A DNA stretch of 64,000 bases from Haloferax sp. Q22 (GTDB lineage Archaea > Halobacteriota > Halobacteria > Halobacteriales > Haloferacaceae), in assembly GCF_001482285.1 (NCBI RefSeq), contig NZ_LOEP01000007.1, positions 1 to 64,000 on the forward strand, read 5' to 3'. The notes beneath the pieces were generated by a model, which had not been told where the DNA came from, searched no databases, and worked only from the letters and a program-made list of their open reading frames with translations. Positions 1 to 64,000 of this stretch are shown here, piece by piece (the first letter of the stretch is position 1; each line of letters starts with the position of its first letter). A program made the position numbers and the translations under genes.

Positions 1-12
1 AAGCTACGTCTT

Positions 13-53
13 GCAGGGCGTTGGAGCTGGTGGACACAGTTTCCAAACCCTGC
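13..53. other. Two-part stem-loop at the left edge
   Basis: GCAGGG (13-18) pairs with CCCTGC (48-53) and TTGGA (21-25) pairs with TCCAA (42-46), giving a long interrupted hairpin. It lies immediately before a second hairpin. It could be the end of a structured RNA or of a mobile element lying mostly outside the window; nothing more can be said from this side. Confidence 0.4.
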
Positions 54-54
54 G

Positions 55-75
55 GCCTCCCTTGGGAGGCTTTCT
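55..75 (+). terminator. Stem-loop plus T-run, terminator-like
   Basis: GCCTCCC (55-61) and GGGAGGC (64-70) are perfectly complementary and are followed by TTTCT. This is terminator-like for a transcript coming from upstream of the window. Archaeal termination depends mostly on T-runs, and this run is short, so the call is tentative. Confidence 0.4.
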
Positions 76-103
76 ATGACACGCTCCCAACTTACAAGCA
101 TTC

Positions 104-1495
104 GTGACTATTGATCGCCTATTGCAGCCCTCGGTTAACGGACTTACTGAAGATCAACTTGAGATCGCCAGGAGTCTTGAAGATTTGGGGCTACTCCGTG
201 AAATTGAGGAACGAGAATATGTCAAATGCGTCTCGCCAGATGATCAGGATTACTTCGAAGTAAAGGAACGCGGGTGTGAAGAAGAGATATACCTCTTAGA
301 AGAAGCAGGCGTGAACGTAACCTGCCCCGGCTGTGGTCGGAATATTGAATTATTTAAAAAGACCCCCAAGTCTCGTCTAATCACACATCGTAACGACGAT
401 GGTATCTATTCACATATTCGTGACGTAATCAAGCAGGAACTTGGTGGCAGAGCCTCAAAAATAAGTAACGGACTTCGGTTCTTAGATACGCGATTGAAAC
501 CAGCGTTCAGTGTCAGTCATGGTGCAGATCGAACCCGCGTTCTGATCCAGTTTGAGTACGTGAGCTCAGAAATACTTGATTCGATACAAGTATTTGACCA
601 GCCATTAGTTATTGTTCTCGTTGGTAATGCAGTTCCTCAGGCGAACCAATATGAGCAGAGAGGACTCACAAGTATAGCGGCTTCTGAAATAATTGAAGCC
701 GGGGATAGTAGCACTGATATAGAACAATTGTTTTGTTCTGCCCGGGAATCAAATATTCCTGCCAATCAACTGGCCCAGAAAGGGATTGAGCTCTACAGAG
801 ACCATCGGTCGAGATACACTTGGCGTGAATTCGAACACACCGTGCAACACTGTTTTTCAGCATCTTTCGAGACATCTCGACTACTCGGCGGTGAAGAAAG
901 CGGAGAGCAAGTTCCTGAAGGAGTCTTATCGCTTGATTATGAAGATAGCTCACATGCGTATATCTGGGACGCAAAATATGTTCAGGAGCCAGATGAGAGT
1001 CGAAGTTTGAGTGGCGAATATGAAAACATGGCAAAGCATCTGGTCAATTTCCGCCGTGAATCGAATGTAAAGGACATCTATGATGATCTTGCAGGGTATA
1101 TCATCGTCTCTCCGAGCGTTTCAGAGAGTTCAATAGTTCGGCTCGCAGAGCGAATACAGCGGCGACTAACAGAAAATGATGATGACTGGAATGGCGCCGT
1201 AACACACTTGCAGTTTGATGCGCTAATCCACATATTCCAAGCTGTACAGTCAAATCGAGATGAGGTACAAGAGAAGCCAAAGGAATTCCGTAAGCACGTT
1301 CATAGGCTATTTACAAGGGGGAACTACCATGACCCCGATCCAGACACTTACAGAGAATCTGACCAGCGAGTATTTGACGTTTCTATAGAGGATGTAGATA
1401 GGGTATTCTGGGAATTCATCGCTCCGCAAGAACCAGAATCAGATCGCGTCAATATCGAAGGGTATCTCGCAAATATCCGGAGCTTAGACTTCTAA
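104..1495 (+). CDS. Putative PD-(D/E)xK restriction-endonuclease-fold protein with Cys pair
   Basis: 463 aa from a GTG start; no other start is open upstream because an in-frame TGA sits at 77. The N-terminal third carries C74-P-G-C77, with further cysteines at 42 and 58 that could complete a zinc site. The C-terminal half reads like an Mrr-type nuclease core: helix 'REFEHTVQHCF' (241-251), then P271-E-G-V, D278 and the strand end 'IWDAKY' (287-292), whose D289-A-K291 fits the (D/E)xK element. The assignment rests on these motifs only; the exact family is not recognised. Base composition is far below that of the main chromosome and codon use differs, indicating acquired DNA. A defence or mobile-element nuclease is the likeliest role, by inference. 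Confidence 0.6.
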   Translation: MTIDRLLQPSVNGLTEDQLEIARSLEDLGLLREIEEREYVKCVSPDDQDYFEVKERGCEEEIYLLEEAGVNVTCPGCGRNIELFKKTPKSRLITHRNDDGIYSHIRDVIKQELGGRASKISNGLRFLDTRLKPAFSVSHGADRTRVLIQFEYVSSEILDSIQVFDQPLVIVLVGNAVPQANQYEQRGLTSIAASEIIEAGDSSTDIEQLFCSARESNIPANQLAQKGIELYRDHRSRYTWREFEHTVQHCFSASFETSRLLGGEESGEQVPEGVLSLDYEDSSHAYIWDAKYVQEPDESRSLSGEYENMAKHLVNFRRESNVKDIYDDLAGYIIVSPSVSESSIVRLAERIQRRLTENDDDWNGAVTHLQFDALIHIFQAVQSNRDEVQEKPKEFRKHVHRLFTRGNYHDPDPDTYRESDQRVFDVSIEDVDRVFWEFIAPQEPESDRVNIEGYLANIRSLDF

Positions 1496-1509
1496 TTTAC
1501 TTCCACAAT

Positions 1510-1528
1510 CGCTACGTATTAGGTAGCG
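1510..1528. promoter_or_regulatory. Inverted repeat CGCTAC-N7-GTAGCG before the next start
   Basis: A perfect 6-bp inverted repeat with a 7-base spacer lies between the stop of the nuclease-like gene (1495) and the ATG at 1531, two bases upstream of the latter. It could be an operator or an RNA hairpin that uncouples the two genes. Its role is inferred only from position. Confidence 0.35.
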
Positions 1529-1530
1529 TC

Positions 1531-2229
1531 ATGTTAGATGAGGATATGGTGACCGAGTTTCAGCTTCTTATTTCTCTTCTCGGCGGCGTAATTGGTGGAT
1601 TCGGAACGAAATTCCTCTGGAATTACTACCGAAGGCCGGTTCTTGATATACGTGGAGTGAACATTCGAAAAGCAACAAATAGGGAGGGCGACATAACCAA
1701 TGCTCAGTATTCTGTAGAGATATATAACCGCGGCAAGAGTGCGGCCAGTAATTGTCGCGCTCGTCTCCATCTTGAAGGAAGATTCGATCGGACAATAGAC
1801 ACAGCCGAGATTGAGGCACTTGGTGATCAGGAGCATGTTGCTGATGGTTACGAAGCAAGCTATAATCTACCCTGGCGAGAAGGAAGAAATTCAGAAAGCG
1901 TGACTATCAATAGAGGGGAAACAATCGAAATTGAGCTTGTCACCGTTGACGCAGGTCAGGACGGGCCAGATTCATACATCGACCTTGTATTCCCACAAGA
2001 TCCGTCAAGGGCGGATGATACGGGAGCAATCCAGAAGCAAAAGTGGGGAATTGATCAAGGAGATAGTCCAGTAGTAGAGATGGTAAACCGGATTAGTAGA
2101 GAAGATTTCGAACAGATCCCTTGGCAAACAATGGTCGTGGAATTTTCAGGGGAGAGAACCTCGATGATCAGACGACAGCTCCAAATCACATGGGAGCAGA
2201 GCGTTATCCCCAATATTAATCTGAACTAA
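1531..2229 (+). CDS. Membrane-anchored protein of unknown function
   Basis: 232 aa. One hydrophobic segment near residues 8-28 ('LLISLLGGVIGGFG') is followed by a soluble beta-rich domain with 'YSVEIYNRGKSAASNCRARL', which resembles an immunoglobulin-like or CARDB-type strand pattern. No catalytic motif is visible. It follows the nuclease-like gene on the same strand, 35 bases after its stop, and shares its low GC. It may be a membrane partner of the nuclease, or an unrelated island gene. The family is not recognised. Confidence 0.6.
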   Translation: MLDEDMVTEFQLLISLLGGVIGGFGTKFLWNYYRRPVLDIRGVNIRKATNREGDITNAQYSVEIYNRGKSAASNCRARLHLEGRFDRTIDTAEIEALGDQEHVADGYEASYNLPWREGRNSESVTINRGETIEIELVTVDAGQDGPDSYIDLVFPQDPSRADDTGAIQKQKWGIDQGDSPVVEMVNRISREDFEQIPWQTMVVEFSGERTSMIRRQLQITWEQSVIPNINLN

Positions 2230-2448
2230 GAATTCCTTCTTCGACTACATCCGACCCCATGAGTCCAAATCATATATTGTTAAAATCAAAATTGTATTTG
2301 TTTGAGGGAATGGGAATAAAGTATCACATTCTGCCTTTCTCTACGAAACTGAACAGGTGGTATGGTAGGGATAGTGCCCCCTCAGTGTGTCAAGAATCAC
2401 TTATTTGTATGAGATCAATGAAGTCGAAGCAGCTAGAGAGGCCTATGT

Positions 2449-3219
2449 TTACGGTTCAACAATCCATTCTACTCCACCAGGATACGAATAAATGACCGAT
2501 GTTTCCTCACATCGGGACTGTATCTCTGCGATAGCTGCCCTACCACGCTTTTGATGTACTGATGTTGTGTTAACATTCCCGCAGCAGAGGAGGTCAAATG
2601 GGGAACAAATCATGAGGTATGCACTTTGGTACGTATTCACGCCAGCAAGATCCTCAAGTTCAGCAATATCGTTAGCAAGACCAAGCTTTTCTAAATTCAC
2701 GGCATTTTGTAACTCATTCCTTGGAGTGTCAGCAACCACCTCTGGAGAGATCGTCAACGGCACTATCGGATCCTGTGGTCGCTTCAATTCGATTAGTGCG
2801 TCAATTGCCTCATCCTCTATCCGGATCTTACCGTTGATCAACCGAGGTGGGCGATCTATCGGCTGATTCAATACAGCGATATCTACAATATTCGCTAAAT
2901 CGCCTTTGAACGCCTGTGAGATACGTACTTCCGTATGCACTCGTGACATAGGGGAATTCCCGTACGAGTTCTGAAGTCGTTCGAAGTTTTCTCTAATACG
3001 TTCATGATATGTCTCCTCTACGTAGTTCCGATTATGGCTCAACCGAATCGGATTATCCGCCCAGTATGGATCCCACTTTGCCTTCAAATTATTTTCCGCC
3101 CTAAGCTCATTCCGTAACGCCTCATAAACCCTAGCCTGAATGTCATTCTCGTTAAAGAATTCGAATGGCCTTTCACTGAATTCAAGCGACACCTCCTCTA
3201 AGACATCATCTACATTCAT
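2449..3219 (-). CDS. Second putative PD-(D/E)xK nuclease-fold protein
   Basis: 256 aa, convergent with the two upstream island genes. The order of elements is that of restriction-endonuclease-like folds: helix 'NENDIQARVYEALRNEL' (23-39), 'RVHTEVRI' (93-100), 'VDIAVL' with D113, then 'ALIELKR' with E144-L-K146. The roughly 30-residue gap between D113 and ExK holds a basic loop and a strand. There is no fused methylase, helicase or DNA-recognition domain. Low GC matches the rest of the island. The specific family is unknown; a defence or anti-plasmid nuclease is plausible but inferred. Confidence 0.6.
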   Translation of the reverse strand: MNVDDVLEEVSLEFSERPFEFFNENDIQARVYEALRNELRAENNLKAKWDPYWADNPIRLSHNRNYVEETYHERIRENFERLQNSYGNSPMSRVHTEVRISQAFKGDLANIVDIAVLNQPIDRPPRLINGKIRIEDEAIDALIELKRPQDPIVPLTISPEVVADTPRNELQNAVNLEKLGLANDIAELEDLAGVNTYQSAYLMICSPFDLLCCGNVNTTSVHQKRGRAAIAEIQSRCEETSVIYSYPGGVEWIVEP

Positions 3220-3278
3220 ATCCTAACTACCGATCATATTATCACATTACTATTAACATCTTGTCTGCGCTCGTCGGT

Positions 3279-3665
3279 GTGTTCGTCCAAAAAGCGCGCA
3301 AATCGGGTTACTTCTATTGGGAAGCGAGGATAACGGCGAGCAGCCGAGAGAGATTCCGAAACATAGGGCACATCTCGGTGGAAATCTCTGCGCCGTCTGT
3401 CGGTTTAAGTGTGAATCCAGATTTCTTTCATAAATAGTTTTGTGAGTCGGTGATAATTACTGGTTCGAGTGCGTGTTCGTCCAAAAAGCGAGCAAATCAG
3501 TTTACTTCATCTGGGTAGCGCGGATGGTTCCCTTCAATCGAGGGGAGTTCCGCTACATAGGGCGCATTGTTTGATGTATCCCTGCGCAGTCTATCGGTTT
3601 GAGTCTGAACCGGGTTTTCTTCTATAAAAAAATTCGTAAGTCGGTAATAGTTACTGGTTCGAGTG
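3279..3665. repeat. Two 193-bp diverged direct repeats, probably a decayed coding duplication
   Basis: Copies at 3279-3471 and 3473-3665 align end to end. Both begin GTGTTCGTCCAAAAAGCG and end TACTGGTTCGAGTG. Read on the minus strand, both copies give related peptides ('TRTSNYYRLTNFF' versus 'TRTSNYHRLTKLF', ending 'ARFLDEH'), and many differences fall at synonymous third positions. Stops (TGA, TAA) and a frame change interrupt them. This looks like a tandem duplication of a short coding segment that has since decayed. The 3220-3732 interval, otherwise gene-free, consists mainly of this repeat and marks the junction between the low-GC island and the GC-rich chromosome. Confidence 0.65.
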
Positions 3666-3732
3666 CCGAGGCCATCTTCTCCGAAGGTCCGACGGTGGAG
3701 GAGACCGTCGAGTCCGGGCGGCTTGACCGAGT

Positions 3733-4431
3733 TTATTGTGAGTCGAAGTAGCGACCGCGAACCCGCTGGCCGCGGACGTAGTGGCTGACGTACGCCCGCG
3801 CGTACGTCAGGAACAGTGACAGGTATCCCTCGTCGCGCTCGCGCCGGGCGGAGGTCGCGACCTCGGTCTCCGGGTCGTAGACGACCTCGCCGCGGTCCTT
3901 CAGCCGCAAGGAGAGTTCGGTGTCCTCCATGAACGGGAGCGTCTCGTCGAAGCCGCCGTGGGCCTCGAACGCGTCGCGGCGGTAACTGCAGTTGAACGTC
4001 GGCTGTTGGACGAACCCGACGGGCCACGAGACGCGGTACCAGTAGTCCGAGAGGAGTTTGAACAGGGTGCGGTGCCGGAGGGTGTCCTCAAGCGGGCGCG
4101 CCGGGCCGCCGACGCCGACGACGTTCGAGTTGTCGTAGTGTCGCCGGTGCGTGCGGACCCACGCGGGGGGAACGACCGTGTCGGCGTCGGTAAAGAGGAC
4201 GACTTCGCCGGAGGCGGCGTCGACGCCGAGGTTGCGCGCGGCACCGGGACCGCGCCCGTCGTCGCGGACAACGATATCGCAGGCGGGGTGGTCGCGAGCC
4301 ACCTCCTCGGTGTGGTCCGAACCGGCGGCGACGACGACCACCTCTGCGGGCTGACCATCGAGCGCCGAGAGACATCGCTGGAGGTTCGCGGGTTCTTCGT
4401 ATGCGGGGACGACAACTGATAGTGTTGTCAT
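3733..4431 (-). CDS. Family 2 glycosyltransferase
   Basis: 232 aa, GT-A fold. It would transfer a sugar from a nucleotide- or lipid-linked donor in glycan or lipid glycosylation. N-terminal 'LSVVVPAYEEPANLQRC' is the nucleotide-binding start, D82-A-D84 is the metal-binding DxD, and 'PFMEDTEL' with E169-D170 is the acceptor-side acidic pair. No transmembrane segment is obvious, so it is probably cytoplasmic or peripheral. It stands alone on this strand between the island edge and divergent hpt. Acceptor and sugar cannot be inferred. The C-terminus abuts the decayed repeat, so slight truncation is possible. Confidence 0.85.
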   Translation of the reverse strand: MTTLSVVVPAYEEPANLQRCLSALDGQPAEVVVVAAGSDHTEEVARDHPACDIVVRDDGRGPGAARNLGVDAASGEVVLFTDADTVVPPAWVRTHRRHYDNSNVVGVGGPARPLEDTLRHRTLFKLLSDYWYRVSWPVGFVQQPTFNCSYRRDAFEAHGGFDETLPFMEDTELSLRLKDRGEVVYDPETEVATSARRERDEGYLSLFLTYARAYVSHYVRGQRVRGRYFDSQ

Positions 4432-4552
4432 TGCTACATTAAAAATAACAATCTATTGAAGGTTTTTCGGATTGCCGCGAGCGCGGCGGCAGCGGTCGGG
4501 CGGCGCACGTAGAGAGCGAACCACTTTTGAGTCGATTCGTGAAACGGACCCC

Positions 4553-5098
4553 ATGCAGCGACTCGAGGAGTCCCTACACGAAGCGCCCATCATCGACAAG
4601 GACGGCTACTCTTATCTCGTCCACCCCATCAGTAACGGCGTGCCGATGCTCGACCCCCAACTCCTGCGCGAGGTCGTCGTCGGCATCACCCGCGCCGCCG
4701 ACCTCGACGTGGACAAAATCGTCGCGCCCGAGGCGATGGGCATCCACATCGCCACCGCGCTGTCCCTCCAGACGGACATCCCGCTCGTCGTCATCCGCAA
4801 GCGCGAGTACGGCCTCGACGGTGAGGTCGCGCTCCATCAGACGACCGGTTACTCCGAGTCGGAGATGTTCATCAACGACATCGAAGACGGCGACCGCGTG
4901 CTCGTCGTGGACGACCTACTTTCAACCGGCGGGACGCTCGCGGCCATCTGCGGCGCGCTCGACGACATCGGCGCGGACATCTCGGACATCGTCGTCGCCA
5001 TCCGGAAGGTCGGCGAGACCGCCCTCGACGACACCGACTACGAGGCGACGAGCCTCATCGACATCAGCGTGGACGAGGACGGCGTCGAGATTCACTGA
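4553..5098 (+). CDS. hpt: Hypoxanthine/guanine-type purine phosphoribosyltransferase
   Basis: 181 aa. Purine salvage: joins a free purine base to PRPP. The PRPP-binding motif '[13 protein letters not shown]' (116-128) and '[12 protein letters not shown]' near the N-terminus are those of archaeal HPRT-like enzymes. The ATG at 4553 is preferred over an in-frame start at 4472, because the extension is Arg-rich and unlike the family. A TATA-like CTTTTGA lies at about 4524-4530, close to -27 of the ATG, suggesting a leaderless transcript. The next gene is a nucleobase permease, so uptake and salvage are adjacent. Substrate (hypoxanthine, guanine or adenine) is not decidable by eye. Confidence 0.88.
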
Positions 5099-5111
5099 GC
5101 GGAGCCAGTTG

Positions 5112-5138
5112 CAGTCGGTACAGTCGGTACAGTCGGTG
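5112..5138. repeat. Three tandem 9-bp units CAGTCGGTA
   Basis: Units at 5112-5120, 5121-5129 and 5130-5138; the third ends G instead of A. They lie 14 bases after the hpt stop, between hpt and the permease. They could be slippage or a repeated protein-binding site upstream of the permease promoter, whose AT-rich box is near 5228-5236. Confidence 0.5.
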
Positions 5139-5264
5139 CGGTGTCAGTTCCCCCACTCGCCCGCCAAGTGTGCACGTCCGTGCCTAATACCACGTATCAG
5201 GTGCAGTGAAATACGCTCGAACGCGAAACTATTATTGAACGGGGGTCGCTCGTGGCGAGTACAG

Positions 5265-6635
5265 ATGGCAGACGACAGCGGTGAACTCGGCCTCGAATAC
5301 GAAATCGACGACCGGCCGCCATTGCTGGAGTCGATTCTCCTCGGAATACAGCACGTCTCGGTGATGATCGTCCCGGCGACCGCCGTGGCGTTCATCGTCG
5401 CGGGCGAAGTCGGCCTCGGCGTCGCCGACACGGCCTACGTGGTCCAGATGGTGCTCCTGTTTTCGGGGCTCGCGACCGTGGTACAGGCGTACGCCGTCGG
5501 GCCGGTCGGCTCGCGGCTCCCCATCGTGATGGGGACGAGTTTCACCTTCGTCGGCGCGGCGACGACCATCGGCGTCGATTACGGCTTGAGCGCGGTGTTC
5601 GGCGCGATTCTCGTCACCGGCTTCCTCGTCGAGGGGGTTATCGGCTGGCAGTTCGACCGAATCAAACCCTTCTTCCCGCCGCTGGTGACGGGGCTCGTCG
5701 TCGTCATCATCGGGCTCTACCTCGTCCCGGTCGGCATGGACTACGCCGCCGGCGGGGTCGGAGCCGCCGACTACGGCGCGGCGCACAACATCGGCCTCGC
5801 GGCGCTCGTCCTCGGCGTCGCCATCGCGCTCAACCTCTTCACTGACGGCATCACGCGACTCCTGAGCACGCTCGTCGGTATCGCCGTCGGCTACGCCGTC
5901 GCCGTCCCGCTCGGCGTGGTGGACTTCGCGCCCATCGGCGACGCGGCGTGGTTCGCGATTCCCCGCCCCGGCGCGTTCGGCGTCACGTTCGAACCCGTCC
6001 CCATCATCACCTTCGCGTTCCTCTTTCTCGTCTCCGCGATGGAGACGGTCGGCGACATGTCCGGCATCACCGCCGCCGAGGGGCGCAACCCGACCGACGA
6101 GGAGTTCCGCGGCGGCCTGTTCACCGACGGCTTCATGAGTTCTATCGCGTCGGTGTTCGGCGCGTTCCCGGTCACCTCGTTCTCGCAGAACGTGGGAATC
6201 GTCAACTTCACCGGCGTGATGAGTCGGTACGTCGTCGGCATCGCGGGCGTCGTCCTCGCCGTCCTCGGCCTCAGCCCGAAGGTCGGCGCGGCCGTCGCGA
6301 CCATCCCGAGCGCCGTCTTCGGCGGCGCGGTCCTGCTCATGGCCGGCATGGTCGCCGCCAGCGGCGTCCGACTCGTCTTCCTCCACACGAACCTCGATCG
6401 CCGCAACATGGTCGTCGTCGCCGCCTCGCTCGGACTCGGCCTCGGCGTCGCCACGCGACCCGACGCGCTTTCGGGGCTCCCGCAGGCCGCCGCGACGTTC
6501 TTCAGTCAGCCCGTCATCGTGACCGCGCTGACGGCGCTCGTGCTCAACACGCTCGCGCCGGGCGACCAGAGCCCGCTTTTCGACGCGGCCGACGAGTCGG
6601 TCGCCGCGGACGGCCACGTGTCAACCGACGACTGA
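5265..6635 (+). CDS. NCS2 family xanthine/uracil permease
   Basis: 456 aa, almost entirely hydrophobic with about 14 membrane segments. The family carries uracil, xanthine or uric acid by cation symport. Diagnostic segments are 'VMGTSFTFVGA', 'SAMETVGDMSGI' and the conserved 'SFSQNVGIVNFTGV' (family form usually NxN/QNxGxxxxTG). The ATG at 5265 follows an AT-rich box (AAACTATTATTGA, 5226-5238). It lies downstream of hpt on the same strand, supporting a purine salvage role. The exact substrate is inferred. Confidence 0.88.
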   Translation: MADDSGELGLEYEIDDRPPLLESILLGIQHVSVMIVPATAVAFIVAGEVGLGVADTAYVVQMVLLFSGLATVVQAYAVGPVGSRLPIVMGTSFTFVGAATTIGVDYGLSAVFGAILVTGFLVEGVIGWQFDRIKPFFPPLVTGLVVVIIGLYLVPVGMDYAAGGVGAADYGAAHNIGLAALVLGVAIALNLFTDGITRLLSTLVGIAVGYAVAVPLGVVDFAPIGDAAWFAIPRPGAFGVTFEPVPIITFAFLFLVSAMETVGDMSGITAAEGRNPTDEEFRGGLFTDGFMSSIASVFGAFPVTSFSQNVGIVNFTGVMSRYVVGIAGVVLAVLGLSPKVGAAVATIPSAVFGGAVLLMAGMVAASGVRLVFLHTNLDRRNMVVVAASLGLGLGVATRPDALSGLPQAAATFFSQPVIVTALTALVLNTLAPGDQSPLFDAADESVAADGHVSTDD

Positions 6636-6765
6636 CACGAACCGAGTCAGTCGTAACTGGTTCCGGGTTCAGTAGTCGGTTTATATTTCGTGTCTCGCGA
6701 CTTTCGGGAAACCGTCCGGATTACCAACGAATTCATTTCTACTCGCCGCATTACATCTTCACGAG

Positions 6766-7581
6766 ATGAGCGAGCAGCGGGTCACATTCAACGGGGATAC
6801 GCGGGTGCTGTACCGGCAGGCAGTCAGAACGCCGCTGCCGGACGAGGACGCCGAACGGCTGTTCCACGAGAACATGATGAACATCGCGGACGCCCAAGAG
6901 CGGAAGGCGGACATGCTCGCCGACCCCAATATCTCCCTGCTCGAAGCCTACGAGACGCAACTCGAAGGCATTGCGAAGAGCTACAAGCGGCGCTGTCGCC
7001 ACATCGCCGGCGACGATTACGAGGAGATTGCGATGGCGTACAACCGCGGCGAGCGCGACGACCGCGTCGGCGCACTCACGGCCTACTACTTCGAGGGGCT
7101 CTGGCGGATGCAACAGCGAATCACCGTCACCGACATGCTGTTTTTCCCCATCATCCTGCGGTATCCCGACTGCTTCACGGTCAACATCCGATTCGCCAGC
7201 GGCCACACGACGACGGAGTCCGTCCTCTACGAGTCGCCGGAACACTCCACGGAGGAACTCGACAACAAGTACGCCGAGCGCTACTACAACGAGAGCCTCT
7301 ACTCGCAGAAGGAGGCTGCCGAGTACATCAGGGACACCGCGGAGATAATCCGCGAGGAGTTCCCCAGCCCCGACGAGTCGACGTTCGAGGAGCGACAGTA
7401 CGGCGGTATCACCTCCGCCGGCGGCCGGAAGGGTCCGGTGTTCTCGTCGATGCTCAAGCGAGTCGAACCGGACCCGAACCGGTTTTCTGAACCGGTCGAG
7501 GAGCCGACGCTCGTCGAGGAAGGCGAGGAGGCGCGGCGAACCGAACGGGAGCTACTCCCCGAGGGCGCAATCGTCCTCTGA
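6766..7581 (+). CDS. Conserved haloarchaeal protein of unknown function
   Basis: 271 aa, soluble, acidic C-terminal tail (about 235-271). Central segment 'DMLFFPIILRYPDCFTVNIRF' is the only hydrophobic stretch, and it looks like buried beta structure rather than a membrane helix. No catalytic signature is recognised. It stands between the permease and the potassium channel with its own upstream gap of 130 bases, which contains AT-rich DNA near 6720-6750. Confidence 0.7.
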   Translation: MSEQRVTFNGDTRVLYRQAVRTPLPDEDAERLFHENMMNIADAQERKADMLADPNISLLEAYETQLEGIAKSYKRRCRHIAGDDYEEIAMAYNRGERDDRVGALTAYYFEGLWRMQQRITVTDMLFFPIILRYPDCFTVNIRFASGHTTTESVLYESPEHSTEELDNKYAERYYNESLYSQKEAAEYIRDTAEIIREEFPSPDESTFEERQYGGITSAGGRKGPVFSSMLKRVEPDPNRFSEPVEEPTLVEEGEEARRTERELLPEGAIVL

Positions 7582-7632
7582 AACGGTCGCCGCCGAGTCG
7601 CCGCCGTCAGTCCACCGTCCCACGAACGACGG

Positions 7633-7640
7633 TATAAGTA
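7633..7640 (+). promoter_or_regulatory. TATA box TATAAGTA of the channel gene
   Basis: TATAAGTA is centred about 26 bases upstream of the ATG at 7662, the spacing expected for a leaderless haloarchaeal transcript. It also supports that start choice. Confidence 0.6.
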
Positions 7641-7661
7641 TCTCTCCGCCGAAGACGGGGT

Positions 7662-8504
7662 ATGGACGGTCATGCGCGCGGGTCGCACCGCGAGACGCCC
7701 CGGGACGTGGTCAGGTTCTATCTGCTCGACCACCGGACCGCGATCGGCAAGGCCATCGACATCGCGCTCCTCGGGCTCAACCTCCTGTTCGTCGGGGTGT
7801 TCGTCGCCGAGACCTACCCGATTTCGGCGTCGGTCCAGTCGATGCTCTGGTCCGTCGAGGTCGCCGTCTCTCTCGTTTTTCTCGCCGAGTACCTCCTCCG
7901 TCTCTACGGCGCGCGGGACCGGACTGCCGAACTGTTCAACGTCTACTCGTTCATCGACCTGCTGGCTATCTTGCCGACGCTGGCGGTGCTCGTGTTTCCC
8001 GTCTCGTCGCTCGCCGCCAACATCGGCTTCCTGCGGGCGATTCGAGTAGTCCGTGTCCTCCGGTTCTACCGGTTCACGCGCGACGAGGAGTTCTTCTTCG
8101 GCACCGTCTCCGTCGGCACGCTCCGCGTGGTGAAACTGCTGTTGACGGTGCTCACCATCTTCTTCGTCGCCGCGGGGATGTTCTACTCGTTCGAACACCG
8201 GGTGAACCCCGAAATCGGGACGTTCGGCGACGCGTTCTACTTCGTCGTCGTCGCGCTCTCGACGGTCGGATTCGGCGACATCGTCCCGGTGACCGAGGCG
8301 GGGCGGTGGGTCACGGTCGCCGCCATCCTCGCGGGCATCATCCTCATCCCGTGGCAGGCGAGCAAAATCGTCAAGGAGTGGGGCCACCGCGACAAGGTCT
8401 CCGTCACCTGCCAGAACTGCGGGCTGGCCTACCACGACGCCGACGCCTCCCACTGCAAGTCCTGCGGCCACGTCATCTATCAGGAGTACGACTCGCGGGA
8501 GTGA
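7662..8504 (+). CDS. Voltage-gated-type K+ channel with C-terminal zinc ribbon
   Basis: 280 aa. S1-S4 occupy about residues 30-140, with an Arg-rich S4-like segment 'FLRAIRVVRVLRFYRF' (123-138). S5, pore loop and S6 occupy about 155-232, with selectivity filter 'TVGFGD' (201-206), which is K+-selective in known channels. The cytoplasmic tail ends in a four-cysteine knuckle, C250-x2-C253 and C265-x2-C268, a rubredoxin/zinc-ribbon pattern unusual for a channel tail. Start supported by the TATA box 26 bases upstream. The last codons lie in an 18-bp duplicated sequence. Confidence 0.9.
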   Translation: MDGHARGSHRETPRDVVRFYLLDHRTAIGKAIDIALLGLNLLFVGVFVAETYPISASVQSMLWSVEVAVSLVFLAEYLLRLYGARDRTAELFNVYSFIDLLAILPTLAVLVFPVSSLAANIGFLRAIRVVRVLRFYRFTRDEEFFFGTVSVGTLRVVKLLLTVLTIFFVAAGMFYSFEHRVNPEIGTFGDAFYFVVVALSTVGFGDIVPVTEAGRWVTVAAILAGIILIPWQASKIVKEWGHRDKVSVTCQNCGLAYHDADASHCKSCGHVIYQEYDSRE

Positions 8505-8525
8505 GTGAGTACGACTCGCGGGAGA
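8485..8525. repeat. 18-bp direct repeat spanning the channel stop codon
   Basis: GAGTACGACTCGCGGGAG occurs at 8485-8502 and again at 8508-8525. The first copy encodes the last residues (EYDSRE) of the channel and the second lies just past its TGA. A small local duplication at the 3' end of the gene. Confidence 0.7.
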
Positions 8526-8585
8526 ACGAACGTGGCTGCGACGCGGTCACAACCGCGGGTCGAACCGCGCCGCTGTTCGAACATG

Positions 8586-8602
8586 AATATTTATTATAGA
8601 TT
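8586..8602 (+). promoter_or_regulatory. AT-rich promoter candidate
   Basis: TATTTATTATAGATTAG is the only AT-rich stretch in this interval and is TATA-like. It would drive a short transcript starting near 8617, followed by an 8-codon reading frame at 8626-8652 and then the small gene at 8702. Confidence 0.45.
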
Positions 8603-8625
8603 AGTCAGTACTGCCGGGTACAACA

Positions 8626-8652
8626 ATGTCGGTCGTACGCGTACGTCGCTAA
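8626..8652 (+). other. Possible 8-residue leader reading frame over a 12-bp palindrome
   Basis: An ATG at 8626 opens MSVVRVRR and stops at TAA 8650-8652. Bases 8634-8645 (CGTACGCGTACG) are a perfect 12-bp palindrome. It sits between the AT-rich promoter candidate and the small gene at 8702. It may be a leader peptide, an operator, or chance. Confidence 0.3.
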
Positions 8653-8701
8653 CTCTTCTCGTCGCCGCATAGCCGTCCGACCGACCCGAACCATCAAAAT
8701 C

Positions 8702-8926
8702 GTGAGCACAAACGCCACCCCGACCTACGAACCGACCCTGCGAACAGACCGCGACGCGACCGCCGAGGGCGAGACTCGCCCCAACGCCGACCCCACCGAC
8801 CCCGCGTCGGGCGTCGCCCGGTGTCAGCGCCAGTTCGAATCGACGCGAACCGAGCGCATCCACAACCTCGTCGACCGCGAGAACCGGTCGATGCCCCGGA
8901 TGAACCGGGAATCGGCGTCCGACTGA
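8702..8926 (+). CDS. Small charged protein of unknown function
   Basis: 74 aa from GTG, rich in Asp, Glu, Arg, Thr and Pro, without hydrophobic segments. Probably disordered, except for a helix-prone C-terminal part 'CQRQFESTRTERIHNLVDRE'. Codon third positions are GC-rich as in real genes here, and a promoter-like AT stretch lies upstream. No family recognised. Confidence 0.5.
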   Translation: MSTNATPTYEPTLRTDRDATAEGETRPNADPTDPASGVARCQRQFESTRTERIHNLVDRENRSMPRMNRESASD

Positions 8927-9016
8927 ACTCGTCGACGACCCGCGCGTTATTACATAGCCCGCGTTCGGTTGCGGAGACACGTCGCTTGAAGTGAGTGGCC
9001 GACCGACGGGAGAGCG

Positions 9017-9736
9017 ATGCGATTGGCACGGATTCGAACCGACGACGGAGTGGTGTCGGGTCGGTACGACGACGGTATCGTGGTGGCCGACGGCGAGGAG
9101 TACGAAATCGGCGTCGACGCCGAGTTGCTCGCCCCCTGCGAGCCGACCGCGCTCTACTGCGTGGGCCGGAACTACGCGGCGACGGTCGACCAGATGAACT
9201 ACGATATTCCCGACCAGCCGGACTGGTTCATCAAGCCGCCGGTGTCGGTGCTCGACCCCGGTGCGGACATCGAGTACCCCGACTGGACCGACGAACTGAC
9301 CTACGCCGGCGAACTGGCCGCCGTCATCGACCGCGAGTGCTCTGACGTGGCCGAGGAAGACGTGTCGGACGTGGTCCGCGGCTACACGATTCTCAACGAC
9401 CTCGATGCGCTCGACCAGCCCGGCCGAACGGCTCGAAAAGCGTTCGACGGCTCCGGGCCGCTCGGCCCGTGGATAGAGACCAACGTAGAGCCCGCGAACA
9501 TCGACATGACGACCCACGTCGGCGGCGAACTCCGGCAGGAAGCCAACACCGAGCTCATGCTCTTTTCGCCCGCGGAGGTCGTCTCGTTCCTCTCGGAGCG
9601 CTACACCTTCCAGCCGGGCGACGTGATTTCGTTCGGTAGCCCGGCGAACCCCGGGCTGGTCGAACCCGGTGATGACGTGGAGATCTGGTACGAGGGCGTC
9701 GGAACGCTGACGAACCGCGTCGTCGACGGCAAGTAA
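9017..9736 (+). CDS. Fumarylacetoacetate hydrolase (FAH) family protein
   Basis: 239 aa. FAH-fold enzymes hydrolyse or decarboxylate beta-diketo acids, or tautomerise oxaloacetate. Visible marks are 'YCVGRNYA' (47-54), 'WFIKPPVSV', 'YAGELAAVID' (96-105), 'GYTILNDLDA' and 'DGSGPLGPWI'. In the usual metal motif E-x-E the first Glu is replaced: the alignment gives A97-G-E99. Catalysis may therefore differ from that of canonical members. GGGAG before the ATG is a possible ribosome site. Stands alone. Confidence 0.85.
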   Translation: MRLARIRTDDGVVSGRYDDGIVVADGEEYEIGVDAELLAPCEPTALYCVGRNYAATVDQMNYDIPDQPDWFIKPPVSVLDPGADIEYPDWTDELTYAGELAAVIDRECSDVAEEDVSDVVRGYTILNDLDALDQPGRTARKAFDGSGPLGPWIETNVEPANIDMTTHVGGELRQEANTELMLFSPAEVVSFLSERYTFQPGDVISFGSPANPGLVEPGDDVEIWYEGVGTLTNRVVDGK

Positions 9737-9796
9737 GGACGCGCGGGGAGACGACGAGGTGCGAGCGAACGACCGACGGTCGTCAGGTCGCCCGAC

Positions 9797-10015
9797 TCAG
9801 TTCAGCGCCTCAACCTCGTCGGCGAGGTCACCTGGCTCGTCCACAGGACCGTTGACGAACAGGCCGTGCGCCATCACGACGGCCGCGAGGGCGCTGAAGC
9901 CGACGAGCGTCGTCTGCGGCTCCATCGAGGTGAGTCGGCCGGCGACGACGCCGGCGACGAGGCTCCCGAGGATGCCGAGGAGGACGAGGTCATAGTACTG
10001 CCACGTGTAGCCCAT
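9797..10015 (-). CDS. Small two-helix membrane protein
   Basis: 72 aa. Two membrane segments: about residues 10-27 ('LVLLGILGSLVAGVVAG') and about 37-55 ('LVGFSALAAVVMAHGLFV'), then an acidic tail. Convergent with the FAH gene and divergent from aIF2-beta. Function unknown; the pattern is common among short haloarchaeal membrane proteins. Confidence 0.75.
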   Translation of the reverse strand: MGYTWQYYDLVLLGILGSLVAGVVAGRLTSMEPQTTLVGFSALAAVVMAHGLFVNGPVDEPGDLADEVEALN

Positions 10016-10154
10016 GGAAAGGCGTTCGAGAGCCAGCGCCGAAGGCGTGGCGCTCGATTCCGCCGACGGAGGCGGTGAAACGAACAGCGGCGCGTCGGTG
10101 TCGCGGGAAGGACGGTCACGGAACGGCTATACGTCGCCAGACACTCGAACCCCT

Positions 10155-10763
10155 ATGGAGTATCAGACTGCGCTCGACCGAGCGCTCAACGTCCTACCGG
10201 AACGGAACGTCGAACAGGAACGCCTCAAAGTGCCGGACCCGTCCGGCGAGACCGACGGCGCGTTCACCCGCCTCACCAACCTCGGGGAAATCGCGGACGC
10301 GCTCTCGCGGACGCCCGCGCACCTCCACAGCGCCATCCAGCGCACCCTCGGGACCAGCGGTCAGCTGGAAGGCGACCGCGCCCGCTACAGCGGATCGTTC
10401 TCCATCAACGACTTCGAGGAGGCCATCGACGGCTACGTCGAGGAGTACGTCATCTGCTCGGAGTGTGGCCTGCCGGACACCCGCCTCGTCACCGAGGACG
10501 GCGTCGACATGCTTCGCTGTGAGGCCTGTGGTGCGTTCCGCCCGGTCCAGAAGCGCTCCAGCGTGAGCAACAAGCGCCAGCGCGAGGCCGTCGAAGAGGG
10601 TCGCACCTACGAGGTCGAAATCACCGGGACCGGCCGCAAGGGCGACGGCGTCGCCCAGCGCGGGAAGTACACCATCTTCGTGCCCGGCGCGCAGGAAGGA
10701 CAGACCGTCCGCGTCTACATCAAGAACACGAGCGGGTCGCTCGCGTTCGCGCGACTCGCCTGA
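10155..10763 (+). CDS. tif2b: Translation initiation factor aIF2 subunit beta, TRAM-extended
   Basis: 202 aa. Beta subunit of the initiator-tRNA-binding factor aIF2. Core domain about 1-95, then a C-terminal zinc finger with 'CSECG' and 'CEACG'. A third domain from about 145 ('YEVEITGTGRKGDGVAQ' to 'NTSGSLAFARL') is a TRAM RNA-binding fold, an extension known from haloarchaeal versions. The ATG at 10155 is chosen because it begins the family-like 'MEYQTALDRAL'. A TATA-like GGCTATACG lies about 27 bases upstream. Confidence 0.92.
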   Translation: MEYQTALDRALNVLPERNVEQERLKVPDPSGETDGAFTRLTNLGEIADALSRTPAHLHSAIQRTLGTSGQLEGDRARYSGSFSINDFEEAIDGYVEEYVICSECGLPDTRLVTEDGVDMLRCEACGAFRPVQKRSSVSNKRQREAVEEGRTYEVEITGTGRKGDGVAQRGKYTIFVPGAQEGQTVRVYIKNTSGSLAFARLA

Positions 10764-10904
10764 GCCGGACGCACGCGTCGCACCGACGCGGCGGAACACG
10801 AGTCGCTCGGCGACCGATTTCCGCGCACAGTCTCATATTCTCTCGCCGCGGTCGCTTCTTTCGCGGGCCGAGTCACCGGCGTCGGTGACGCCCGCGAGAC
10901 GCAG

Positions 10905-11138
10905 TTATTCGTCTTCGTCGGCCTCGCCGTCACCGCCGTCACCGCCGCACCGACCGCGGAGGCCGAACAGCGCGACGAGGAGGAACACCGCTCCCTCGAC
11001 GCGCGCCGCCGTCACCACCCACGGTTTCACCGTCATCTCGCCGCCGTCCTCGTAGGCGAGGCGCGTCATCACCGCGACCAGTTTGTCCGGGAAGAGCAGT
11101 TCCACCAGACCGAACGCCGCCAACAGGGCTCGGAGCAT
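10905..11138 (-). CDS. Small membrane protein, acidic C-terminus
   Basis: 77 aa. Hydrophobic segments at about 2-22 and about 44-62 ('AARVEGAVFLLVALFGL'), then a Gly/Asp/Glu tail. Likely an integral membrane protein with a cytoplasmic acidic tail. No family recognised. Convergent with aIF2-beta. Confidence 0.7.
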   Translation of the reverse strand: MLRALLAAFGLVELLFPDKLVAVMTRLAYEDGGEMTVKPWVVTAARVEGAVFLLVALFGLRGRCGGDGGDGEADEDE

Positions 11139-11305
11139 GTCCGAATATCGGTGCGGAATCGGTGAAAAGGCGACGCTCGTTCCTACGACGCGGGAGCGAC
11201 CGTTGTTCGCGGGGCGTCGCGGGCGTCGTGGGCGTCACGGTCGCCGCGACCGTCGCGGCCGACCGAGCCACAAGTCGTATCAGGCCGCCTCGAATCGGTC
11301 ACGTC

Positions 11306-11917
11306 ATGCGATTCGAGGAGCTACAGCGGCTGTACGACGGCGCGGACTACTATTGGGGGACGGAACCGAACGAACTCGCGACCCGGACTGCGGACGCCGT
11401 CTCGCCGGAGACGCACCCCGAAGTCGTCGACCTCGGGGCGGGTGAGGGGCGCGACGCGGTCCGGTTCGCGGAGCGCGGCCACGACGTGACGGCGGTCGAT
11501 ATCTCGCCGAACGGTCTCGACAAGGCCGAACGACTCGCCGAAGAGCGGGGCGTCGAACTCACGACCCGGTGCGCCGACGTGAACGACCTCGCGTTCGAGT
11601 CGCGCTGGGACGTGGTCTACTCCATCGGGACACTCCAGTACGTCCGCCCGGAGAACCGCGAGTCGCAGTTCCGACGGTTCCGCGAGGCGACGCGCCCCGG
11701 CGGCGTTCACGCGGTGTGGGCCTTCGTCGACCACCCGGAGGTCGCGCCGGCACCCGATTGGGGTGAAAACGAACACCTCTACGACCCCGGCGAACTGGCA
11801 GGCTACTACGACGGTTGGGAAGTCCGCCACAGCGACGAGTATGTCTTTGACGACGACTCCGCGGGCGAATCGCACCGGCACGCCTGTGAGGAGTTGATTC
11901 TGCAGAAGCCGGAGTGA
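11306..11917 (+). CDS. Class I SAM-dependent methyltransferase, TehB-like
   Basis: 203 aa. Motif I 'VVDLGAGEGRDAVRFAERG' begins near residue 39 and is followed by the acidic end of strand 2, 'VTAVDIS'. 'WDVVYSIGTLQYV' supplies motif II. The Gly loop with 'EGRDA' resembles TehB/tellurite-type methyltransferases. The ATG at 11306 begins at the conserved core; a longer in-frame extension from 11162 is Arg-rich and unlikely. Substrate unknown. Confidence 0.85.
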   Translation: MRFEELQRLYDGADYYWGTEPNELATRTADAVSPETHPEVVDLGAGEGRDAVRFAERGHDVTAVDISPNGLDKAERLAEERGVELTTRCADVNDLAFESRWDVVYSIGTLQYVRPENRESQFRRFREATRPGGVHAVWAFVDHPEVAPAPDWGENEHLYDPGELAGYYDGWEVRHSDEYVFDDDSAGESHRHACEELILQKPE

Positions 11918-11971
11918 GTTCAGGGGACGACTGGTTTCGACTCGGCCGGTTCGGTCACCGCCTCAGGGCGT

Positions 11972-12991
11972 TCATTCGCCCGACTCGAACCCCGCGACGA
12001 ACGCGTCGGTCGCGTCCCGCCACGCGGCCGCGAGGTCGTCCGAAAGCGGGTCGGCGTCCCACGGCTCGACCGCGTCGTGGTCGTCCAGCCACGACACTAC
12101 CCCGCGGACGCCTTCTTCGAACTCGACCGTGTAGCGGAATCCGAGGTCGGCCTTCGCCCGGCTGTTGTCGAAGACGGTGCTGTACCGGAAGTGGTCTCGG
12201 AGCATCCGCGTCCGGTCGGGCGCGACCGCGCGAAGCACCTCGGTCGGGACGTGAACGAGGTCGGGGGCAGGCGCGTCGAGCGCGGCCGCGACGCGCTCGT
12301 GGTACTGGTTCCACGTCATCGTCTCCTCGCTCGTGACGTTGTAGGCGCGGCCGCCGACGCCCGGGCGCTCGACCGCGCCGACGAACGCCCGCGCCACGTC
12401 GTCGCGGTGGCACGGCCCCCACAGCGAGGTGCCGTCCCCGTGGACGACGATTGGCTTCCCCTCGCGGATTCGGTCGATGTACGACGAGTCCGTGCCGAGC
12501 GTGTGGACGAGCGTTCCGCCCTCGCCGTAGGTGTTCCACGGGCGGAGGACGACCACTTCGAACTCGTCGGGGTCGTGCGCGTCGAAAAACGCGTCTTCGG
12601 CGGCGATTTTCCCGGCCGCGTAGTCGCTGACCGGCGGGTTCCGCGGGCTCGATTCGGTGACGGGATTCTTCGGCGGTGGTCGGTAGTACACGTCGATGGT
12701 GCTGCAGAAGACGTAGCGGTCGGCGACGGGCCGGCAGATTTCGACCGCCTCACGGGCGGTCTCGGCGTCGAAACACGCCATGTCGACGACGACCTCGGGG
12801 CTCGCGTCCCGAATCGCGCCGCGAAGCACCGAGGGGTCACCGCGGTCACCGGTGACCCGCTCGACGCCTGTTGGGAGGTCGTCGTCGGTCTCGCCCCGCT
12901 GGAGGCTGGTCACGTCGTGGTCCGCGGCGAGGAGTCGCCGAACGATTCCCGTGCCGAGCAGTCCGGTGCCGCCGATGACGAACACGTCCAT
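11972..12991 (-). CDS. NAD-dependent epimerase/dehydratase (extended SDR)
   Basis: 339 aa. 'VIGGTGLLGTGI' at the N-terminus is the Rossmann dinucleotide loop. 'VFCSTIDVYY' and 'SDYAAGKIAAED' give the Ser/Thr and Y-x3-K catalytic elements. 'VLRPWNTYGEGG' is the substrate-side loop typical of nucleotide-sugar epimerases. The start at 12991 fits the family; a longer frame has a non-homologous leader. Convergent with the methyltransferase. The sugar substrate is not identifiable. Confidence 0.87.
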   Translation of the reverse strand: MDVFVIGGTGLLGTGIVRRLLAADHDVTSLQRGETDDDLPTGVERVTGDRGDPSVLRGAIRDASPEVVVDMACFDAETAREAVEICRPVADRYVFCSTIDVYYRPPPKNPVTESSPRNPPVSDYAAGKIAAEDAFFDAHDPDEFEVVVLRPWNTYGEGGTLVHTLGTDSSYIDRIREGKPIVVHGDGTSLWGPCHRDDVARAFVGAVERPGVGGRAYNVTSEETMTWNQYHERVAAALDAPAPDLVHVPTEVLRAVAPDRTRMLRDHFRYSTVFDNSRAKADLGFRYTVEFEEGVRGVVSWLDDHDAVEPWDADPLSDDLAAAWRDATDAFVAGFESGE

Positions 12992-13074
12992 GCGTCGTGA
13001 GGCGCTGCGAGCGATGATAAACCCCCGACAGCGGAGCGACAACACTCATCCTGTCCTAAAACCAATAATTGAAT

Positions 13075-13857
13075 ATGAAGGTGTATCTCACGGACGGAAC
13101 CAGCTTCGAGTGCGGCGGTTACAAGGCGCTCGACTCTGGCGGAGTCGTCCTCACCGCCGACAAGAAGCGCAAACAGGTCATCGGGTACGTACCGCGGGAG
13201 TCGCTGGTGTACGTCCTCCCCGACGACGTGGCACCGGGCGATTCGCTCGCCGAGGAAGACGGCGGAGACGACGCGGGCGACGTATCCGAAGGCGACGAGG
13301 CCGAAGGCGACGAAGACGGAGACGAACACGAGACTGGCGAGAGCGGGACCGACGACCGCGACGACGACACTGACCCGGCCACCGCCGAAGCCGAGGTCGA
13401 CCCGGACGTTGCGGGCGTAACCACCGTCGCCGACGGGGAGACCGAACACACCCACGAAAACCTCGCGGCGCGCATCGACGAGGTTGAAGGCCGAGTAGAC
13501 GGCCTCGACGGTCGCGTGGATGCGATGACCGAACAGTTGGCGACAGTCGTCTCGGCGGGCGGCGTCGGTGCCGAGGCGGAACGACACCCCGAGGACCCGC
13601 GGAACATCCGCGGCATCGGCGAGGCGTACGCGACCCGGCTCCGAGCGGCGGGCATCGACACCGTGTCGGCGCTCCGCGAAGCGTCCGACGAGGAACTCGC
13701 CGCCGCCGCGGACGTGTCGGCGCAGCGGGTCACCGACTGGAAACGGCGAGCCGAGCGGTACGCCGAGCAACAGGCCGCGGACGGTGATACCGAACCGGAG
13801 AGCGACGCGGACACCGAAAACGAGACCGACACCGACGACGCGACCGGTGACGGGTAG
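13075..13857 (+). CDS. Helix-hairpin-helix protein with long acidic linker
   Basis: 260 aa. N-terminal small beta domain about 1-55 ('MKVYLTDGTSFECGGYKAL'), then an Asp/Glu/Gly linker to about 115, and a short coiled-coil-like stretch 'RIDEVEGRVDGLDGRVDAM'. Next comes an HhH/DUF4332-type fold near 185-240 ('NIRGIGEAYATRLRAAGI') and an acidic tail. HhH modules usually bind DNA or proteins non-specifically. A TTG codon six bases before the ATG is an alternative start. Confidence 0.75.
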   Translation: MKVYLTDGTSFECGGYKALDSGGVVLTADKKRKQVIGYVPRESLVYVLPDDVAPGDSLAEEDGGDDAGDVSEGDEAEGDEDGDEHETGESGTDDRDDDTDPATAEAEVDPDVAGVTTVADGETEHTHENLAARIDEVEGRVDGLDGRVDAMTEQLATVVSAGGVGAEAERHPEDPRNIRGIGEAYATRLRAAGIDTVSALREASDEELAAAADVSAQRVTDWKRRAERYAEQQAADGDTEPESDADTENETDTDDATGDG

Positions 13858-13998
13858 TCGTGCGCATCGTCGTCGCCTCTGTTGTGGACCTGGGAACGGA
13901 CTCCCGCGCAGCGGCCGTTCTGCGCACCGCATCTCGTAGTTCCCATCACGCGGGAACTGGCGAAGAGGGTGATACTGTCCCCGCCCAACTCCCAGTTG

Positions 13999-14427
13999 AT
14001 GTACGACACAATCCTCGTGCCGATAGACGGGAGCGACTCGATGCAGCCGGTCGTCGAAGATGCCGCGGAACTCGCCGCAGAGCGCGACGCCGCCGTCTCC
14101 CTGCTCTACGTCGTCGACGAACGCGCCTTCCTGACGCTCGCCGACGAGCGCGTCGACGAGGTGTACGAGGAACTCAGGTCACAAGGCGAAGCCGCGCTCG
14201 CTGAGGCCGCCGAGACGATGGCCGAGTACGGCGTCGACGCCGCCACCGAACTCCGTCGCGGCGACCCGGCCGAGGAGATTCTCGCGTTCGCCGAGGAGAT
14301 AGACGCGGCGCTCATCTCGATGGGTACCCACGCGCGCTTCGAGGACAACATCCTCGGAAGCGTCTCGCGGTCGGTCGTCGTCCAGTCGAAGATACCCGTC
14401 CTCGCCACCCCCATCGAGCGGCGATAA
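13999..14427 (+). CDS. Universal stress protein (UspA family)
   Basis: 142 aa, one Usp domain. 'ILVPIDGSDSM' at the N-terminus and 'GTHARFEDNILGSVSRSVV' towards the C-terminus form the ATP-binding loop G-x2-G-x9-G(S/T) type, slightly altered. 'VLATPI' ends the fold. The ATG at 13999 starts directly at the conserved strand, and longer in-frame starts add no homologous sequence. Soluble; probably a nucleotide-binding stress regulator. Confidence 0.88.
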   Translation: MYDTILVPIDGSDSMQPVVEDAAELAAERDAAVSLLYVVDERAFLTLADERVDEVYEELRSQGEAALAEAAETMAEYGVDAATELRRGDPAEEILAFAEEIDAALISMGTHARFEDNILGSVSRSVVVQSKIPVLATPIERR

Positions 14428-14538
14428 CCCGCCCGCGCCGGGCGAGCGAACACGTCACAACACCGAAACGGGGTCCGAGGTCCTGTGTCTCGCGTATTTT
14501 TCCGATTCTCGCGGCGTTCACGGAGCCATCCCGCCGAT

Positions 14539-14811
14539 TCAGAGCCGAAGCAGCAACAGGAGGACGCCGAAGAACGTCGATGCGGCGCTGATGAGGAGCA
14601 GACCGCCGCTGATGACGAGCGTCCCGCCGTCGAACGTCGGCGTGGCCCCGCCGGCGGCGACGTTCATCACCGACATGCCCGCCGAGAGGTCGGCGACGGG
14701 GGCGAGAACGGCGATACAGAACGTCACGAGGCCGGCGACGACGAGGGCGTACGGCGTGAACGGCGGTGTCCGCCGGGTCGGGTGGCGGCGGACCGGATAG
14801 CTGCGAGACAT
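14539..14811 (-). CDS. Small membrane protein
   Basis: 90 aa. Basic N-terminus, then hydrophobic segments about 22-45 ('ALVVAGLVTFCIAVLAPVA') and about 67-90 ('LVISGGLLLISAASTFFG' to the end). Two membrane helices are likely. Not recognised. Convergent with the UspA gene. Confidence 0.7.
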   Translation of the reverse strand: MSRSYPVRRHPTRRTPPFTPYALVVAGLVTFCIAVLAPVADLSAGMSVMNVAAGGATPTFDGGTLVISGGLLLISAASTFFGVLLLLLRL

Positions 14812-15141
14812 ACAGCACGTACGTCACCACCCTAATTTGGTACGTGTCGGCTACTCACCGGAGACGGACGTTAGACCCGTCCTACCGCCGCGACACCGGG
14901 ATTATCGGCGAGGCGATCGCACCGTCGGATAGCCCCCGTCGGGCGAACGTTTTTCGACCTAGGTCGAGCCTAACACCGAGCGGATGCACCGCAAAGTCGT
15001 GCTTGTGGGCGCGTTCGGGTTCGAAAAGGGCTTTTCCCCCGTGCGACGGGAAAAACAGAAACGGACCCCAACAGACGCACATCGGCGGTCGGCGTGGGGT
15101 GGGTGACGGGTGGCCTCGGTCCGGTCACCGAACTCCGGGTC
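14812..15141. other. 330-bp gene-free interval with palindrome and hairpins
   Basis: Holds the 14954-14967 palindrome, a GAAAAG-GG-CTTTTC inverted repeat at 15023-15036, and CCCGT-GCG-ACGGG at 15038-15050 flanked by TTTT and AAAA. The last two could end the msrB transcript arriving from the right. A 40-codon frame at 14984 on the plus strand is not convincing. Confidence 0.4.
14954..14967. promoter_or_regulatory. 14-bp perfect palindrome TCGACCTAGGTCGA
   Basis: The palindrome lies in a 330-bp gap between a membrane protein gene and msrB. Its size and symmetry fit a dimeric repressor operator. CCTAAC follows ten bases later, reminiscent of half-sites bound by DtxR/SirR-type metal regulators, but that link is speculative. 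No gene start lies directly beside it. Confidence 0.35.
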
Positions 15142-15543
15142 CTACTGTTCGTCCGCCTCGAAGTCGAGCGCGACCGAGTTGATACAGAATCGCTTGCCGG
15201 TCGGCTCCGGGCCGTCGTCGAAGACGTGGCCGAGGTGGCCGCCGCAGGTCGAACAGACGACCTCGGTGCGGTCCATCCCGTGGCTCAGGTCGCGCCGAAG
15301 CTCGATGTTCGAGTCCTCGGCGGCGTAGAAGCTCGGCCACCCGCAGTTCGAGTCGTACTTCGTCTCCGAGTCGAACAGCTCGGTCCCACAGCCGGCACAG
15401 CGGTAGACGCCGTCGTCGCTCCGGTCGACGTGTTCGCCGGAGAACCGCGGCTCGGTCCCCTGTTCGCGGAGGACGCGGTAGGCGTCCTCCGAGAGTCGCT
15501 CGCGCCACTCGGACTCGGAGAGGCTGAAGTCGCTGTCACTCAT
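15142..15543 (-). CDS. msrB: Peptide methionine-(R)-S-oxide reductase
   Basis: 133 aa. Repairs oxidised methionine in proteins using thiols. Zinc site C49-x2-C52 and C97-x2-C100; catalytic Cys120 in 'KRFCINS'; C67 in 'SNCGWPSF' is at the usual resolving or conserved position. Full length for the family. The ATG at 15543 is used; a longer frame adds unrelated residues. Confidence 0.93.
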   Translation of the reverse strand: MSDSDFSLSESEWRERLSEDAYRVLREQGTEPRFSGEHVDRSDDGVYRCAGCGTELFDSETKYDSNCGWPSFYAAEDSNIELRRDLSHGMDRTEVVCSTCGGHLGHVFDDGPEPTGKRFCINSVALDFEADEQ

Positions 15544-15605
15544 GCGTCCAGAGAGGGTTCGGACGCCCAAAGGCTCGTCGGCTACTCGCGTCGGAGGTCG
15601 GCCGG

Positions 15606-16022
15606 CTACCCGCGTCGGAGGAACTCCGGCAGCCGTATCCGAGAGAAGTCGTCGCCGCCGCCGTCGAGGACGGACGCTCGGCCGACGGCTTTGGGAATGC
15701 CCTGTTTGTCCGTCGGCTTCTGCATCGTCACGTCGGCGCGCCCCGCCGTAGAGGGCGATGTCTCCTCGTCGACGAGCGCCTCCCAGACGTCCTGTTTCGA
15801 GTCGTACTCCGACTCGTTGCGGGCGACCCGCTGTTTCCCCTCCTCGAAGGCGAGTTGGAGGACGCTCCGGCCGTAGGCGGTCCCGGCCTGCCGGCGGATG
15901 CGCTCGAACTCGCCGCGGTTCGGGTGGCCGAGCGCGCTGGAGACGCCGAGGGCGTACATCCGGCGGATGGCCTCCTCGTCCGAAATCGTCCGCCAGTCCG
16001 TTCCGAAGACCCGTTCGTACAT
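15606..16022 (-). CDS. Conserved hypothetical protein, partner of KaiC-like gene
   Basis: 138 aa, soluble, helical N-terminal half ('DEEAIRRMYALGVSSALGH'), basic loop in the middle. The ATG at 16022 is preceded by GAGGTGA, a strong ribosome site. A GTG at 16034 directly abutting the upstream stop is the alternative. It follows the KaiC-like ATPase at 13 bases, so the two are probably co-transcribed and functionally linked. Family not recognised. Confidence 0.72.
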   Translation of the reverse strand: MYERVFGTDWRTISDEEAIRRMYALGVSSALGHPNRGEFERIRRQAGTAYGRSVLQLAFEEGKQRVARNESEYDSKQDVWEALVDEETSPSTAGRADVTMQKPTDKQGIPKAVGRASVLDGGGDDFSRIRLPEFLRRG

Positions 16023-16035
16023 TGTTGTGGTCACC

Positions 16036-16740
16036 TCAGAGGTCGACCTTCGAGCGGGGGTCGACGACTAGTCCGTTGTCGGTGAACTCGAGCGACCGGA
16101 TGTCGCAGTCGATGTTCGTCCCGCGCATCTTGATGACCTGAATGCCGCGCGTCATGCCCGTCGCCTCCAGATAGTTGTGGAAGAACACCACGCCGTGGGC
16201 GAGGAAGTGCTCGTCGGAGTACGACGAGGGGTCGGTCATCTCGGAGATGAGAAGCGTCGTGGCGTCGCCCTGCTTGAGCGCCGTCAGAAACCGCGTCATC
16301 TCCTCGGAGCCGTTGGCGAAAAACAGCCGGAGCAACATCGTCGAGTCGATAACGAGGCGGTCGACCTGCCGGGAGTTGACGAACGCGACGATTTTGTCGG
16401 TGAGGCTCTGGACGCTCGACGACCCCCCGCTCTGGGAGAACTTGTTGAGAATGTGTTTCCCCTTCGGGCTCACGAGGTTGATGAATCGAAAGCCCTCGGA
16501 GCTGGCGAGCGTCTCGAAGCCGAAGTCGAAACTCGACATGTCGTTTATCAGCTCGTCTTCGGTCTCGTGCATGGTGATGTACATGCACTTCTCGCCGTTA
16601 CGAAGCCCCTCGGCCATGAACTGCGACGTGAACGTCGTCTTCCCGCTGCCCGGCGGCCCGCTCAGTACGTACAGTCGGCGCGGGAGGAAACCCCCCTGGA
16701 TGAGTTCGTCGAACCCGCTTACCCCACTCGGAATCCGCAT
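16036..16740 (-). CDS. KaiC/RAD55-like RecA-fold ATPase
   Basis: 234 aa, single KaiC domain. Walker A 'GPPGSGKTT' (28-36); 'VDRLVIDSTMLL' is the Walker B strand; N-terminal 'IPSGVSGFDELIQGGF' is the family signature. Haloarchaea have many such stand-alone ATPases, often tied to signalling or motility. It is first in a two-gene operon with the 138-aa protein. Substrate or partner not deducible. Confidence 0.88.
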   Translation of the reverse strand: MRIPSGVSGFDELIQGGFLPRRLYVLSGPPGSGKTTFTSQFMAEGLRNGEKCMYITMHETEDELINDMSSFDFGFETLASSEGFRFINLVSPKGKHILNKFSQSGGSSSVQSLTDKIVAFVNSRQVDRLVIDSTMLLRLFFANGSEEMTRFLTALKQGDATTLLISEMTDPSSYSDEHFLAHGVVFFHNYLEATGMTRGIQVIKMRGTNIDCDIRSLEFTDNGLVVDPRSKVDL

Positions 16741-16826
16741 GGTCGGACACTCGCCCGTCTTATTATAATCGTTCCGGGACTAGTATCGAAATTGAGACTT
16801 CGAGACGGCACCGAGCGCCTGACTCG

Positions 16827-17603
16827 TCACTCGGGGAACAGTTCGACCTCAGATTCGATACTGTCGATAGTCGCCACGTCGCCCGCGTCGAGTTCCAGCG
16901 AGACGGCGTCGAGATTCGCCCGGAGGTGACGCTCGCTCGACGCCTTCGGGATGGGACACAGCCCCTTCGCGGCCAGCCACGCGAGGCTCACCGCTTCGGG
17001 CGTCGCGTCGTGTTTCTCCGCGACTGCGACGACCTCGTCCACGTCGCGGACGCGGCCTCCCGAAAGCGGCGAGTACGCGACCACGTCGTAGCCGTGTTCC
17101 TCGGCGTGGTCGAGGAGTTCGGGGCGCTGGAACAGCGGGTGGTACTCCGTCTGGTGAGCGACGAGCGGCGCGTCGAGCAGGTCGAGCGCCTCGTCCAACT
17201 CGGCGACGGTGAAGTTGCTCACGCCGACCCCGCGGGCGAGGCCGTCGTCGACGAGTTCGTCGAAGGCCGCAAGCGTCGCCTCGGGGTCGTAGGTGTCGAT
17301 GGGGCGGTGGACGTACAGGAGGTCGACGGAGTCCACGCCGAGCTTTTCGAGGCTCTCGCGGGTCGTCCGGCGCACGTCGGCGGGCGCGAGGCTGTCCGCC
17401 CAGACCTTGGTGGCGAGCGTCACGTCCTCGCGGGGGACGTCGGCGGCCGCGAGCGCGTCGCCGACGACCGCCTCGTTCCCGTAAATCTGTGCGGTGTCGA
17501 CGTGTCGGTAGCCCAACTCCAGCGCCGTCGTCACGGCGGCGGCCTCGTCGGGCGTGTCGAGGCCCATCGTCCCGAGACCGACTCGGGGGAGGGAGTGGGT
17601 CAT
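16827..17603 (-). CDS. Aldo/keto reductase
   Basis: 258 aa. NADPH-dependent carbonyl reductase of the AKR superfamily. The catalytic tetrad is visible: D36 and Y41 in 'GYRHVDTAQIYGNE', K66 in 'LATKVWAD', H99 in 'DLLYVHRP'. 'PIPKASSERHLRANL' near the end is the cofactor-phosphate loop. Its ATG overlaps the stop of the upstream HAD gene (ATGA, 17600-17603), so the two are translationally coupled. Substrate unknown. Confidence 0.92.
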   Translation of the reverse strand: MTHSLPRVGLGTMGLDTPDEAAAVTTALELGYRHVDTAQIYGNEAVVGDALAAADVPREDVTLATKVWADSLAPADVRRTTRESLEKLGVDSVDLLYVHRPIDTYDPEATLAAFDELVDDGLARGVGVSNFTVAELDEALDLLDAPLVAHQTEYHPLFQRPELLDHAEEHGYDVVAYSPLSGGRVRDVDEVVAVAEKHDATPEAVSLAWLAAKGLCPIPKASSERHLRANLDAVSLELDAGDVATIDSIESEVELFPE

Positions 17604-18331
17604 CGAGACGACGCACCGCCCTCGCGGCCGCCGTCGGCCGCGGGGCCAGACGCGGCGGACGCGTCGCCGACGACGGGGACGCCGTCGAGTTCGAGCAGAT
17701 CGTCGAGGCCGGCGATTTCGTGGGTCGGGTCGGGCGTCGGCGTGTGGTCGGCGCGGTGGCCGCGGCGGATGAACGCCGAGTCGACGCCCGCGGCCTCGGC
17801 GGCGGCGATGTCGCTGTCGCTGTCGCCGACGAACAGCGGCGAGTCGACGCCGAGGTCGGCCATGGCGCGTTCGAGGTAGTAGGGTTCGGGCTTCTTGCGG
17901 TGGAGGCTCGTCATCGAGGGCTCGCGGCCGTAGGCGGTACCGAACAGGTCCGCGGCGTCGAGGTGGTCGACGACGAAGTCGATGGTGGCCTGCTGGTTGC
18001 TGGAGACGATGCCCATCGGGGCGTCGATGCGGCGGAGCGCGTCGAAGTCGTCGTAGGGGACTTTCCGGCCGTCGGCGATGGCCCGCTGTTGGGCGGCCGA
18101 CTGGCGTTCGTCGCGGACGCGGAACAGCGTCTCGGGGTCGAGGTCGTAGGGCTCGGCGGCGGCGCGCACGTCCTCGGGAGAGACGTGGATGACCACCTGC
18201 TCGACGTGGTCCGGGTCGGGGTCGGCGACGCCGAGTTCGGCGAAGGCGTCCCACGTCGCGTCGCGGAGGGGCGAGAGTTCGACGAGCGTGGTCAACACGC
18301 CGTCGTGGTCGAAGATGACCGAGTCGTACAT
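17600..18331 (-). CDS. HAD superfamily phosphatase
   Basis: 243 aa. Catalytic nucleophile and acid D8 and D10 in 'FDHDGVL', 'GIVSSNQQATI' motif II, K in 'RKKPEPYY' motif III, and 'FVGDSDSDIAAA' motif IV. Phosphoglycolate-phosphatase-like architecture. The Gly/Ala-rich C-terminal tail is an extension. Overlaps the aldo/keto reductase start by four bases. Confidence 0.9.
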   Translation of the reverse strand: MYDSVIFDHDGVLTTLVELSPLRDATWDAFAELGVADPDPDHVEQVVIHVSPEDVRAAAEPYDLDPETLFRVRDERQSAAQQRAIADGRKVPYDDFDALRRIDAPMGIVSSNQQATIDFVVDHLDAADLFGTAYGREPSMTSLHRKKPEPYYLERAMADLGVDSPLFVGDSDSDIAAAEAAGVDSAFIRRGHRADHTPTPDPTHEIAGLDDLLELDGVPVVGDASAASGPAADGGREGGASSR

Positions 18332-18455
18332 ACCCGGACTCCGGCGGCGCGACGTGAATCATTTTCGCCTCCGGCCGCGGCCGCGAGCACGAACACGGTC
18401 CCCAATCCCGCCGCGTTGCGAGTCTTTTAGCGCCTCGAAGCCTCACGTCTGACCA

Positions 18456-18491
18456 ATGCTGGCTGGACTCACACGCGGGGTGGCGAGATGA
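18456..18491 (+). other. 11-codon upstream reading frame overlapping the next start
   Basis: ATG at 18456 encodes MLAGLTRGVAR and its TGA overlaps the ATG of the oxidoreductase (ATGA at 18488-18491). CTTTTAG at 18424-18430 is TATA-like and about 27-30 bases upstream of the small ATG, so a leaderless transcript would begin with this frame. It may be a coupling leader peptide. Confidence 0.4.
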
Positions 18492-19522
18492 CTCGCGACG
18501 TGTGCATCGTCGGAGCCGGGGCCGCTGGGGCTGGCGCGGCCTACGCGCTCCGCGAGGCGAACGCGAACGTCACGATTCTCGAGAAGAGCCGCGGCGTGTG
18601 CGGGCGCGCCGCGACGCGCCGCCGACACGGCTGTCGGTACGACCATGGCGCGAACTACGTGAAAGACTACGACCGCCGAACGGCGCAGCTCGTCCGCGGA
18701 CTGGGCGCGGACGGGTTGGTCAACATCGACGAGCCAGTCTGGACGTTCGACGGCGACGGCGTCATCTCGGAAGGCGACAACCGGGACCAACACAAGTGGA
18801 CGTGGACCGAGGGCATCACGCAACTGGCGAAGCGCCTGCTCGCGGAGACCGAGGCGACCGTCGAGCGCGAGACGCGCGTGGCCGCCATCGACCACAACCC
18901 CGACAGCGGCTACTGGTCCGTCGTCGACGAGGCGGGGACGCGACACGGTCCGTTCGACTCGGTGCTCCTGACGCCGCCGGCCCCGCAGACGGCCGGGATT
19001 CTCACCGAGATGGGCTGGGGCGACCAGTGCATGGTCGCGCTCCGTGAGGCCATCGGGAGCGTCGAGTACCGGACGGTTCGAACCGTCGTCCTCCACTACC
19101 CCTTCGAGCGCGAGGAGCCGTGGTACGCCCTCGTCAACCCCGACAAGACCCACCCGGTCGGCTGGGTCGCCCGCGAGGAGTGCAAGGAGGGCCACGTCCC
19201 CGACGGCGAGAGCCTGCTCGTCGTCCAACCGAGCCCCGAGTGGTCCGAAGCGCACTACGACGACCCCCTCGACGACGCGGCCGACGAGGTCGCCGGAATG
19301 GTCGCCGAACTCCTCGACGACGAGCGCCTACGCGACCCCGACTGGGTGGACGACCAGGGCTGGCGGTACGCCCTCCCCGACGGCGTCGCCGACCGCGAGA
19401 TACTCCGCCGCGGGGAGTCACACGGCCTCTACTTCGCTGGCGACTGGACGGTCGGCGAGGGCCGAGTCCACGCCGCGCTCTGGAGCGGCGTCGACGCGGG
19501 CGAGCGAATCGCCGAGCAGTAG
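18488..19522 (+). CDS. FAD-dependent oxidoreductase, renalase-like
   Basis: 344 aa. N-terminal 'CIVGAGAAGAGAAYAL' is the dinucleotide-binding fold, followed by 'VTILEKSRGVCGRAATRR' typical of renalase/amine-oxidase-like flavoproteins. 'GLYFAGDWTVGEGRVHAALWSG' is the C-terminal FAD loop. The substrate is unknown; renalase relatives oxidise off-pathway dihydro-NAD(P). The start overlaps an 11-codon upstream frame. Confidence 0.87.
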   Translation: MTRDVCIVGAGAAGAGAAYALREANANVTILEKSRGVCGRAATRRRHGCRYDHGANYVKDYDRRTAQLVRGLGADGLVNIDEPVWTFDGDGVISEGDNRDQHKWTWTEGITQLAKRLLAETEATVERETRVAAIDHNPDSGYWSVVDEAGTRHGPFDSVLLTPPAPQTAGILTEMGWGDQCMVALREAIGSVEYRTVRTVVLHYPFEREEPWYALVNPDKTHPVGWVAREECKEGHVPDGESLLVVQPSPEWSEAHYDDPLDDAADEVAGMVAELLDDERLRDPDWVDDQGWRYALPDGVADREILRRGESHGLYFAGDWTVGEGRVHAALWSGVDAGERIAEQ

Positions 19523-19585
19523 ACGAAAAGAGCCGACGGCGACGACAATAGCCTCAAGGGTCGATGCGACGACCTCGACGCGGCC

Positions 19586-21331
19586 TCAGATGTCGGCGTC
19601 TTCGCCGTACACCGACTCGCCGCGCTGGAGTCGCGCGGCGATGCCGAACGTCTGTTCTCGCTCCCGGCGCGTCGGCGAGTGCGCCGCGAGGTAGCGCGCG
19701 ACGCCGACGAGGAGGGTCCGCGCCTCCTCGGGCGGCCGCGTCGCCGCCTGTCTGAACCCGGCTTCGAGCGCCTGATAGGTGTGGAAGCCGGCGTCTTCGC
19801 GGAGCAGCGCGCCACCGAGTTCGCGGCGGAGCCTCGCCGGGTCGCCGCCGCCGTCGAGGAACCCCGCAGCCGCCCGGCCGGCGTCGTTCACCCGCCCTTC
19901 GGCGTCGAACGCCGCGGACAGCGTTTCGAGTGCTTCCGCGGGGTCGGCGTCGGGGGCCGGGTCGGGAAGCGGTGCCGGCGGCGTGTTCAGGAACCGGTCG
20001 AGGTAGACGTTGATGGCGGCGTCGAACGCGCCCCGATAGAGCTCTTTCGCGCCCGTCCGCTCGGCGAGTCGGTGGACCGCGTTGGCGTAGGTGAACGTGT
20101 GGTGGACCGTGTTCCAGTCGCCGAACTCGTTGGTGGTCGAGAACCGCGCGACGCGGGTCCCGGCGGCGAAGGCGACGACATCGGCGAGTTGGGCGGGCGT
20201 CGCACCGCTCCGAATCGCCTCGGTCAGCGCGTCGACGACGGCGTGCTGGTCGTCGCCGAGGAGGGTATCGAGCAGGTCGTCCGGGGAGGACCACGTCTCG
20301 TCCGCACCGGCTGCGACGTGGTCGTCGAGGTCGGCGAACACGTCGTCGAGCGCGTCCGCGAGGTCGATTGGGCGACGCCACTCGGCGGACTCCTCGGCGC
20401 GGTCGGCGCGGGCGAGTCCGCGGACGAGGCTCGGGAGAACCTCGTCGGCGCGGTCCCAGCCGACGTGGTCGAGCGCCTCGCAGGCCTTGTTCACGAAGTC
20501 GAGGACGTGTCCCGTGTCGAGGTAGCGGTGGTCGGTGGCCGCGGCGGCGACCATGCCGGCGAGTTCGGCGTCGTCGTGAGCGGCCGCGATTGCGGTCCGG
20601 AGGACGCGCTCCGCGCCGTCGGGATCACGGACCTCGACGTTCTCGCGGAACCACGACCGAAGGCGGTCGAAGTCGGTGTCGGTCGCGCCGAGGGCGTCCT
20701 GTTCGAACCGCGGCGGCTCGTCGGAGACGTCGCCCGCGACGTGGACGAGCCCCTGATAGAGCGCACGCTTCCGGTCGTCGGGATCGAGGTCGGGGAGGAC
20801 GTTCGCCATCGCAGTCAGGATGGTGAGGCCCGACCCCCAGCCGTCGCGCCGGTAGCGACAGCCGAATCGGACGCCGGTCGAAAGCGGCTCCGTCGGCTCG
20901 ACACCGGCGTCGAGGAGGCCGATGACGGACTTCGCGACGACCAGTCGGAGGTTCTGTTCGAGGCCGTCTTCCAGCCGGTTCGACCAGCGGACCGCCGGCG
21001 GGTCGTCCGGGTCGGGGTTCGGGTCGACGTAGACTGTCCCGTCGCGCACCTCCACGGGGTAGGTCCGCACGTCGTCGGCCCACGGGTCGAAGGTGTCGCC
21101 GCAGGAGAGTTCGAACCGAGCGTGGTGCCAGTGACAGGTCAGCACGCCCTCGTCAACGGTGCCGCGGGCGAGGGGGAAACCCATGTGCGGACAAGCATTA
21201 TCTGTGGCCCTGACGGACCCCTCGTGGTCGAAGAGGACGATAGAGCGTCCGTCCAGCGAGACCAGCTCGCGGCCGGACTCTCGGAGGTCCGCGAGGTCGA
21301 CGGCGGGGCGAAAGCGGTCTTCGGATGCCAT
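19586..21331 (-). CDS. Rieske [2Fe-2S] protein with large helical domain
   Basis: 581 aa. Residues 1-115 form a Rieske domain with C47-P-H49 and C66-x2-H69 ('CPHMG', 'CHWHHARF'). The remaining roughly 450 residues are helical and unrecognised, with conserved-looking His motifs such as 'NTVHHTFTYANAVHRL' and 'HRYLDTGHVLDFVNKACEAL'. No membrane segment is seen, so this is not a cytochrome bc subunit, and the usual ring-hydroxylase mononuclear iron motif is not evident. The ATG at 21331 starts the fold; the longer frame is unlike the family. Convergent with the flavoprotein. Confidence 0.82.
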   Translation of the reverse strand: MASEDRFRPAVDLADLRESGRELVSLDGRSIVLFDHEGSVRATDNACPHMGFPLARGTVDEGVLTCHWHHARFELSCGDTFDPWADDVRTYPVEVRDGTVYVDPNPDPDDPPAVRWSNRLEDGLEQNLRLVVAKSVIGLLDAGVEPTEPLSTGVRFGCRYRRDGWGSGLTILTAMANVLPDLDPDDRKRALYQGLVHVAGDVSDEPPRFEQDALGATDTDFDRLRSWFRENVEVRDPDGAERVLRTAIAAAHDDAELAGMVAAAATDHRYLDTGHVLDFVNKACEALDHVGWDRADEVLPSLVRGLARADRAEESAEWRRPIDLADALDDVFADLDDHVAAGADETWSSPDDLLDTLLGDDQHAVVDALTEAIRSGATPAQLADVVAFAAGTRVARFSTTNEFGDWNTVHHTFTYANAVHRLAERTGAKELYRGAFDAAINVYLDRFLNTPPAPLPDPAPDADPAEALETLSAAFDAEGRVNDAGRAAAGFLDGGGDPARLRRELGGALLREDAGFHTYQALEAGFRQAATRPPEEARTLLVGVARYLAAHSPTRREREQTFGIAARLQRGESVYGEDADI

Positions 21332-21537
21332 GTGCACACGTTCGACACGATGATTCCTAAAGATTCGCTGAAGCGAATTTACGTCAGCGATGTGATGTGT
21401 TCCAGAATACTCCGTTTCCGAGGCCTCACACGGCTGGTTTCGAATGGGATCGGTGTTCACCGACCGGCGGACCGCAGTGCCGCGAGCTAGCACGATTCGG
21501 GCGTGTCTTTTTCGTTACCGAAGCCTAACGAGGAAGC

Positions 21538-22407
21538 GTGTCCGCGCTGACCGTCCGCATCGACCCCCACGTGCACTCGGAAGGCTCGTACGACGCGCAC
21601 GACCCGGTGGAGCTCATCTTGGAGCAGGCCGCCGAAATCGGGTTGGACGCCGTCGTCATCACCGACCACGACGTCATCGACGAGTCGCTCCGAGCGGCGC
21701 AACTCGCACCGATGTACGGCCTCGTCGGCATCCCCGGCGTGGAAGTCTCGACGGCCGACGGCCACCTCCTCGCGCTCGGCGTGGAGGAGCTTCCGCCGCG
21801 GCGTCGCCCGCTGGACGAGACGGCCCGCTGGGTGCGCGAGCGCGGCGGCGTCGCCATCGTTCCGCACCCCTTCCAGCGGAGCCGACACGGCATCGGTCGC
21901 CGTCGGCTCGGCCGGTATCACGACGCCGCGGGCGGCGACGCCTTCGACGCCATCGAGACGTACAACTCGTGGCTCTTCACGGGTTACAAGAACCGCCGTG
22001 CCCGCCGGTTCGCCGCGAAGCGCCAGTACCCCGGCGTCGCCGGGAGCGACGCCCACAAGGTCGGGTACGTCGGCCGCGCCTACACCGAAATCGACATCCC
22101 CGACGTGTCCCGCGCCTCCCTCGCCGCCGACGACATCTTGGACGCCATCCGCAACGGTTCGACCGAGGTGCAGGGCCGCCGGACGCCGATTCCGACGAGC
22201 ACGAAACACTACGCCGGCGCGGCCGGCCGGAAGTCCGCGTACTACGCCAAGCGCGGGGCGCTCGGGAGCGCGCTGCTCGCCAAGAAGGGCGCGTTCAAAT
22301 CCGGCTACTACGCGAAACTCGGCGCGCTCAAGAGCGGGTCGCTGGCGAAGACCGGCGTCGCGCAGGCCGCGCGGATGCTCTACCGGATGTCGCCGCTCTC
22401 ACGGTAG
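21538..22407 (+). CDS. PHP-domain metal-dependent hydrolase with C-terminal repeats
   Basis: 289 aa from GTG. PHP metal motifs: H11-x-H13 in 'IDPHVHSEGS', 'ITDHDVI', 'IVPHPFQ' and 'VAGSDAHKVG'. PHP proteins are phosphoesterases or polymerase-associated. The last 60 residues carry imperfect repeats of the type 'KSAYYAKRGALGSALLAKKG' and then 'KSGYYAKLGALKSGSLAKTG', basic and Ala/Gly/Tyr-rich. These may bind membrane or nucleic acid. No operon partner. Confidence 0.85.
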   Translation: MSALTVRIDPHVHSEGSYDAHDPVELILEQAAEIGLDAVVITDHDVIDESLRAAQLAPMYGLVGIPGVEVSTADGHLLALGVEELPPRRRPLDETARWVRERGGVAIVPHPFQRSRHGIGRRRLGRYHDAAGGDAFDAIETYNSWLFTGYKNRRARRFAAKRQYPGVAGSDAHKVGYVGRAYTEIDIPDVSRASLAADDILDAIRNGSTEVQGRRTPIPTSTKHYAGAAGRKSAYYAKRGALGSALLAKKGAFKSGYYAKLGALKSGSLAKTGVAQAARMLYRMSPLSR

Positions 22408-22460
22408 CGGGCAGTAGCGCGGACGCCGGCGCGAGCGTCGAAAAAGCGTTTGTTCTGTCC

Positions 22461-23504
22461 TCAGTCGTCCGAACTCACGAGTTCCTCGTACTGCGCGCCG
22501 GTCTGCTTCAGTTTCGCCGTCGAGTAGAGTCGCTCGTGGTCGAACGGCAGGTGGTCGGCGGCGAGTTCATCTATCTTCTCGTCGACGGCGTCGGCGTCCC
22601 GGCCGTGAATCATGGTAAAGAGGTTGTACTCCCAGCCCTGTTCGGGGCGGCGCGGTCGGTGGTAACAGAGCGTGACGTACGGGAGGCTCCCGACGGCCTC
22701 GCCGCGGGCGTCGAGGTCGTCGTCGGGGACGTTCCAGACGACCATGCAGTTGTTCCGAAAGCCCGTGACGATGTGGTTGACGACGCAGCCGATGCGCTTG
22801 ATACAGCCGTCGGCGAGCAGGTGCTCGACGGCGACGAGCACGTCGTCGACCTCGGCGTCGAGGGCGTCGGCCACGTCCCGGTAGGGGGTCTTCGACAGCG
22901 GGAAGCCGCCCTGAATCTCCACGAGCAGGCGTGCTTCGAGCGACGAGAGGTCGCCGGTGGCGTCCTCGGAGATGCGGGTGGCACTCACGTCGGTCGCGCC
23001 GAGGCTCTCGCGGGCGAAGCGATCGTCGTTGACGATGGGGAATTCGAGGTCGATGTAGTAGTCGGTGAGCATCGGGAGGTTCAGCACCTCACAGCCGGTT
23101 CGCTCCTCGATTTCGGCGAGAATGCGGTCGCGCGTCTCGCGGGAGCCGGCGGTGACGACGAACCACATGTTCCACTCGTGGGCGCGGCGGTAGTTGTGGT
23201 TCACCTGCCGGTAGCCGTTGATGAGTTCGGCGACCTCCTCGAAGCGCTCCTCGGGCGCGGAGACGGCCGCGAGGGTCGAACTACCGATGACCGGCGGGTT
23301 GAGGACCGGCCCGAACCGCCGGAAGATACCGTCGTCGCGGAGCCGACGGACGCGGTCGAGGGCGTCGTCCTCGTCGATGCCTAGCTCCTCGGCGACGGCG
23401 CGGAACGGCCGCTGTTCGACCGGGAAGCCGCTCTGGTAGCCGTCGATAAGCGCCGCATCGACCTCGTCGATGCCGTCCCGCCAATCATCCGACAACGCGC
23501 TCAT
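22461..23504 (-). CDS. ahbAB: Siroheme decarboxylase, AhbA-AhbB fusion (Lrp/AsnC fold)
   Basis: 347 aa made of two related halves, each with an AsnC-like winged helix and an RAM-type domain. Together they convert siroheme to didecarboxysiroheme in the alternative haem pathway. First half contains 'NHNYRRAHEWNMWFV', second half 'LCYHRPRRPEQGWEYNLF', the His-rich substrate segments of AhbB and AhbA. In many archaea these are separate genes. It is divergent from the TrpD2-like gene. Confidence 0.85.
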   Translation of the reverse strand: MSALSDDWRDGIDEVDAALIDGYQSGFPVEQRPFRAVAEELGIDEDDALDRVRRLRDDGIFRRFGPVLNPPVIGSSTLAAVSAPEERFEEVAELINGYRQVNHNYRRAHEWNMWFVVTAGSRETRDRILAEIEERTGCEVLNLPMLTDYYIDLEFPIVNDDRFARESLGATDVSATRISEDATGDLSSLEARLLVEIQGGFPLSKTPYRDVADALDAEVDDVLVAVEHLLADGCIKRIGCVVNHIVTGFRNNCMVVWNVPDDDLDARGEAVGSLPYVTLCYHRPRRPEQGWEYNLFTMIHGRDADAVDEKIDELAADHLPFDHERLYSTAKLKQTGAQYEELVSSDD

Positions 23505-23581
23505 TACCCGGCGTTAGGAGTCGGGAAGCCTATCGCTTTCGGACGGCGACGTCGCTCCCGCGCGACGGGACCGAACGGGAC

Positions 23582-23590
23582 GTTTTTTGA
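23582..23590 (+). promoter_or_regulatory. T-rich TATA-like element of the TrpD2-like gene
   Basis: GTTTTTTGA is centred about 26 bases upstream of the ATG at 23613, consistent with a leaderless transcript. It lies in the divergent gap shared with ahbAB. Confidence 0.45.
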
Positions 23591-23612
23591 CCGCTCGCCC
23601 GAACACAGGAGC

Positions 23613-24692
23613 ATGTCAGTAGTCGAAAGCGAGTTCGGGGAATGGCCGCTGAAGCGTCTGATGACGGAAGTCGTCGGCACGGGCACGAAGTCCGCCGAGG
23701 ACATGAGCCGCGAGCAGGCGTCCGAGGCGATGCGCCGCATCCTCGCCGGCGAACCGGACCACACGACGCTCGGCGCGTTCTGGCTCGCCAACCGCTGGAA
23801 GCACAACAACGCGGAGGAACTCGCCGCCTACACCGACGTAATGGCCGAAGGCGTCGAGTACGCCGAACCCGAGGTCGACCCGGTCGACTGCGGCGCGAAC
23901 TACGACGGCAAGGGCAAGACCGCCATCCTCGGCGTCGCCGCCGGCGTCGTCGCCGCCGCGGCCGGCACGCCCGTCGTCGTCCACTCCGGCGACCGCGTCC
24001 CGACACAGAAGCAGGACGCCTACAAGCACGTCCTCGACGAACTCGGCGTCCGGACGGAACTCGACCCCGCGGAGTCCGCCGACATGGTCGACGACACCGG
24101 CTTCGGCTTCTACTACCAGCCGCGGTTTAACCCCGCCATCCACGCGCTCTGGGAGCGCCGCGACAACATGGGCGTCCGGACGTTCGTCAACACCATCGAG
24201 ACCATCGCCAACCCCGCGAACGCCTCGGTCCACCTCGGGTCGTTCTACCACCTCGCGTTCGCCAAGAAGATGGTCGACACCTTCGAGGCGAGCGAGCACC
24301 ACGACCTCGACCGCGTCCTCATGTTCCAGGGCATGGAGGGCTACGACGACATCCGCCCCGGCTACACGAAGGTCGCCGAGTGGACCGCCGGCGACGACGG
24401 CGAGGCCACCTTCGACGACTTCGACATCGAGACCGCCGAGTACGGCATGGACTTCGAGTACGACGACCTCGGCGTCGACGAGGACGACGTGGCCGGCGAC
24501 TCCGCCGAAATCACGGAAGCCGTGCTCGCCGGCGGCGAGGACCGCTTCGCCGACGCCGTCGCCCTCAACGCGGCGCTCCGCATCTACGCCCGCGAAGACG
24601 CGGAAACCATCGACGAGGGGCTCGACATGGCCCGCGACGCCATCACCTCCGGCGACGCGGAAGCCGTGCTCGAAGACCTGCGCGAGTTCTGA
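23613..24692 (+). CDS. TrpD2-like (anthranilate phosphoribosyltransferase family) protein
   Basis: 359 aa, glycosyltransferase family 3 fold. The N-terminal helical domain is followed by 'DCGANYDGKGKTAILGVAAG', occupying the place of the GTGGD PRPP loop but altered, and by 'VVHSGDRVPTQKQ'. The loop change matches the YbiB/TrpD2 branch, known to bind nucleic acid rather than make tryptophan. No trp genes are nearby. Long acidic insertion about 255-300. Confidence 0.8.
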   Translation: MSVVESEFGEWPLKRLMTEVVGTGTKSAEDMSREQASEAMRRILAGEPDHTTLGAFWLANRWKHNNAEELAAYTDVMAEGVEYAEPEVDPVDCGANYDGKGKTAILGVAAGVVAAAAGTPVVVHSGDRVPTQKQDAYKHVLDELGVRTELDPAESADMVDDTGFGFYYQPRFNPAIHALWERRDNMGVRTFVNTIETIANPANASVHLGSFYHLAFAKKMVDTFEASEHHDLDRVLMFQGMEGYDDIRPGYTKVAEWTAGDDGEATFDDFDIETAEYGMDFEYDDLGVDEDDVAGDSAEITEAVLAGGEDRFADAVALNAALRIYAREDAETIDEGLDMARDAITSGDAEAVLEDLREF

Positions 24693-24726
24693 ACTCGCAG
24701 TCGCAGCCGACTCGAACGCTCTCGGT

Positions 24727-25083
24727 TCAACACGTCGGCCCTACCGACTCACCGCCGACGTACCGAACCGACTCCACGCCAACGACGTAGACCGATTCTG
24801 ACGACCCGTCGGCGTGCGACCGGTTCGTGCTGTACCAGTACGGGTGCGAGACGCGGACCGTCCAGCCGTCGAGGCTTCGGCCGACGACCGACGCCGATTC
24901 GTCGCTGACGGTCGCCGACGTGCCGTAGGTTGTGATGCACTCGTTGGCCGCCAGTTCGGTCTGGAGGCGCGTTTCTTCCGCCGCTATCGCCCGCCGTTGG
25001 GCCTCCCTGTCGAGGACGAAGACGGTGCCCGCCGCGACGACAAGGAGAACCAAGAGAAGCGAGAACGCGGCGCGGCGGTCCAT
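24727..25083 (-). CDS. Small membrane-anchored extracytoplasmic protein
   Basis: 118 aa. N-terminal signal-anchor 'AAFSLLLVLLVVAAGTVFVL' (5-24) followed by a short coiled region and a soluble domain with two Cys (C49 and C118 by count). No lipobox. Function unknown. Lies 39 bases after the aspartoacylase-like gene on the same strand, possibly co-transcribed. Confidence 0.75.
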   Translation of the reverse strand: MDRRAAFSLLLVLLVVAAGTVFVLDREAQRRAIAAEETRLQTELAANECITTYGTSATVSDESASVVGRSLDGWTVRVSHPYWYSTNRSHADGSSESVYVVGVESVRYVGGESVGPTC

Positions 25084-25122
25084 ACGAACTTGACCGTCGA
25101 GTGCGGATAAATGTTTTCTGCC

Positions 25123-26148
25123 CTATATGTCGAGGTCGCCGTCGGCCTCGTCGAAGGGGTCGCCGCCTTCGGTGTCGCCCTCGCCGTCGTCCAGCGGGAG
25201 CGCAATGCCGACGAGCGTCTCGCCGCCCGTGACGGTCGCCTCGCGGGCGATGGAGTAGACGAGACCCGCGCGCTCGGCTTCGACCTCCTGCAGCACCTCG
25301 TAGGTGGTCGGGTCGTACACCCAGCCGAGGTGGTCGCCGGGGCGGACCTCGCGGGCGAGTTCCACGTCCTCGCGGGCGACGAACAGCCCCGAGGCGGCGG
25401 CTTGCACGCGGCCGAGGTGGTTGCGATAGGTGCGGCCGTCCCACGGTTCGACCGCGCCGGAGAGGATGCCCATGTCGCGGCAGACGTTGAGGACGCCCTC
25501 GACGCCGGCGACGATAGCCGGCTCGACGAGCTGTTTGTTGTGGGCGAGTTCCGGGGTGATGGAGGGGATGCCCGCGTTCGTGGCCGCGACGCGGAGTTTG
25601 CCGTCGAAGCTCCGTTCGGTCCACTCGTCGTCGGCGTCCTCCCCGGCGGCCTCCGCGAGGAGGATGTCGACGCCGAACGCCCGCGCGAGGTCGCGGGAAG
25701 CCTCGTCGCCCCGGAGGTAGACGGTGTGAGTGAGCATGTCCGGGCTCCCGGTGTGGAGGTCGATGATGGCGTCGGACTCGCTGATGTACTCCCAGAGCTT
25801 CGCGGCCATGCGCTGGTGGAGCGACCCGTTGGCGTCGCCCGGCCAGACGCGGTTCATGTTGGAGTTGACGGAGTCGAGCACCTCGGGGGTGACGTAGGAG
25901 ACGCGGTCGAACGTCAGCGGGTCGGCGACGGGGACGGCGACGACGCGGCCCGAAAGCTCCGCGCGTTCGAGGCGGCCGTGCAGTCGGCGGAGCACTTCGG
26001 TGCCGTTGATTTCACGCCCGTGTTGGGCGGCCTGCACGTAGAGCGTCGGGCCGTCCGTCCCGTCGGCTGGCTCGTAGGTGTGAACCGTCGTCTGTACCGG
26101 GACGCCGGAGGGGAGGCGAGTGAGCGTCACGGTCTCCGCGGTGTGCAT
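25123..26148 (-). CDS. Succinylglutamate desuccinylase/aspartoacylase family deacylase
   Basis: 341 aa, zinc carboxypeptidase (M14-like) fold. Zinc ligands H43-x2-E46 in 'AQHGREINGTE' and H132 in 'IDLHTG'; substrate Arg in 'NSNMNRVWPG'; catalytic Glu in 'ITPELAHNK'. The C-terminal beta domain from about 245 carries 'EVRPGDHLGWV', as in AstE/AspA relatives. Acidic tail. Removes an acyl group from an N-acyl amino acid; the substrate is unspecified. Confidence 0.88.
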   Translation of the reverse strand: MHTAETVTLTRLPSGVPVQTTVHTYEPADGTDGPTLYVQAAQHGREINGTEVLRRLHGRLERAELSGRVVAVPVADPLTFDRVSYVTPEVLDSVNSNMNRVWPGDANGSLHQRMAAKLWEYISESDAIIDLHTGSPDMLTHTVYLRGDEASRDLARAFGVDILLAEAAGEDADDEWTERSFDGKLRVAATNAGIPSITPELAHNKQLVEPAIVAGVEGVLNVCRDMGILSGAVEPWDGRTYRNHLGRVQAAASGLFVAREDVELAREVRPGDHLGWVYDPTTYEVLQEVEAERAGLVYSIAREATVTGGETLVGIALPLDDGEGDTEGGDPFDEADGDLDI

Positions 26149-26223
26149 ATCCGACGCATCGCGGTGGGGTGTCTTGTAGTTAGGGGAGCGAGAAAGGCGG
26201 ACGGTTCGGGGCGATACCGGGCG

Positions 26224-26463
26224 TCAGTTCCGGTCGTTCGAGGTGTCGATGCCGAACGGCAGATAGAGCGGACACGTCCGGCGGAATCCGGTCACGAGCA
26301 GGATGACGCCGACGGCCGCGACGAACACGGAACCGAGCGCCGCGGGCACCGGATCGAACCCGAGCGAGAACAGCCCCGCGTAGCTCCCGACGCCGCCGAC
26401 GACGAGGAGCGCGCCGAGCGCGAGGCGAACAGTCCGGTCGAGCGTGCCGACGTTTCGTACCAT
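26224..26463 (-). CDS. DUF2892-type small membrane protein
   Basis: 79 aa. 'MVRNVGTLDRTVRLALGALL' opens like YgaP-type DUF2892 membrane domains, with two helices at about 12-30 and 38-60 and a 'CPLYLPFGI' tail. A GTG 21 bases upstream (26484) would add seven residues. The ATG is preferred because the family starts at this position. Function unknown. Confidence 0.78.
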   Translation of the reverse strand: MVRNVGTLDRTVRLALGALLVVGGVGSYAGLFSLGFDPVPAALGSVFVAAVGVILLVTGFRRTCPLYLPFGIDTSNDRN

Positions 26464-26553
26464 ATAGTAGTGCTTATTCTCCACAATACATTAATCCAGC
26501 GCAGGTTCCGAGCCGACGGGAGTGATTGAAACGGAATGTCTGTTGCGGGCGAG

Positions 26554-27530
26554 TCAGTCGTCAGCCGGCGCTCCACCGGAGGATTCGGTCGCTGACCGGG
26601 AGAAGTAGCTCGCGAGGAGCGGCCCGGTGATGTTGTGCCAGACGCTGAACAGCGCCGGCGGAAGTGCGGCGGCGGGTGAGAAGAACGACAGCGCGAGGGC
26701 CGCCGCGAGCCCGCTGTTCTGGAGGCCGACCTCGAACGTCGTCGTCCGGACGCGGTCCTCGGACATCCCGGCGAGGCGGCCGGTGCCGTAGCCGGTGCCG
26801 AGGCCGATGGCGTTGTGGAGGACGACGGCCCCGATGGCGGCCGCGCCCGCGCCGAGGATGGTATCGACGTTGAGGCCGACAACGGCCGCGACGATGGCGA
26901 CGATGCTCAGGACCGAGACGAGCGGGAACACGTCGAGGCCGACTTCGGCGACCTCGGGCGCGTTGCGGTCGAGCACGACGCGGAGCGCGAAGCCGAGGAC
27001 GACCGGGATGAAGACGATTTGGACGATATTGACAAACAGGTCCATGAAGCCGACCTGCAGCTGTTCGCCGGCGAGCGCGACGACCCACGCGGGCATGACC
27101 AGCGGCGCGGCCAGCGTGGTGACGGTCGTGATGGCGACCGAGAGCGCCACGTCGCCTTTCCCGAGGTAGGCCATGACGTTCGAGGCGGTGCCGCCGGGGG
27201 CCGCGCCGACGAGGATGACGCCGACGGCGAGTTCCGGCGGGAGCGAGAGGACCACCGTGAGCGCGTAGGCGGCGGTCGGCATGATGAGCCATTGGCGAGC
27301 GCGCCGATGGCCACGTCTCGCGGGCGCTCCGCGAGCCGGCGGAAGTCAACGGGTTGGAGCGTCAGCCCCATCCCGAGCATGATGAGCCCGAGGAGCGGCG
27401 AGATGTAGGGCGCAATCCACGTGAACAGGTCCGGTTGCGCCAACGCGGCGGCCGATGCGAGGAGCACGAGGCCGACGAAGTAGGTGTTGGCGAGTTCCGA
27501 CAGGCGTTCGAGGGTCGCGCGGGCGTTCAT
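26554..27530 (-). pseudogene. BASS-family sodium symporter with one-base frameshift
   Basis: Bile acid:Na+ symporter-type carrier of about 325 aa in two frames. The N-part (27530 down to about 27295) reads '[15 protein letters not shown]' and ends 'DVAIGALA'. The C-part (from about 27293 down) continues '[19 protein letters not shown]' and 'VILVGAAPGGTASNVMAYLG', the family signatures. Both parts keep perfect coding character, and adding one base at 27294-27295 joins them. Either a recent inactivating deletion or a sequencing error in a GC-rich run. A separate start at 27282 would lack the first three or four helices. Confidence 0.8.
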
Positions 27531-27737
27531 TCTGACCGCCCTCCGTCAAATTGTGATGTCATCTCACACCACTCGGTCGCGGGGGAGAAAAACGTCTGTC
27601 GGTGTGACAGTCAGCGGAACCGACCGGAAGACGCGGGCCGAACGGGGTCGTGTCACCGACGGAGAACCGGAGAGCCGCGTCACCGGCGACGAACCGGAGG
27701 CGGCACGGTTTTCACTCGCCCGCCCGACGGGTCGAGT

Positions 27738-28256
27738 ATGAGCGACAACCCAACGGCCACGCTCCACACGAACAAGGGCGACATCACGGTCGAACTCTTC
27801 GAGGACAAGGTCCCGAACACGGTCGAGAACTTCGTCGGCCTCGCGACGGGCGAGAAGACGTGGGTCCACCCCGAGACGGACGAGACGATGGAGGGTGAGC
27901 CCCTCTACGAGGACATCCTCTTCCACCGCATCATCTCGGACTTCATGATTCAGGGCGGCGACCCGACAGGGACCGGCCGCGGCGGCCCCGGCTACACCTT
28001 CGACGACGAGTTCCACTCGAACCTCAGCCACGACGGCCCCGGCGTGCTCTCGATGGCGAACCGCGGCCCCAACACGAACGGCTCGCAGTTCTTCATCACG
28101 CTCGACGCCCAGCCCCACCTCGACGGCAAGCACGCCGTCTTCGGGAAGGTCACGGACGGCATGGACGTCGTCGAGGACATCGGCTCGGTCCCGACCGACC
28201 GCAACGACAAGCCGGTGTCCGACGTGGTCCTCGAATCGGTCGACGTCGAGCAGTAA
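27738..28256 (+). CDS. ppiA: Cyclophilin-type peptidyl-prolyl cis-trans isomerase
   Basis: 172 aa. Protein-folding isomerase. '[19 protein letters not shown]' holds the catalytic Arg, Phe, Met and Gln. '[24 protein letters not shown]' is the second signature. Insert '[16 protein letters not shown]' before the catalytic strand is seen in archaeal members. Acidic, cytoplasmic. The ATG at 27738 starts the family core. Confidence 0.95.
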
Positions 28257-28304
28257 ACGCCGCGAACCTCGGGACGGCCGCGAACGGCGGTACCTGCCCG
28301 GACG

Positions 28305-29666
28305 CTATCCGCTCGTGTTCGTCGCGGGGACGACGGTCCGGCCGCCGCTCGAACCGTCGGCGCGGTCGAGCCACGCCGGTCGCGTGACCGTCGTCTCGCC
28401 GACCGCGTCGTACGCGAACCAGACCTCGACGCCGAGGCCGTCGCGGGTCTCGTAGGTGACGCGCATCGAACGGACGAACCCGCCTTCTTCGACGACTGCT
28501 TCGACCCGATAGCCGCGCGACCGCGGGAAGTCGGTGCCGCGGCCCTCGATTCGGTACAGCGCCACCTCGTTTTCGACGCTCGCGTTCGCCGGGGTCGTCA
28601 CGCGTGCCACGCTCGTCTCGTCCGTCGAGAGGTACCAGTCGAGATAGCGGGCAGCGCGCGAGGCCTGTCGCCCCGTTCCGTCCCGCACGTCTGGATCGAG
28701 GACGCGGGCGGCGACGCCGTCCGGCTCGGTGGGTCGGCGGGCGTATCGCGTGGTCCCGTCTGCGTAGGCGTCCTCCGAGGCGGTCGGGCGCGGGAACGCC
28801 CTGAGTCGCCCGGCGCGCTGCACCTCGGAGACGTAGACGTGCGGGGCCTCGACGTGAACGACCTCGACTTCGCGGCCCGTCTCGTCGCCGGCGATGGACT
28901 CGCGGTAGCCGAGCGTCCAGCGGTACGACCGATTCGCCGCGGCCCGGCGGTGGGCCGCCGCGAGGAGCGTCGCGTTCTCGACGCCGGCGGTGGTCACGCC
29001 GGGGGCGACCGTTCGCGGTTCGGGCGTCGGCGTCGGCTCGGGTGTCGTCGCCGCGGCCGGCGTCGGGGACGACGGCTGTTGCCCGCCCAGCGCGTCACCG
29101 AGCACCGGCACGCCGCCCGAACCGGCGGTCACGACGACCGCCGCGAGGAGGAGCGCGACGAAGAGAAGCGGCGCGACCGGGAGCGACAAGAGCGCAGGAG
29201 GGAGCAGAGATGCGAACGGCCCGGTCCGCGCGCCGCCTGCGTCCTCGGCCCCTCCTGCACCCCCAGCCCCACCATCGGCCGGCAAGTCGGCGAGGCGGAC
29301 GCCGAAGTGGTCGGCAACGAGGTCGTCGCCGCGGCCGTCGGGGAGGCCGTATCGAACGAGTTCGTAGAGGTCGTCGAGCGAGAGGACGCGGGTGTCGTCG
29401 GGAGTTGCGCGTCGGATTCGCTCGGGGTCGCCCAGTGCGACGACGACTGTCGCCTCGTCGGGAACCGACGGCGACAGGGAAAACCGAGGACGGGAGCCGA
29501 TCGCGAGTCGCTCGGTTCGGTCGCCTCGGCGGGCGACGACGAGGCGGTCTTCGACGGTCGTCTCCCACCCGCGGGCGGTCCAGAGGTCGGCGAGGAACCG
29601 GCGGCGGTCGCTGGGGCCGGCGGCGCGAATCAGGTCGCTGAAGCGCGAGCGACGGAACTGCCGCAT
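28305..29666 (-). CDS. Nuclease-like N-domain fused by a TM helix to an outside domain
   Basis: 453 aa. N-terminal about 1-60 ('RFLADLWTARGWETTVEDRL', 'VVARRGDRTERLAIG') resembles the start of an Mrr-type restriction-endonuclease fold, but the catalytic PD...ExK residues are not visible, so it may be a binding or degenerate version. A Gly/Ala linker leads to one membrane helix about 158-180. Then comes a Thr/Pro-rich stalk ('TPEPTPTPEPRT') and an external domain about 225-453 like haloarchaeal DUF7537-type lipoproteins. The predicted layout puts the nuclease-like part inside and the rest outside. Convergent with cyclophilin. Confidence 0.75.
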   Translation of the reverse strand: MRQFRRSRFSDLIRAAGPSDRRRFLADLWTARGWETTVEDRLVVARRGDRTERLAIGSRPRFSLSPSVPDEATVVVALGDPERIRRATPDDTRVLSLDDLYELVRYGLPDGRGDDLVADHFGVRLADLPADGGAGGAGGAEDAGGARTGPFASLLPPALLSLPVAPLLFVALLLAAVVVTAGSGGVPVLGDALGGQQPSSPTPAAATTPEPTPTPEPRTVAPGVTTAGVENATLLAAAHRRAAANRSYRWTLGYRESIAGDETGREVEVVHVEAPHVYVSEVQRAGRLRAFPRPTASEDAYADGTTRYARRPTEPDGVAARVLDPDVRDGTGRQASRAARYLDWYLSTDETSVARVTTPANASVENEVALYRIEGRGTDFPRSRGYRVEAVVEEGGFVRSMRVTYETRDGLGVEVWFAYDAVGETTVTRPAWLDRADGSSGGRTVVPATNTSG

Positions 29667-29782
29667 CGCTCGGAATTAGGGCTCGATGGCGAAAGCATCA
29701 CCGGGCACGGACCGAGGTTTGGTTTGGTTTCTGCCGCCGCGCGACCGACAGCGCAAAGACCACCGCGTGGCAAGGGCCGACG

Positions 29783-30127
29783 ATGAGCGAGGAGTCCGAG
29801 CGTCCGAAGCCGAGCGACTTCGGAACCGACGAGAACGCCCCGCCGGTCGACGAAAAGCCCTACAAGATAATCTTCGAGGCGAACAAGTGCTTCGGGGCCG
29901 GCCGGTGCGCCGAGGTCGCCGACAACTGGGAGATGGACCTCGAAACCGGCCTCGCCCGCGCGAAGTCGTATTTCGTCGGCGAGGACGAACTCGACGAGAA
30001 CATCGAGGCGGCGGAGGTCTGCCCGGCGAAGAAGGGCCGCGGCGTCATCCACGTCATCGACCGCCGAACCGACGAGGAGCTATCGCCCGACCCCGACGGC
30101 GACGGGACGCTCTCGGTCGACTGGTAA
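29783..30127 (+). CDS. 3Fe-4S/4Fe-4S-type single-cluster ferredoxin
   Basis: 114 aa. Ligands C36 and C42 in 'NKCFGAGRC' and C80 in 'VCPAKKGRGVIH'. The second position of the usual C-x2-C-x2-C is Ala39, so the cluster is probably 3Fe-4S. Acidic N-terminal extension (1-26) and C-terminal tail are halophilic features. Single-electron carrier for an unknown partner; P450 or oxidase systems commonly use this type. Confidence 0.85.
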   Translation: MSEESERPKPSDFGTDENAPPVDEKPYKIIFEANKCFGAGRCAEVADNWEMDLETGLARAKSYFVGEDELDENIEAAEVCPAKKGRGVIHVIDRRTDEELSPDPDGDGTLSVDW

Positions 30128-30168
30128 AGCGAAAGCACTTTTCACCCCCTCGGAGAACGGGAGAGTGC

Positions 30169-30253
30169 GCGGGGGTGGCTGAGCTAGGCCAAAAGCGGCG
30201 GACTTAAGATCCGCTCCCGTAGGGGTTCGCGAGTTCAAATCTCGTCCCCCGCA
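30169..30253 (+). tRNA. tRNA-Leu (anticodon TAA)
   Basis: 85 nt. Acceptor stem GCGGGGG (30169-30175) with CCCCCGC (30246-30252) and discriminator A. Anticodon stem GCGGA/TCCGC with loop CTTAAGA gives TAA, reading UUA. A long variable arm (CTCCCGTAGGGGTTCG region) is as expected for Leu. T-arm GAGTTCAAATCTC. No encoded CCA. Its 3' end is repeated downstream. Confidence 0.96.
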
Positions 30254-30488
30254 CTTGTACCGAGGAACTACGTGACGAGTGTCAAGTGCGGCCAGAGAGA
30301 TTTGAACCCGACGAGTCGCAGCACCCGAGCGACAGCGAGGGTGACCGTCTCGGCACGGTTCACAATCTCGTCCCCCGCACTTGTTCCGAGGAACTACGTG
30401 ACGAGTGCCGAGTGCGAACAGAGTGATTTGAACCCGACGAGTCGCAGCGTCCGAGCGGAGCGCGAACGACCGTCTCGAATCGATTCAA
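30238..30488. repeat. Two 126-bp direct repeats carrying the tRNA-Leu 3' end
   Basis: Units start at 30238 and 30364 with the identical 20-base tRNA end AATCTCGTCCCCCGCACTTG, and share ACGTGACGAGTG and ATTTGAACCCGACGAGTCGCAGC. The second unit is therefore a copy of the tRNA 3' end without the rest of the tRNA. This is the usual look of a tRNA-embedded attachment site used by a tyrosine integrase, or the remains of integration and loss. No integrase gene is in the window. Confidence 0.75.
30283..30307 (-). repeat. Inverted partial copy of the tRNA-Leu T-arm/3' end
   Basis: 25 bases beginning CAAGTGCGG and ending AGATTTGAAC are the reverse complement of 30233-30257 except for six central bases. 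A third, inverted trace of the tRNA end inside the first direct repeat. Confidence 0.6.
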
Positions 30489-30653
30489 CACCCGCCCAGT
30501 CGTCCCACACGTCTCAGAATCTGATTGCCTTCCACTACTCTAGTTCCCCGTCTCTCGCCGTCTACTGCTCTCGCCACCCGTCGGGGAGACGCCGAGGATT
30601 CGGTCGCACACATCGCAAAAAATCTGCGTCGGTATTGCGTCGCGACGGCGCTT
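30489..30653. other. Gene-free stretch after the att-like repeats
   Basis: With the repeats, this completes a 400-bp interval without genes (30254-30653). It holds a short lower-GC segment near 30520-30560 and no convincing reading frame. No promoter or terminator can be called. Confidence 0.4.
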
Positions 30654-31094
30654 TTACGCCGGGAGTTCGACGCCGAGTTGCGAGAACAGCGTCGCCATGC
30701 TCGCGGCGTCTTTCACTTCGACGATGGTTCCCTCGTCGATGCGGCGGTAGCTGAACCCGTCGACTTCGACCTGCGAGCCCGTCGGCTCGATGCCGCGGAA
30801 CGTCCCGAGATGCGTGCCACGAAGGGTCCACCAGACCATCACGGCGTCGCCCTCGGCGACGATCGCGTTGATTTCGGTCATCGCGTCCGGGAACGCGCCG
30901 TCCCACTCGCTGTGCAGTTCCTTGATGTCTTCGCGCGTGACGAGCACCTCGTCGGACCCGCTTCGCGTCGTGGCGATGCGGACGGTGTCGGCGTACAGTT
31001 CGTCGAGCGCGTCGAGTTCGTCGCGGTTCCACGCCCGGTCGAACTCGGTTCGAATCAGGGCGCGGTTCTCCTCTGTGACCGTTCGTGTCGACAT
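30654..31094 (-). CDS. SnoaL-like ester cyclase/NTF2-fold protein
   Basis: 146 aa. NTF2-like fold: 'RTEFDRAWNRDELDALDELY', 'REDIKELHSEWDGAFPDAMTEI', 'GDAVMVWWTLRGTHLGTFRGIEPTG' and 'SYRRIDEGTIVEVKDAASM' are the typical SnoaL polyketide-cyclase blocks. Alone; stress- or detoxification-type roles are common but unproven. ATG at 31094. Confidence 0.85.
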   Translation of the reverse strand: MSTRTVTEENRALIRTEFDRAWNRDELDALDELYADTVRIATTRSGSDEVLVTREDIKELHSEWDGAFPDAMTEINAIVAEGDAVMVWWTLRGTHLGTFRGIEPTGSQVEVDGFSYRRIDEGTIVEVKDAASMATLFSQLGVELPA

Positions 31095-31179
31095 GCGTAC
31101 CCACCCGGCGTCGCCGCGGCGACCAGTCCGGCCTCGCACCGACGCCATCGTGGAGTACGACCCGCGAAGAGATAGTGTA

Positions 31180-31196
31180 GTGCTACCAGATAGCAC
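31180..31196. promoter_or_regulatory. Inverted repeat GTGCTA-CCAGA-TAGCAC
   Basis: Perfect 6-bp arms with a 5-base loop, placed midway between the divergent SnoaL-like gene (start 31094) and the TPR gene (start 31284). Position and symmetry suggest an operator acting on either promoter. Confidence 0.4.
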
Positions 31197-31283
31197 CCAC
31201 CGAGGATGGATGGCGAGCGGGAAGGCGGGCGAACGACAGCGACCGGCGACCACGTTATCTCGGTTCCCCGCCAACGTGTAGGA

Positions 31284-32063
31284 ATGGCTTCGACGCGTAG
31301 ATACCGCTACTCGGATGGACAGGGGTTCGGCGACCCCTACGAAGGGTTCGATCTCGACCCGCCGACGTACCGGGTGAACGGACGGCTCGTCGACCCCGCG
31401 GACGACCACGCCCTCGCCGAGCTGGTGGACGAGGCGGGAATCGACCCCGAGGCGGTCGACGCGGCGGCGCTCGTCGAGGTCGGACTGGCCTACGTCGCCA
31501 TCGAGGAGTACGAACAGGCCGTCGACAGTTTCAGTCGGGCAGTCGCCTACGCCGGCGAGGACTCGCCGACGGCGTGCGAGGCGTGGGTGAACAAGGGCGT
31601 CGCCCACGCGCAACTCGGCGAGTACGACGAAGCAATCGGCGCGTACCGCGAGGCGCTCCGCATCGACAACGACGGCGAGCACGCCGCGGCCGCGGAGACG
31701 AACCTCGCGTACGCGTTGTGGGAACTCGGCGACTCGTCGGGGCCGCTCGACCGCGCCGAGCGCGCCGTCGAACTCGACCCGCGGCTCCCGCAGGCGTGGT
31801 ACAACCGCGGCTTCTTCCTCGCCGAACGCGGCCTCCACGAAGAGGCCGTCCGCTGTTTCGACACCGCCATCTCACTCGGACTGCGCGATAGCTCGGTGCG
31901 GGGCGAGCGCGACCGGTCCCTCGCGTTCCTCGAAGACGCCGTGGGGGGCGAGACCGAAGCGTCGGTGGACTCGACGCCGCACCGCGTCCGTAACCCCGGA
32001 GCCGCCGTGGACTCGGACCCCGACGACGCGACTGACCCGGACGTGAGAGAGCGAGGCGAGTAG
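31284..32063 (+). CDS. TPR-repeat protein
   Basis: 259 aa. At least three tetratricopeptide repeats between about 65 and 200 ('VGLAYVAIEEYEQAVDSF', 'KGVAHAQLGEYDEAIGAY', 'NRGFFLAERGLHEEAVRCF'). N-terminal segment 'YRYSDGQGFGDPYEGFDLDPP' and acidic C-terminal tail are outside the repeats. A scaffold for protein contacts; partners unknown. The ATG at 31284 is favoured over an in-frame start at 31206. Confidence 0.87.
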   Translation: MASTRRYRYSDGQGFGDPYEGFDLDPPTYRVNGRLVDPADDHALAELVDEAGIDPEAVDAAALVEVGLAYVAIEEYEQAVDSFSRAVAYAGEDSPTACEAWVNKGVAHAQLGEYDEAIGAYREALRIDNDGEHAAAAETNLAYALWELGDSSGPLDRAERAVELDPRLPQAWYNRGFFLAERGLHEEAVRCFDTAISLGLRDSSVRGERDRSLAFLEDAVGGETEASVDSTPHRVRNPGAAVDSDPDDATDPDVRERGE

Positions 32064-32115
32064 GACCGCTCCCACAAACATTTTGACAGTTCGGCTAATG
32101 AGATGTAATTAGACC

Positions 32116-32292
32116 GTGTCACCCGGACTCCTCGTCACGCGATTCGACGCCGCGCTCTTCGGGATGGCCGTCTTCCTCCTCATCGGGGCGGTTATCGGCG
32201 TCGTGTCCGCCCTCCCCACGCCGCTGGCCACGGGTGGCGGCGCGACCGGAGCCGCTGCCCTCGCGTTCGGCGTCACCGTGAGCGAACTGTAG
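32116..32292 (+). CDS. Small two-helix membrane protein (58 aa)
   Basis: GTG start, begins MSPGLLVTRFDAALFG. Two hydrophobic segments: about 13-32 ('ALFGMAVFLLIGAVIGVV') and about 38-55 ('ATGGGATGAAALAFGV'). Codons strongly favour G/C at third positions. Upstream AT-rich DNA (TAATGAGATGTAATTAG, 32096-32112) could be the promoter. Follows the TPR gene by 52 bases. Confidence 0.65.
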   Translation: MSPGLLVTRFDAALFGMAVFLLIGAVIGVVSALPTPLATGGGATGAAALAFGVTVSEL

Positions 32293-32407
32293 CCGATTCT
32301 CGGAACCCGTAATTCGGTGAGAGCGAAGGCTCCCGATCTTTCAGCTAATATCATACTTGATAGCTAGCGGGACAACGCTTTACGTCGCTCTCTTGCTACC
32401 AAGTGGC

Positions 32408-34747
32408 ATGAAGCTCGCCACGCTGGTTCCGACGGTGCTCAGGCGGAGCTACCTTCGGAAGTTTCTGTTCGTTATCCTCCTCGTGGCCGCGGTGATGGGC
32501 GGGTTCGGCCTGTACGTCTCGGACGCGGTCGGAACCGAGGTCAGAGCCGACACCCACAGCGACCTCGAGATGGTCGCCACGTTGGAGGCCGAGGGGCTGT
32601 CGAGTTGGATGGACGGCTACGCCCGGACCACCCGGATGCTCTCGGAGTACGAGACCGTCCAGACGGGCGACCCAGACACCATCGACGAGACGTTCGAACG
32701 CGAGAAGGATACGCTCCCCGACGAGGTGATGGCTATCCACTACGTGAAGCCCTCGAACCGCGACATCGTCCGCAGCACCGACGGCGTGATAGAGGCCAAG
32801 TCGGTCTCCGACCTCGGCCTGTCGTGGACGACCGGGTCGCTGACGATGTACGACCCCGACGCGGTCGCCATCTCCGAGGTCTACCGCTACGCCGGGAGCG
32901 AGCGCCTTGCCTTCCTCAGTCCGGTGGCGGGCCGGGACGGGGCGGTGATGGTCGTCGTCGACGCGACGAAGCACGCCGAACTGTTGAGCGAACCGGTCGA
33001 GGGGTCGCAGACCCGCGTGGTGACTGAGGGGGGTGTCATCGCCTTCGACAAGTACGGCAAGAACGTCCTCACGACATACCGTGAGGGCGCGGCGACGCCG
33101 GCGCTCGACGCCGCGCTCGGCGGCGAGACCGGGGTCGTCGAACGCGAGGGCGAAGGCGGCACGGGCGACGAAGTCGTCGCCTACGCGCCCTTCTCGGGGA
33201 CGAACTGGGCGGTTCTCGTGGAAGCGCCCCAGCGCAACGCCTACGCGGTCGCGCGGGTCGTCGAGCGCGACGTCGCCGTCCTCATCGGCGTGGGCCTCGC
33301 CGGCCTCGCGCTGGTCGGGGTCGTCATCGGCCGCAACACGGTGCTGTCCCTCCGGCGGCTCCGGACCAAGGCGGAAGCGCTCGCCGGCGGCGACCTCGAC
33401 GTGGACCTCGAAACCCGCAGAGTCGACGAGTTCGGGGCGCTGACGAACGCGTTCGCCGAGATGCGCGACGGACTACGCGAGCGCATCGAAGCCGCCGAAG
33501 ACGCGCGCCGCGACCTCGCGAGCGCCGCGGACGACTACCGCGAGACGATGGACGCCGCGGCGACGGGTGACCTGACGGTGCGCACGTCGGTCGAACCGGA
33601 CGATGAGGCGATGGCGGCCGTCGGCGACGGCATCGACGCGATGCTCGCCGACCTCGAAGCGACTATCGGACGGGTCGCGGCGTTCGCGGCGACCGTCGAC
33701 GCGGCGGGCGAGCGCGTCACCGCCGGCACCGAGGAGGTCAGCGCCGCGTCCGAGCGGGTCGAACTGGCGACGGCCGACATCTCCGACGGCGCGGCCGAGC
33801 AGGCGTCGCTCCTCTCCGAGGTCTCCTCGGAGATGCAGGACCTCTCGGCGACGGTCGAGGAGGTCGCCGCCTCCGCCGACGAACTCGCTGACCTCGCGGG
33901 TGACGCCGCGGAGCGCGGCGAGGCCGGCCGGGACGCGAGCGCCGCCGTCCACGACGAGATGGCGAACATCGACGCACGCGTCGCGGCCGCGGCCGAGGGC
34001 GTCGAAGCGCTCCGCGATGAGGTGGCCGACATCGGCGAGGTAGTCGACCTCATCGAAGACATCGCCGACCAGACGAACCTGCTCGCACTCAACGCCTCCA
34101 TCGAGACTGCCCGCGCCGGCGACGCGGGCGCGGGCTTCGCCGTCGTCGCGGACAGCGTGAAGGCGCTCGCCGGCGAGACCGCCGACGCGACGACCGAAAT
34201 CGCGTCGTCCATCGAGTCAGTCGAGGAGACGGCCGACGAGACGGTCGATGCGGTCAAGGCCGCCCGAGAGCGCGTCTCGCGAGGGTCCGAGACGGTCGAA
34301 ACCAGCGTTACGGCCATCGACGAGGCGGTCGACCGACTGGAGGAAGTCGACCATGGTGTCGCCGCCATCGACGAGGCAACCGCCTCGCAGGCGTCGGCCG
34401 CGCAGTCGGTCGCGCGCCTCGCAGACGAGGCCGCCGAAATCGCCGACGAGACACGGACCGAGGCGGCCGACGTGGCCGGCGCGGCCCACGAGCAGAACGA
34501 CGCGATGGTCACCGTCGCCGGACAGATGCAGGAGCTATCGTCGACGACCGACGAGTTGCGGGCGCTCGCCGACCGGTTCGAGGTGCGCGAAACGGCGGAG
34601 CGAGACGGCGACGCCGACGCCGACGCGGGCGAGTCCGGAGCCGAGGGCGATGCAACTGCGACGGCGGACGAGACGGGTTCCGAACCGATTTCGTCGCCGA
34701 CGATGGCCGAGGCGTTCGAGACGACCGACGGCTTGGGCGAGGACTGA
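32408..34747 (+). CDS. Haloarchaeal transducer (methyl-accepting chemotaxis protein)
   Basis: 779 aa. TM1 about 18-37 ('[18 protein letters not shown]'); extracellular sensor domain about 38-275 (Cache-like, ending '[12 protein letters not shown]'); TM2 about 292-312; HAMP about 313-365 ('[20 protein letters not shown]'). The cytoplasmic signalling helix bundle follows, with the conserved hairpin '[20 protein letters not shown]'. Acidic tail. Receives a periplasmic-side signal and controls CheA at the flagellar system; ligand unknown. The ATG at 32408 precedes TM1 directly. No che genes nearby. Confidence 0.92.
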
Positions 34748-35093
34748 CGCGGCCGCGTCGCTGGCGGATTGTTACTGCTTAGACATCGCTGGGGTTGGAC
34801 ATCGCTCGGGTCAGTCTGTTCGATTTCGAGCGCGCGCGACACGGACCGGCGGCTCTCGGATGTGAGTTTCGTGAGAAAGGGATAGGCAGCCGCACGGGAG
34901 CGGCCCGCGCGGCAAATGCCGCCCTAGATTGGTCCCCGCTGACGCTTCGGCCCTCCAAAGCGAAGCGTCACCTGAATGGAGTGCGGCGAGATACTTAAAC
35001 GTGCCGCCATTCGTCCAAAACCGCCGCAGGCGGGCGATTCGAGGGCGCTCGCGACGCAACGGGCTTTTCTCCCGTCGGGACCTTCGTCCGGTC
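34748..35093. other. 346-bp gene-free interval with strong hairpins
   Basis: Contains TGACGCTTCG (34940-34949) facing CGAAGCGTCA (34961-34970), a perfect 10-bp stem, just after a second stem GCGGCA-AAT-GCCGC near 34908-34922. A direct repeat of GACATCGCT lies near 34782-34807. TATA-like GATACTTAAACG is at about 34988-34999 and a closer CTTTTC box at about 35064-35069, upstream of the next gene. It may encode a small structured RNA, or these are the transducer terminator and the next promoter. Confidence 0.4.
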
Positions 35094-35591
35094 ATGAGCG
35101 AAGACGACATCCCCGGTCGGGTCCGCCGCGCGTTCGGCGACCACGGGTCGTTCGAACCGGTCGACGACCGCACCTTCGAGTCCGTGACGACGCCGTTCGA
35201 CGGCACCGTCAGCGTCGCGGCGCAGGAGAGCGGCCACGTCAAGTTCGGCGTGGAGGTCCGCGTCCCGATGCTCTCGGCGGTCGCCGACGACGTGGCACCC
35301 GTCGTCGAAGACGGCTGGTACGAGACGTTCGAACTCCGCCTCGAAGACGTGAACGGCGTCGTCGCCGGCGACCACGACCTCGAACCCGACGTGACTCGCG
35401 CGGGCGACGAGGCGGTCGTCCGGGCGAGTTTCGCCGACATCAACGAGCGCCGCGGCGTCGACGACGCCGGCGCGGTCATCGACTACGTCGAAGGCACGTT
35501 CGTCGAGGGAATCATCCCCGGCTACGACTACGGCGAACCGGTGACGAGTCTCATCCAGAGCGCGCGGGACACCGCTGGCGCGGGCTTCTGA
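35094..35591 (+). CDS. DUF5813-like haloarchaeal protein
   Basis: 165 aa, acidic, soluble. 'RVRRAFGDHGSFEPVDDRTF' and 'VEDGWYETFELRLEDVNGVV' fit a conserved haloarchaeal family I recall as DUF5813; function unknown. 'RASFADINERRGVDDAGAVIDY' is a helical C-terminal part. The CTTTTC box about 27 bases before the ATG at 35094 supports this start. Confidence 0.75.
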   Translation: MSEDDIPGRVRRAFGDHGSFEPVDDRTFESVTTPFDGTVSVAAQESGHVKFGVEVRVPMLSAVADDVAPVVEDGWYETFELRLEDVNGVVAGDHDLEPDVTRAGDEAVVRASFADINERRGVDDAGAVIDYVEGTFVEGIIPGYDYGEPVTSLIQSARDTAGAGF

Positions 35592-35635
35592 GGAACAGCC
35601 GTTTAGGTTTAGAGACGCGCGGACTGCGCGCCGCC

Positions 35636-35872
35636 TCAGTCCATCGCGATGTACGTCTGGGTGTCTTCGATGCCCGACACCGACTGGATGCCGCCCGCGA
35701 TGTCCTTCACGTCGGCGGGGGTGTCCACCTCGACTTTCACGATGAAGTCCACGTCGCCGGCGACAATGTGGGCGCTGACGATGCCGTCCGAGACGGCCAA
35801 CAGCTCCTGTTTCAGCTGGTCGATGCCGTCCGAGACGGGCGCGGCCTTGACCATGATGTAGGCGTAGACCAT
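35636..35872 (-). CDS. Stand-alone RAM (Lrp/AsnC ligand-binding) domain protein
   Basis: 78 aa. Only the effector domain, without the winged helix: 'MVYAYIMVKAAPVSDGID', 'VSAHIVAGDVDFIVKVEV' and 'GIEDTQTYIAMD' are the RAM blocks. Such proteins form oligomers binding small ligands, often amino acids. Starts two bases after the trkA stop, so it is in the trkA operon. A paralogue lies on the other side of trkA. Confidence 0.85.
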   Translation of the reverse strand: MVYAYIMVKAAPVSDGIDQLKQELLAVSDGIVSAHIVAGDVDFIVKVEVDTPADVKDIAGGIQSVSGIEDTQTYIAMD

Positions 35873-35874
35873 CG

Positions 35875-36558
35875 TCACGCACCTCCCGCCGCGGTGACGA
35901 CCTCGTCGCCGACGAGCAGCTGTCGCACGTCGTTGAGCACGTCGAAGTCCGCGAGGACGGCCACGCGGTCGCCCGTCTCCAGCGAGTCGTCGGAAAGCGG
36001 GATTCCCATCGGACCGTCTTTCTTCCCGAACGCGAGGACGCGGGCGTTCGCTGGGAGCGCAACCTCCTCGATACTGTAGCCGTTCATCGGCGACTCCTCC
36101 GTCACCGTTACGAGGATGACCTGCAGGTGTTGAGCGATGTCGGCGATGGCGCGGATAGACCCGCCGAGCAGCGCGTTCTTCGCGCCGATAGCGCCGAGGC
36201 GCTCGGGGTAGACGATTTCGTCTACCTCCTTCGCGTACTTCTGGTACACCTCCTCGCGGTAGTCCTCGTCGACCCGGAGCACCGTCCGACAGCCGAAGTG
36301 CTTGCCGATCATGCAGGCCGCGAAGTTCACGTTGAGGTCGGCGGTGAGCGCGCCGAGGGCGTCGGCCGCCTCGATACCGGCGTCGACGAGCACCTCCTCG
36401 CGGGAGCCGTCGCCTTCGACCACGTCGAAGTCTGCTTCGCGGGCCCGTTTGACCCGGTCGCGGTCCAACTCCACCAGGACGATGTCGTGGCCCTCCTCGC
36501 GGAGGACGCGAGCGGTGCGCAGCCCAACCCGTCCAGCACCAATGATAACGAACCGCAT
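35875..36558 (-). CDS. trkA: TrkA K+ uptake regulatory subunit
   Basis: 227 aa. RCK_N domain with NAD-binding 'FVIIGAGRVGLRTARVL' at 2-18 and 'VEGDGSREEVL', then an RCK_C (TrkA-C) domain from about 145 ('NGYSIEEVALPANARVLAF'). Gates a membrane TrkH-type K+ channel, which is not in this window. Operon with a RAM-domain gene downstream and divergent from a second one. Confidence 0.9.
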   Translation of the reverse strand: MRFVIIGAGRVGLRTARVLREEGHDIVLVELDRDRVKRAREADFDVVEGDGSREEVLVDAGIEAADALGALTADLNVNFAACMIGKHFGCRTVLRVDEDYREEVYQKYAKEVDEIVYPERLGAIGAKNALLGGSIRAIADIAQHLQVILVTVTEESPMNGYSIEEVALPANARVLAFGKKDGPMGIPLSDDSLETGDRVAVLADFDVLNDVRQLLVGDEVVTAAGGA

Positions 36559-36666
36559 GATAGAGTGGTATGTCGGCGGAGGCAAATAACCTTCCCCCGA
36601 TTCGACCGAAGGGGCCGCGCTCGGTCGAAGCAAGGCTTTTGACGACCGTGGTAGAATATATCACGC

Positions 36667-36900
36667 ATGGTTCACGCGTTCATCATGGTGAAGACCGGAG
36701 CCGGCGAGTCGGAACAGCTTCTCGGTCCTATCCGCGACTTCGAGACGGTGACGGAGGCGCACATCGTCGCGGGCGCGTACGACATCATCGCCGAGGTCGA
36801 CACCGACGCGGTCTACGAAGTGCTGAAGACGGCGTCGAGCCGCGTCCAGAGCTTAGAGGGCGTCGCCGACACGAAGACGTACATCTCGCTGGACGACTGA
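36667..36900 (+). CDS. Stand-alone RAM (Lrp/AsnC ligand-binding) domain protein
   Basis: 77 aa, paralogue of the one at 35636: 'MVHAFIMVKTGAGESEQLL', 'EAHIVAGAYDIIAEVDTD' and 'VADTKTYISLDD'. Divergent from trkA with a 108-base shared upstream region holding GTAGAATATATC (36650-36661), an AT-rich box. The two RAM proteins may sense the same effector, or form a hetero-oligomer tied to TrkA; that is inference. Confidence 0.87.
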   Translation: MVHAFIMVKTGAGESEQLLGPIRDFETVTEAHIVAGAYDIIAEVDTDAVYEVLKTASSRVQSLEGVADTKTYISLDD

Positions 36901-36912
36901 GGGACTGCGCGC

Positions 36913-37959
36913 TCAGCGCTCGATGTCGAACGGCCCGTTGCGCTCGACGAACGCGACGTGTTCCTCGCGCTGGCGGGCGAGCTCCGGCGGCAGTTCCTCG
37001 TAGACGTTGTCGAACAGTTCGTCGGTCCCCGGTTCGGGCGTCGCCTCGGCGCGCTCAACGGCCTCGCGCAGTTCCTCGTCGGCGTCGTCACGCATGGCGT
37101 CGAGCGCCGCGTCGTCGACGACCTCCTGCTCGCGGCAGAACGACTCGAAGCGGTCGAGGGGGTCGCGCGTCCGCCACTCGGGGAGTTCCGGGTCGTCGTC
37201 GCGGTAGCGTGAGGGGTCGTCGGCGGTCGTGTGTGGGCCCTGTCGGTAGGTGAGGCTCTCGATGAGCACCGGCTCGCCGGCGCGGGCCTTCTCGAAGCCG
37301 CGCTCGACGGCCTCCCTGACGGCGAGGGGGTCGTTGCCATCGACCTGCATGCCGTCCATCCCATAGGCGTCGGCCTTCGCCGCGATGGACTCACTGGCGG
37401 TCTGGCGCTCGCGGGGGAGCGAAATCGCCCAGCCGTTGTTCTCGCAGAAGAAGACGACCGGCGCGTCGAAGACGCCCGCGAAGTTCAGCCCCTCGTGGAA
37501 GTCGCCCTCGGAGGTCGCGCCGTCGCCGAAGCAGACCAGCGCCCCGTAGTCGTCGCCGCGGTAGTTCGCGGCCATGCCGACGCCGGCGGCGTGGGGAATC
37601 TGGCTTCCGATGGGGACCGCCTGCGGGAACACTGGCACGTCGTGGTCCGAGTCGTACTCGGCGTGACCGCGCCGAAAGAGGAGGATGTCGCTCGGCGGCA
37701 CGCCGCGGGCGAGTTGGAGGGCGTTCGACCGGTAGGTCGGCAGCAACACGTCGTCGTCGCGCATGGCGTGGGCGGCCCCGATTTGAGAGGCCTCCTGTCC
37801 GCGGAACGGCGGGTAGCCGCTCATCCATCCGCGTCGCTGGAGGGCGAGTGCACGCTCGTCGAACCGTCGCGCTCGAATCATGTCGCGGAGGGCGGCGCGG
37901 GCGTCGTCTGCGGTGAAACCCGTGTCGTCCAGCCCGCGCTCTGCGATGAGTCGGTGCAT
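36913..37959 (-). CDS. Thiamine-dependent 2-oxo acid dehydrogenase E1 alpha-type subunit
   Basis: 348 aa. Decarboxylates a 2-oxo acid with thiamine diphosphate. Motif 'CFGDGATSEGDFHEGLNFAG' to 'FFCENNGWAIS' is the ThDP-binding GDG-x(~25)-NN element. 'YPPFRGQEASQIGAAHAM' and 'PTYRSNALQLARG' are E1-alpha blocks. No E1-beta, E2 or E3 gene adjoins, which is unusual for this complex. Acts with a distant beta subunit, or on its own. Confidence 0.88.
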   Translation of the reverse strand: MHRLIAERGLDDTGFTADDARAALRDMIRARRFDERALALQRRGWMSGYPPFRGQEASQIGAAHAMRDDDVLLPTYRSNALQLARGVPPSDILLFRRGHAEYDSDHDVPVFPQAVPIGSQIPHAAGVGMAANYRGDDYGALVCFGDGATSEGDFHEGLNFAGVFDAPVVFFCENNGWAISLPRERQTASESIAAKADAYGMDGMQVDGNDPLAVREAVERGFEKARAGEPVLIESLTYRQGPHTTADDPSRYRDDDPELPEWRTRDPLDRFESFCREQEVVDDAALDAMRDDADEELREAVERAEATPEPGTDELFDNVYEELPPELARQREEHVAFVERNGPFDIER

Positions 37960-38099
37960 GGCGGTGAGTCACGGTCCTTCGTGATAAACGTCACCCGTCC
38001 GCGGGGTCGCCCCCGGCGGGCGGTTCGACCGACTGCGGCGTGGGTCGAGCGGGTCGCCGAGAGCGACAGGCCAAAGACCACCGCCTCCATAGGTCGGCT

Positions 38100-38420
38100 A
38101 TGGTCTCGGTGGTCAACCTCGTGCTCATGGGCGCGGTCATCGCCCTCCACACGCTCATCGCGGCGGTTATGACCCGCTTTTTCCGCCTTCGACTGAAGAC
38201 GCAGTGGGGCTACATCCTGTACGCCCTGTTTCTGATTCCGCTCGTGCTGTTCGTCTCGACGCTGGTGTTCTCCGGCGTGTTCGGCATCGGCGTTGACCTC
38301 GGCAGCCCCACCGCGGCACTCGGCGTCATGATAGGGATGCCGCTGGCGCTCGGGTTCACTATCGACACGCTCTACGTCCCGCCACCGGAGGAGTACGAGA
38401 ACCTCCCGAACTCGCGGTGA
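38100..38420 (+). CDS. Small integral membrane protein
   Basis: 106 aa. Three hydrophobic segments about 4-26 ('VVNLVLMGAVIALHTLIAAV'), 39-62 ('ILYALFLIPLVLFVSTLVF') and 73-92, then a soluble tail 'VPPPEEYENLPNSR'. A conserved-looking haloarchaeal membrane protein without recognised function. Convergent with tmk. Confidence 0.75.
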   Translation: MVSVVNLVLMGAVIALHTLIAAVMTRFFRLRLKTQWGYILYALFLIPLVLFVSTLVFSGVFGIGVDLGSPTAALGVMIGMPLALGFTIDTLYVPPPEEYENLPNSR

Positions 38421-38439
38421 GGCGTGAGCCGTTCGGTGC

Positions 38440-39033
38440 CTAGTTCTCCGCGAGAATCGCTTCGAGCGCCGCCTCGACGGCGTCGAGCACGTCCTCGGGC
38501 GACTGCGTCGCGTCGACGCGGACGAACCGCTCCGGTTCGGCTTCGATGAGTCGCTCGTAGTTGGCGCGCACGTCCGCGAGATACGCCGCCTGTTCGAACT
38601 TGTTCGTCGCACCGCTGCGCGCGGCGGCCGTCTCGGGGTCTACGTCGAGGTAGATAGTCTTGTCCGGCGGCCGAGTGAACGCCGTGTGGATTCCTCTGAT
38701 GTATTCCATCGGGCGTCTGAGGTCGCTGTCGCGGAGCGAGGCGGCCTGATAGGCGTACCGCGAGTCGGAGTAGCGGTCGGAGATGATGAGGTCGCCGTCG
38801 GCGAGGGCCGGACGGACGACCCGCGAGAGGTGGTCCGCGTGGTCGGCGGTGAAGAGGAACAGCGTGGCGAGCGGGTCGGCGTCGTCGTCGGCGATAGCGC
38901 GGTTGACGGCCTCTCCGTACCACGAATCCGATGTGGGCTCGCGCGTGAAGACGGCGTCGGGGTACGCGTCGTGCAGCGCCTCCCAGACGGTCGTCTTTCC
39001 GCTCCCGTCGAGCCCTTCGAGCGTGACGAGCAT
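38440..39033 (-). CDS. tmk: Thymidylate kinase
   Basis: 197 aa. Phosphorylates dTMP to dTDP. P-loop '[13 protein letters not shown]' (4-16), '[19 protein letters not shown]', DR(Y/H) motif '[15 protein letters not shown]', and a LID region '[14 protein letters not shown]'. Length is normal for the family. Starts directly before the conserved strand. Confidence 0.93.
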
Positions 39034-39118
39034 ACCCTACCAACTCGGCGCTCCGGAAAAAGCGCGCCGAAGCGAGCCGCCACAATGATAATGTCAACGC
39101 AAACCGATACGTGTACTA

Positions 39119-39364
39119 GTGCCTCCCACCTGCGAGTGGTGGGACGACCTCCTTCCGAACGAAAAGCAGTACAGCGTCGTCCGATTCGACGAGCGCGTTT
39201 CCCCGACCGACGCGTCGTTCGCGACGAAGCAGCACGAGGTCGACCACCCGAGCGATGCTCCCGACGAGTGCCCCGAGGCGGCCGAAGAGCTCGTCGTCTA
39301 CGACCGAGTCGGTCGGATGGTAAAGCGCACCGACGGCTCGGTCGCGCCCTCGGTTCTCTTCTGA
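39119..39364 (+). CDS. Small conserved haloarchaeal protein
   Basis: 81 aa from GTG. 'CEWWDDLLPNEKQYSVVRFDERV' at the start, 'DECPEAAEELVVYDRVGRMVKR' in the second half. No membrane helix. Coding-like codon bias. Two cysteines (C5 and C51 by count). The start is uncertain. Function unknown; divergent from tmk. Confidence 0.62.
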   Translation: MPPTCEWWDDLLPNEKQYSVVRFDERVSPTDASFATKQHEVDHPSDAPDECPEAAEELVVYDRVGRMVKRTDGSVAPSVLF

Positions 39365-39505
39365 GCGGGTCGGGAAGCCGTCGCCGCGGGCCGGATAGTC
39401 GAACACGCCCGTTCGACCGGAACGTCGTTCCCATCGGAGCGTTCCCCGGCGAAATCGACCTCTATCCCCCGTTAGCTTTACCCTCATTCCGCCGAATATT
39501 ACGCC

Positions 39506-40411
39506 ATGAAAGTCCTTGTCCTCGGCGGAACCGGTTTCGTCGGTACCAACCTCTGCCGCGAGCTGCAGTCGCGGGGACACAGCGTGACCGCGATGTCGCG
39601 GAGTCCGAACAGCGAGGACCTCCCCGACGGCGTCGAGAAGGCGATGGGGGACGTGACGGACTACGACTCCATCGCGGGCGCGTTCGAGGGGAAAGACGCT
39701 GTCGTGAACCTCGTCGCGCTCTCACCGCTTTTCAAACCGGACGGCGGCTACCGGATGCACGACATCGTCAACTGGCAGGGCACCGAAAACGTCGTAAAGG
39801 CCGCCGAATCGCACGGCGTGTCGCGACTCGTTCAGATGAGCGCCCTCGACGCGGACCCCGACGCCGATACGGCGTACATCCGCTCGAAAGGCAAGGCCGA
39901 GAACGCGGTGAAGTCGTCGTCGCTGGACTGGACGATTTTCCGGCCGTCGATTATCTTCGGCGACGGCGCGGAGATTATCTCGTTCACGAAGCGGCTCAAG
40001 GGAATGTTCGCGCCCGGCGTCCCCCTGTATCCACTTCCGGGGAACGGGAAGACGCGCTTCCAGCCCATCTGGATCGACGACCTGACCCCGATGTTCGGTC
40101 AGGCGCTCGAAGACGACAGACACATCGGAGAGACCTACGAAATCGGCGGCCCCGAGGTGATTACGCTCCGCGAGCTGACCGAGATGGTCTACGAGTCGGA
40201 GGGCAAGTCCATCACCATCGTCCCACTCCCGATGCCGCTGGCCCAAGTCGGACTCACCGTTCTCGGGGCGGTCCCGGGGTTCCCGATGGGCGCAGACCAG
40301 TATCGGTCGCTCAAGATTGACAGCACGGTCCGAGACAACGATGCGGGGGCCTTCGGCGTCGACACGTCGTCGATGAAAACGTTCGAACGCTACCTCGCCG
40401 AACGAAACTGA
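39506..40411 (+). CDS. NAD(P)-binding protein, complex I NDUFA9-like SDR
   Basis: 301 aa. Atypical extended SDR: 'VLVLGGTGFVGTNLCREL' (3-20) is the NAD(P) loop, with 'NLVALSPLFKP', 'LVQMSALDADPDADTAYIRSK' and 'WTIFRPSIIFGDG'. Related to the 39-kDa NADH dehydrogenase-associated subunit. No complex I genes nearby, so its role is not defined. TTTACCC/TATTACG AT-rich DNA upstream near 39477-39500. Confidence 0.87.
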   Translation: MKVLVLGGTGFVGTNLCRELQSRGHSVTAMSRSPNSEDLPDGVEKAMGDVTDYDSIAGAFEGKDAVVNLVALSPLFKPDGGYRMHDIVNWQGTENVVKAAESHGVSRLVQMSALDADPDADTAYIRSKGKAENAVKSSSLDWTIFRPSIIFGDGAEIISFTKRLKGMFAPGVPLYPLPGNGKTRFQPIWIDDLTPMFGQALEDDRHIGETYEIGGPEVITLRELTEMVYESEGKSITIVPLPMPLAQVGLTVLGAVPGFPMGADQYRSLKIDSTVRDNDAGAFGVDTSSMKTFERYLAERN

Positions 40412-40622
40412 CGGAGAGTTAACCGTTCATCGAGGTTAGGAGGGTATGAACCGCGGCTCATTTCGCCGGTTTCAGGGGCTATCACGCTATAATGACTGAT
40501 TAACACCTGTTCTGAGTCGCCGTTTTTCGGCGATAATCTGACGCTGGGAATACACTTCCTCATCACAACGCTTATGTCTGCGTTCGTACTGCAATTCACG
40601 CAATGGCGAGGGGACCGAACCT

Positions 40623-41810
40623 ATGAAGCTCGCAATGATCGGATTCGGGCAAGCCGGGGGAAAAGTAGTCGACAAGTTCGTCGAGTACGACCGGGAACGC
40701 AACGCTGGAATCGTCCGCGCTGCGGTCGCTGTAAACTCCGCGAAAGCTGACTTGCTCGGACTGAAGAACATCCCGAAGGACCAGCGCGTCCTCATCGGCC
40801 AGTCCCGCGTGAAGGGACATGGCGTCGGTGCGGACAACGAACTCGGTGCCGAAATCGCCGAGGAGGACATCGACGAGGTACAGGGTGCCATCGACAGCAT
40901 CCCTGTCCACGAAGTCGACGCCTTCCTCGTCGTGTCCGGGCTCGGTGGCGGCACCGGCTCCGGCGGCGCGCCGGTCCTCGCGAAACACCTCAAGCGCATC
41001 TACACCGAACCCGTCTACGGCATCGGCATCCTGCCGGGGTCCGACGAGGGTGGCATCTACACGCTCAACGCCGCGCGCTCCTTCCAGACGTTCGTCCGCG
41101 AGGTCGACAACCTCCTCGTGTTCGACAACGACGCCTGGCGGAAAACCGGCGAGTCGGTACAGGGGGGGTACGACGAGATCAACGAGGAGATCGTCAACCG
41201 ATTCGGCGTGCTCTTCGGCGCCGGCGAGGTCAAAGACGGACAAGAGGTCGCGGAGTCCGTCGTCGACTCGTCGGAGATTATCAACACGCTCGCCGGCGGC
41301 GGCGTCTCGACGGTCGGCTACGCCTCCGAGGGCGTCGAACCGCGGAAGAACAAGGGCGGCGGCCTCCTGTCCCGGCTGACGGGTGGCGACGAGCCCGACG
41401 ACAACCTCGACACCGCACACACAACCAACCGAATCACGAGCCTCGTTCGCAAGGCCGCGCTCGGTCGACTCACGCTCCCGTGTGAGATCGAAGGCGCGGA
41501 GCGCGCGCTGCTCGTTCTCGCTGGTCCGCCGGAGCATCTGAACCGGAAAGGCATAGAGCGCGGGCGGAAGTGGATCGAGGAGCAGACCGGTTCCATGGAA
41601 GTTCGCGGCGGCGACTACCCGATTCCGGGCGCGGGGAAGGTGGCGAGTGTCATCCTCCTGTCGGGCGTGACGAACGTCCCGCGCATCAAGGAGCTGCAGC
41701 AGGTCGCCATCGAAGCGCAGGATAACATCGAAGAGATCCGTCAAGAGAGCGATTCGAATCTGGAGAACCTCATAAACGATGACGAAGACGAACTGGAGTC
41801 GCTTTTCTAA
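40623..41810 (+). CDS. cetZ1: CetZ1 tubulin/FtsZ-superfamily GTPase
   Basis: 395 aa. Controls cell shape (rod formation, motility) in Haloferax volcanii. GTP loop 'SGLGGGTGSGG' (105-115) as in FtsZ/tubulin, N-terminal 'MIGFGQAGGKVVDKFVEYD', and acidic C-terminal tail 'LINDDEDELESLF'. Sequence appears nearly the same as H. volcanii CetZ1, from memory. GAGGGG at 40608-40613 is a ribosome site ten bases before the ATG. The 3' end overlaps the next gene by 32 bases, in another frame. Confidence 0.96.
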   Translation: MKLAMIGFGQAGGKVVDKFVEYDRERNAGIVRAAVAVNSAKADLLGLKNIPKDQRVLIGQSRVKGHGVGADNELGAEIAEEDIDEVQGAIDSIPVHEVDAFLVVSGLGGGTGSGGAPVLAKHLKRIYTEPVYGIGILPGSDEGGIYTLNAARSFQTFVREVDNLLVFDNDAWRKTGESVQGGYDEINEEIVNRFGVLFGAGEVKDGQEVAESVVDSSEIINTLAGGGVSTVGYASEGVEPRKNKGGGLLSRLTGGDEPDDNLDTAHTTNRITSLVRKAALGRLTLPCEIEGAERALLVLAGPPEHLNRKGIERGRKWIEEQTGSMEVRGGDYPIPGAGKVASVILLSGVTNVPRIKELQQVAIEAQDNIEEIRQESDSNLENLINDDEDELESLF

Positions 41811-42573
41811 GCTGGCGCTCGCGCTCGTCGTGCTCCTGTCGGCCCTCGCGGGCCCGGCGGGGGCGGTGAGCGTCGCGTCCGAGGACGTTCCCAACGAGGC
41901 GCAGGTCGGTTCACAGGTGACCGCGGCGGCCACCCTCGATGAACTGTACAGGAACCCGCAACTCGAATCGTGGACGCTCGCGGGCGAGACCGACCTGGAA
42001 GACGTGACGTGGACCGTCACGTACTACGACCAGACGGGCGCGAAAGTCGACCAGCAGTCCTTCGACGGGCAGAACTTCAGCGGCGCGCAAGTCGCCGCTG
42101 GCGACGGCACGAGCGAAGTGGAAATCTCCGTGACGGGGACCGTCCCCGAGGTCGAGGCGTACTCCTACGACCCCGCGCAGACGTTCACGCTCATCTCGCT
42201 CGACCAGACCCGCGAAGGTGGCTCCAGTAACGATATCGACACGTGGACGGCCCACCACTACACCGAAGACAGCGCCGCCGCGCGCGCCGAACTCGATAGC
42301 GCACAGGCCGCGATTCAGAGTGCGAGTGGGGCCAACACGCAACAAGCCCAGCAGACGTTCAACAACGCTGTCGAAGCGTTCAACGGCGAAGAGTTCAACC
42401 TCGCGACGAACCTCGCCAACGAGGCCGAGACCAGCGCGAACCAGGCACAGCAGTCGAGTCAGACGACCCAACTGCTCATCTACGCCGCGGGCGGCCTGCT
42501 CGTCGTCGCGCTCATCGCCGGTGGCTTCCTCTACTGGCGGTCCCAGCAGACGACCTACGACAAACTGGGCTGA
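41779..42573 (+). CDS. Secreted, C-terminally membrane-anchored protein coupled to cetZ1
   Basis: 264 aa. Sec-type signal peptide 1-29 ('LALALVVLLSALAGPAGA'). Beta-rich external domain about 30-160, then a helical Gln/Ala/Asn-rich stretch 'AQQTFNNAVEAFNGEEFN', and one TM helix about 231-252 ('LIYAAGGLLVVALIAGGFLY') with a short cytoplasmic tail. Starts within cetZ1 (32-base overlap) and precedes cofC by six bases. Coupled translation suggests a functional link to CetZ1, for example membrane positioning; unproven. Confidence 0.85.
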   Translation: MTKTNWSRFSKLALALVVLLSALAGPAGAVSVASEDVPNEAQVGSQVTAAATLDELYRNPQLESWTLAGETDLEDVTWTVTYYDQTGAKVDQQSFDGQNFSGAQVAAGDGTSEVEISVTGTVPEVEAYSYDPAQTFTLISLDQTREGGSSNDIDTWTAHHYTEDSAAARAELDSAQAAIQSASGANTQQAQQTFNNAVEAFNGEEFNLATNLANEAETSANQAQQSSQTTQLLIYAAGGLLVVALIAGGFLYWRSQQTTYDKLG

Positions 42574-42579
42574 TTCTCA

Positions 42580-43200
42580 GTGCGAGTCGTCGTTCCCTTC
42601 GGGGGACGAACGCCGAAGACCCGACTCGCGCCGTTTTTCGACGCTGACGAGCGACGCGAGTTCGCCGTCTCGATGCTCCGCGACGTGCTCGACGCGATCC
42701 GCGCGGCCGACAGTGACCCGAGCGTCGTCGCTGACGCGCCCGTGTCGGTCGATGCGCCAGTCACTGTCGACGACCGGCCGCTCACTGAGGTCGTCGGCGA
42801 CGAACTCGATGAACTCGGCGGCGACCCGGTCGCGGTCGTCATGGCCGACCTCGCGCTCGCGACACCCGCCGCGCTCGCGCGACTGTTCGAGACCGACGGC
42901 GACGTGGTCGCCGCGCCCGGCCTCGGCGGCGGAACGAACGCGCTCGTCGTCCGTCATCCCGACTTCTCGGTCGACTACCACGGCGCGTCCATCCTCGACC
43001 ACCGGCGCATCGCCCGCGACGCCGGCTGTTCGTTCACGGAGGTGGATTCGATGCGACTCGCCGTCGACGTGGACGAGCCGTCCGACCTCGTCGAAGTACT
43101 CGTCCACGGCGAGGGCCGCGCCCGCGAGTGGCTGGTCGACGCCGGCGTCCGACTCGAACGCGGGTCGGGCAGAGTCGAGGCCGTCCGCGAGCGCCGATAA
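42580..43200 (+). CDS. cofC: 2-phospho-L-lactate guanylyltransferase (F420 synthesis)
   Basis: 206 aa from GTG. Activates 2-phospholactate (or an equivalent phospho-acid) with GTP in coenzyme F420 synthesis. 'VVVPFGGRTPKTRLAPFF' is the nucleotidyltransferase N-terminus; 'VVMADLALATPAAL' and 'APGLGGGTNALVVR' are family blocks. Six bases after the previous stop, so in the cetZ1 operon. cofG follows and cofH lies nearby. Confidence 0.9.
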   Translation: MRVVVPFGGRTPKTRLAPFFDADERREFAVSMLRDVLDAIRAADSDPSVVADAPVSVDAPVTVDDRPLTEVVGDELDELGGDPVAVVMADLALATPAALARLFETDGDVVAAPGLGGGTNALVVRHPDFSVDYHGASILDHRRIARDAGCSFTEVDSMRLAVDVDEPSDLVEVLVHGEGRAREWLVDAGVRLERGSGRVEAVRERR

Positions 43201-43269
43201 GACCTTAATGGTCCACGATAAACATTGACTGGCGCGGTTGTCCGTCTGCCCGGCGGGAACTGAGGCAAC

Positions 43270-43380
43270 GTGCGCCGCGCGCTTCCGCGTCGCGAAGACG
43301 ACGTGGAAGTCGAAGTGGAGTCCGAACGTCGCGACGACGACGCGAGTCACACTCGCAACCAACTCGGGGCGAGCGCCTGA
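43270..43380 (+). CDS. Possible 36-aa charged micro-protein
   Basis: GTG start with GAGG eight bases upstream; begins MRRALPRREDDVEVEVE and is Arg/Glu/Asp-rich. It is the only coding-like signal in the 330-bp gap between cofC and cofG. It may be a leader or chance; conservation would decide. Confidence 0.3.
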   Translation: MRRALPRREDDVEVEVESERRDDDASHTRNQLGASA

Positions 43381-43500
43381 CGGCGCCTCGGACGGGCCGG
43401 AGACGTGTCTGGCACCAACTATCCGGTCCCGAGCTCGACTTCCGTTTTCCTGTCTCTCCGTGCGACCCGACCCGCTGCCGTATCGGCCGCGAGTGACACG

Positions 43501-43506
43501 CTTTTA
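43501..43506 (+). promoter_or_regulatory. TATA-like CTTTTA of cofG
   Basis: Centred about 27 bases before the ATG at 43531, consistent with a leaderless cofG transcript independent of the upstream cetZ1-cofC operon. Confidence 0.5.
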
Positions 43507-43530
43507 GTGGCTCGTCACGCACCGGGAGAT

Positions 43531-44667
43531 ATGTTCGCGGGTGCCGACGAGTACGGAGTCGACCTGACTATCGACGACGCCGACGTGGAGCGACTGCTCG
43601 CCGTCACCCCCGACGACGCCGACGCGCCGGCGGCGCTTTCGTTCTCGCGGAACGTATTCATCCCGCTGACGACCGCCTGCCGGTACACCTGCACCTACTG
43701 TACCTACTACGACGTACCCGGCGAGGCGACGCTCATGTCCCTCGACGAGGTCCGCGAGACGGTCCGCACGGGCGCTGACGCGGGCTGTACGGAGGCGCTG
43801 TTTACCTTCGGCGACGCCCCCGACGAGCGCTACACGGAGATTCACCGCCAGCTCGACGAGTGGGGCTACGACGATATCCTCGATTACCTCGCGGCGGCCT
43901 GCGAGGTCGCGCTCGACGAGGGCCTGCTCCCGCACTCGAACCCCGGCGACCTGACCCGCGAGGAGTTCGCCGACCTCGCGCCCCTGAACGCCAGCATGGG
44001 CGTGATGCTGGAGACGACCGCCGACGTGGCCGCCCACTCGGGCAACCGGCGGAAGACGCCGGGCCAGCGGCTCAACACCATCCGCGCCGCGGGCGAAGTG
44101 GGCGTTCCCTTCACGACGGGCATCCTCGTCGGCATCGGCGAGACGTGGCGCGACCGGGCCGAGAGCCTGCTCGCCATCCGCGCGCTCCACGAGCGCTACG
44201 GCCACGTACAGGAGGTCATTGTCCAGAACGTCGTCCCAAATGAGCGGTCGAACTACGAGCGCCCGTCGCTCGACACGATGCGCCGGGTCGTCGCGATGGC
44301 GCGGGTCGCGCTCCCCGAGGAGGTGTCGGTGCAGGTGCCGCCGAACCTCTCGGCGGCGGCCGACCTCGTTCCCTGCGGCGTCGACGACCTCGGCGGCGTC
44401 TCGCCGGTCACGGACGACTACGTCAACCCCGACTACGAGTGGCCGGCGCTCCGGGAACTCGCCGACATCGCCGACGAGGCAGGCGTCCCGCTCCGCGAGC
44501 GACTGCCGGTCTACGAGCGGTTCCTCCCCGACGGCGCGCGCGGAACCGAGCGGGACCGCGAGTGGCTCCGCGACCCGATTACCGACCGGCTCAGCGCCGA
44601 CGACGTTCACGGGCGACGGTTCCGGAACGTCGCGCGCGGCGACGGTCCGCTGTCGGTTCCGCGGTGA
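43531..44667 (+). CDS. cofG: FO synthase subunit 1 (radical SAM)
   Basis: 378 aa. With CofH makes the deazaflavin FO of coenzyme F420. Radical SAM cluster motif C50-x3-C54-x2-C57 ('CRYTCTYC'). 'SNPGDLTREEFADLAPLNAS' and 'LVGIGETWRDRAESLLAI' are CofG blocks. The ATG at 43531 is supported by the TATA box; a GTG at 43507 is in frame. cofH is on the other strand about 1.3 kb away. Confidence 0.94.
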   Translation: MFAGADEYGVDLTIDDADVERLLAVTPDDADAPAALSFSRNVFIPLTTACRYTCTYCTYYDVPGEATLMSLDEVRETVRTGADAGCTEALFTFGDAPDERYTEIHRQLDEWGYDDILDYLAAACEVALDEGLLPHSNPGDLTREEFADLAPLNASMGVMLETTADVAAHSGNRRKTPGQRLNTIRAAGEVGVPFTTGILVGIGETWRDRAESLLAIRALHERYGHVQEVIVQNVVPNERSNYERPSLDTMRRVVAMARVALPEEVSVQVPPNLSAAADLVPCGVDDLGGVSPVTDDYVNPDYEWPALRELADIADEAGVPLRERLPVYERFLPDGARGTERDREWLRDPITDRLSADDVHGRRFRNVARGDGPLSVPR

Positions 44668-44706
44668 GAGCCGCCCTGCTACCGGTCGGCCGTTCGGTGT
44701 CGCGTT

Positions 44707-45309
44707 CTACCGACGCCGAACGAGAACAGAGTAGAGCGCGACGAGCGCGGCGGTCACCGCGGGCGCGCGCCCCGAGAGCTGCGGCACGCGTTTTCTGACG
44801 AGTGTGTAACCGACGCCGACGGCGAGGCTGGCGAGGAGAACCCCTCGCGGGCCGTCGCCGAGCGTCAGGAGGCCCGGAACCGAGAGCGCCGCGGCGAGCG
44901 CGAGGTCGCCGGGCGAGCCGTCGTAGGCGGCAAGGCGGCGGGGTTCGACCCAGCGGCCGAGACTGCGGACGTAGACGCCCCGGTCGCTCCGCGCCTCCCA
45001 CGGGCGGGCCTCGCTGCTGCCGCCGAGGTAGTCGGCCGCGCAGTGGAGCGCCGCCGCAACGAACCCGGTCGCCGCGGCCGCGGCCAGCGGGTCGCCCGTG
45101 ACGAGCGCGACCGCGCCGAACCCGACCGAACCGACGACGAACGCCTCGACCTGATGGAGCGTCTTGCGGTGGACGCCGACGACCATATCGAGGTCGGGGA
45201 AGACGCCGCCGACGAGCGCCGCCACGACGACGAGAGGCACGGCCGCGGGGGCGACGACCGCGACGGCGGCGGCGAGCGCGAGGCTCATCGCCACGTGTGT
45301 CGGGGCCAT
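44707..45309 (-). CDS. Membrane metal-dependent hydrolase, YdjM-like (copy 1)
   Basis: 200 aa. N-terminal 'MAPTHVAMSLAL', membrane segments about 5-40, 'GGVFPDLDMVVGVHRKTLHQ' with the putative metal residues D and H, 'ALHCAADYLGG' and three further helices. Matches the membrane-bound LexA-binding/metal-hydrolase family (COG1988 type). A paralogue lies 135 bases upstream on the same strand, after cofH. Confidence 0.8.
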   Translation of the reverse strand: MAPTHVAMSLALAAAVAVVAPAAVPLVVVAALVGGVFPDLDMVVGVHRKTLHQVEAFVVGSVGFGAVALVTGDPLAAAAATGFVAAALHCAADYLGGSSEARPWEARSDRGVYVRSLGRWVEPRRLAAYDGSPGDLALAAALSVPGLLTLGDGPRGVLLASLAVGVGYTLVRKRVPQLSGRAPAVTAALVALYSVLVRRR

Positions 45310-45444
45310 CACGGGGCGAACACCTCCAGCACCGGTCGGCGTCGTCGAGTCGTCATCGCTTCGCCTACTCGGCGACCGAGACGTATGAGTTTCGTGGTCG
45401 GAACGAGCGCTCGCGGGCGCGGTCACCACCTCAGATATCGCACC

Positions 45445-45993
45445 TCAGATGCCGAACCACTCGGGCATCCGCTTTCTGAACCCCGTGTAGAACAGCGCGA
45501 TGGCCACGCCGACCGCGACGGCGACCCGGACGCCACCGGAGAAGACGAGGAAGCCGGGGACGGCGAACAGGAGCGTCAGCGCGAGGTCTTCGGGCGCGCC
45601 GTCGTAGCGGACGAGATAGCGGGGCCGGAGCCACCGGCGCGCCGGGTGGACGTACACCGCGCGGTCGGAGGTGCGGTCCCACGGCCGGAGTTCATCGCCC
45701 GCGCCGAGCCAGTCGGACGCGGAGTGAAGCCCCGCCGAGAGGAAGAAAAAGGCGACCCCGACGCTGAGCGCCGACGGCGAGACGACGGCGACAGCGCCGA
45801 AAACGGCGGCCGCGACGCTGTAGTAGACGGGGAAGTGCAGCGTCTTGCGGTGGACGCCGACGAAGAGGTCCACGTCGGGGAAGACGCCGCCGACGAGCGC
45901 GCCGACGGCCGCCGCGGTCGCGAGTTCGGGAGCGACCCAGACCAGCGGCGCGGCGAGGGTCAGCCCCACGGCCGCGTGGGTGGTCGCCATCAT
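45445..45993 (-). CDS. Membrane metal-dependent hydrolase, YdjM-like (copy 2)
   Basis: 182 aa. Paralogue of the next gene: 'MMATTHAAVGLTLAAPL', 'GGVFPDVDLFVGVHRKTLHF', 'GLHSASDWLGAGDELRPW'. The shared 'PD(V/L)D...VGVHRKTLH' segment is likely the active site. Its ATG overlaps the region of the cofH stop (gap one base), so it is translated with cofH. Why an F420 gene is coupled to this family is not known. Confidence 0.82.
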   Translation of the reverse strand: MMATTHAAVGLTLAAPLVWVAPELATAAAVGALVGGVFPDVDLFVGVHRKTLHFPVYYSVAAAVFGAVAVVSPSALSVGVAFFFLSAGLHSASDWLGAGDELRPWDRTSDRAVYVHPARRWLRPRYLVRYDGAPEDLALTLLFAVPGFLVFSGGVRVAVAVGVAIALFYTGFRKRMPEWFGI

Positions 45994-45994
45994 C

Positions 45995-47365
45995 TCAGTC
46001 GTCTGCGGTCGCCGGGTCGCGGCGGCCGTCGAGCAGGGGCGTCCCGTCCGCGCGGGGGCCGAGCATCGGGCCGTGCGGGCCGTCGTCGGGGTCGATGGGC
46101 CGGCGGGTCCGGTAGTCCGTCGAGCGCTCGACCGGCCGGCGACCGATGGCGGTTATCATGTCGACGTAGTCGTCGAACGAGCGGAACTCGCCGAAGCCGC
46201 CGCCGGCGCGCTTCGTTATCTCCTCGGAGAGAATCGTGCCCATGAGGTCGTCCGCGCCGCAGTTGAGGAGCTTCAGCGCCTTCGCGTTCCCGAACTTCAC
46301 CCACGACGACTGGATGTGGTCGACGTTGTCGAGATAGAGTCGCGCGACGGCGACCATCAGTTCGTCCTCGTCGTCGGACGCGCCGCCGGTCACGAGGCCG
46401 CGGTCGTACAGCGGCGTGTTCTGGTGGATGAACGACAGCGGGACGAACTCGGTGATGCCGCCGTAACGTTCCTGGAGGTCCCGAATCACGTCGAGGTGGA
46501 GCACGCGGTGTTTCTCGGTCTCGACGTGGCCGTACATGATGGTCGCCGTCACGTCGAGGCCGGCTTCCATCGCGCCCTCCATCCCGGCGACCCACTCGTC
46601 GGTGCCGATTTTGCCGGGGCAGATGACCTCGCGCACCTCGGGGACGAGAATCTCCGCGGCGGTGCCGGGCGCGCTGTCGAGACCCGCGTCGGCGAGGCGG
46701 CGGTAGACCTCCTCGTAGCTCCAGTCGGTGCCGCGCTTGGCGTGGTAGGCCTCCTCGGGCGTCATCGAGTGGACGTGCGCGCCGTCGACCGACATCGCCG
46801 AGAGCTGTTCGGCGTAGCTCGCGGGGTCGATGTCGTACGCCTCGGGCGGCTTGTAGTTCACCTCGGCGGCGGGATTGTCGTAAGATTCGAGAATCTCGCG
46901 GTGTTCCTCGTCGAGCACGAGAGCGGGGTGGAGGCCGGAGACGGACGTGACCTCGTAGATGCCCATCTCGACCGCGTCGGCGACGATGTCGCGGGACTCG
47001 GCGGGCGTCTTCGTGAAGCCGCCGTGATCGGCGTCCGAATCGGTCTCGAACAGGTGGGCGGTGTTCTTGAAGTTGCAGAACAGACAGCCGGTGTTGCAGG
47101 CCGTCGTCACGTTGTTGTTGAGGTTGGCGACGAACGTCACGTCGTCGCCGACCATCTCGGCGCGCCGCCGGTCGGCGGCTTCGAGCACGAGTTCCTTGCG
47201 TTCGGGGTCGATTCCCTCGCGGTCGGTGCCCGTCGTGATGAGTTCGACGCCGTCGTCGACCGTGAGGCGCTCGCCCGCTCGCGCCTTCGCCAAGGCGTTC
47301 TCGAACGACTGGTCTGTCTCCGGGACGTGGTCGAACCCGAAGTCGTCGTGGGCGGCACCGGTCAT
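45995..47365 (-). CDS. cofH: FO synthase subunit 2 (radical SAM)
   Basis: 456 aa. Radical SAM partner of CofG. Cluster motif C90-x3-C94-x2-C97 ('CNTGCLFC'). 'ASYAEQLSAMSVDGAHVHSM', 'GTDWSYEEVYRRLADAGLDS' and 'TATIMYGHVETEKHRVLHLD' are CofH blocks. The C-terminal 60 residues are a halophilic extension. First gene of a three-gene operon with two YdjM-like genes. Confidence 0.94.
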   Translation of the reverse strand: MTGAAHDDFGFDHVPETDQSFENALAKARAGERLTVDDGVELITTGTDREGIDPERKELVLEAADRRRAEMVGDDVTFVANLNNNVTTACNTGCLFCNFKNTAHLFETDSDADHGGFTKTPAESRDIVADAVEMGIYEVTSVSGLHPALVLDEEHREILESYDNPAAEVNYKPPEAYDIDPASYAEQLSAMSVDGAHVHSMTPEEAYHAKRGTDWSYEEVYRRLADAGLDSAPGTAAEILVPEVREVICPGKIGTDEWVAGMEGAMEAGLDVTATIMYGHVETEKHRVLHLDVIRDLQERYGGITEFVPLSFIHQNTPLYDRGLVTGGASDDEDELMVAVARLYLDNVDHIQSSWVKFGNAKALKLLNCGADDLMGTILSEEITKRAGGGFGEFRSFDDYVDMITAIGRRPVERSTDYRTRRPIDPDDGPHGPMLGPRADGTPLLDGRRDPATADD

Positions 47366-47474
47366 GCTCGTTTGAAACGCGCCACGGTCCTAAAAACGGG
47401 GCGGTACCGGAACACCGACCGCGGGACGCCGCGGCGGAGAAAGCGTTAGGACGCCCCGTCGTGTTGTGTCGGGC

Positions 47475-47891
47475 ATGGAACACTCCCCGTCTTCGGAGAC
47501 CGAATCCTCCCACGGCGACGACCGCGAGAGCCTGCTGTTTTCGGCGCTCGTCGGCGCGGTCGCCAGCGTTGTCCTCTCGCCGCTCCCGGGGTCAACCGTC
47601 CTCGGCGGCGCGGTCGCCGGCTACCTAACCGGGAGCGACCGCGAACTCGGCGTGAAGTCCGGTGCGGTCTCCGGACTGTTCGTCAGCCTCGTCGGCGTCG
47701 TTCTCGGTATCGTCGTCTTCGGCTTCTTCAGCATCTTCGCCATCGGCGTCGGCCCGCGCGGGTTCGGTCTCGGCATCCTCGGCATCGCCATCGTCGCGCT
47801 GTTCGGCCTCGCCTTGCTCCTCGTCTACACCGTCGGCCTCGGCGCGCTCGGCGGCTACCTCGGCGCGTACCTCCACGAGGAGTTCGCCTGA
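47475..47891 (+). CDS. DUF5518-like membrane protein
   Basis: 138 aa. Acidic, hydrophilic first 22 residues, then Gly-rich membrane segments about 25-50 ('SALVGAVASVVLSPLPG'), 63-90 and 95-128 ('GFGLGILGIAIVALFGLALL'). Resembles haloarchaeal DUF5518 proteins; function unknown. A GTG nine bases upstream is an alternative start. Confidence 0.75.
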   Translation: MEHSPSSETESSHGDDRESLLFSALVGAVASVVLSPLPGSTVLGGAVAGYLTGSDRELGVKSGAVSGLFVSLVGVVLGIVVFGFFSIFAIGVGPRGFGLGILGIAIVALFGLALLLVYTVGLGALGGYLGAYLHEEFA

Positions 47892-47945
47892 GCGCGCCCC
47901 ACGCGGACCCGCTTACTCTCTTGCCGACCCGTCTCGCCCCGGTGC

Positions 47946-49970
47946 TCAGGACTCGGTTTCGACGCCGGTGAACTCGAAACGAGCGCCGCCGGCGTCGCTC
48001 TCTCCGACCGAGACCGTCCAGCCGTGGGCGTCGGCGACGTTCGAGATGATGGTCAGTCCGAAGCCGATGCCGGCGGTGCCGGTCGAAAAGCCGCTGTCGA
48101 AGATACGCGAGCGGAGTTCGGGCGGAACGCCCGCGCCGTCGTCTTCGACGTAGAAACCGTCGTCGAGCGCGCCGACGGTGACGGTGACGCGGTCCTGCCC
48201 GCTGTCGTCGGACCCCGAGTCACACGGTGAGCCGTGCTCGACGGCGTCACCGGACACAGTCCGGTTGCCTGTGGAACCGTGTTCTACAGAGTTCCGCATC
48301 AGGTTCTCGAACAGTTGGTGGAGCCGGCCCGCGTCGGCGGCCACGGTCCGGTCGGACGCGACGACGAGCGTCGCGTCCCCTGTTTCGACGTTCTCCCAGC
48401 ACCGCTCTGCGGTTTCGGCGAGGGAGACTGGCGTCGTGGCGAACGCGTCGGTTCCCTGCCGCGCGAGGACGAGCAGTTCCTCGGTCAGTGCGTTCATCCG
48501 GTCGTGCGCCCGCGCCACCGCCGCGAGGTGGTCGTTGTCGACCGCTTCCCGGGCGAGGTCGAGGTGTCCCGTGGCGACCGAAAGCGGGTTGCGGAGGTCG
48601 TGGGAGACGACGCTCGTGAACTCGTCGAGCCGACGGTTCTGGGCTTCGACCTCGCGTTCGACGTCTCGGCGCGCCGTGATGTCCGTGTAGACCGCGTATA
48701 TGGTGTTCTCGCCGACCGGGACCGACCGGAGGAGGAAGTCCTTCTCGCCGTCGGCGGTTCGCCTGCGCACCTCCGTCTGGACGAAATCGCCGGCGCGGAC
48801 CATCTCCGTGAGCTTTGCGGCCTCGTCGAGACGGTCGTCCGGCGCGACCACGTCGTCGATGGCGCGGCCGACGACCTCGGATTCGTCGTAGCCGAACGTG
48901 GCCTCGAACGCCGGGTTGACCGCGCGGATGACGGACTCGCCGTCGACGAACTCCGAGTCGATGATGCAGTCGGCGCTGTTCTCGAACAGGGCGGCGTACT
49001 GGTCGCGTTCGACCCGAAGCCGGCGCTCGAAGCTGAGCCGCTGGAGCGCCGCGTTCGTGTGGGCGACGAGCAGTTCTGCGAGTTCGAGGTCGATTTCGTC
49101 GAACGCGCCGGTCTGCTCGGAGACCGCCTGAAACACGCCGAACGAGCCGATGGCGACGCTGAGCCCGGAGCGGTAGTCGCCGAACTCGGGGCGGCCGAAC
49201 GCGTGGAGTTCCATGTCGACCGCGCGGTGGGACTCGCCGGTGCGGAACGTCTCGCCCATCGCGCCCGCGTCCTTCGGGACCGGTCGGAGTTCGCGGTCGG
49301 TCGGCGTCGACGACTGCGCCCGGGGGACGAACCGGTCCGCCTCGGCCTCGAAGGCGAAACAGATGTCGAGGTTCAGGATTCGCTCCGCCGCCTCGACGGT
49401 CTCCTCGTAGATATCGTCGGCGTCGGAGGCCGACGCGAGCCGCATGGCGACGCCGTGGAGCGACGTTATCTTCCGCTCGGTGCGCTGGATTCGGCGTTCG
49501 AGCCGGGAGACGATGTCGCGTTCGGTGCGCTGGGCCTGCGAGCTACGGTAGCGGGCGACCGCCGCTCGGACGCGGTCGGCGAGGCGGTCATAGGAGATGG
49601 AGTCGACGTCATCAGAAACGCGGTGGACGGTCGGGTCGGCGGCGAACGGGTCGGTGCCGCCACCCTCGTCGCCGTCATCCGACTGGCCGGGACCGAGGAG
49701 GACAACCGGGACGTCGGGATGGCGGTCGCGGACGAGCGCGACGACGTCGGCGGCGGTGTGTTCGCCGAACTGCCGGGGGACCAAGAGGCAGTCGACCGTC
49801 CGGTCGTCGATGCGGGCGAGCGCGGCACCGAGGTCGAATTCGACGGTGACGGACACGTCGTGGCGGTCGAGCGCGGCCGCGACGGCGTCCGCCCGTGTGC
49901 GGTCGGGTGCGACGAAGAGAACGGACGGTGCCGTCCCCGCCGAGGCCCCCGGCGAGGGAGACCGAGTCAT
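47946..49970 (-). CDS. Multidomain sensor histidine kinase
   Basis: 674 aa, soluble. Receiver-like N-domain about 15-110 ('VLFVAPDRTRADAVAAAL', 'LVPRQFGEHTAADVVALVRD', Asp position not canonical). Helical linker, then a GAF domain about 165-305, a PAS domain about 325-440 ('FENSADCIIDSEFVDGES'), HisKA with 'FTSVVSHDLRNPLSVATGHL', and HATPase_c with 'ENLMRNSVEHG' and 'GIGFGLTIISNV'. The receiver may be a degenerate input. Start at 49970 is taken; a longer frame adds Cys-rich residues. No response regulator nearby. Confidence 0.9.
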   Translation of the reverse strand: MTRSPSPGASAGTAPSVLFVAPDRTRADAVAAALDRHDVSVTVEFDLGAALARIDDRTVDCLLVPRQFGEHTAADVVALVRDRHPDVPVVLLGPGQSDDGDEGGGTDPFAADPTVHRVSDDVDSISYDRLADRVRAAVARYRSSQAQRTERDIVSRLERRIQRTERKITSLHGVAMRLASASDADDIYEETVEAAERILNLDICFAFEAEADRFVPRAQSSTPTDRELRPVPKDAGAMGETFRTGESHRAVDMELHAFGRPEFGDYRSGLSVAIGSFGVFQAVSEQTGAFDEIDLELAELLVAHTNAALQRLSFERRLRVERDQYAALFENSADCIIDSEFVDGESVIRAVNPAFEATFGYDESEVVGRAIDDVVAPDDRLDEAAKLTEMVRAGDFVQTEVRRRTADGEKDFLLRSVPVGENTIYAVYTDITARRDVEREVEAQNRRLDEFTSVVSHDLRNPLSVATGHLDLAREAVDNDHLAAVARAHDRMNALTEELLVLARQGTDAFATTPVSLAETAERCWENVETGDATLVVASDRTVAADAGRLHQLFENLMRNSVEHGSTGNRTVSGDAVEHGSPCDSGSDDSGQDRVTVTVGALDDGFYVEDDGAGVPPELRSRIFDSGFSTGTAGIGFGLTIISNVADAHGWTVSVGESDAGGARFEFTGVETES

Positions 49971-50077
49971 GCACCGACATGACGGGGAGAGAGCATCAAT
50001 TGATTGGTGAGTGTAACCGGGCGCTCGTGCACTCGGCCACCACCTATTTGCCGCGGGCAACGTGAACTAGTGGCCCG

Positions 50078-50326
50078 ATGTCCGACGACACCGAAGCGGA
50101 CGTGACCGACCGCGAACCGAGCGTCGAAGACGACGACGGCCACGGCGTCACGGTCGACGGCGGCGGCGACGCCGGCGCGTCGTCGCCAGAGGAGTCCGAG
50201 GAGGTCGACGCCGAGCGACCGGACGATGCCGAGGAACCGGACGCCGAAGACGAGATGAGAGAACAGGAAGCAGCCGAGACGGAGAACGTCGACAACCACC
50301 GCGACGACGAGCCGTTCGACTCCTGA
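50078..50326 (+). CDS. Small highly acidic disordered protein
   Basis: 82 aa, about half Asp/Glu, no hydrophobic segments ('MSDDTEADVTDREPSVEDD'). Codon use is coding-like. CACCTATTTGCC upstream near 50040-50051 is TATA-like at about 27-30 bases. Divergent from the kinase. Not recognisable; such acidic proteins are common in haloarchaea. Confidence 0.6.
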   Translation: MSDDTEADVTDREPSVEDDDGHGVTVDGGGDAGASSPEESEEVDAERPDDAEEPDAEDEMREQEAAETENVDNHRDDEPFDS

Positions 50327-50348
50327 CGGGGCGGCAACGCGGTCACGC

Positions 50349-51116
50349 TCAGACTCGTCTGACTCGTTTTTCGACTTCGGGGAGGAACGCCGCGAGGTCC
50401 CCGCGGACGACCCGGTCGGCGCGGTCGTCGTACTGCGTCGCGTCGAAGTTGACGACGACTAGCGAGCCGCCCTCGGCGGCCCGGCCGGCGAGGCCAGCCG
50501 CGGGGTGGACCGTCAGCGACGACCCGAGCGACAGGAACACGTCGGCGTCGCCGGCGAGGCGGTTGGCCTCGCTGTAGGCGACGCGGGGGAGGCGCTCGCC
50601 GAACAGGACGACGCCGGGCTTGAGCAGGCCGCCGCAGTCGTCGCACGTCGGCGGCGCGTCGCCGGCGCGGACCGTCTCGAACGCGGGGCCGGCGTCGGTT
50701 CGCGCGCCGCAGTCCTCGCAGACGACCTCCGCGGCGTTGCCGTGGAGTTCGACGACGCGGTCCGAACCGGCCTCGCGGTGGAGGCCGTCGGTGTTCTGCG
50801 TCACGACTGCGTCGAGGACGCCGCGCGATTCGAGGGCTGAAAGCGCGTCGTGACCGGGGTTCGGCTCGACGCCGTCGGGAAACATGCGCTCTTGGAGGCG
50901 GACGCGGTCGCGCCAGAAGCCCGCGGGGTCGTTGACGAAGCGGTCGCGGTGGAACGACGCTGGGTCGAACTCGGTCTCCCAGATGCCGTCGTCGCCGCGG
51001 AAGTCGGGGATGCCCGAGGCCGTGCTCATCCCCGCGCCGGTGAAGGCGACGGCCGTGTCGGCCTCGCGGAGTCGCCGGGCGACCCACGCGGCGTCTGATT
51101 CGAGGGCAGCGTCCAT
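50349..51116 (-). CDS. sir2: NAD-dependent protein deacylase, Sir2 family
   Basis: 255 aa. NAD motif 'GAGMSTASGIPDFRG' (27-41), 'TQNTDGLHREAGS', catalytic His in 'VVELHGN', and a four-Cys zinc ribbon ('CEDCG', 'CDDCGG'). Cytoplasmic deacetylase or deacylase of lysines. The ATG at 51116 begins the family; the longer frame is unlike it. Divergent from purC. Confidence 0.92.
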   Translation of the reverse strand: MDAALESDAAWVARRLREADTAVAFTGAGMSTASGIPDFRGDDGIWETEFDPASFHRDRFVNDPAGFWRDRVRLQERMFPDGVEPNPGHDALSALESRGVLDAVVTQNTDGLHREAGSDRVVELHGNAAEVVCEDCGARTDAGPAFETVRAGDAPPTCDDCGGLLKPGVVLFGERLPRVAYSEANRLAGDADVFLSLGSSLTVHPAAGLAGRAAEGGSLVVVNFDATQYDDRADRVVRGDLAAFLPEVEKRVRRV

Positions 51117-51254
51117 AGCCGAACGGAGGGCACAGCCGCGAAAAAGCGATACGATTCGTTCGGTGCGCTCGTTCGTGCATAGATTCGTCTCGTCTCCGAC
51201 CGAGATACGCACGGAAGTGGAAGCTTCTTAGTGGGATGAGTCCAGAGGACGACC

Positions 51255-52274
51255 ATGACCAGCGTGAAGGACTTCCGCGTCGAGGAGGAGCCGACGGCGA
51301 CCGACCTCGGGCGGGGCCGCTTCGTCTTTTCGGACCGCTACTCGGTGTTCGACTGGGGCGAGATGCCCGACCACGTCCCGAACAAGGGCGCGAGTCTCTG
51401 TCTCATGGGCGCGTACAACTTCGAACTGCTCGACGTGAACCACGTCCCGACTCACTACCTCGGCGTCGTCGAGGACGGCGAAGTCAAGGAACTCGGCGAG
51501 TGCGAGTCGCCGCCGACGGAGATGGCCATCGAACTCACGCAGGTGCCCGACCTCCCCCACGAGGACGGCGCGTACGACTACGACGCCTACCACGAGGCCG
51601 CCGGCGACAACTACCTCATCCCGCTGGAAATCGTCTTCCGCAACACCGTCCCCGTGGGGTCGAGCCTCCGGCGTCGCGGCGAGCCCGCCGACTACGGCCT
51701 CGACGCCGACGAGTGGCCCGACGAGGCCGTCTCCCTTCCCGAGCCGGTCGTGGAGTTCTCCACGAAGTACGAAGAACAGGACCGCTATCTCTCCCGCGAG
51801 GAGGCCGACGACATCGCCGGAAAGGTCGACCTCGACCGCCTCGAAGAGCTCGCGCTCGCCGTGAATCACGTGCTGACCGAGCGCGCCGAGACGGCCGGCT
51901 TCGACCACGAGGACGGCAAAATCGAGTGTCTCTACCACGACGGCACCGTCAAGGTCGGCGACGTGGTCGGCACCTTCGACGAGAACCGGTTTTCCTACGG
52001 CGGCCAGCAGGTCTCGAAAGAGGTCGTCCGCCAGTACTACAAGCGCGTCCAGCCCGAGTGGGTCGAGGCCGTGAAAGACGCGAAGGCCGAGGCCATCGAG
52101 ACGGGCGAGCCGAACTGGCGCGAGAACTGCGCGGTCGAGCCCGACCACTTGCCCGCCGACATCGTCGAGGCGCTGTCGGACCTCTACTGCGCCGGCACCA
52201 ACGCCTACGTCGACCACGACTGGTTCGACGCGCCGGCCATCGAAGACGCCGTGGCTCGCGTTCGGGACTTATAA
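51255..52274 (+). CDS. purC: SAICAR synthetase
   Basis: 339 aa. Purine synthesis: joins Asp to CAIR. '[19 protein letters not shown]' and '[15 protein letters not shown]' are PurC blocks; '[15 protein letters not shown]' and '[22 protein letters not shown]' also fit. The haloarchaeal form is longer than bacterial PurC (about 240 aa). Ends in 'VRDL'. Followed by a T-rich terminator. Confidence 0.9.
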
Positions 52275-52277
52275 CCG

Positions 52278-52296
52278 GCCGAACGGCGGCTTTTTT
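52278..52296 (+). terminator. GCCG-AA-CGGC stem with T6 run after purC
   Basis: A short GC stem followed by TTTTTT at 52291-52296, four bases after the purC stop. T-runs terminate archaeal transcription. A second TATTTTTG lies at about 52310-52317. Confidence 0.55.
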
Positions 52297-52367
52297 CGCA
52301 TTAACGGACTATTTTTGTCGAGTGTTAGCAAGTAACAAAGCAAGCGGCCAGTGTCCGTCTAGTAGGC

Positions 52368-54149
52368 ATGAAGTCACTAGACGTGGCGAGACGACGGTTT
52401 CTCGCTTTACTCGGGGTGGGGGGAGCACTGGTCACTGGTGTCGGGACGGTCGGGGCGACCCAGCCGACACGACTCGAAGATCCGATTCCGGAGCCCATCG
52501 AGGCGGGGCCGCAGACCGTGCGCCTCGAAATGGTGGCATCCGGGCTCACGGCACCGAACTGGGGGACTGCGGTTCCGGGGTGCGACGGCCTCGACAACCG
52601 ACTCGTCCTCACTGACCAGACCGGTATCCTCTGGTCGGTGGACACCGAGACGGGAGAGAAGTCCGTCTTCGCAGACCTGAGCGAGCTGCTCGTCTCGCTC
52701 GGGGTCGGCGGCCCGGAGACGTTCGACGAACGCGGTCTCCTCGGCGTCGCGTTCCACCCGGAGTACGCCACGAACGGCTTCCTGTACACGTACACGTCGG
52801 AACCGGTGGGCGGGAGCGCGGACTTCTCGACGATGCCGGCGGGCGAGTCACCGAACCACCAGAGCGTCGTTCGCGAGTGGCAGGTTCCCGAACCCTGCAA
52901 CCCTGACGCCGTCGTCGACCCGACGACCGCCCGTGAAGTGCTCCACGTCGACGAACCGCAGTTCAATCACAACGCCGGATGCCTGAACTTCGGTCCCGAC
53001 GAGAAGTTGTACATCTCACTCGGAGACGGTGGCGCAGCGGACGACCAAGGGGTCGGACACGTCCCCGGCGGGAACGGACAGGACCCGGGGAACGTCCTCG
53101 GGACAATTCTCCGAATCGACCCCCGTGGCACCGACGCCGCCAACGGCGAGTACGGCGTTCCGGCGGACAACCCGTTCGTCGACCGCGACGGGTTCGTCGA
53201 CGAAATCTACGCGTACGGCTTCCGGAACCCATTCCGGTTCTCCTTCGACGCGCGGACGGGCGAGTTGTACGCCGCCGACGTGGGACAAAACGACGTCGAG
53301 GAGGTCGATATCGTCGTCGCAGGCGGGAACTACGGCTGGCGCGAAAAGGAGGGACCGCTCTGTTTCGACCCGAACGGGGCCGAGCCCGGGTTCGTCTTCG
53401 AGTGCGAGTCAGGGGACGCGCCGGCGGACGTTATCGACCCGGTTGCCGCGTACGACCACGACGAGGGAATCGCCGTCGTCGGCGGGTTCGTCTCCCGTGG
53501 CGACGAACTCCCGGCGCTTCGGGGCCGCTACATCTTCGGCGACTACTTCCATCCCGCCTCGGGAGGCGGCCGCCTCTTCTATCTCGAACGGAACGACCGG
53601 ATTCGGGAGTTCCGGCTCGCCGGGTTGGACGCGCTCGGGTTTGCGGTCCTCGGCTTCGGCCAAGACGCCGGTGGCGACCTCTACGTCCTCGGCAACCAGA
53701 CCGGTGTTCCGTTCGGCGACACCGGGTTCGTCATGCGAATCGCCTCGGCTACCGGAGCGCGACAGTTCCGAGCGCACCTCAGCGGTGACGAAGAAGTGCC
53801 GCCGGTCGAGACGAACGCGCAGGGACAGGCGACCGTCGCGTTCGACGACGACCGAACCGAGTTCGACTACACCCTGCTCGTCGCCAACGTTGACGACGTG
53901 GTGGCGGCACACATCCACTGCGCGCCCGACGGCGTCAACGGGCCGGTTGGGGTGACGCTCTTCGAGGGCGGTCCCGTCTCGCCAGACGGCGTCCTCGCGG
54001 AAGCGACGGTGACCGAACCGGACGCGGACAATGGCTGTGGATGGGAGTCGATAGCCGACGTGTACGACGCCGTCCAGCGCGGCGAGGCGTACGTCAACGT
54101 CCACACCCTCGGAACTCCCTCCGGCGAGATTCGAGGGCAGTTACGGTGA
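52368..54149 (+). CDS. Secreted sugar (PQQ-type) dehydrogenase fused to CHRD domain
   Basis: 593 aa. Twin-arginine signal about 1-31 ('RRRFLALLGVGGAL'). Beta-propeller glucose/sorbosone dehydrogenase about 45-455, with 'RGLLGVAFHPEYATNGFLY', 'HNAGCLNFGPDEKLYISLGD', 'YGFRNPFRFSFD' and 'NYGWREKEGP'. A CHRD domain about 465-593 ('FRAHLSGDEEVPPVETNAQG', 'VAAHIHCAPDGVNGPVGV', 'HTLGTPSGEIRGQL') ends the protein. Export folded by Tat is expected; the electron acceptor is unknown. Confidence 0.9.
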   Translation: MKSLDVARRRFLALLGVGGALVTGVGTVGATQPTRLEDPIPEPIEAGPQTVRLEMVASGLTAPNWGTAVPGCDGLDNRLVLTDQTGILWSVDTETGEKSVFADLSELLVSLGVGGPETFDERGLLGVAFHPEYATNGFLYTYTSEPVGGSADFSTMPAGESPNHQSVVREWQVPEPCNPDAVVDPTTAREVLHVDEPQFNHNAGCLNFGPDEKLYISLGDGGAADDQGVGHVPGGNGQDPGNVLGTILRIDPRGTDAANGEYGVPADNPFVDRDGFVDEIYAYGFRNPFRFSFDARTGELYAADVGQNDVEEVDIVVAGGNYGWREKEGPLCFDPNGAEPGFVFECESGDAPADVIDPVAAYDHDEGIAVVGGFVSRGDELPALRGRYIFGDYFHPASGGGRLFYLERNDRIREFRLAGLDALGFAVLGFGQDAGGDLYVLGNQTGVPFGDTGFVMRIASATGARQFRAHLSGDEEVPPVETNAQGQATVAFDDDRTEFDYTLLVANVDDVVAAHIHCAPDGVNGPVGVTLFEGGPVSPDGVLAEATVTEPDADNGCGWESIADVYDAVQRGEAYVNVHTLGTPSGEIRGQLR

Positions 54150-54180
54150 ACTCCGCAGTGACCTCGCTCCCGTAGCACGC

Positions 54181-54678
54181 TCACGGCTCGATTCGCTCGT
54201 TTTTCGCCGCACCGTCGGAGTCGTAACAGACCAATTCGACGCGGTTGCCCTCCGGGTCTGCGAAGTAGAGCGACCGCCACTCGACCCACTCGTGATACGC
54301 GAAGTCGAGGTCGAGGCCGTGGTCGCGGAGGCGGGCGACTTCGGCGTCGAAGTCGGCGGGCGAGATGCTGAACGCGAGGTGGTCCAGCGTCGTGAACGTC
54401 TGGTCGATGCCCTCGTACTCCGCGTCGTCCGTTCGGTCGAAGAGGGCGAAGACGGCCTCGTGGCCGGCGTGACTCTCGCCGAGACTGAAGAACGTCGCGG
54501 TGTCGAAGTCGCCGACGGGGGCACCGAGACCGACGATGTCGCGGTAGAACGCCCGCATCGTCGGAAGGTCCTCCACGCGGAGCGCGAACTCGCCGAGTGC
54601 ACGGGCGGCACCGGGACCGTTCGGCTGGCCGTCGAGGTCGGGGGTCGGGGAACCGGCCTGCCGCTCAGAGTCTGTCAT
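54181..54678 (-). CDS. VOC (glyoxalase/bleomycin resistance) superfamily protein
   Basis: 165 aa. 'ALRVEDLPTMRAFYRDIVGL', 'DHLAFSISPADFDAEVARL' and 'YFADPEGNRVELVCYD' are the paired beta-alpha-beta blocks with potential metal residues H and E. Hydrophilic N-terminal leader about 1-26. Reaction unknown. Convergent with the sugar dehydrogenase. Confidence 0.88.
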   Translation of the reverse strand: MTDSERQAGSPTPDLDGQPNGPGAARALGEFALRVEDLPTMRAFYRDIVGLGAPVGDFDTATFFSLGESHAGHEAVFALFDRTDDAEYEGIDQTFTTLDHLAFSISPADFDAEVARLRDHGLDLDFAYHEWVEWRSLYFADPEGNRVELVCYDSDGAAKNERIEP

Positions 54679-54759
54679 GGATCCGACTGGGCGGAGAACC
54701 GAGAAAAGCGTTAGTCCGACAGGTTGCCGGTCCGGCGGTCCGCGCCGGACCCGGTGACC

Positions 54760-55743
54760 TCAGTCCTCGGACGGCTCGGGCGCGAGCGCCTCGCGCTCGC
54801 CGAGGGCGTCGATGATGCCGTCGACCGGGCGGTCGGGGTTCGACGCCTGCGCCTCGCGGGTGAGGCCGAGTTGGTAGCGCTCGGGGTCGGCGCTCTCGCG
54901 GAGGCTGGTGCGCCCGCGGTGGACCGAGACGTCGTTGTTGAGGTGGAGCTTCACGGCTTCGAGGAGCGCGTCGGCCTCCAGCGGCTGGCCGCGCTCTTTT
55001 ATCTCGTCGATGGTGGCGTCGTCGGGCACGTCGAAGGCGCGCTGGGTGATGATCGGCCCTTGGTCGAGGTCGGTCGTCACGTAGTGGGCGGTGACGCCGG
55101 CGATGCGGACACCCTCTTCTTTCGCCTGCCGGTAGGCGGCCGCGCCGGGGAACGCCGGGAGCAGCGACGGGTGGATGTTGATGATGCGGTCCTCGTAGCG
55201 GAAGACGACGTTCGGGCCGAGGATGCGCATGTAGCGCGCGAGGACGATGAGGTCGACGTCGTACTGTTCGAGGAGGTCGAGCAGGCGGTCTTCGTTGGCG
55301 GTTCCCTTCTGGTCGCCGATGTCGTGGAAGGGCACGTCGTAATGGCTCGCCAGCGGTTCGAGCGTGTCGTGGTTGCCGATGACGACCGAAATCTCCGCGC
55401 CGAGGTCGTCGTTGGCCCACGCCTCGAACAGCGCTTCGAGACAGTGGGACTCCTTCGTGACGAGGACGGCGATTTCGCGGGTCTCGCGGTCCGAGGGGAA
55501 CCGGACCTGCACGTCGACGCCGAGGTCGTCGCCGAGGTCGGACAGCGCCGCCCGAAGCTCGTCGCGGGAGCAGGTCATCTCCGAGGTGTCGGCGTGGAGG
55601 GTCATCCGGAAGATTCCCTCGCGGACCGCCTGGTCTAAGTCCTCGACGTTGATTCCGCGCTCGAACAGCAGGGTGGTCACGTTCGCGATGAGTCCGGTCT
55701 TGTCTCCTCCGATGACCGTGATTTCGGTGAGTTCGCGAGTCAT
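54760..55743 (-). CDS. purU: Formyltetrahydrofolate deformylase
   Basis: 327 aa. Releases formate from 10-formyl-THF. N-terminal ACT domain about 1-80 ('ITVIGGDKTGLIANVTTLLF'), then a formyltransferase fold with 'YMRILGPNVVFRYEDRIINI', 'HPSLLPAFPGAAAYRQA', 'GVTAHYVTTDLDQGPII' (catalytic N/H/D type). A C-terminal extension (about 255-327) goes beyond the usual length near 280. ATG at 55743. Alone, but purine genes lie 1.9 kb away. Confidence 0.87.
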   Translation of the reverse strand: MTRELTEITVIGGDKTGLIANVTTLLFERGINVEDLDQAVREGIFRMTLHADTSEMTCSRDELRAALSDLGDDLGVDVQVRFPSDRETREIAVLVTKESHCLEALFEAWANDDLGAEISVVIGNHDTLEPLASHYDVPFHDIGDQKGTANEDRLLDLLEQYDVDLIVLARYMRILGPNVVFRYEDRIINIHPSLLPAFPGAAAYRQAKEEGVRIAGVTAHYVTTDLDQGPIITQRAFDVPDDATIDEIKERGQPLEADALLEAVKLHLNNDVSVHRGRTSLRESADPERYQLGLTREAQASNPDRPVDGIIDALGEREALAPEPSED

Positions 55744-55889
55744 ACCGTCACCTCCAGCTGTTCGAAGCTGAACATACACCGTCCTGCGTCGGCGAACGGT
55801 AAACCGCTGTCGTTCTCCGCAAGCGAATCCCTCGGGAACGACCGTGAATCACCCGCGAAAAGGAAAAGCCGACGTGAACGCGAGGCCGC

Positions 55890-57311
55890 CTACACCAGCG
55901 GCAGTATCGACGAGACGACGAGGACGACGACGAGACCGGTCACGGAGATAATCGTCGTCAGCGCGGTCCACGTCTTCAGCGTCTCCATCTGCGTGAGGCC
56001 GCCGATTTCCTTGACGAGCCAGAAGCCGGAGTCGTTGTACCACGAGCAGATGTTGCCGCCCGCGCCGATGACCATCACCAGATACGCGGTGTGGACCGGA
56101 AGCTGACCGGTGAGCGGGGCCATGATGCCGGCGGCCGTGAGCATCGCTGCGGTCGCGGAGCCCTGCGCGATGCGGACGATGGCGGCGATGAGCCACGCGG
56201 TCACGAGAAGCGGGATGCCGAAGCCTTCGAGGCCGTTTGCGAGGTACGAGCCGATTCCGGAGGCTGCGAGGAGCGCGCCGAACGCGCCGCCCATCGCGGT
56301 GATGGCGGCGATGTTGCCGCCGCTTTTCAGCGCCTCGGTGAGTTCGTCCTCCCAGTCGGACCGCGAGAGGTCGGACCAGCGGTAGTACGTGTAAGCCGCG
56401 GCGAGCGCGGCGACGGTCAGCGCGACGTTCTTGTCGCCGATGAACGCGACGAACGGTCGGTTGTCCACGATGAACGAGACGAGCGGCTGGAACGGTTCGG
56501 CCACCGTCACGCCTTCGAGGGCGTTGACGACGGTGAGCGAGCCGACGAGTGCCACGGCGATGACGATGGGCGCGGTGGCTTCGAGGAAGTTCGGCAGGGA
56601 CGACACGTCACGCTGGGCGCGCTCCTGCAGTTCCTCCGTGGTCGTCCCCATCGCGTCGCGGAGGGGGATGTCGAGATGGCGGTTAATCCAGCGGCCGTAG
56701 ACGAGGCCGCCCATAGTGGCCGATGGGACGGCGACGGTGACGCCGATGAGCATCGTGGTGCCGATGTCGGCCCCGATTTCGCTGGCGACCGCGAGCGGGC
56801 CGGGCGTCGGCGGGATGAACACGTGAGCCGTCGCCGCGCCGGCCCCGACGACGACGAGGTAGAGCGCGTAGTTGTCGCCCATCCGCGCCCGCATCGACCG
56901 CGCGAGGGGAGCCATGAGGTAGAACACGCTGTCGAAGAACACGGGGATGGCGAGCACCGTACTGCTTCCCCACAGCGCGATGTCGCTGTTTTCTCTCCCG
57001 ACGAGCGACTGGAAGGAGCGGACGATGCGCTGAGCGGAGCCGCTTTCGAGCATCGACTTCCCGATGATGGCGGCCATCAGGATGGGAATCCCGATGCCGG
57101 CCATCCCGTTGCCGAACGCCGTGGCCGTCCGCGTCGCCGCGTCGGCGAGCGCGAAGTCGGGGACGAACGCCGCGTTGACGAGGCCGACTGCGAACGCGGC
57201 TATCGCCAACCCGACGAACGCAGGGAGGTCTAACACGACCAGTAACAACACGACCAACGCGAGTCCGACGGCGAACGTCAAGAGCGGACTCTGTGCGAAC
57301 TCGATTGCCAT
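55890..57311 (-). CDS. GntP-family gluconate/2-keto acid permease
   Basis: 473 aa, about 12-14 membrane segments. 'GIGIPILMAAIIGKSMLESG', 'VVGAGAATAHVFIPPTPGPL' and 'SATAAMLTAAGIMAPLTG' are GntP signatures. H+ symport of gluconate, related sugar acids or D-glycerate. The start at 57311 follows a TATA-like CATAAAAATT near -30. Cytoplasmic loop about 200-250. No sugar acid catabolic genes adjacent. Confidence 0.9.
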   Translation of the reverse strand: MAIEFAQSPLLTFAVGLALVVLLLVVLDLPAFVGLAIAAFAVGLVNAAFVPDFALADAATRTATAFGNGMAGIGIPILMAAIIGKSMLESGSAQRIVRSFQSLVGRENSDIALWGSSTVLAIPVFFDSVFYLMAPLARSMRARMGDNYALYLVVVGAGAATAHVFIPPTPGPLAVASEIGADIGTTMLIGVTVAVPSATMGGLVYGRWINRHLDIPLRDAMGTTTEELQERAQRDVSSLPNFLEATAPIVIAVALVGSLTVVNALEGVTVAEPFQPLVSFIVDNRPFVAFIGDKNVALTVAALAAAYTYYRWSDLSRSDWEDELTEALKSGGNIAAITAMGGAFGALLAASGIGSYLANGLEGFGIPLLVTAWLIAAIVRIAQGSATAAMLTAAGIMAPLTGQLPVHTAYLVMVIGAGGNICSWYNDSGFWLVKEIGGLTQMETLKTWTALTTIISVTGLVVVLVVSSILPLV

Positions 57312-57337
57312 GCGTGGGATAGCGTCTTCATCGGGGG

Positions 57338-57347
57338 CATAAAAATT
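57338..57347 (-). promoter_or_regulatory. AT-rich TATA region of the GntP permease
   Basis: Reading minus, AATTTTTATG lies about 27-36 bases before the ATG at 57311. It is the edge of an unusually AT-rich stretch, about 57338-57420, in otherwise GC-rich DNA. That stretch separates the permease from the purS promoter region. Confidence 0.55.
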
Positions 57348-57527
57348 ATTATCATATATCATGTATGTAATTGTCTTTTATATAATTATATAAAATAATA
57401 AATGATTGAGACGCGTAATCAAAAGAGTTGTTGAGACGCGTCCGCGGCGCGCCGTCAGCTAGTGAGAACTGTCGCGTCCACGACGTAGCGTGGTCTCTGC
57501 CGGTGTCGTCGCCGGTTCGGAAAACAG

Positions 57528-57543
57528 TACACACATTCGTGTA
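57528..57543. promoter_or_regulatory. Inverted repeat TACAC-N6-GTGTA upstream of purS
   Basis: Perfect 5-bp arms with a 6-base spacer, followed by GTATATC. It lies 53 bases before the purS ATG and just upstream of a second T-rich box (CGTTTTTG, 57563-57570) at the -27 position. Likely an operator for purSQ, by position only. Confidence 0.45.
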
Positions 57544-57595
57544 TATCAAACACGACCCAAAACCGTTTTTGCACATCACCACGCATCGCCACCTG

Positions 57596-57847
57596 ATGAC
57601 CACCTACACCGCGACGGTGACGGTGCGCCTCAAGCGTGGCGTGCTCGACCCCGAGGCGGAGACCACGAAGCGCGCGCTGGAACGACTCGGGTTCGAACTC
57701 GACGCGTTGCGCTTTACCGAACGGTACGAAGTCGACCTCGACGCGGCCGACGCCGACGAGGCCGAGGCCCGCGCCGACGAGATGGCAGAACGCTTGCTGG
57801 CGAACCCGACCATCCACGACTACGAGGTCGCGGTCGCCGAGGCCTGA
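57596..57847 (+). CDS. purS: FGAM synthetase subunit PurS
   Basis: 83 aa. Small dimeric subunit bridging PurL and PurQ. 'TATVTVRLKRGVLDPEAETT' and 'GFELDALRFTERYEVDL' are PurS blocks. The CGTTTTT box about 27 bases upstream suggests a leaderless start at 57596. purQ starts one base after its stop. Confidence 0.94.
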   Translation: MTTYTATVTVRLKRGVLDPEAETTKRALERLGFELDALRFTERYEVDLDAADADEAEARADEMAERLLANPTIHDYEVAVAEA

Positions 57848-57848
57848 G

Positions 57849-58523
57849 ATGATCGCAGTCGTGCAGTTCGGCGGCTCGAACTGCGACCGCGACGCCGTGC
57901 GCGCGCTCTCCGACCTCGGCTTCGAGGCAGAGCGCGTCTGGCACGAAGACCCGCTCCCCGAGGAGACGACGGGCATCGTCCTCCCCGGCGGCTTCTCGTA
58001 CGGCGACTACCTGCGCGGCGGCGCGATGGCCGCCCGCTCGCCCATCATGAAGTCGGTCCGCGAGGCGGCCGAAGACGGCGTCCCCGTCCTCGGCGTCTGC
58101 AACGGCGCGCAGATCGGCTGCGAGTCCGGACTCACTCCCGGCGCGTTCACGACGAACGCGAGCGCCCGCTTCCAGTGCGAACACGTCTACCTCCGCGTCG
58201 AGAACGCCGACACGCGCTGGACCGCGGCGTACGAGGAAGGCGAGGTCATCGAACTCCCCATCGCCCACGGCGAGGGTCGCTTCGAACTCGACGCCGAGCG
58301 CTACGAGGAGCTCGAAGCCGACGACCGAATTCTGTTCCGCTACTGCGACGAGGACGGCAACGTCACCGACGAGGCGAACCCCAACGGCTCGCTCGGGAAC
58401 GTCGCGGGCGTCCTCGGCGACAGCGAGTCCGTGGCGGTGCTGATGCCGCACCCTGAGCGGGCGTCGCTGCCGCAACTCGGCAACACCGACGGTCGGGGCG
58501 TGCTGGCGGGCTTCGAGGGATAG
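57849..58523 (+). CDS. purQ: FGAM synthetase glutaminase subunit PurQ
   Basis: 224 aa, class I glutamine amidotransferase. Supplies NH3 to FGAR. 'AVVQFGGSNCDRDA' N-terminus, 'IVLPGGFSYGDYLRGGAM', nucleophile Cys in 'GVCNGAQIG', and His-x-Glu in 'MPHPERAS'. In operon with purS (stop TGA, then ATG one base later). purL is not in the window. Confidence 0.95.
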   Translation: MIAVVQFGGSNCDRDAVRALSDLGFEAERVWHEDPLPEETTGIVLPGGFSYGDYLRGGAMAARSPIMKSVREAAEDGVPVLGVCNGAQIGCESGLTPGAFTTNASARFQCEHVYLRVENADTRWTAAYEEGEVIELPIAHGEGRFELDAERYEELEADDRILFRYCDEDGNVTDEANPNGSLGNVAGVLGDSESVAVLMPHPERASLPQLGNTDGRGVLAGFEG

Positions 58524-58641
58524 GTGTATAAAAAAGACCGTCCGCCGCGGTGGCGGGCGGCACGGGGTCGGTTGGCGAACGTAGCGGCGTACACGATGAG
58601 CGATGTTGGAGTGTCGAGGTTTCCGACCCGCGTACCGCGTG

Positions 58642-58758
58642 CTATGGGGCGAGAGCGCAGGGAGCGTCCGTGGCGATCCACGCCTCGGCGTTCTCCTCTT
58701 CGCGAATCTCGAACCACCCATCCGCGTAGTAGACGGTCTTGTACGTGTGTTTCGTCAT
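58642..58758 (-). CDS. DUF7331-like micro-protein (38 aa)
   Basis: Begins MTKHTYKTVYYADGWFEI and continues 'REEENAEAWIATDAPCAL'. The pattern of a small Tyr/Trp beta-hairpin with 'YYADGWFEI' and 'WIATD' matches a short haloarchaeal family I recall as DUF7331. Codons are G/C-ending. Function unknown. Convergent with purQ. Confidence 0.7.
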   Translation of the reverse strand: MTKHTYKTVYYADGWFEIREEENAEAWIATDAPCALAP

Positions 58759-59020
58759 GATGGCGGGCGGCTCGGATGGACACGTCCGAACCACCGAATA
58801 TGACAACGACTCACACCCTCTTTGATACGAATAGCCTATCCAACCGTTAGGATCCTGTTACTTTCGGATAGCACCCCCTAACGCGGCCGAATCGAAGAAA
58901 ACGAGCTGAGATACTGGACGAACGGTCGGAGTTGCCGGCGGGCGACGGTCCGGTCCGAGACGAGGGTCGTTCGCCCGCGCGAGCGACGTGAACCCGGGTG
59001 GTGCGACGGAACGCGCCGGC

Positions 59021-60103
59021 CTACTTGACCAGCGGCATGTTGTAGCTCGTCTCGTTGTCGAGGACGAACTCCCACGTCGCCTCGCAGTCGCAGGACACCT
59101 GGTCGAAGACGCTCGGGTCCTGCCGCAGGTTGAAGTCCTTGACCGCCTTGAACACGAGTTCGTCGCAGTCGCCGCAGTTGTGCGCGCCGCGCTCTTGGCC
59201 GCCGCCGACGGGGTCGGAGACGACGATGGCGTCCACGTCGGCCGTCTCGCGGAGCGCGTCGGCGACCGACCAGAGCCACGGCGGGCGGTAGCCGCCGTTG
59301 AAGAACAGTTCGTCGACCATCGTGTAGCGCTGGACGTTCGTCGGGTTCATCGAGACGGTGTGGCAGTTGTCGACCGCCGCACACCGGCGGATGGACGACT
59401 TCATGTCGTCGAGCGCCTCGGGTTCCGAGAGGAACGGCGGCTTCATCAGGAGGTACGCCTTGACGCCGCCGCCGGCCGCGGCGGCCTCCTCGCAGGCGTC
59501 CTCGAAGTCCGCGAAGTCGAAGTACTTGTTCACGCAGTCGTGGCGGACGCGGTCGGTGGCGGTTTCGAGGCCGATTGCCACGTCGGTTTCGAGGCCGCGA
59601 TCGGTGAAGTCCGCGAGTTTCTCGCGCGTGACGAAGTCCGGCAGCGACTCGACGACCATGCGCTCACGGTCGGCGAACGTCTCGGCGATGGCGTCGCGGG
59701 TCTCGGCGGGCACCTCGCGCTCGTCGAGGAACGAGCCGGAGGTGTAAATCTTGATGAGACCGGCCTGCTCGCCGTCGTCCATCTCCTCGGCCTCGTGGTC
59801 GAGACAGACCTGGATCTGGTCCATCAGCGCCTCGTGGGCGACGGTGCCGCCTTCGACGGACTCGGCGACGTAGCCGCACATGGTACAGCCGCCGGCGCGC
59901 GCCCACCGGCAGCCGCCGGTGTTGAGAATAATCGTCAGCGAGTCGTAGACGCCGTCGGGCGTGTTGTCCTCGTCGATCCACACCCGGGTGGGCTCGTGGG
60001 GGTCGTAGGTCTTCTGCTTCCGCGAACGGATGTCGCGCATCACCTTGTTGTGCGCGTCCATCCCGCGTCCCCGCTCGTAGACCTCGGGGCTCGGCTTACT
60101 CAT
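59021..60103 (-). CDS. raSEA: RaSEA, archaeosine synthase radical SAM subunit
   Basis: 360 aa. Converts the lysine adduct on tRNA position 15 (made by ArcS) to archaeosine. Noncanonical cluster motif C65-x7-C73-x2-C76 ('CRWARAGGCTMC') and 'CGYVAESVEGGTVAHEALM'. 'VSMNPTNVQRYTMVDELFF' and 'VSDPVGGGQERGAHNCGDCD' are family-specific; the latter plus 'VSCDCEATW' hold extra Cys. Start at 60103; longer frame is Arg-rich. ArcS is not in the window. Confidence 0.9.
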   Translation of the reverse strand: MSKPSPEVYERGRGMDAHNKVMRDIRSRKQKTYDPHEPTRVWIDEDNTPDGVYDSLTIILNTGGCRWARAGGCTMCGYVAESVEGGTVAHEALMDQIQVCLDHEAEEMDDGEQAGLIKIYTSGSFLDEREVPAETRDAIAETFADRERMVVESLPDFVTREKLADFTDRGLETDVAIGLETATDRVRHDCVNKYFDFADFEDACEEAAAAGGGVKAYLLMKPPFLSEPEALDDMKSSIRRCAAVDNCHTVSMNPTNVQRYTMVDELFFNGGYRPPWLWSVADALRETADVDAIVVSDPVGGGQERGAHNCGDCDELVFKAVKDFNLRQDPSVFDQVSCDCEATWEFVLDNETSYNMPLVK

Positions 60104-60188
60104 TGGATACCCGTATCGGACGGGCGCGTAAAGCGGCTTCGTCTGGCTTCGTCTGGCTTCGGCGGCGGGCGGCGGCGGCCGCCGACCC

Positions 60189-61019
60189 TCACATGTTCCG
60201 CGAGATGTAGCGGTCGATGTCGGCGACGAGCGACGGGCGGAACGTCCAGTAGCCCTCCCAGCGCTTCGGTTCGGTCTCAAGCGCGAGGAGAGCGACGGGT
60301 TGGCCCGGCGTCGCGCCGTCGAGGTCTCCCGCGTCACCCCCATCGGTCGCGGGGTCCCTCCCGACAGAGCCGTCGTCCGGCGGCGTGTAGACGACGAACC
60401 ACGAGTCGTAGAAGTCCTCGGTGTAGCCGCCGTGGGTCAGGAGGTCGGAGTTAGACGGCGGGGTCCAGTCGGGAATCCCGTAAATGTGGGTCTGTACGTC
60501 GGTCGACGCGACCTTCTGGTAGACCGCTCGCGTCCCGCGCTCGTCTTCGATGCGGGAGAGCCGCTGGAACGACGACCGGAGCCGGCCGTTGCGGGCGCGC
60601 CACGCGTGCCGCTCGATGTATCGCGAAATCGCCACAAGCAGCAGTTTCTCCTTGTCGGACTCGGGATAGCCGCGGAGGGAAAACGGCACGTCGTCGAGTC
60701 GCGTGAGCACCGACGGGAGTTCGAACTCGTCGAGCTTCGTCTGGCCCGTCTTGTAGAGGTCCGAGTTCACGAGGAGGACGGTGTTCATCACCTCCTCCAG
60801 CGGCGAGGTCGCGACGACCTCCTGTCCCTCGGGCGTCTGCTCGGTGAGCACGACCACGTCGTCGCCGTGCGCGTCGTCCGACAGTTCGTCGACATCGACC
60901 GGCTGGTCGGCGAACGTGGTTTCGAGCATCCGCTGGACGGGGTCGGGAGCCGAGCGATTGACCACCGAAAGCGACTGACTCGCGGCGTCAATCGCGCCGA
61001 GAAAACTGTCGAGTCCCAT
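60189..61019 (-). CDS. DICT-type sensory domain protein
   Basis: 276 aa, soluble. 'MGLDSFLGAIDAASQSLSVV' and 'VLLVNSDLYKTGQTKLDEFE' and 'LLLVAISRYIERHAWRARNG' resemble haloarchaeal DICT sensory domains found in signalling proteins. No output domain (GGDEF, kinase, HTH) is attached. 85 bases before RaSEA on the same strand. The ATG at 61019 is used; a GTG frame upstream adds few residues. Confidence 0.72.
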   Translation of the reverse strand: MGLDSFLGAIDAASQSLSVVNRSAPDPVQRMLETTFADQPVDVDELSDDAHGDDVVVLTEQTPEGQEVVATSPLEEVMNTVLLVNSDLYKTGQTKLDEFELPSVLTRLDDVPFSLRGYPESDKEKLLLVAISRYIERHAWRARNGRLRSSFQRLSRIEDERGTRAVYQKVASTDVQTHIYGIPDWTPPSNSDLLTHGGYTEDFYDSWFVVYTPPDDGSVGRDPATDGGDAGDLDGATPGQPVALLALETEPKRWEGYWTFRPSLVADIDRYISRNM

Positions 61020-61154
61020 CTGGTTCGTGGAAACGACTGACCCCCGACGAAATAGCTGTTTTGGAGGTCGGAGCCGCGACCGGCAGCGGCGACGACGGTC
61101 GAACGCGGCACCGCAGCGACAGACGTTCATATGCGTCGCCCCCGTAGGTGGCCC

Positions 61155-62234
61155 ATGGAGCGCCGCACGCTGCTCTCGCTTCTCGCGGGCGGCCTCACCG
61201 GGGTCGCCGGGTGCGGGACGCCCGAGGGCGAGACGGAGACGCCGACCCCCGAGGAGGGGACCGACGCACCGACCGAGACGCCGACGACCGACGCGCGCGT
61301 GGAGCGGTCGCTGACGCTCTGGAACCCGACGCCGGACCCGGTGTTCACGACCGTCGTCGGCGTCCGCGGCGACCGCGACGTGTTCTTCGAGAACCGCGAC
61401 CTGCTCCCCGGCGAACGGACGGCGCTCTCGGTCGCCGTCCCGACCGGGGAAACGGCGGTGCTCGTCGAGACGGACACCGGCCTGCGGGCCCGGTCGGGAT
61501 GGGTCGTCGACGCGGCGTTCGAGGGGCTGGAGGTCGTCCTCGGTCGGGACGGCGCGGAGTTCTGGCGGACCGTCTCGTGCGACGCCCGAGGAGAGTGTTC
61601 GCTCGCGGCGGCAGTCCCCGACGACGGTCCGAGAATCGACCTCCCGCTCGTCGGCGACGGCTCCGCGCGGTGGTACGCACCCGCGGGCGTCGTCGTGGAG
61701 AACCCCGGTCCCGAGACGACCGCTCGACTCCGCATCGACCTCGGGGACACGGTGCTCGTCGACCAGGCGTACCGGGTCCCGTCGGGGGCGAGGCTATCGA
61801 TTCCGGTGACGTACCGAAGCGGAGACTACCGCGTCGCCGTCGAGACCGACGAGCGACGCGTCGAGACGGGGTGGCCGGTGCCCGACGAGCCGACGAAGTA
61901 CATCGACGTGTCGAGCGGGACGACCGGCTGTGGTCCGGCGAACACGACGCTCACGGTCGCCAACCGCGACGACGAACCCCATCGGCTCTCGCTCCGGGTC
62001 GACCCCGCGGGCGGCGGCGAGTCGTTCGACCGCGTGCTCGCCCTCGACCCCGGCGAAGTCCGCGAACTCGTCCCCGTGACGGCCTCCGGAGCGCACGCCC
62101 TGTCGGCGACCCTCGAAACCGGGGCGGCGGTCTCGGGAACGTGGTGGTCGTGCCCGCCGCGCGGCCCCGCGAGCGTCGTCGTCGATGCCACCGGAACCGT
62201 CTCGTTGCGGGTTTCCGGCCCGCAACCGGGATAA
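61155..62234 (+). CDS. Lipoprotein with Thr/Pro stalk
   Basis: 359 aa. Signal with twin-Arg 'MERRTLLSLLAGGLTGVAGC' and lipobox ending at C20, so probably Tat-exported and lipid-anchored. Stalk 'TPTPEEGTDAPTETPTTD' (about 30-48), then two beta-rich repeats with matching 'LTLWNPTPDPVFTT' and 'LTVANRDDEPHRLSL' strands, each ending in a Cys-bearing loop ('VSCDARGECSL', 'TTGCGPANTT'). Function unknown. Confidence 0.85.
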   Translation: MERRTLLSLLAGGLTGVAGCGTPEGETETPTPEEGTDAPTETPTTDARVERSLTLWNPTPDPVFTTVVGVRGDRDVFFENRDLLPGERTALSVAVPTGETAVLVETDTGLRARSGWVVDAAFEGLEVVLGRDGAEFWRTVSCDARGECSLAAAVPDDGPRIDLPLVGDGSARWYAPAGVVVENPGPETTARLRIDLGDTVLVDQAYRVPSGARLSIPVTYRSGDYRVAVETDERRVETGWPVPDEPTKYIDVSSGTTGCGPANTTLTVANRDDEPHRLSLRVDPAGGGESFDRVLALDPGEVRELVPVTASGAHALSATLETGAAVSGTWWSCPPRGPASVVVDATGTVSLRVSGPQPG

Positions 62235-62286
62235 GTCGCACGGGTTGCCGCAATCCCCTGACGGTTCCGCGTCGGTCCGCGACGGG

Positions 62287-62304
62287 GTAACCTCGAACGG
62301 TTAC
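62287..62304. promoter_or_regulatory. Inverted repeat GTAACC-N6-GGTTAC upstream of the AOR gene
   Basis: Perfect 6-bp arms with a 6-base spacer, 57 bases before the ATG at 62361. A TATATAAT box lies at 62339-62346, and GAGG at 62351-62354 is a ribosome site for that ATG. Likely an operator for the oxidoreductase. Confidence 0.45.
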
Positions 62305-62360
62305 ATTGAGGTGGGAATCACTAACCCGACAGCGGCCGTATATAATCAACGAGGATTACA

Positions 62361-64000
62361 ATGACTGAACTCGGTGGTTATCATGACAGGGTCGCTCGGG
62401 TGGACCTGTCATCCGGCGACATCGCGTACGAGGGAATCGACGACGAGGACGCGCGGAAGTACATCGGGGCCCGCGGCCTCGGCGTGAAGTACGTCTTCGA
62501 CCAGGGACCGGACGTGGACCCGCTGGGGCCGGACAACCTCCTCGCGTTCATGACCGGCCCGCTCACCGGCACGCAGACCGTGATGAGCGGTCGAATCGCG
62601 GTCGTGACGAAATCCCCGCTCACGGGGACCGTCACCGACTCGCACCACGGCGGCTGGAGCGGCGCGCGACTCAAATGGTCCGGCCTCGACGGCCTGCTGT
62701 TCACGGGCAAGGCCGAACACCCGAGCTACGCCATCGTCGAAGACGGCGAAGTGACGCTCCGCGACGCCCGTGAAATCTGGGGCTGGGGCGTCCACGACAC
62801 CATCTCCGAACTCGAAGCCGAAGTCGACGGGAGCCTCGGCAAGAACCTCTCGATAATGGCCATCGGCCCCGGCGGCGAGAACGAGGTCAAGTTCGGCTGT
62901 ATCGTCAACGAGGACGACCGCGCGTCCGGCCGCGGCGGCACGGGCGCGGTCATGGGCTCGAAGAACCTCAAGGCAATCGTCGTGAAGTCCGGCACGAGGA
63001 TGCCGAAACCCGCCGACGCCGACACGTTCAAACAGGGCTACCAGCAGGCGATGCAGCTCATCCGCGAGTCCGAGGTCACCGCGCCCAACGAGGGCGGCCT
63101 GTCGCTGTACGGGACGAACGTCCTGATGAACGCGGGCGAAGAGCTCGACGGCCTCCCGACGAAAAACGGGAAGTACACCTCGACCGCAGCGATGCGAGAC
63201 GCCGAGGGCGCAGACATCGACTCCGAACGCGTCTCCGGCGAGAACGTCCGCGAGAACATCCTCGTCGACGAGCCGACGTGTCACTCCTGCCCGGTTGCCT
63301 GTAAGAAGGAAGTCGAGGTGTCGGTGATGCACAAAGGCGAGGAGCTGAACGTCCGCGGCGAGTCCTACGAGTACGAGTCCGCCTACGCGCTGGGCCCGAA
63401 CTCCGGACACACCGAGCGCGACGAAATCGCCGTCATGATCGACCGCTGTAACGACATGGGCGTCGACACCATCGAGATGGGCAACATGATGGCGATGGCG
63501 ATGGAGATGTCCGAGCAGGGCAAGCTCGACGGGCTGAGCGAACAGCTCGACTGGGGCGACACCGAGCGCATGATCGACCTCATCACCGAGGTCGCGAACC
63601 GCGACGGCGACCTCGCAGACGCCCTCGCGGAGGGGGCGAACGGCCTCGCAGAGCGCTTCGACGCATACGACAACTCGCTGGCCGTCAAGGGCCAGACCAT
63701 CCCGGCGTACGACCCGCGCTGCATGAAGGGCATGGGCATCGGCTACGCCACCTCGAACCGTGGCGCGTGCCACCTCCGCGGCTACACGCCGTCCGCCGAG
63801 ATTCTCGGCATCCCGGAGAAGCACGACCCCCACGAGTGGCGCGGCAAGGGCGAGCTCGTGGCGCTGTTCCAGGACATGCACGCCATCTCGGACTCGTTCG
63901 ACATCTGCAAGTTCAACGCGTTCGCGGAGGGCATCGAGGAGTACGTCCTGCAGTACAACGGCATGACCGGCCGCGACGTGACCGAAGAGGAACTGCTCGA
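62361..64000 (+). CDS. Aldehyde ferredoxin oxidoreductase, 3' end cut by window
   Basis: At least 546 aa, open to the window end. Tungsten or molybdenum pterin enzyme oxidising aldehydes to acids with ferredoxin. 'YIGARGLGVKYVFD' and 'MAIGPGGENEVKFGCIVNED' are pterin-binding blocks of AOR. Cluster ligands C307-x2-C310-x3-C314 ('CHSCPVACK') and C516 in 'FDICKFN'. Ribosome site GAGG six bases before the ATG. Normal length near 600-650, so about 60-100 residues are missing. Confidence 0.93.
   Translation, partial: MTELGGYHDRVARVDLSSGDIAYEGIDDEDARKYIGARGLGVKYVFDQGPDVDPLGPDNLLAFMTGPLTGTQTVMSGRIAVVTKSPLTGTVTDSHHGGWSGARLKWSGLDGLLFTGKAEHPSYAIVEDGEVTLRDAREIWGWGVHDTISELEAEVDGSLGKNLSIMAIGPGGENEVKFGCIVNEDDRASGRGGTGAVMGSKNLKAIVVKSGTRMPKPADADTFKQGYQQAMQLIRESEVTAPNEGGLSLYGTNVLMNAGEELDGLPTKNGKYTSTAAMRDAEGADIDSERVSGENVRENILVDEPTCHSCPVACKKEVEVSVMHKGEELNVRGESYEYESAYALGPNSGHTERDEIAVMIDRCNDMGVDTIEMGNMMAMAMEMSEQGKLDGLSEQLDWGDTERMIDLITEVANRDGDLADALAEGANGLAERFDAYDNSLAVKGQTIPAYDPRCMKGMGIGYATSNRGACHLRGYTPSAEILGIPEKHDPHEWRGKGELVALFQDMHAISDSFDICKFNAFAEGIEEYVLQYNGMTGRDVTEEELL

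Follow-up and report, generated by a model that had tools for sequence, protein, structure and literature searches.

The first 3.7 kb of the window, by which we mean the whole stretch of DNA analysed (64,000 nucleotides from Haloferax sp. Q22), is low in GC and is the right end of a mobile element integrated in a haloarchaeal chromosome. It carries three genes, P1, P2 and P3 (Table 1). On the reading that we prefer, and to which we would give roughly even chances, P1 supplies the nuclease half of X-P1, an endonuclease in two parts that serves restriction defence and has a remote branch in McrBC operons, and P2 and P3 are separate cargo. The functional partner of P1 would be neither P2 nor P3 but gene X, which falls beyond the contig edge and is missing because the window starts at the start of the contig. 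Three anonymous genes are in this way turned into a testable statement: P1 belongs with X, the end of the element is placed and P1 has a probable role. X-P1 would be a nuclease of the restriction type whose architecture and context are unusual. The family recurs in several haloarchaeal families, besides its remote branch in McrBC operons, and would be a further type of restriction nuclease in archaeal defence.

Table 1. Features of the low-GC stretch and its chromosomal junction (window positions)
Feature	Position	Strand	Basis
Putative 3' end of X, 34 codons then TGA	3..107	+	frame open from contig edge, its TGA overlapping the P1 start codon
P1, nuclease half of the X-P1 family, 463 aa, GTG start	104..1495	+	11-sequence alignment, profile search, AlphaFold2, Foldseek, tree
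Zinc-ribbon-like region of P1 (Cys 42, 58, 74, 77)	227..334	+	four cysteines invariant in 11 sequences
PD-(D/E)xK core of P1, residues 240-370 (E244, E272, D289-A-K291)	821..1213	+	invariant residues, element order, best structural matches
P2, membrane-anchored, 232 aa, possible Ig-like (CARDB) domain	1531..2229	+	hydrophobic N-terminus in family
P3, putative PD-(D/E)xK nuclease, unnamed family, 256 aa	2449..3219	-	8-sequence family alignment
Two tandem copies of a 194-bp non-coding unit	3279..3666	+	direct repeats, 76-85% identity over three blocks, spacing 194
Right attachment-site core GAGTGCCGAGGCCATCTTCTCC	3661..3682	+	left-junction core without one base at C23:24541; intact site in genome G376

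The integrated element and its attachment site

The GC content is 45.5% in positions 1-3655 against 67.5% in the remainder of the window, and every other stretch of this length (3.66 kb) in the window has at least 63%. The earlier note, made on the letters alone, had described the low GC and three open reading frames; both descriptions are borne out (0.455 against 0.675; all three frames are present), and its suggestion of a defence-like, horizontally acquired setting is supported. It had also reported no methylase, helicase or integrase. This holds only for the visible stretch, where we too saw no methyltransferase, as the first base of the window is the first base of its contig (C54) and the left side of the island lies outside the contig.

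To the right of position ~3656 the window matches two genomes of the same genus at 93-95% identity. In one relative, G376, no island interrupts this chromosomal site; in another, G239, the site is taken by a different low-GC island, which carries a tyrosine recombinase. A core of the form GAGTGCCGAGGCC(A)TCTTCTCC is present at both junctions of the element, at window position 3661 and at position 24541 of contig C23, which holds the left flank in the same genome; the left-junction core is one base short of the right one. The two marks expected of an integrated element are both present: a direct repeat bounds it on either side, and a relative keeps the site free of any insertion. Beyond C23:24541 follow 47 kb of DNA of ~50% GC up to the contig end. 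C23 and C54 are taken as the two ends of one element because of their chromosomal flanks; if they are, the element is at least 50 kb long, with no read joining the two contigs and no overlap between their ends. No integrase of the element itself is found in the visible 3.7 kb, and none was recognised on C23 by eye.

The site is an integration hotspot (window 3661-3682; C23:24541; L115:9930; L116:9728), being empty in G376, filled by the recombinase island in G239 and by another island here. Each of the tandem 194-bp copies at the right end of the island finishes in TTCGAGTGC, with which the attachment core begins. The unit is unique to this spot within its own genome, and the two copies are possibly the scar of successive insertions. 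Near the end of C23 (65033-71453, L126) lie a C5 methyltransferase-like gene, a MutY/EndoIII-like glycosylase and unnamed genes, which share an element with P1 only if C23 and C54 join.

P1 and its partner X

We read P1 as a FokI-like PD-(D/E)xK nuclease, with an active site that is well supported and an exact affinity to FokI for which the evidence is suggestive. In the alignment of its family (n=11) E244, G267, D289 and K291 are invariant and P271-D272-G273 is nearly so, residue 272 being Asp in 10 of the 11 sequences; the window copy alone has Glu there, in place of the Asp of all ten relatives compared. An acidic residue followed by Asp and (D/E)-x-K, the signature of the PD-(D/E)xK superfamily, is conserved among family members. 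The motif residues picked out in the earlier note (E244, E272, D289-A-K291) stand as it gave them, and since E244, D289 and K291 are invariant they are beyond chance. The cysteine region of P1 gave profile matches that are at chance level and are mostly zinc ribbons.

The AlphaFold2 model of P1, built on a four-sequence alignment, reached a pLDDT of 63 and a pTM of 0.52. Its nuclease part runs helix-strand-strand-helix-strand-helix-strand, which is the element order of the PD-(D/E)xK fold, and FokI and the nickase Nt.BspD6I account for the nine best matches of the model in a Foldseek search of the PDB. No match reaches E 0.001, the lowest E being 0.012, and the lower ranks include Cap4 and Bax1 among unrelated entries. 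In this check, which the earlier note had proposed, element order and best matches fit such a nuclease but the scores stay below significance, and the exact fold of P1 is a prediction from a model of moderate confidence. An hhalign comparison of the P1 family with FokI placed the two in register with a score above those of 30 shuffles, at a probability below 3%. FokI and Nt.BspD6I share with P1 the PDG...D-x-K motif at the same 17-residue spacing (D-T-K in FokI, D-A-K in the P1 family), and, as in X-P1, their nuclease stands at the C-terminus, behind a large part for recognition that is a presumed one in X-P1. X-P1 differs from them in having no significant sequence similarity to either, in its zinc-ribbon-like region and unrelated X half, often encoded by two genes, and in the lack of a cognate methyltransferase seen beside the split pairs.

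P1 and P3 match nothing significantly in Pfam, NCBIfam or PADLOC, nor does X in Pfam or PADLOC; sequence searches of the PDB with the P1 and X profiles gave chance or zinc-ribbon matches alone. A weak PADLOC match of P1 to SspB (E 0.0097) received no support from the relatives and was rejected, and a weak one to phrog_25990, a family of no known function (E 8e-5), gave no lead. Marginal matches to P1 residues 319-410 in many genomes were set aside as noise, those read in three genomes being RadA-like recombinase genes.

The gene X, of ~415 aa, lies directly upstream of P1, overlapping or abutting it, in each of the four closest relatives of P1, which are the split ones: Natrialba aegyptia DSM 13077, Halovenus rubra R28, genome G326 and megaplasmid 2 of Halobacterium sp. 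GN101. Elsewhere the two are fused as halves of a single protein of 840-850 aa, with lengths of 842-843 aa, and H. rubra has both the split and the fused form. Searching 392 genomes with a profile of X gave ten loci at E < 1e-7, each of them in or beside a P1 relative, and three further matches that are short and marginal (E 0.005-0.009). In the tree all split forms, the window copy included, fall on one side of a 100/98 branch. The structure prediction for X gave no usable model (pLDDT 37) and no recognised domain was found in it, and a role in recognition is our guess.

In the window the frame that runs from the contig edge into the start of P1 may be the end of X. Its end-anchored likeness to the C-termini of X (p = 0.0016 by shuffling) is suggestive only, and the X HMM does not detect the frame. 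The X profile found no copy elsewhere in this assembly, including the far end of C23, so that X either lies inside an assembly gap or has been lost. The local P1 may be impaired, because X is unseen in this strain and Glu stands at the first catalytic position, E272 replacing an otherwise universal Asp. That the window copy is a decaying remnant, with X gone and P1 inactive, is nevertheless an unlikely reading: the P1 frame is full-length and keeps all other key residues, and it overlaps an upstream frame running off the contig, as would be expected with X in the gap.

The X-P1 pair of GN101 (L081 9992-14482) adjoins Csm3-like and Cmr3-like genes, an HRAMP-like locus, and a death-on-curing toxin gene adjoins the same locus. 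HRAMP, the haloarchaeal RAMP system with Cas5/Cas7-like proteins, has been described as including additional nucleases (PMC8730458). At the other three split loci, by contrast, Cas5/Cas7-like neighbours are absent, and in GN101 X-P1 is set apart from the Csm3/Cmr3-like genes by a TFB-like fragment and a shift in GC. With one of four split loci showing it, a link of X-P1 to HRAMP was set aside.

McrBC operons and the probable action of X-P1

McrBC is a type IV restriction system in which McrB is a GTPase and McrC a nuclease. In five genomes (G046, G027, G361, G163 and G270) an McrB-McrC operon has as its third gene a remote full-length relative of X-P1, ~786-795 aa long. The first gene of the operon is McrB-like (AAA_5 1.6e-17, with an MNxxD motif) and the second McrC-like (McrBC 1.7e-10), as tested in G046. 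The N-termini of these relatives match X in profile comparison (94.5%, E 8e-8) and the homology to X-P1 therefore extends over the full length. This branch is probably the third subunit of an McrB-McrC type IV restriction complex. Neither McrB nor McrC lies beside the window form or its closest relatives in the neighbourhoods read, so the association belongs to the remote branch alone. The passages found in the CoCoNuT census of McrBC systems name no such archaeal third subunit.

The McrB-like/McrC-like/X-P1-related nuclease operon is conserved among haloarchaea (L098:2126-7603; L099, L100, L101, L102) and sits in islands with a DUF1156 methylase, in some cases also with a DUF262 gene. Other members of the X-P1 family lie near Mrr, HNH-like, DUF262 (GmrSD/SspE-like), type IIG and DUF1156 genes.

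Probably X-P1 is a restriction nuclease made of two parts, and most likely one that depends on DNA modification. X and the zinc-ribbon region would recognise foreign DNA, most likely through base modification, and the FokI-like PD-(D/E)xK core of P1 would then cut this DNA, as restriction defence. We favour such a type IV-like mode over a type II mode because no methyltransferase was seen immediately beside the split pairs and because of the remote link to McrBC.

We think it improbable that X-P1 is instead an ordinary type IIS-like enzyme, reading unmodified DNA, with its protecting methyltransferase elsewhere on the element. The best structural matches of P1, FokI and Nt.BspD6I, would agree with this, as would the C5 methyltransferase-like gene near the end of C23, which shares the element with P1 provided that these contigs, C23 and C54, hold its two ends. 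The contiguity of that gene with P1 is not shown, however, and no methyltransferase was seen immediately beside any of the four split pairs (N. aegyptia, G326, H. rubra and GN101). The linked cognate methyltransferase that marks a type IIS system was found neither immediately beside these pairs nor in the visible part of the window island, the rest of the element here being unassembled, and the remote relatives join McrBC, a modification-dependent system.

It is similarly doubtful that X-P1 serves the mobile element itself, either against competing plasmids or viruses or in maintaining the element. The element in the window is integrated, one X-P1 pair is on megaplasmid 2 of GN101 and that of G326 lies beside integrase-like genes, all of which would fit such a role. 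Against it, several fused forms are found among chromosomal restriction genes, and no relatives of X-P1 occur in IMG/VR viral contigs (none of P3 was found there either).

Returning to X-P1 as a defence nuclease, the wider proposal would be that it forms an undescribed haloarchaeal family with three forms (a pair of genes, a single protein and a third, nuclease-bearing subunit of McrBC), and may be an independently mobile type IV sensor-nuclease unit. This is plausible, at somewhat under even chances. A literature search found no description of X-P1; the original HRAMP paper and many subscription papers were outside its reach.

P2, P3 and the adjacency of the three genes

The searches for P1, P2 and P3 all covered one set of 392 genomes of the order, 391 besides their own. 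Homologues were found in 14 of the other genomes for P1 (by profile; a single-sequence search of the same genomes gave three strong relatives), in 13 for P2 and in 12 for P3, and none of these 391 genomes carries two of the three families. An overlap of ~0.4 genomes per pair of lists is expected by chance, and the lists therefore look independent. In the neighbourhoods read, members of the three families are never adjacent to one another. The three genes are most likely separate accessory or cargo genes that are adjacent here by an accident of accumulation.

The earlier note had seen in them a candidate for a single undescribed three-gene defence or conflict module, on the strength of one contiguous low-GC stretch in which P1 and P2 share a strand and are 35 bp apart, but this is highly improbable given that their homologues occupy non-overlapping sets of genomes and do not neighbour each other in the loci read, that P3 is on the opposite strand and that P1 has a different conserved partner, X. 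The search for the same trio in other haloarchaeal genomes, which the note had put forward as a check, found none, and no genome shares the neighbourhood. Its description of the individual proteins fared better. Two putative PD-(D/E)xK proteins are supported by residues conserved in their families, they are not detectably related to each other, as it had supposed (profile comparison probability 0.2%), and the membrane-anchored protein between them is supported by a hydrophobic N-terminal stretch that is conserved in the relatives of P2.

The match of P2 to CARDB in Pfam is weak (E 0.0056) and below the cut-off. In several genomes relatives of P2 lie next to a DUF1156 DNA methylase and to other restriction genes.

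P3 is a putative member of a separate PD-(D/E)xK nuclease family, of ~240-275 aa, with conserved D113, E144-x-K146, Y244, P247 and W252. The motif noted earlier in P3 (D113, E144-L-K146) is present as described and is kept in the family (n=8; D113 in 8/8, E144 in 7/8 and K146 in 8/8), so it is beyond chance and gives the family the D...(D/E)-x-K pattern of PD-(D/E)xK nucleases. NucC is the sole nuclease in the list of PDB matches of P3; it has an Asp and then Glu-x-Lys in register with D113 and E144-x-K146, but the similarity is at chance level only (E 0.41). No CBASS cyclase lies near relatives of P3 in the loci read, and P3 was set aside as a CBASS effector with no cyclase nearby. In two genomes (L064:5623-7445; L069:6652-8480) a P3 relative overlaps the end of a conserved gene that is M29-type aminopeptidase-like by eye, an odd repeated placement for a putative nuclease.
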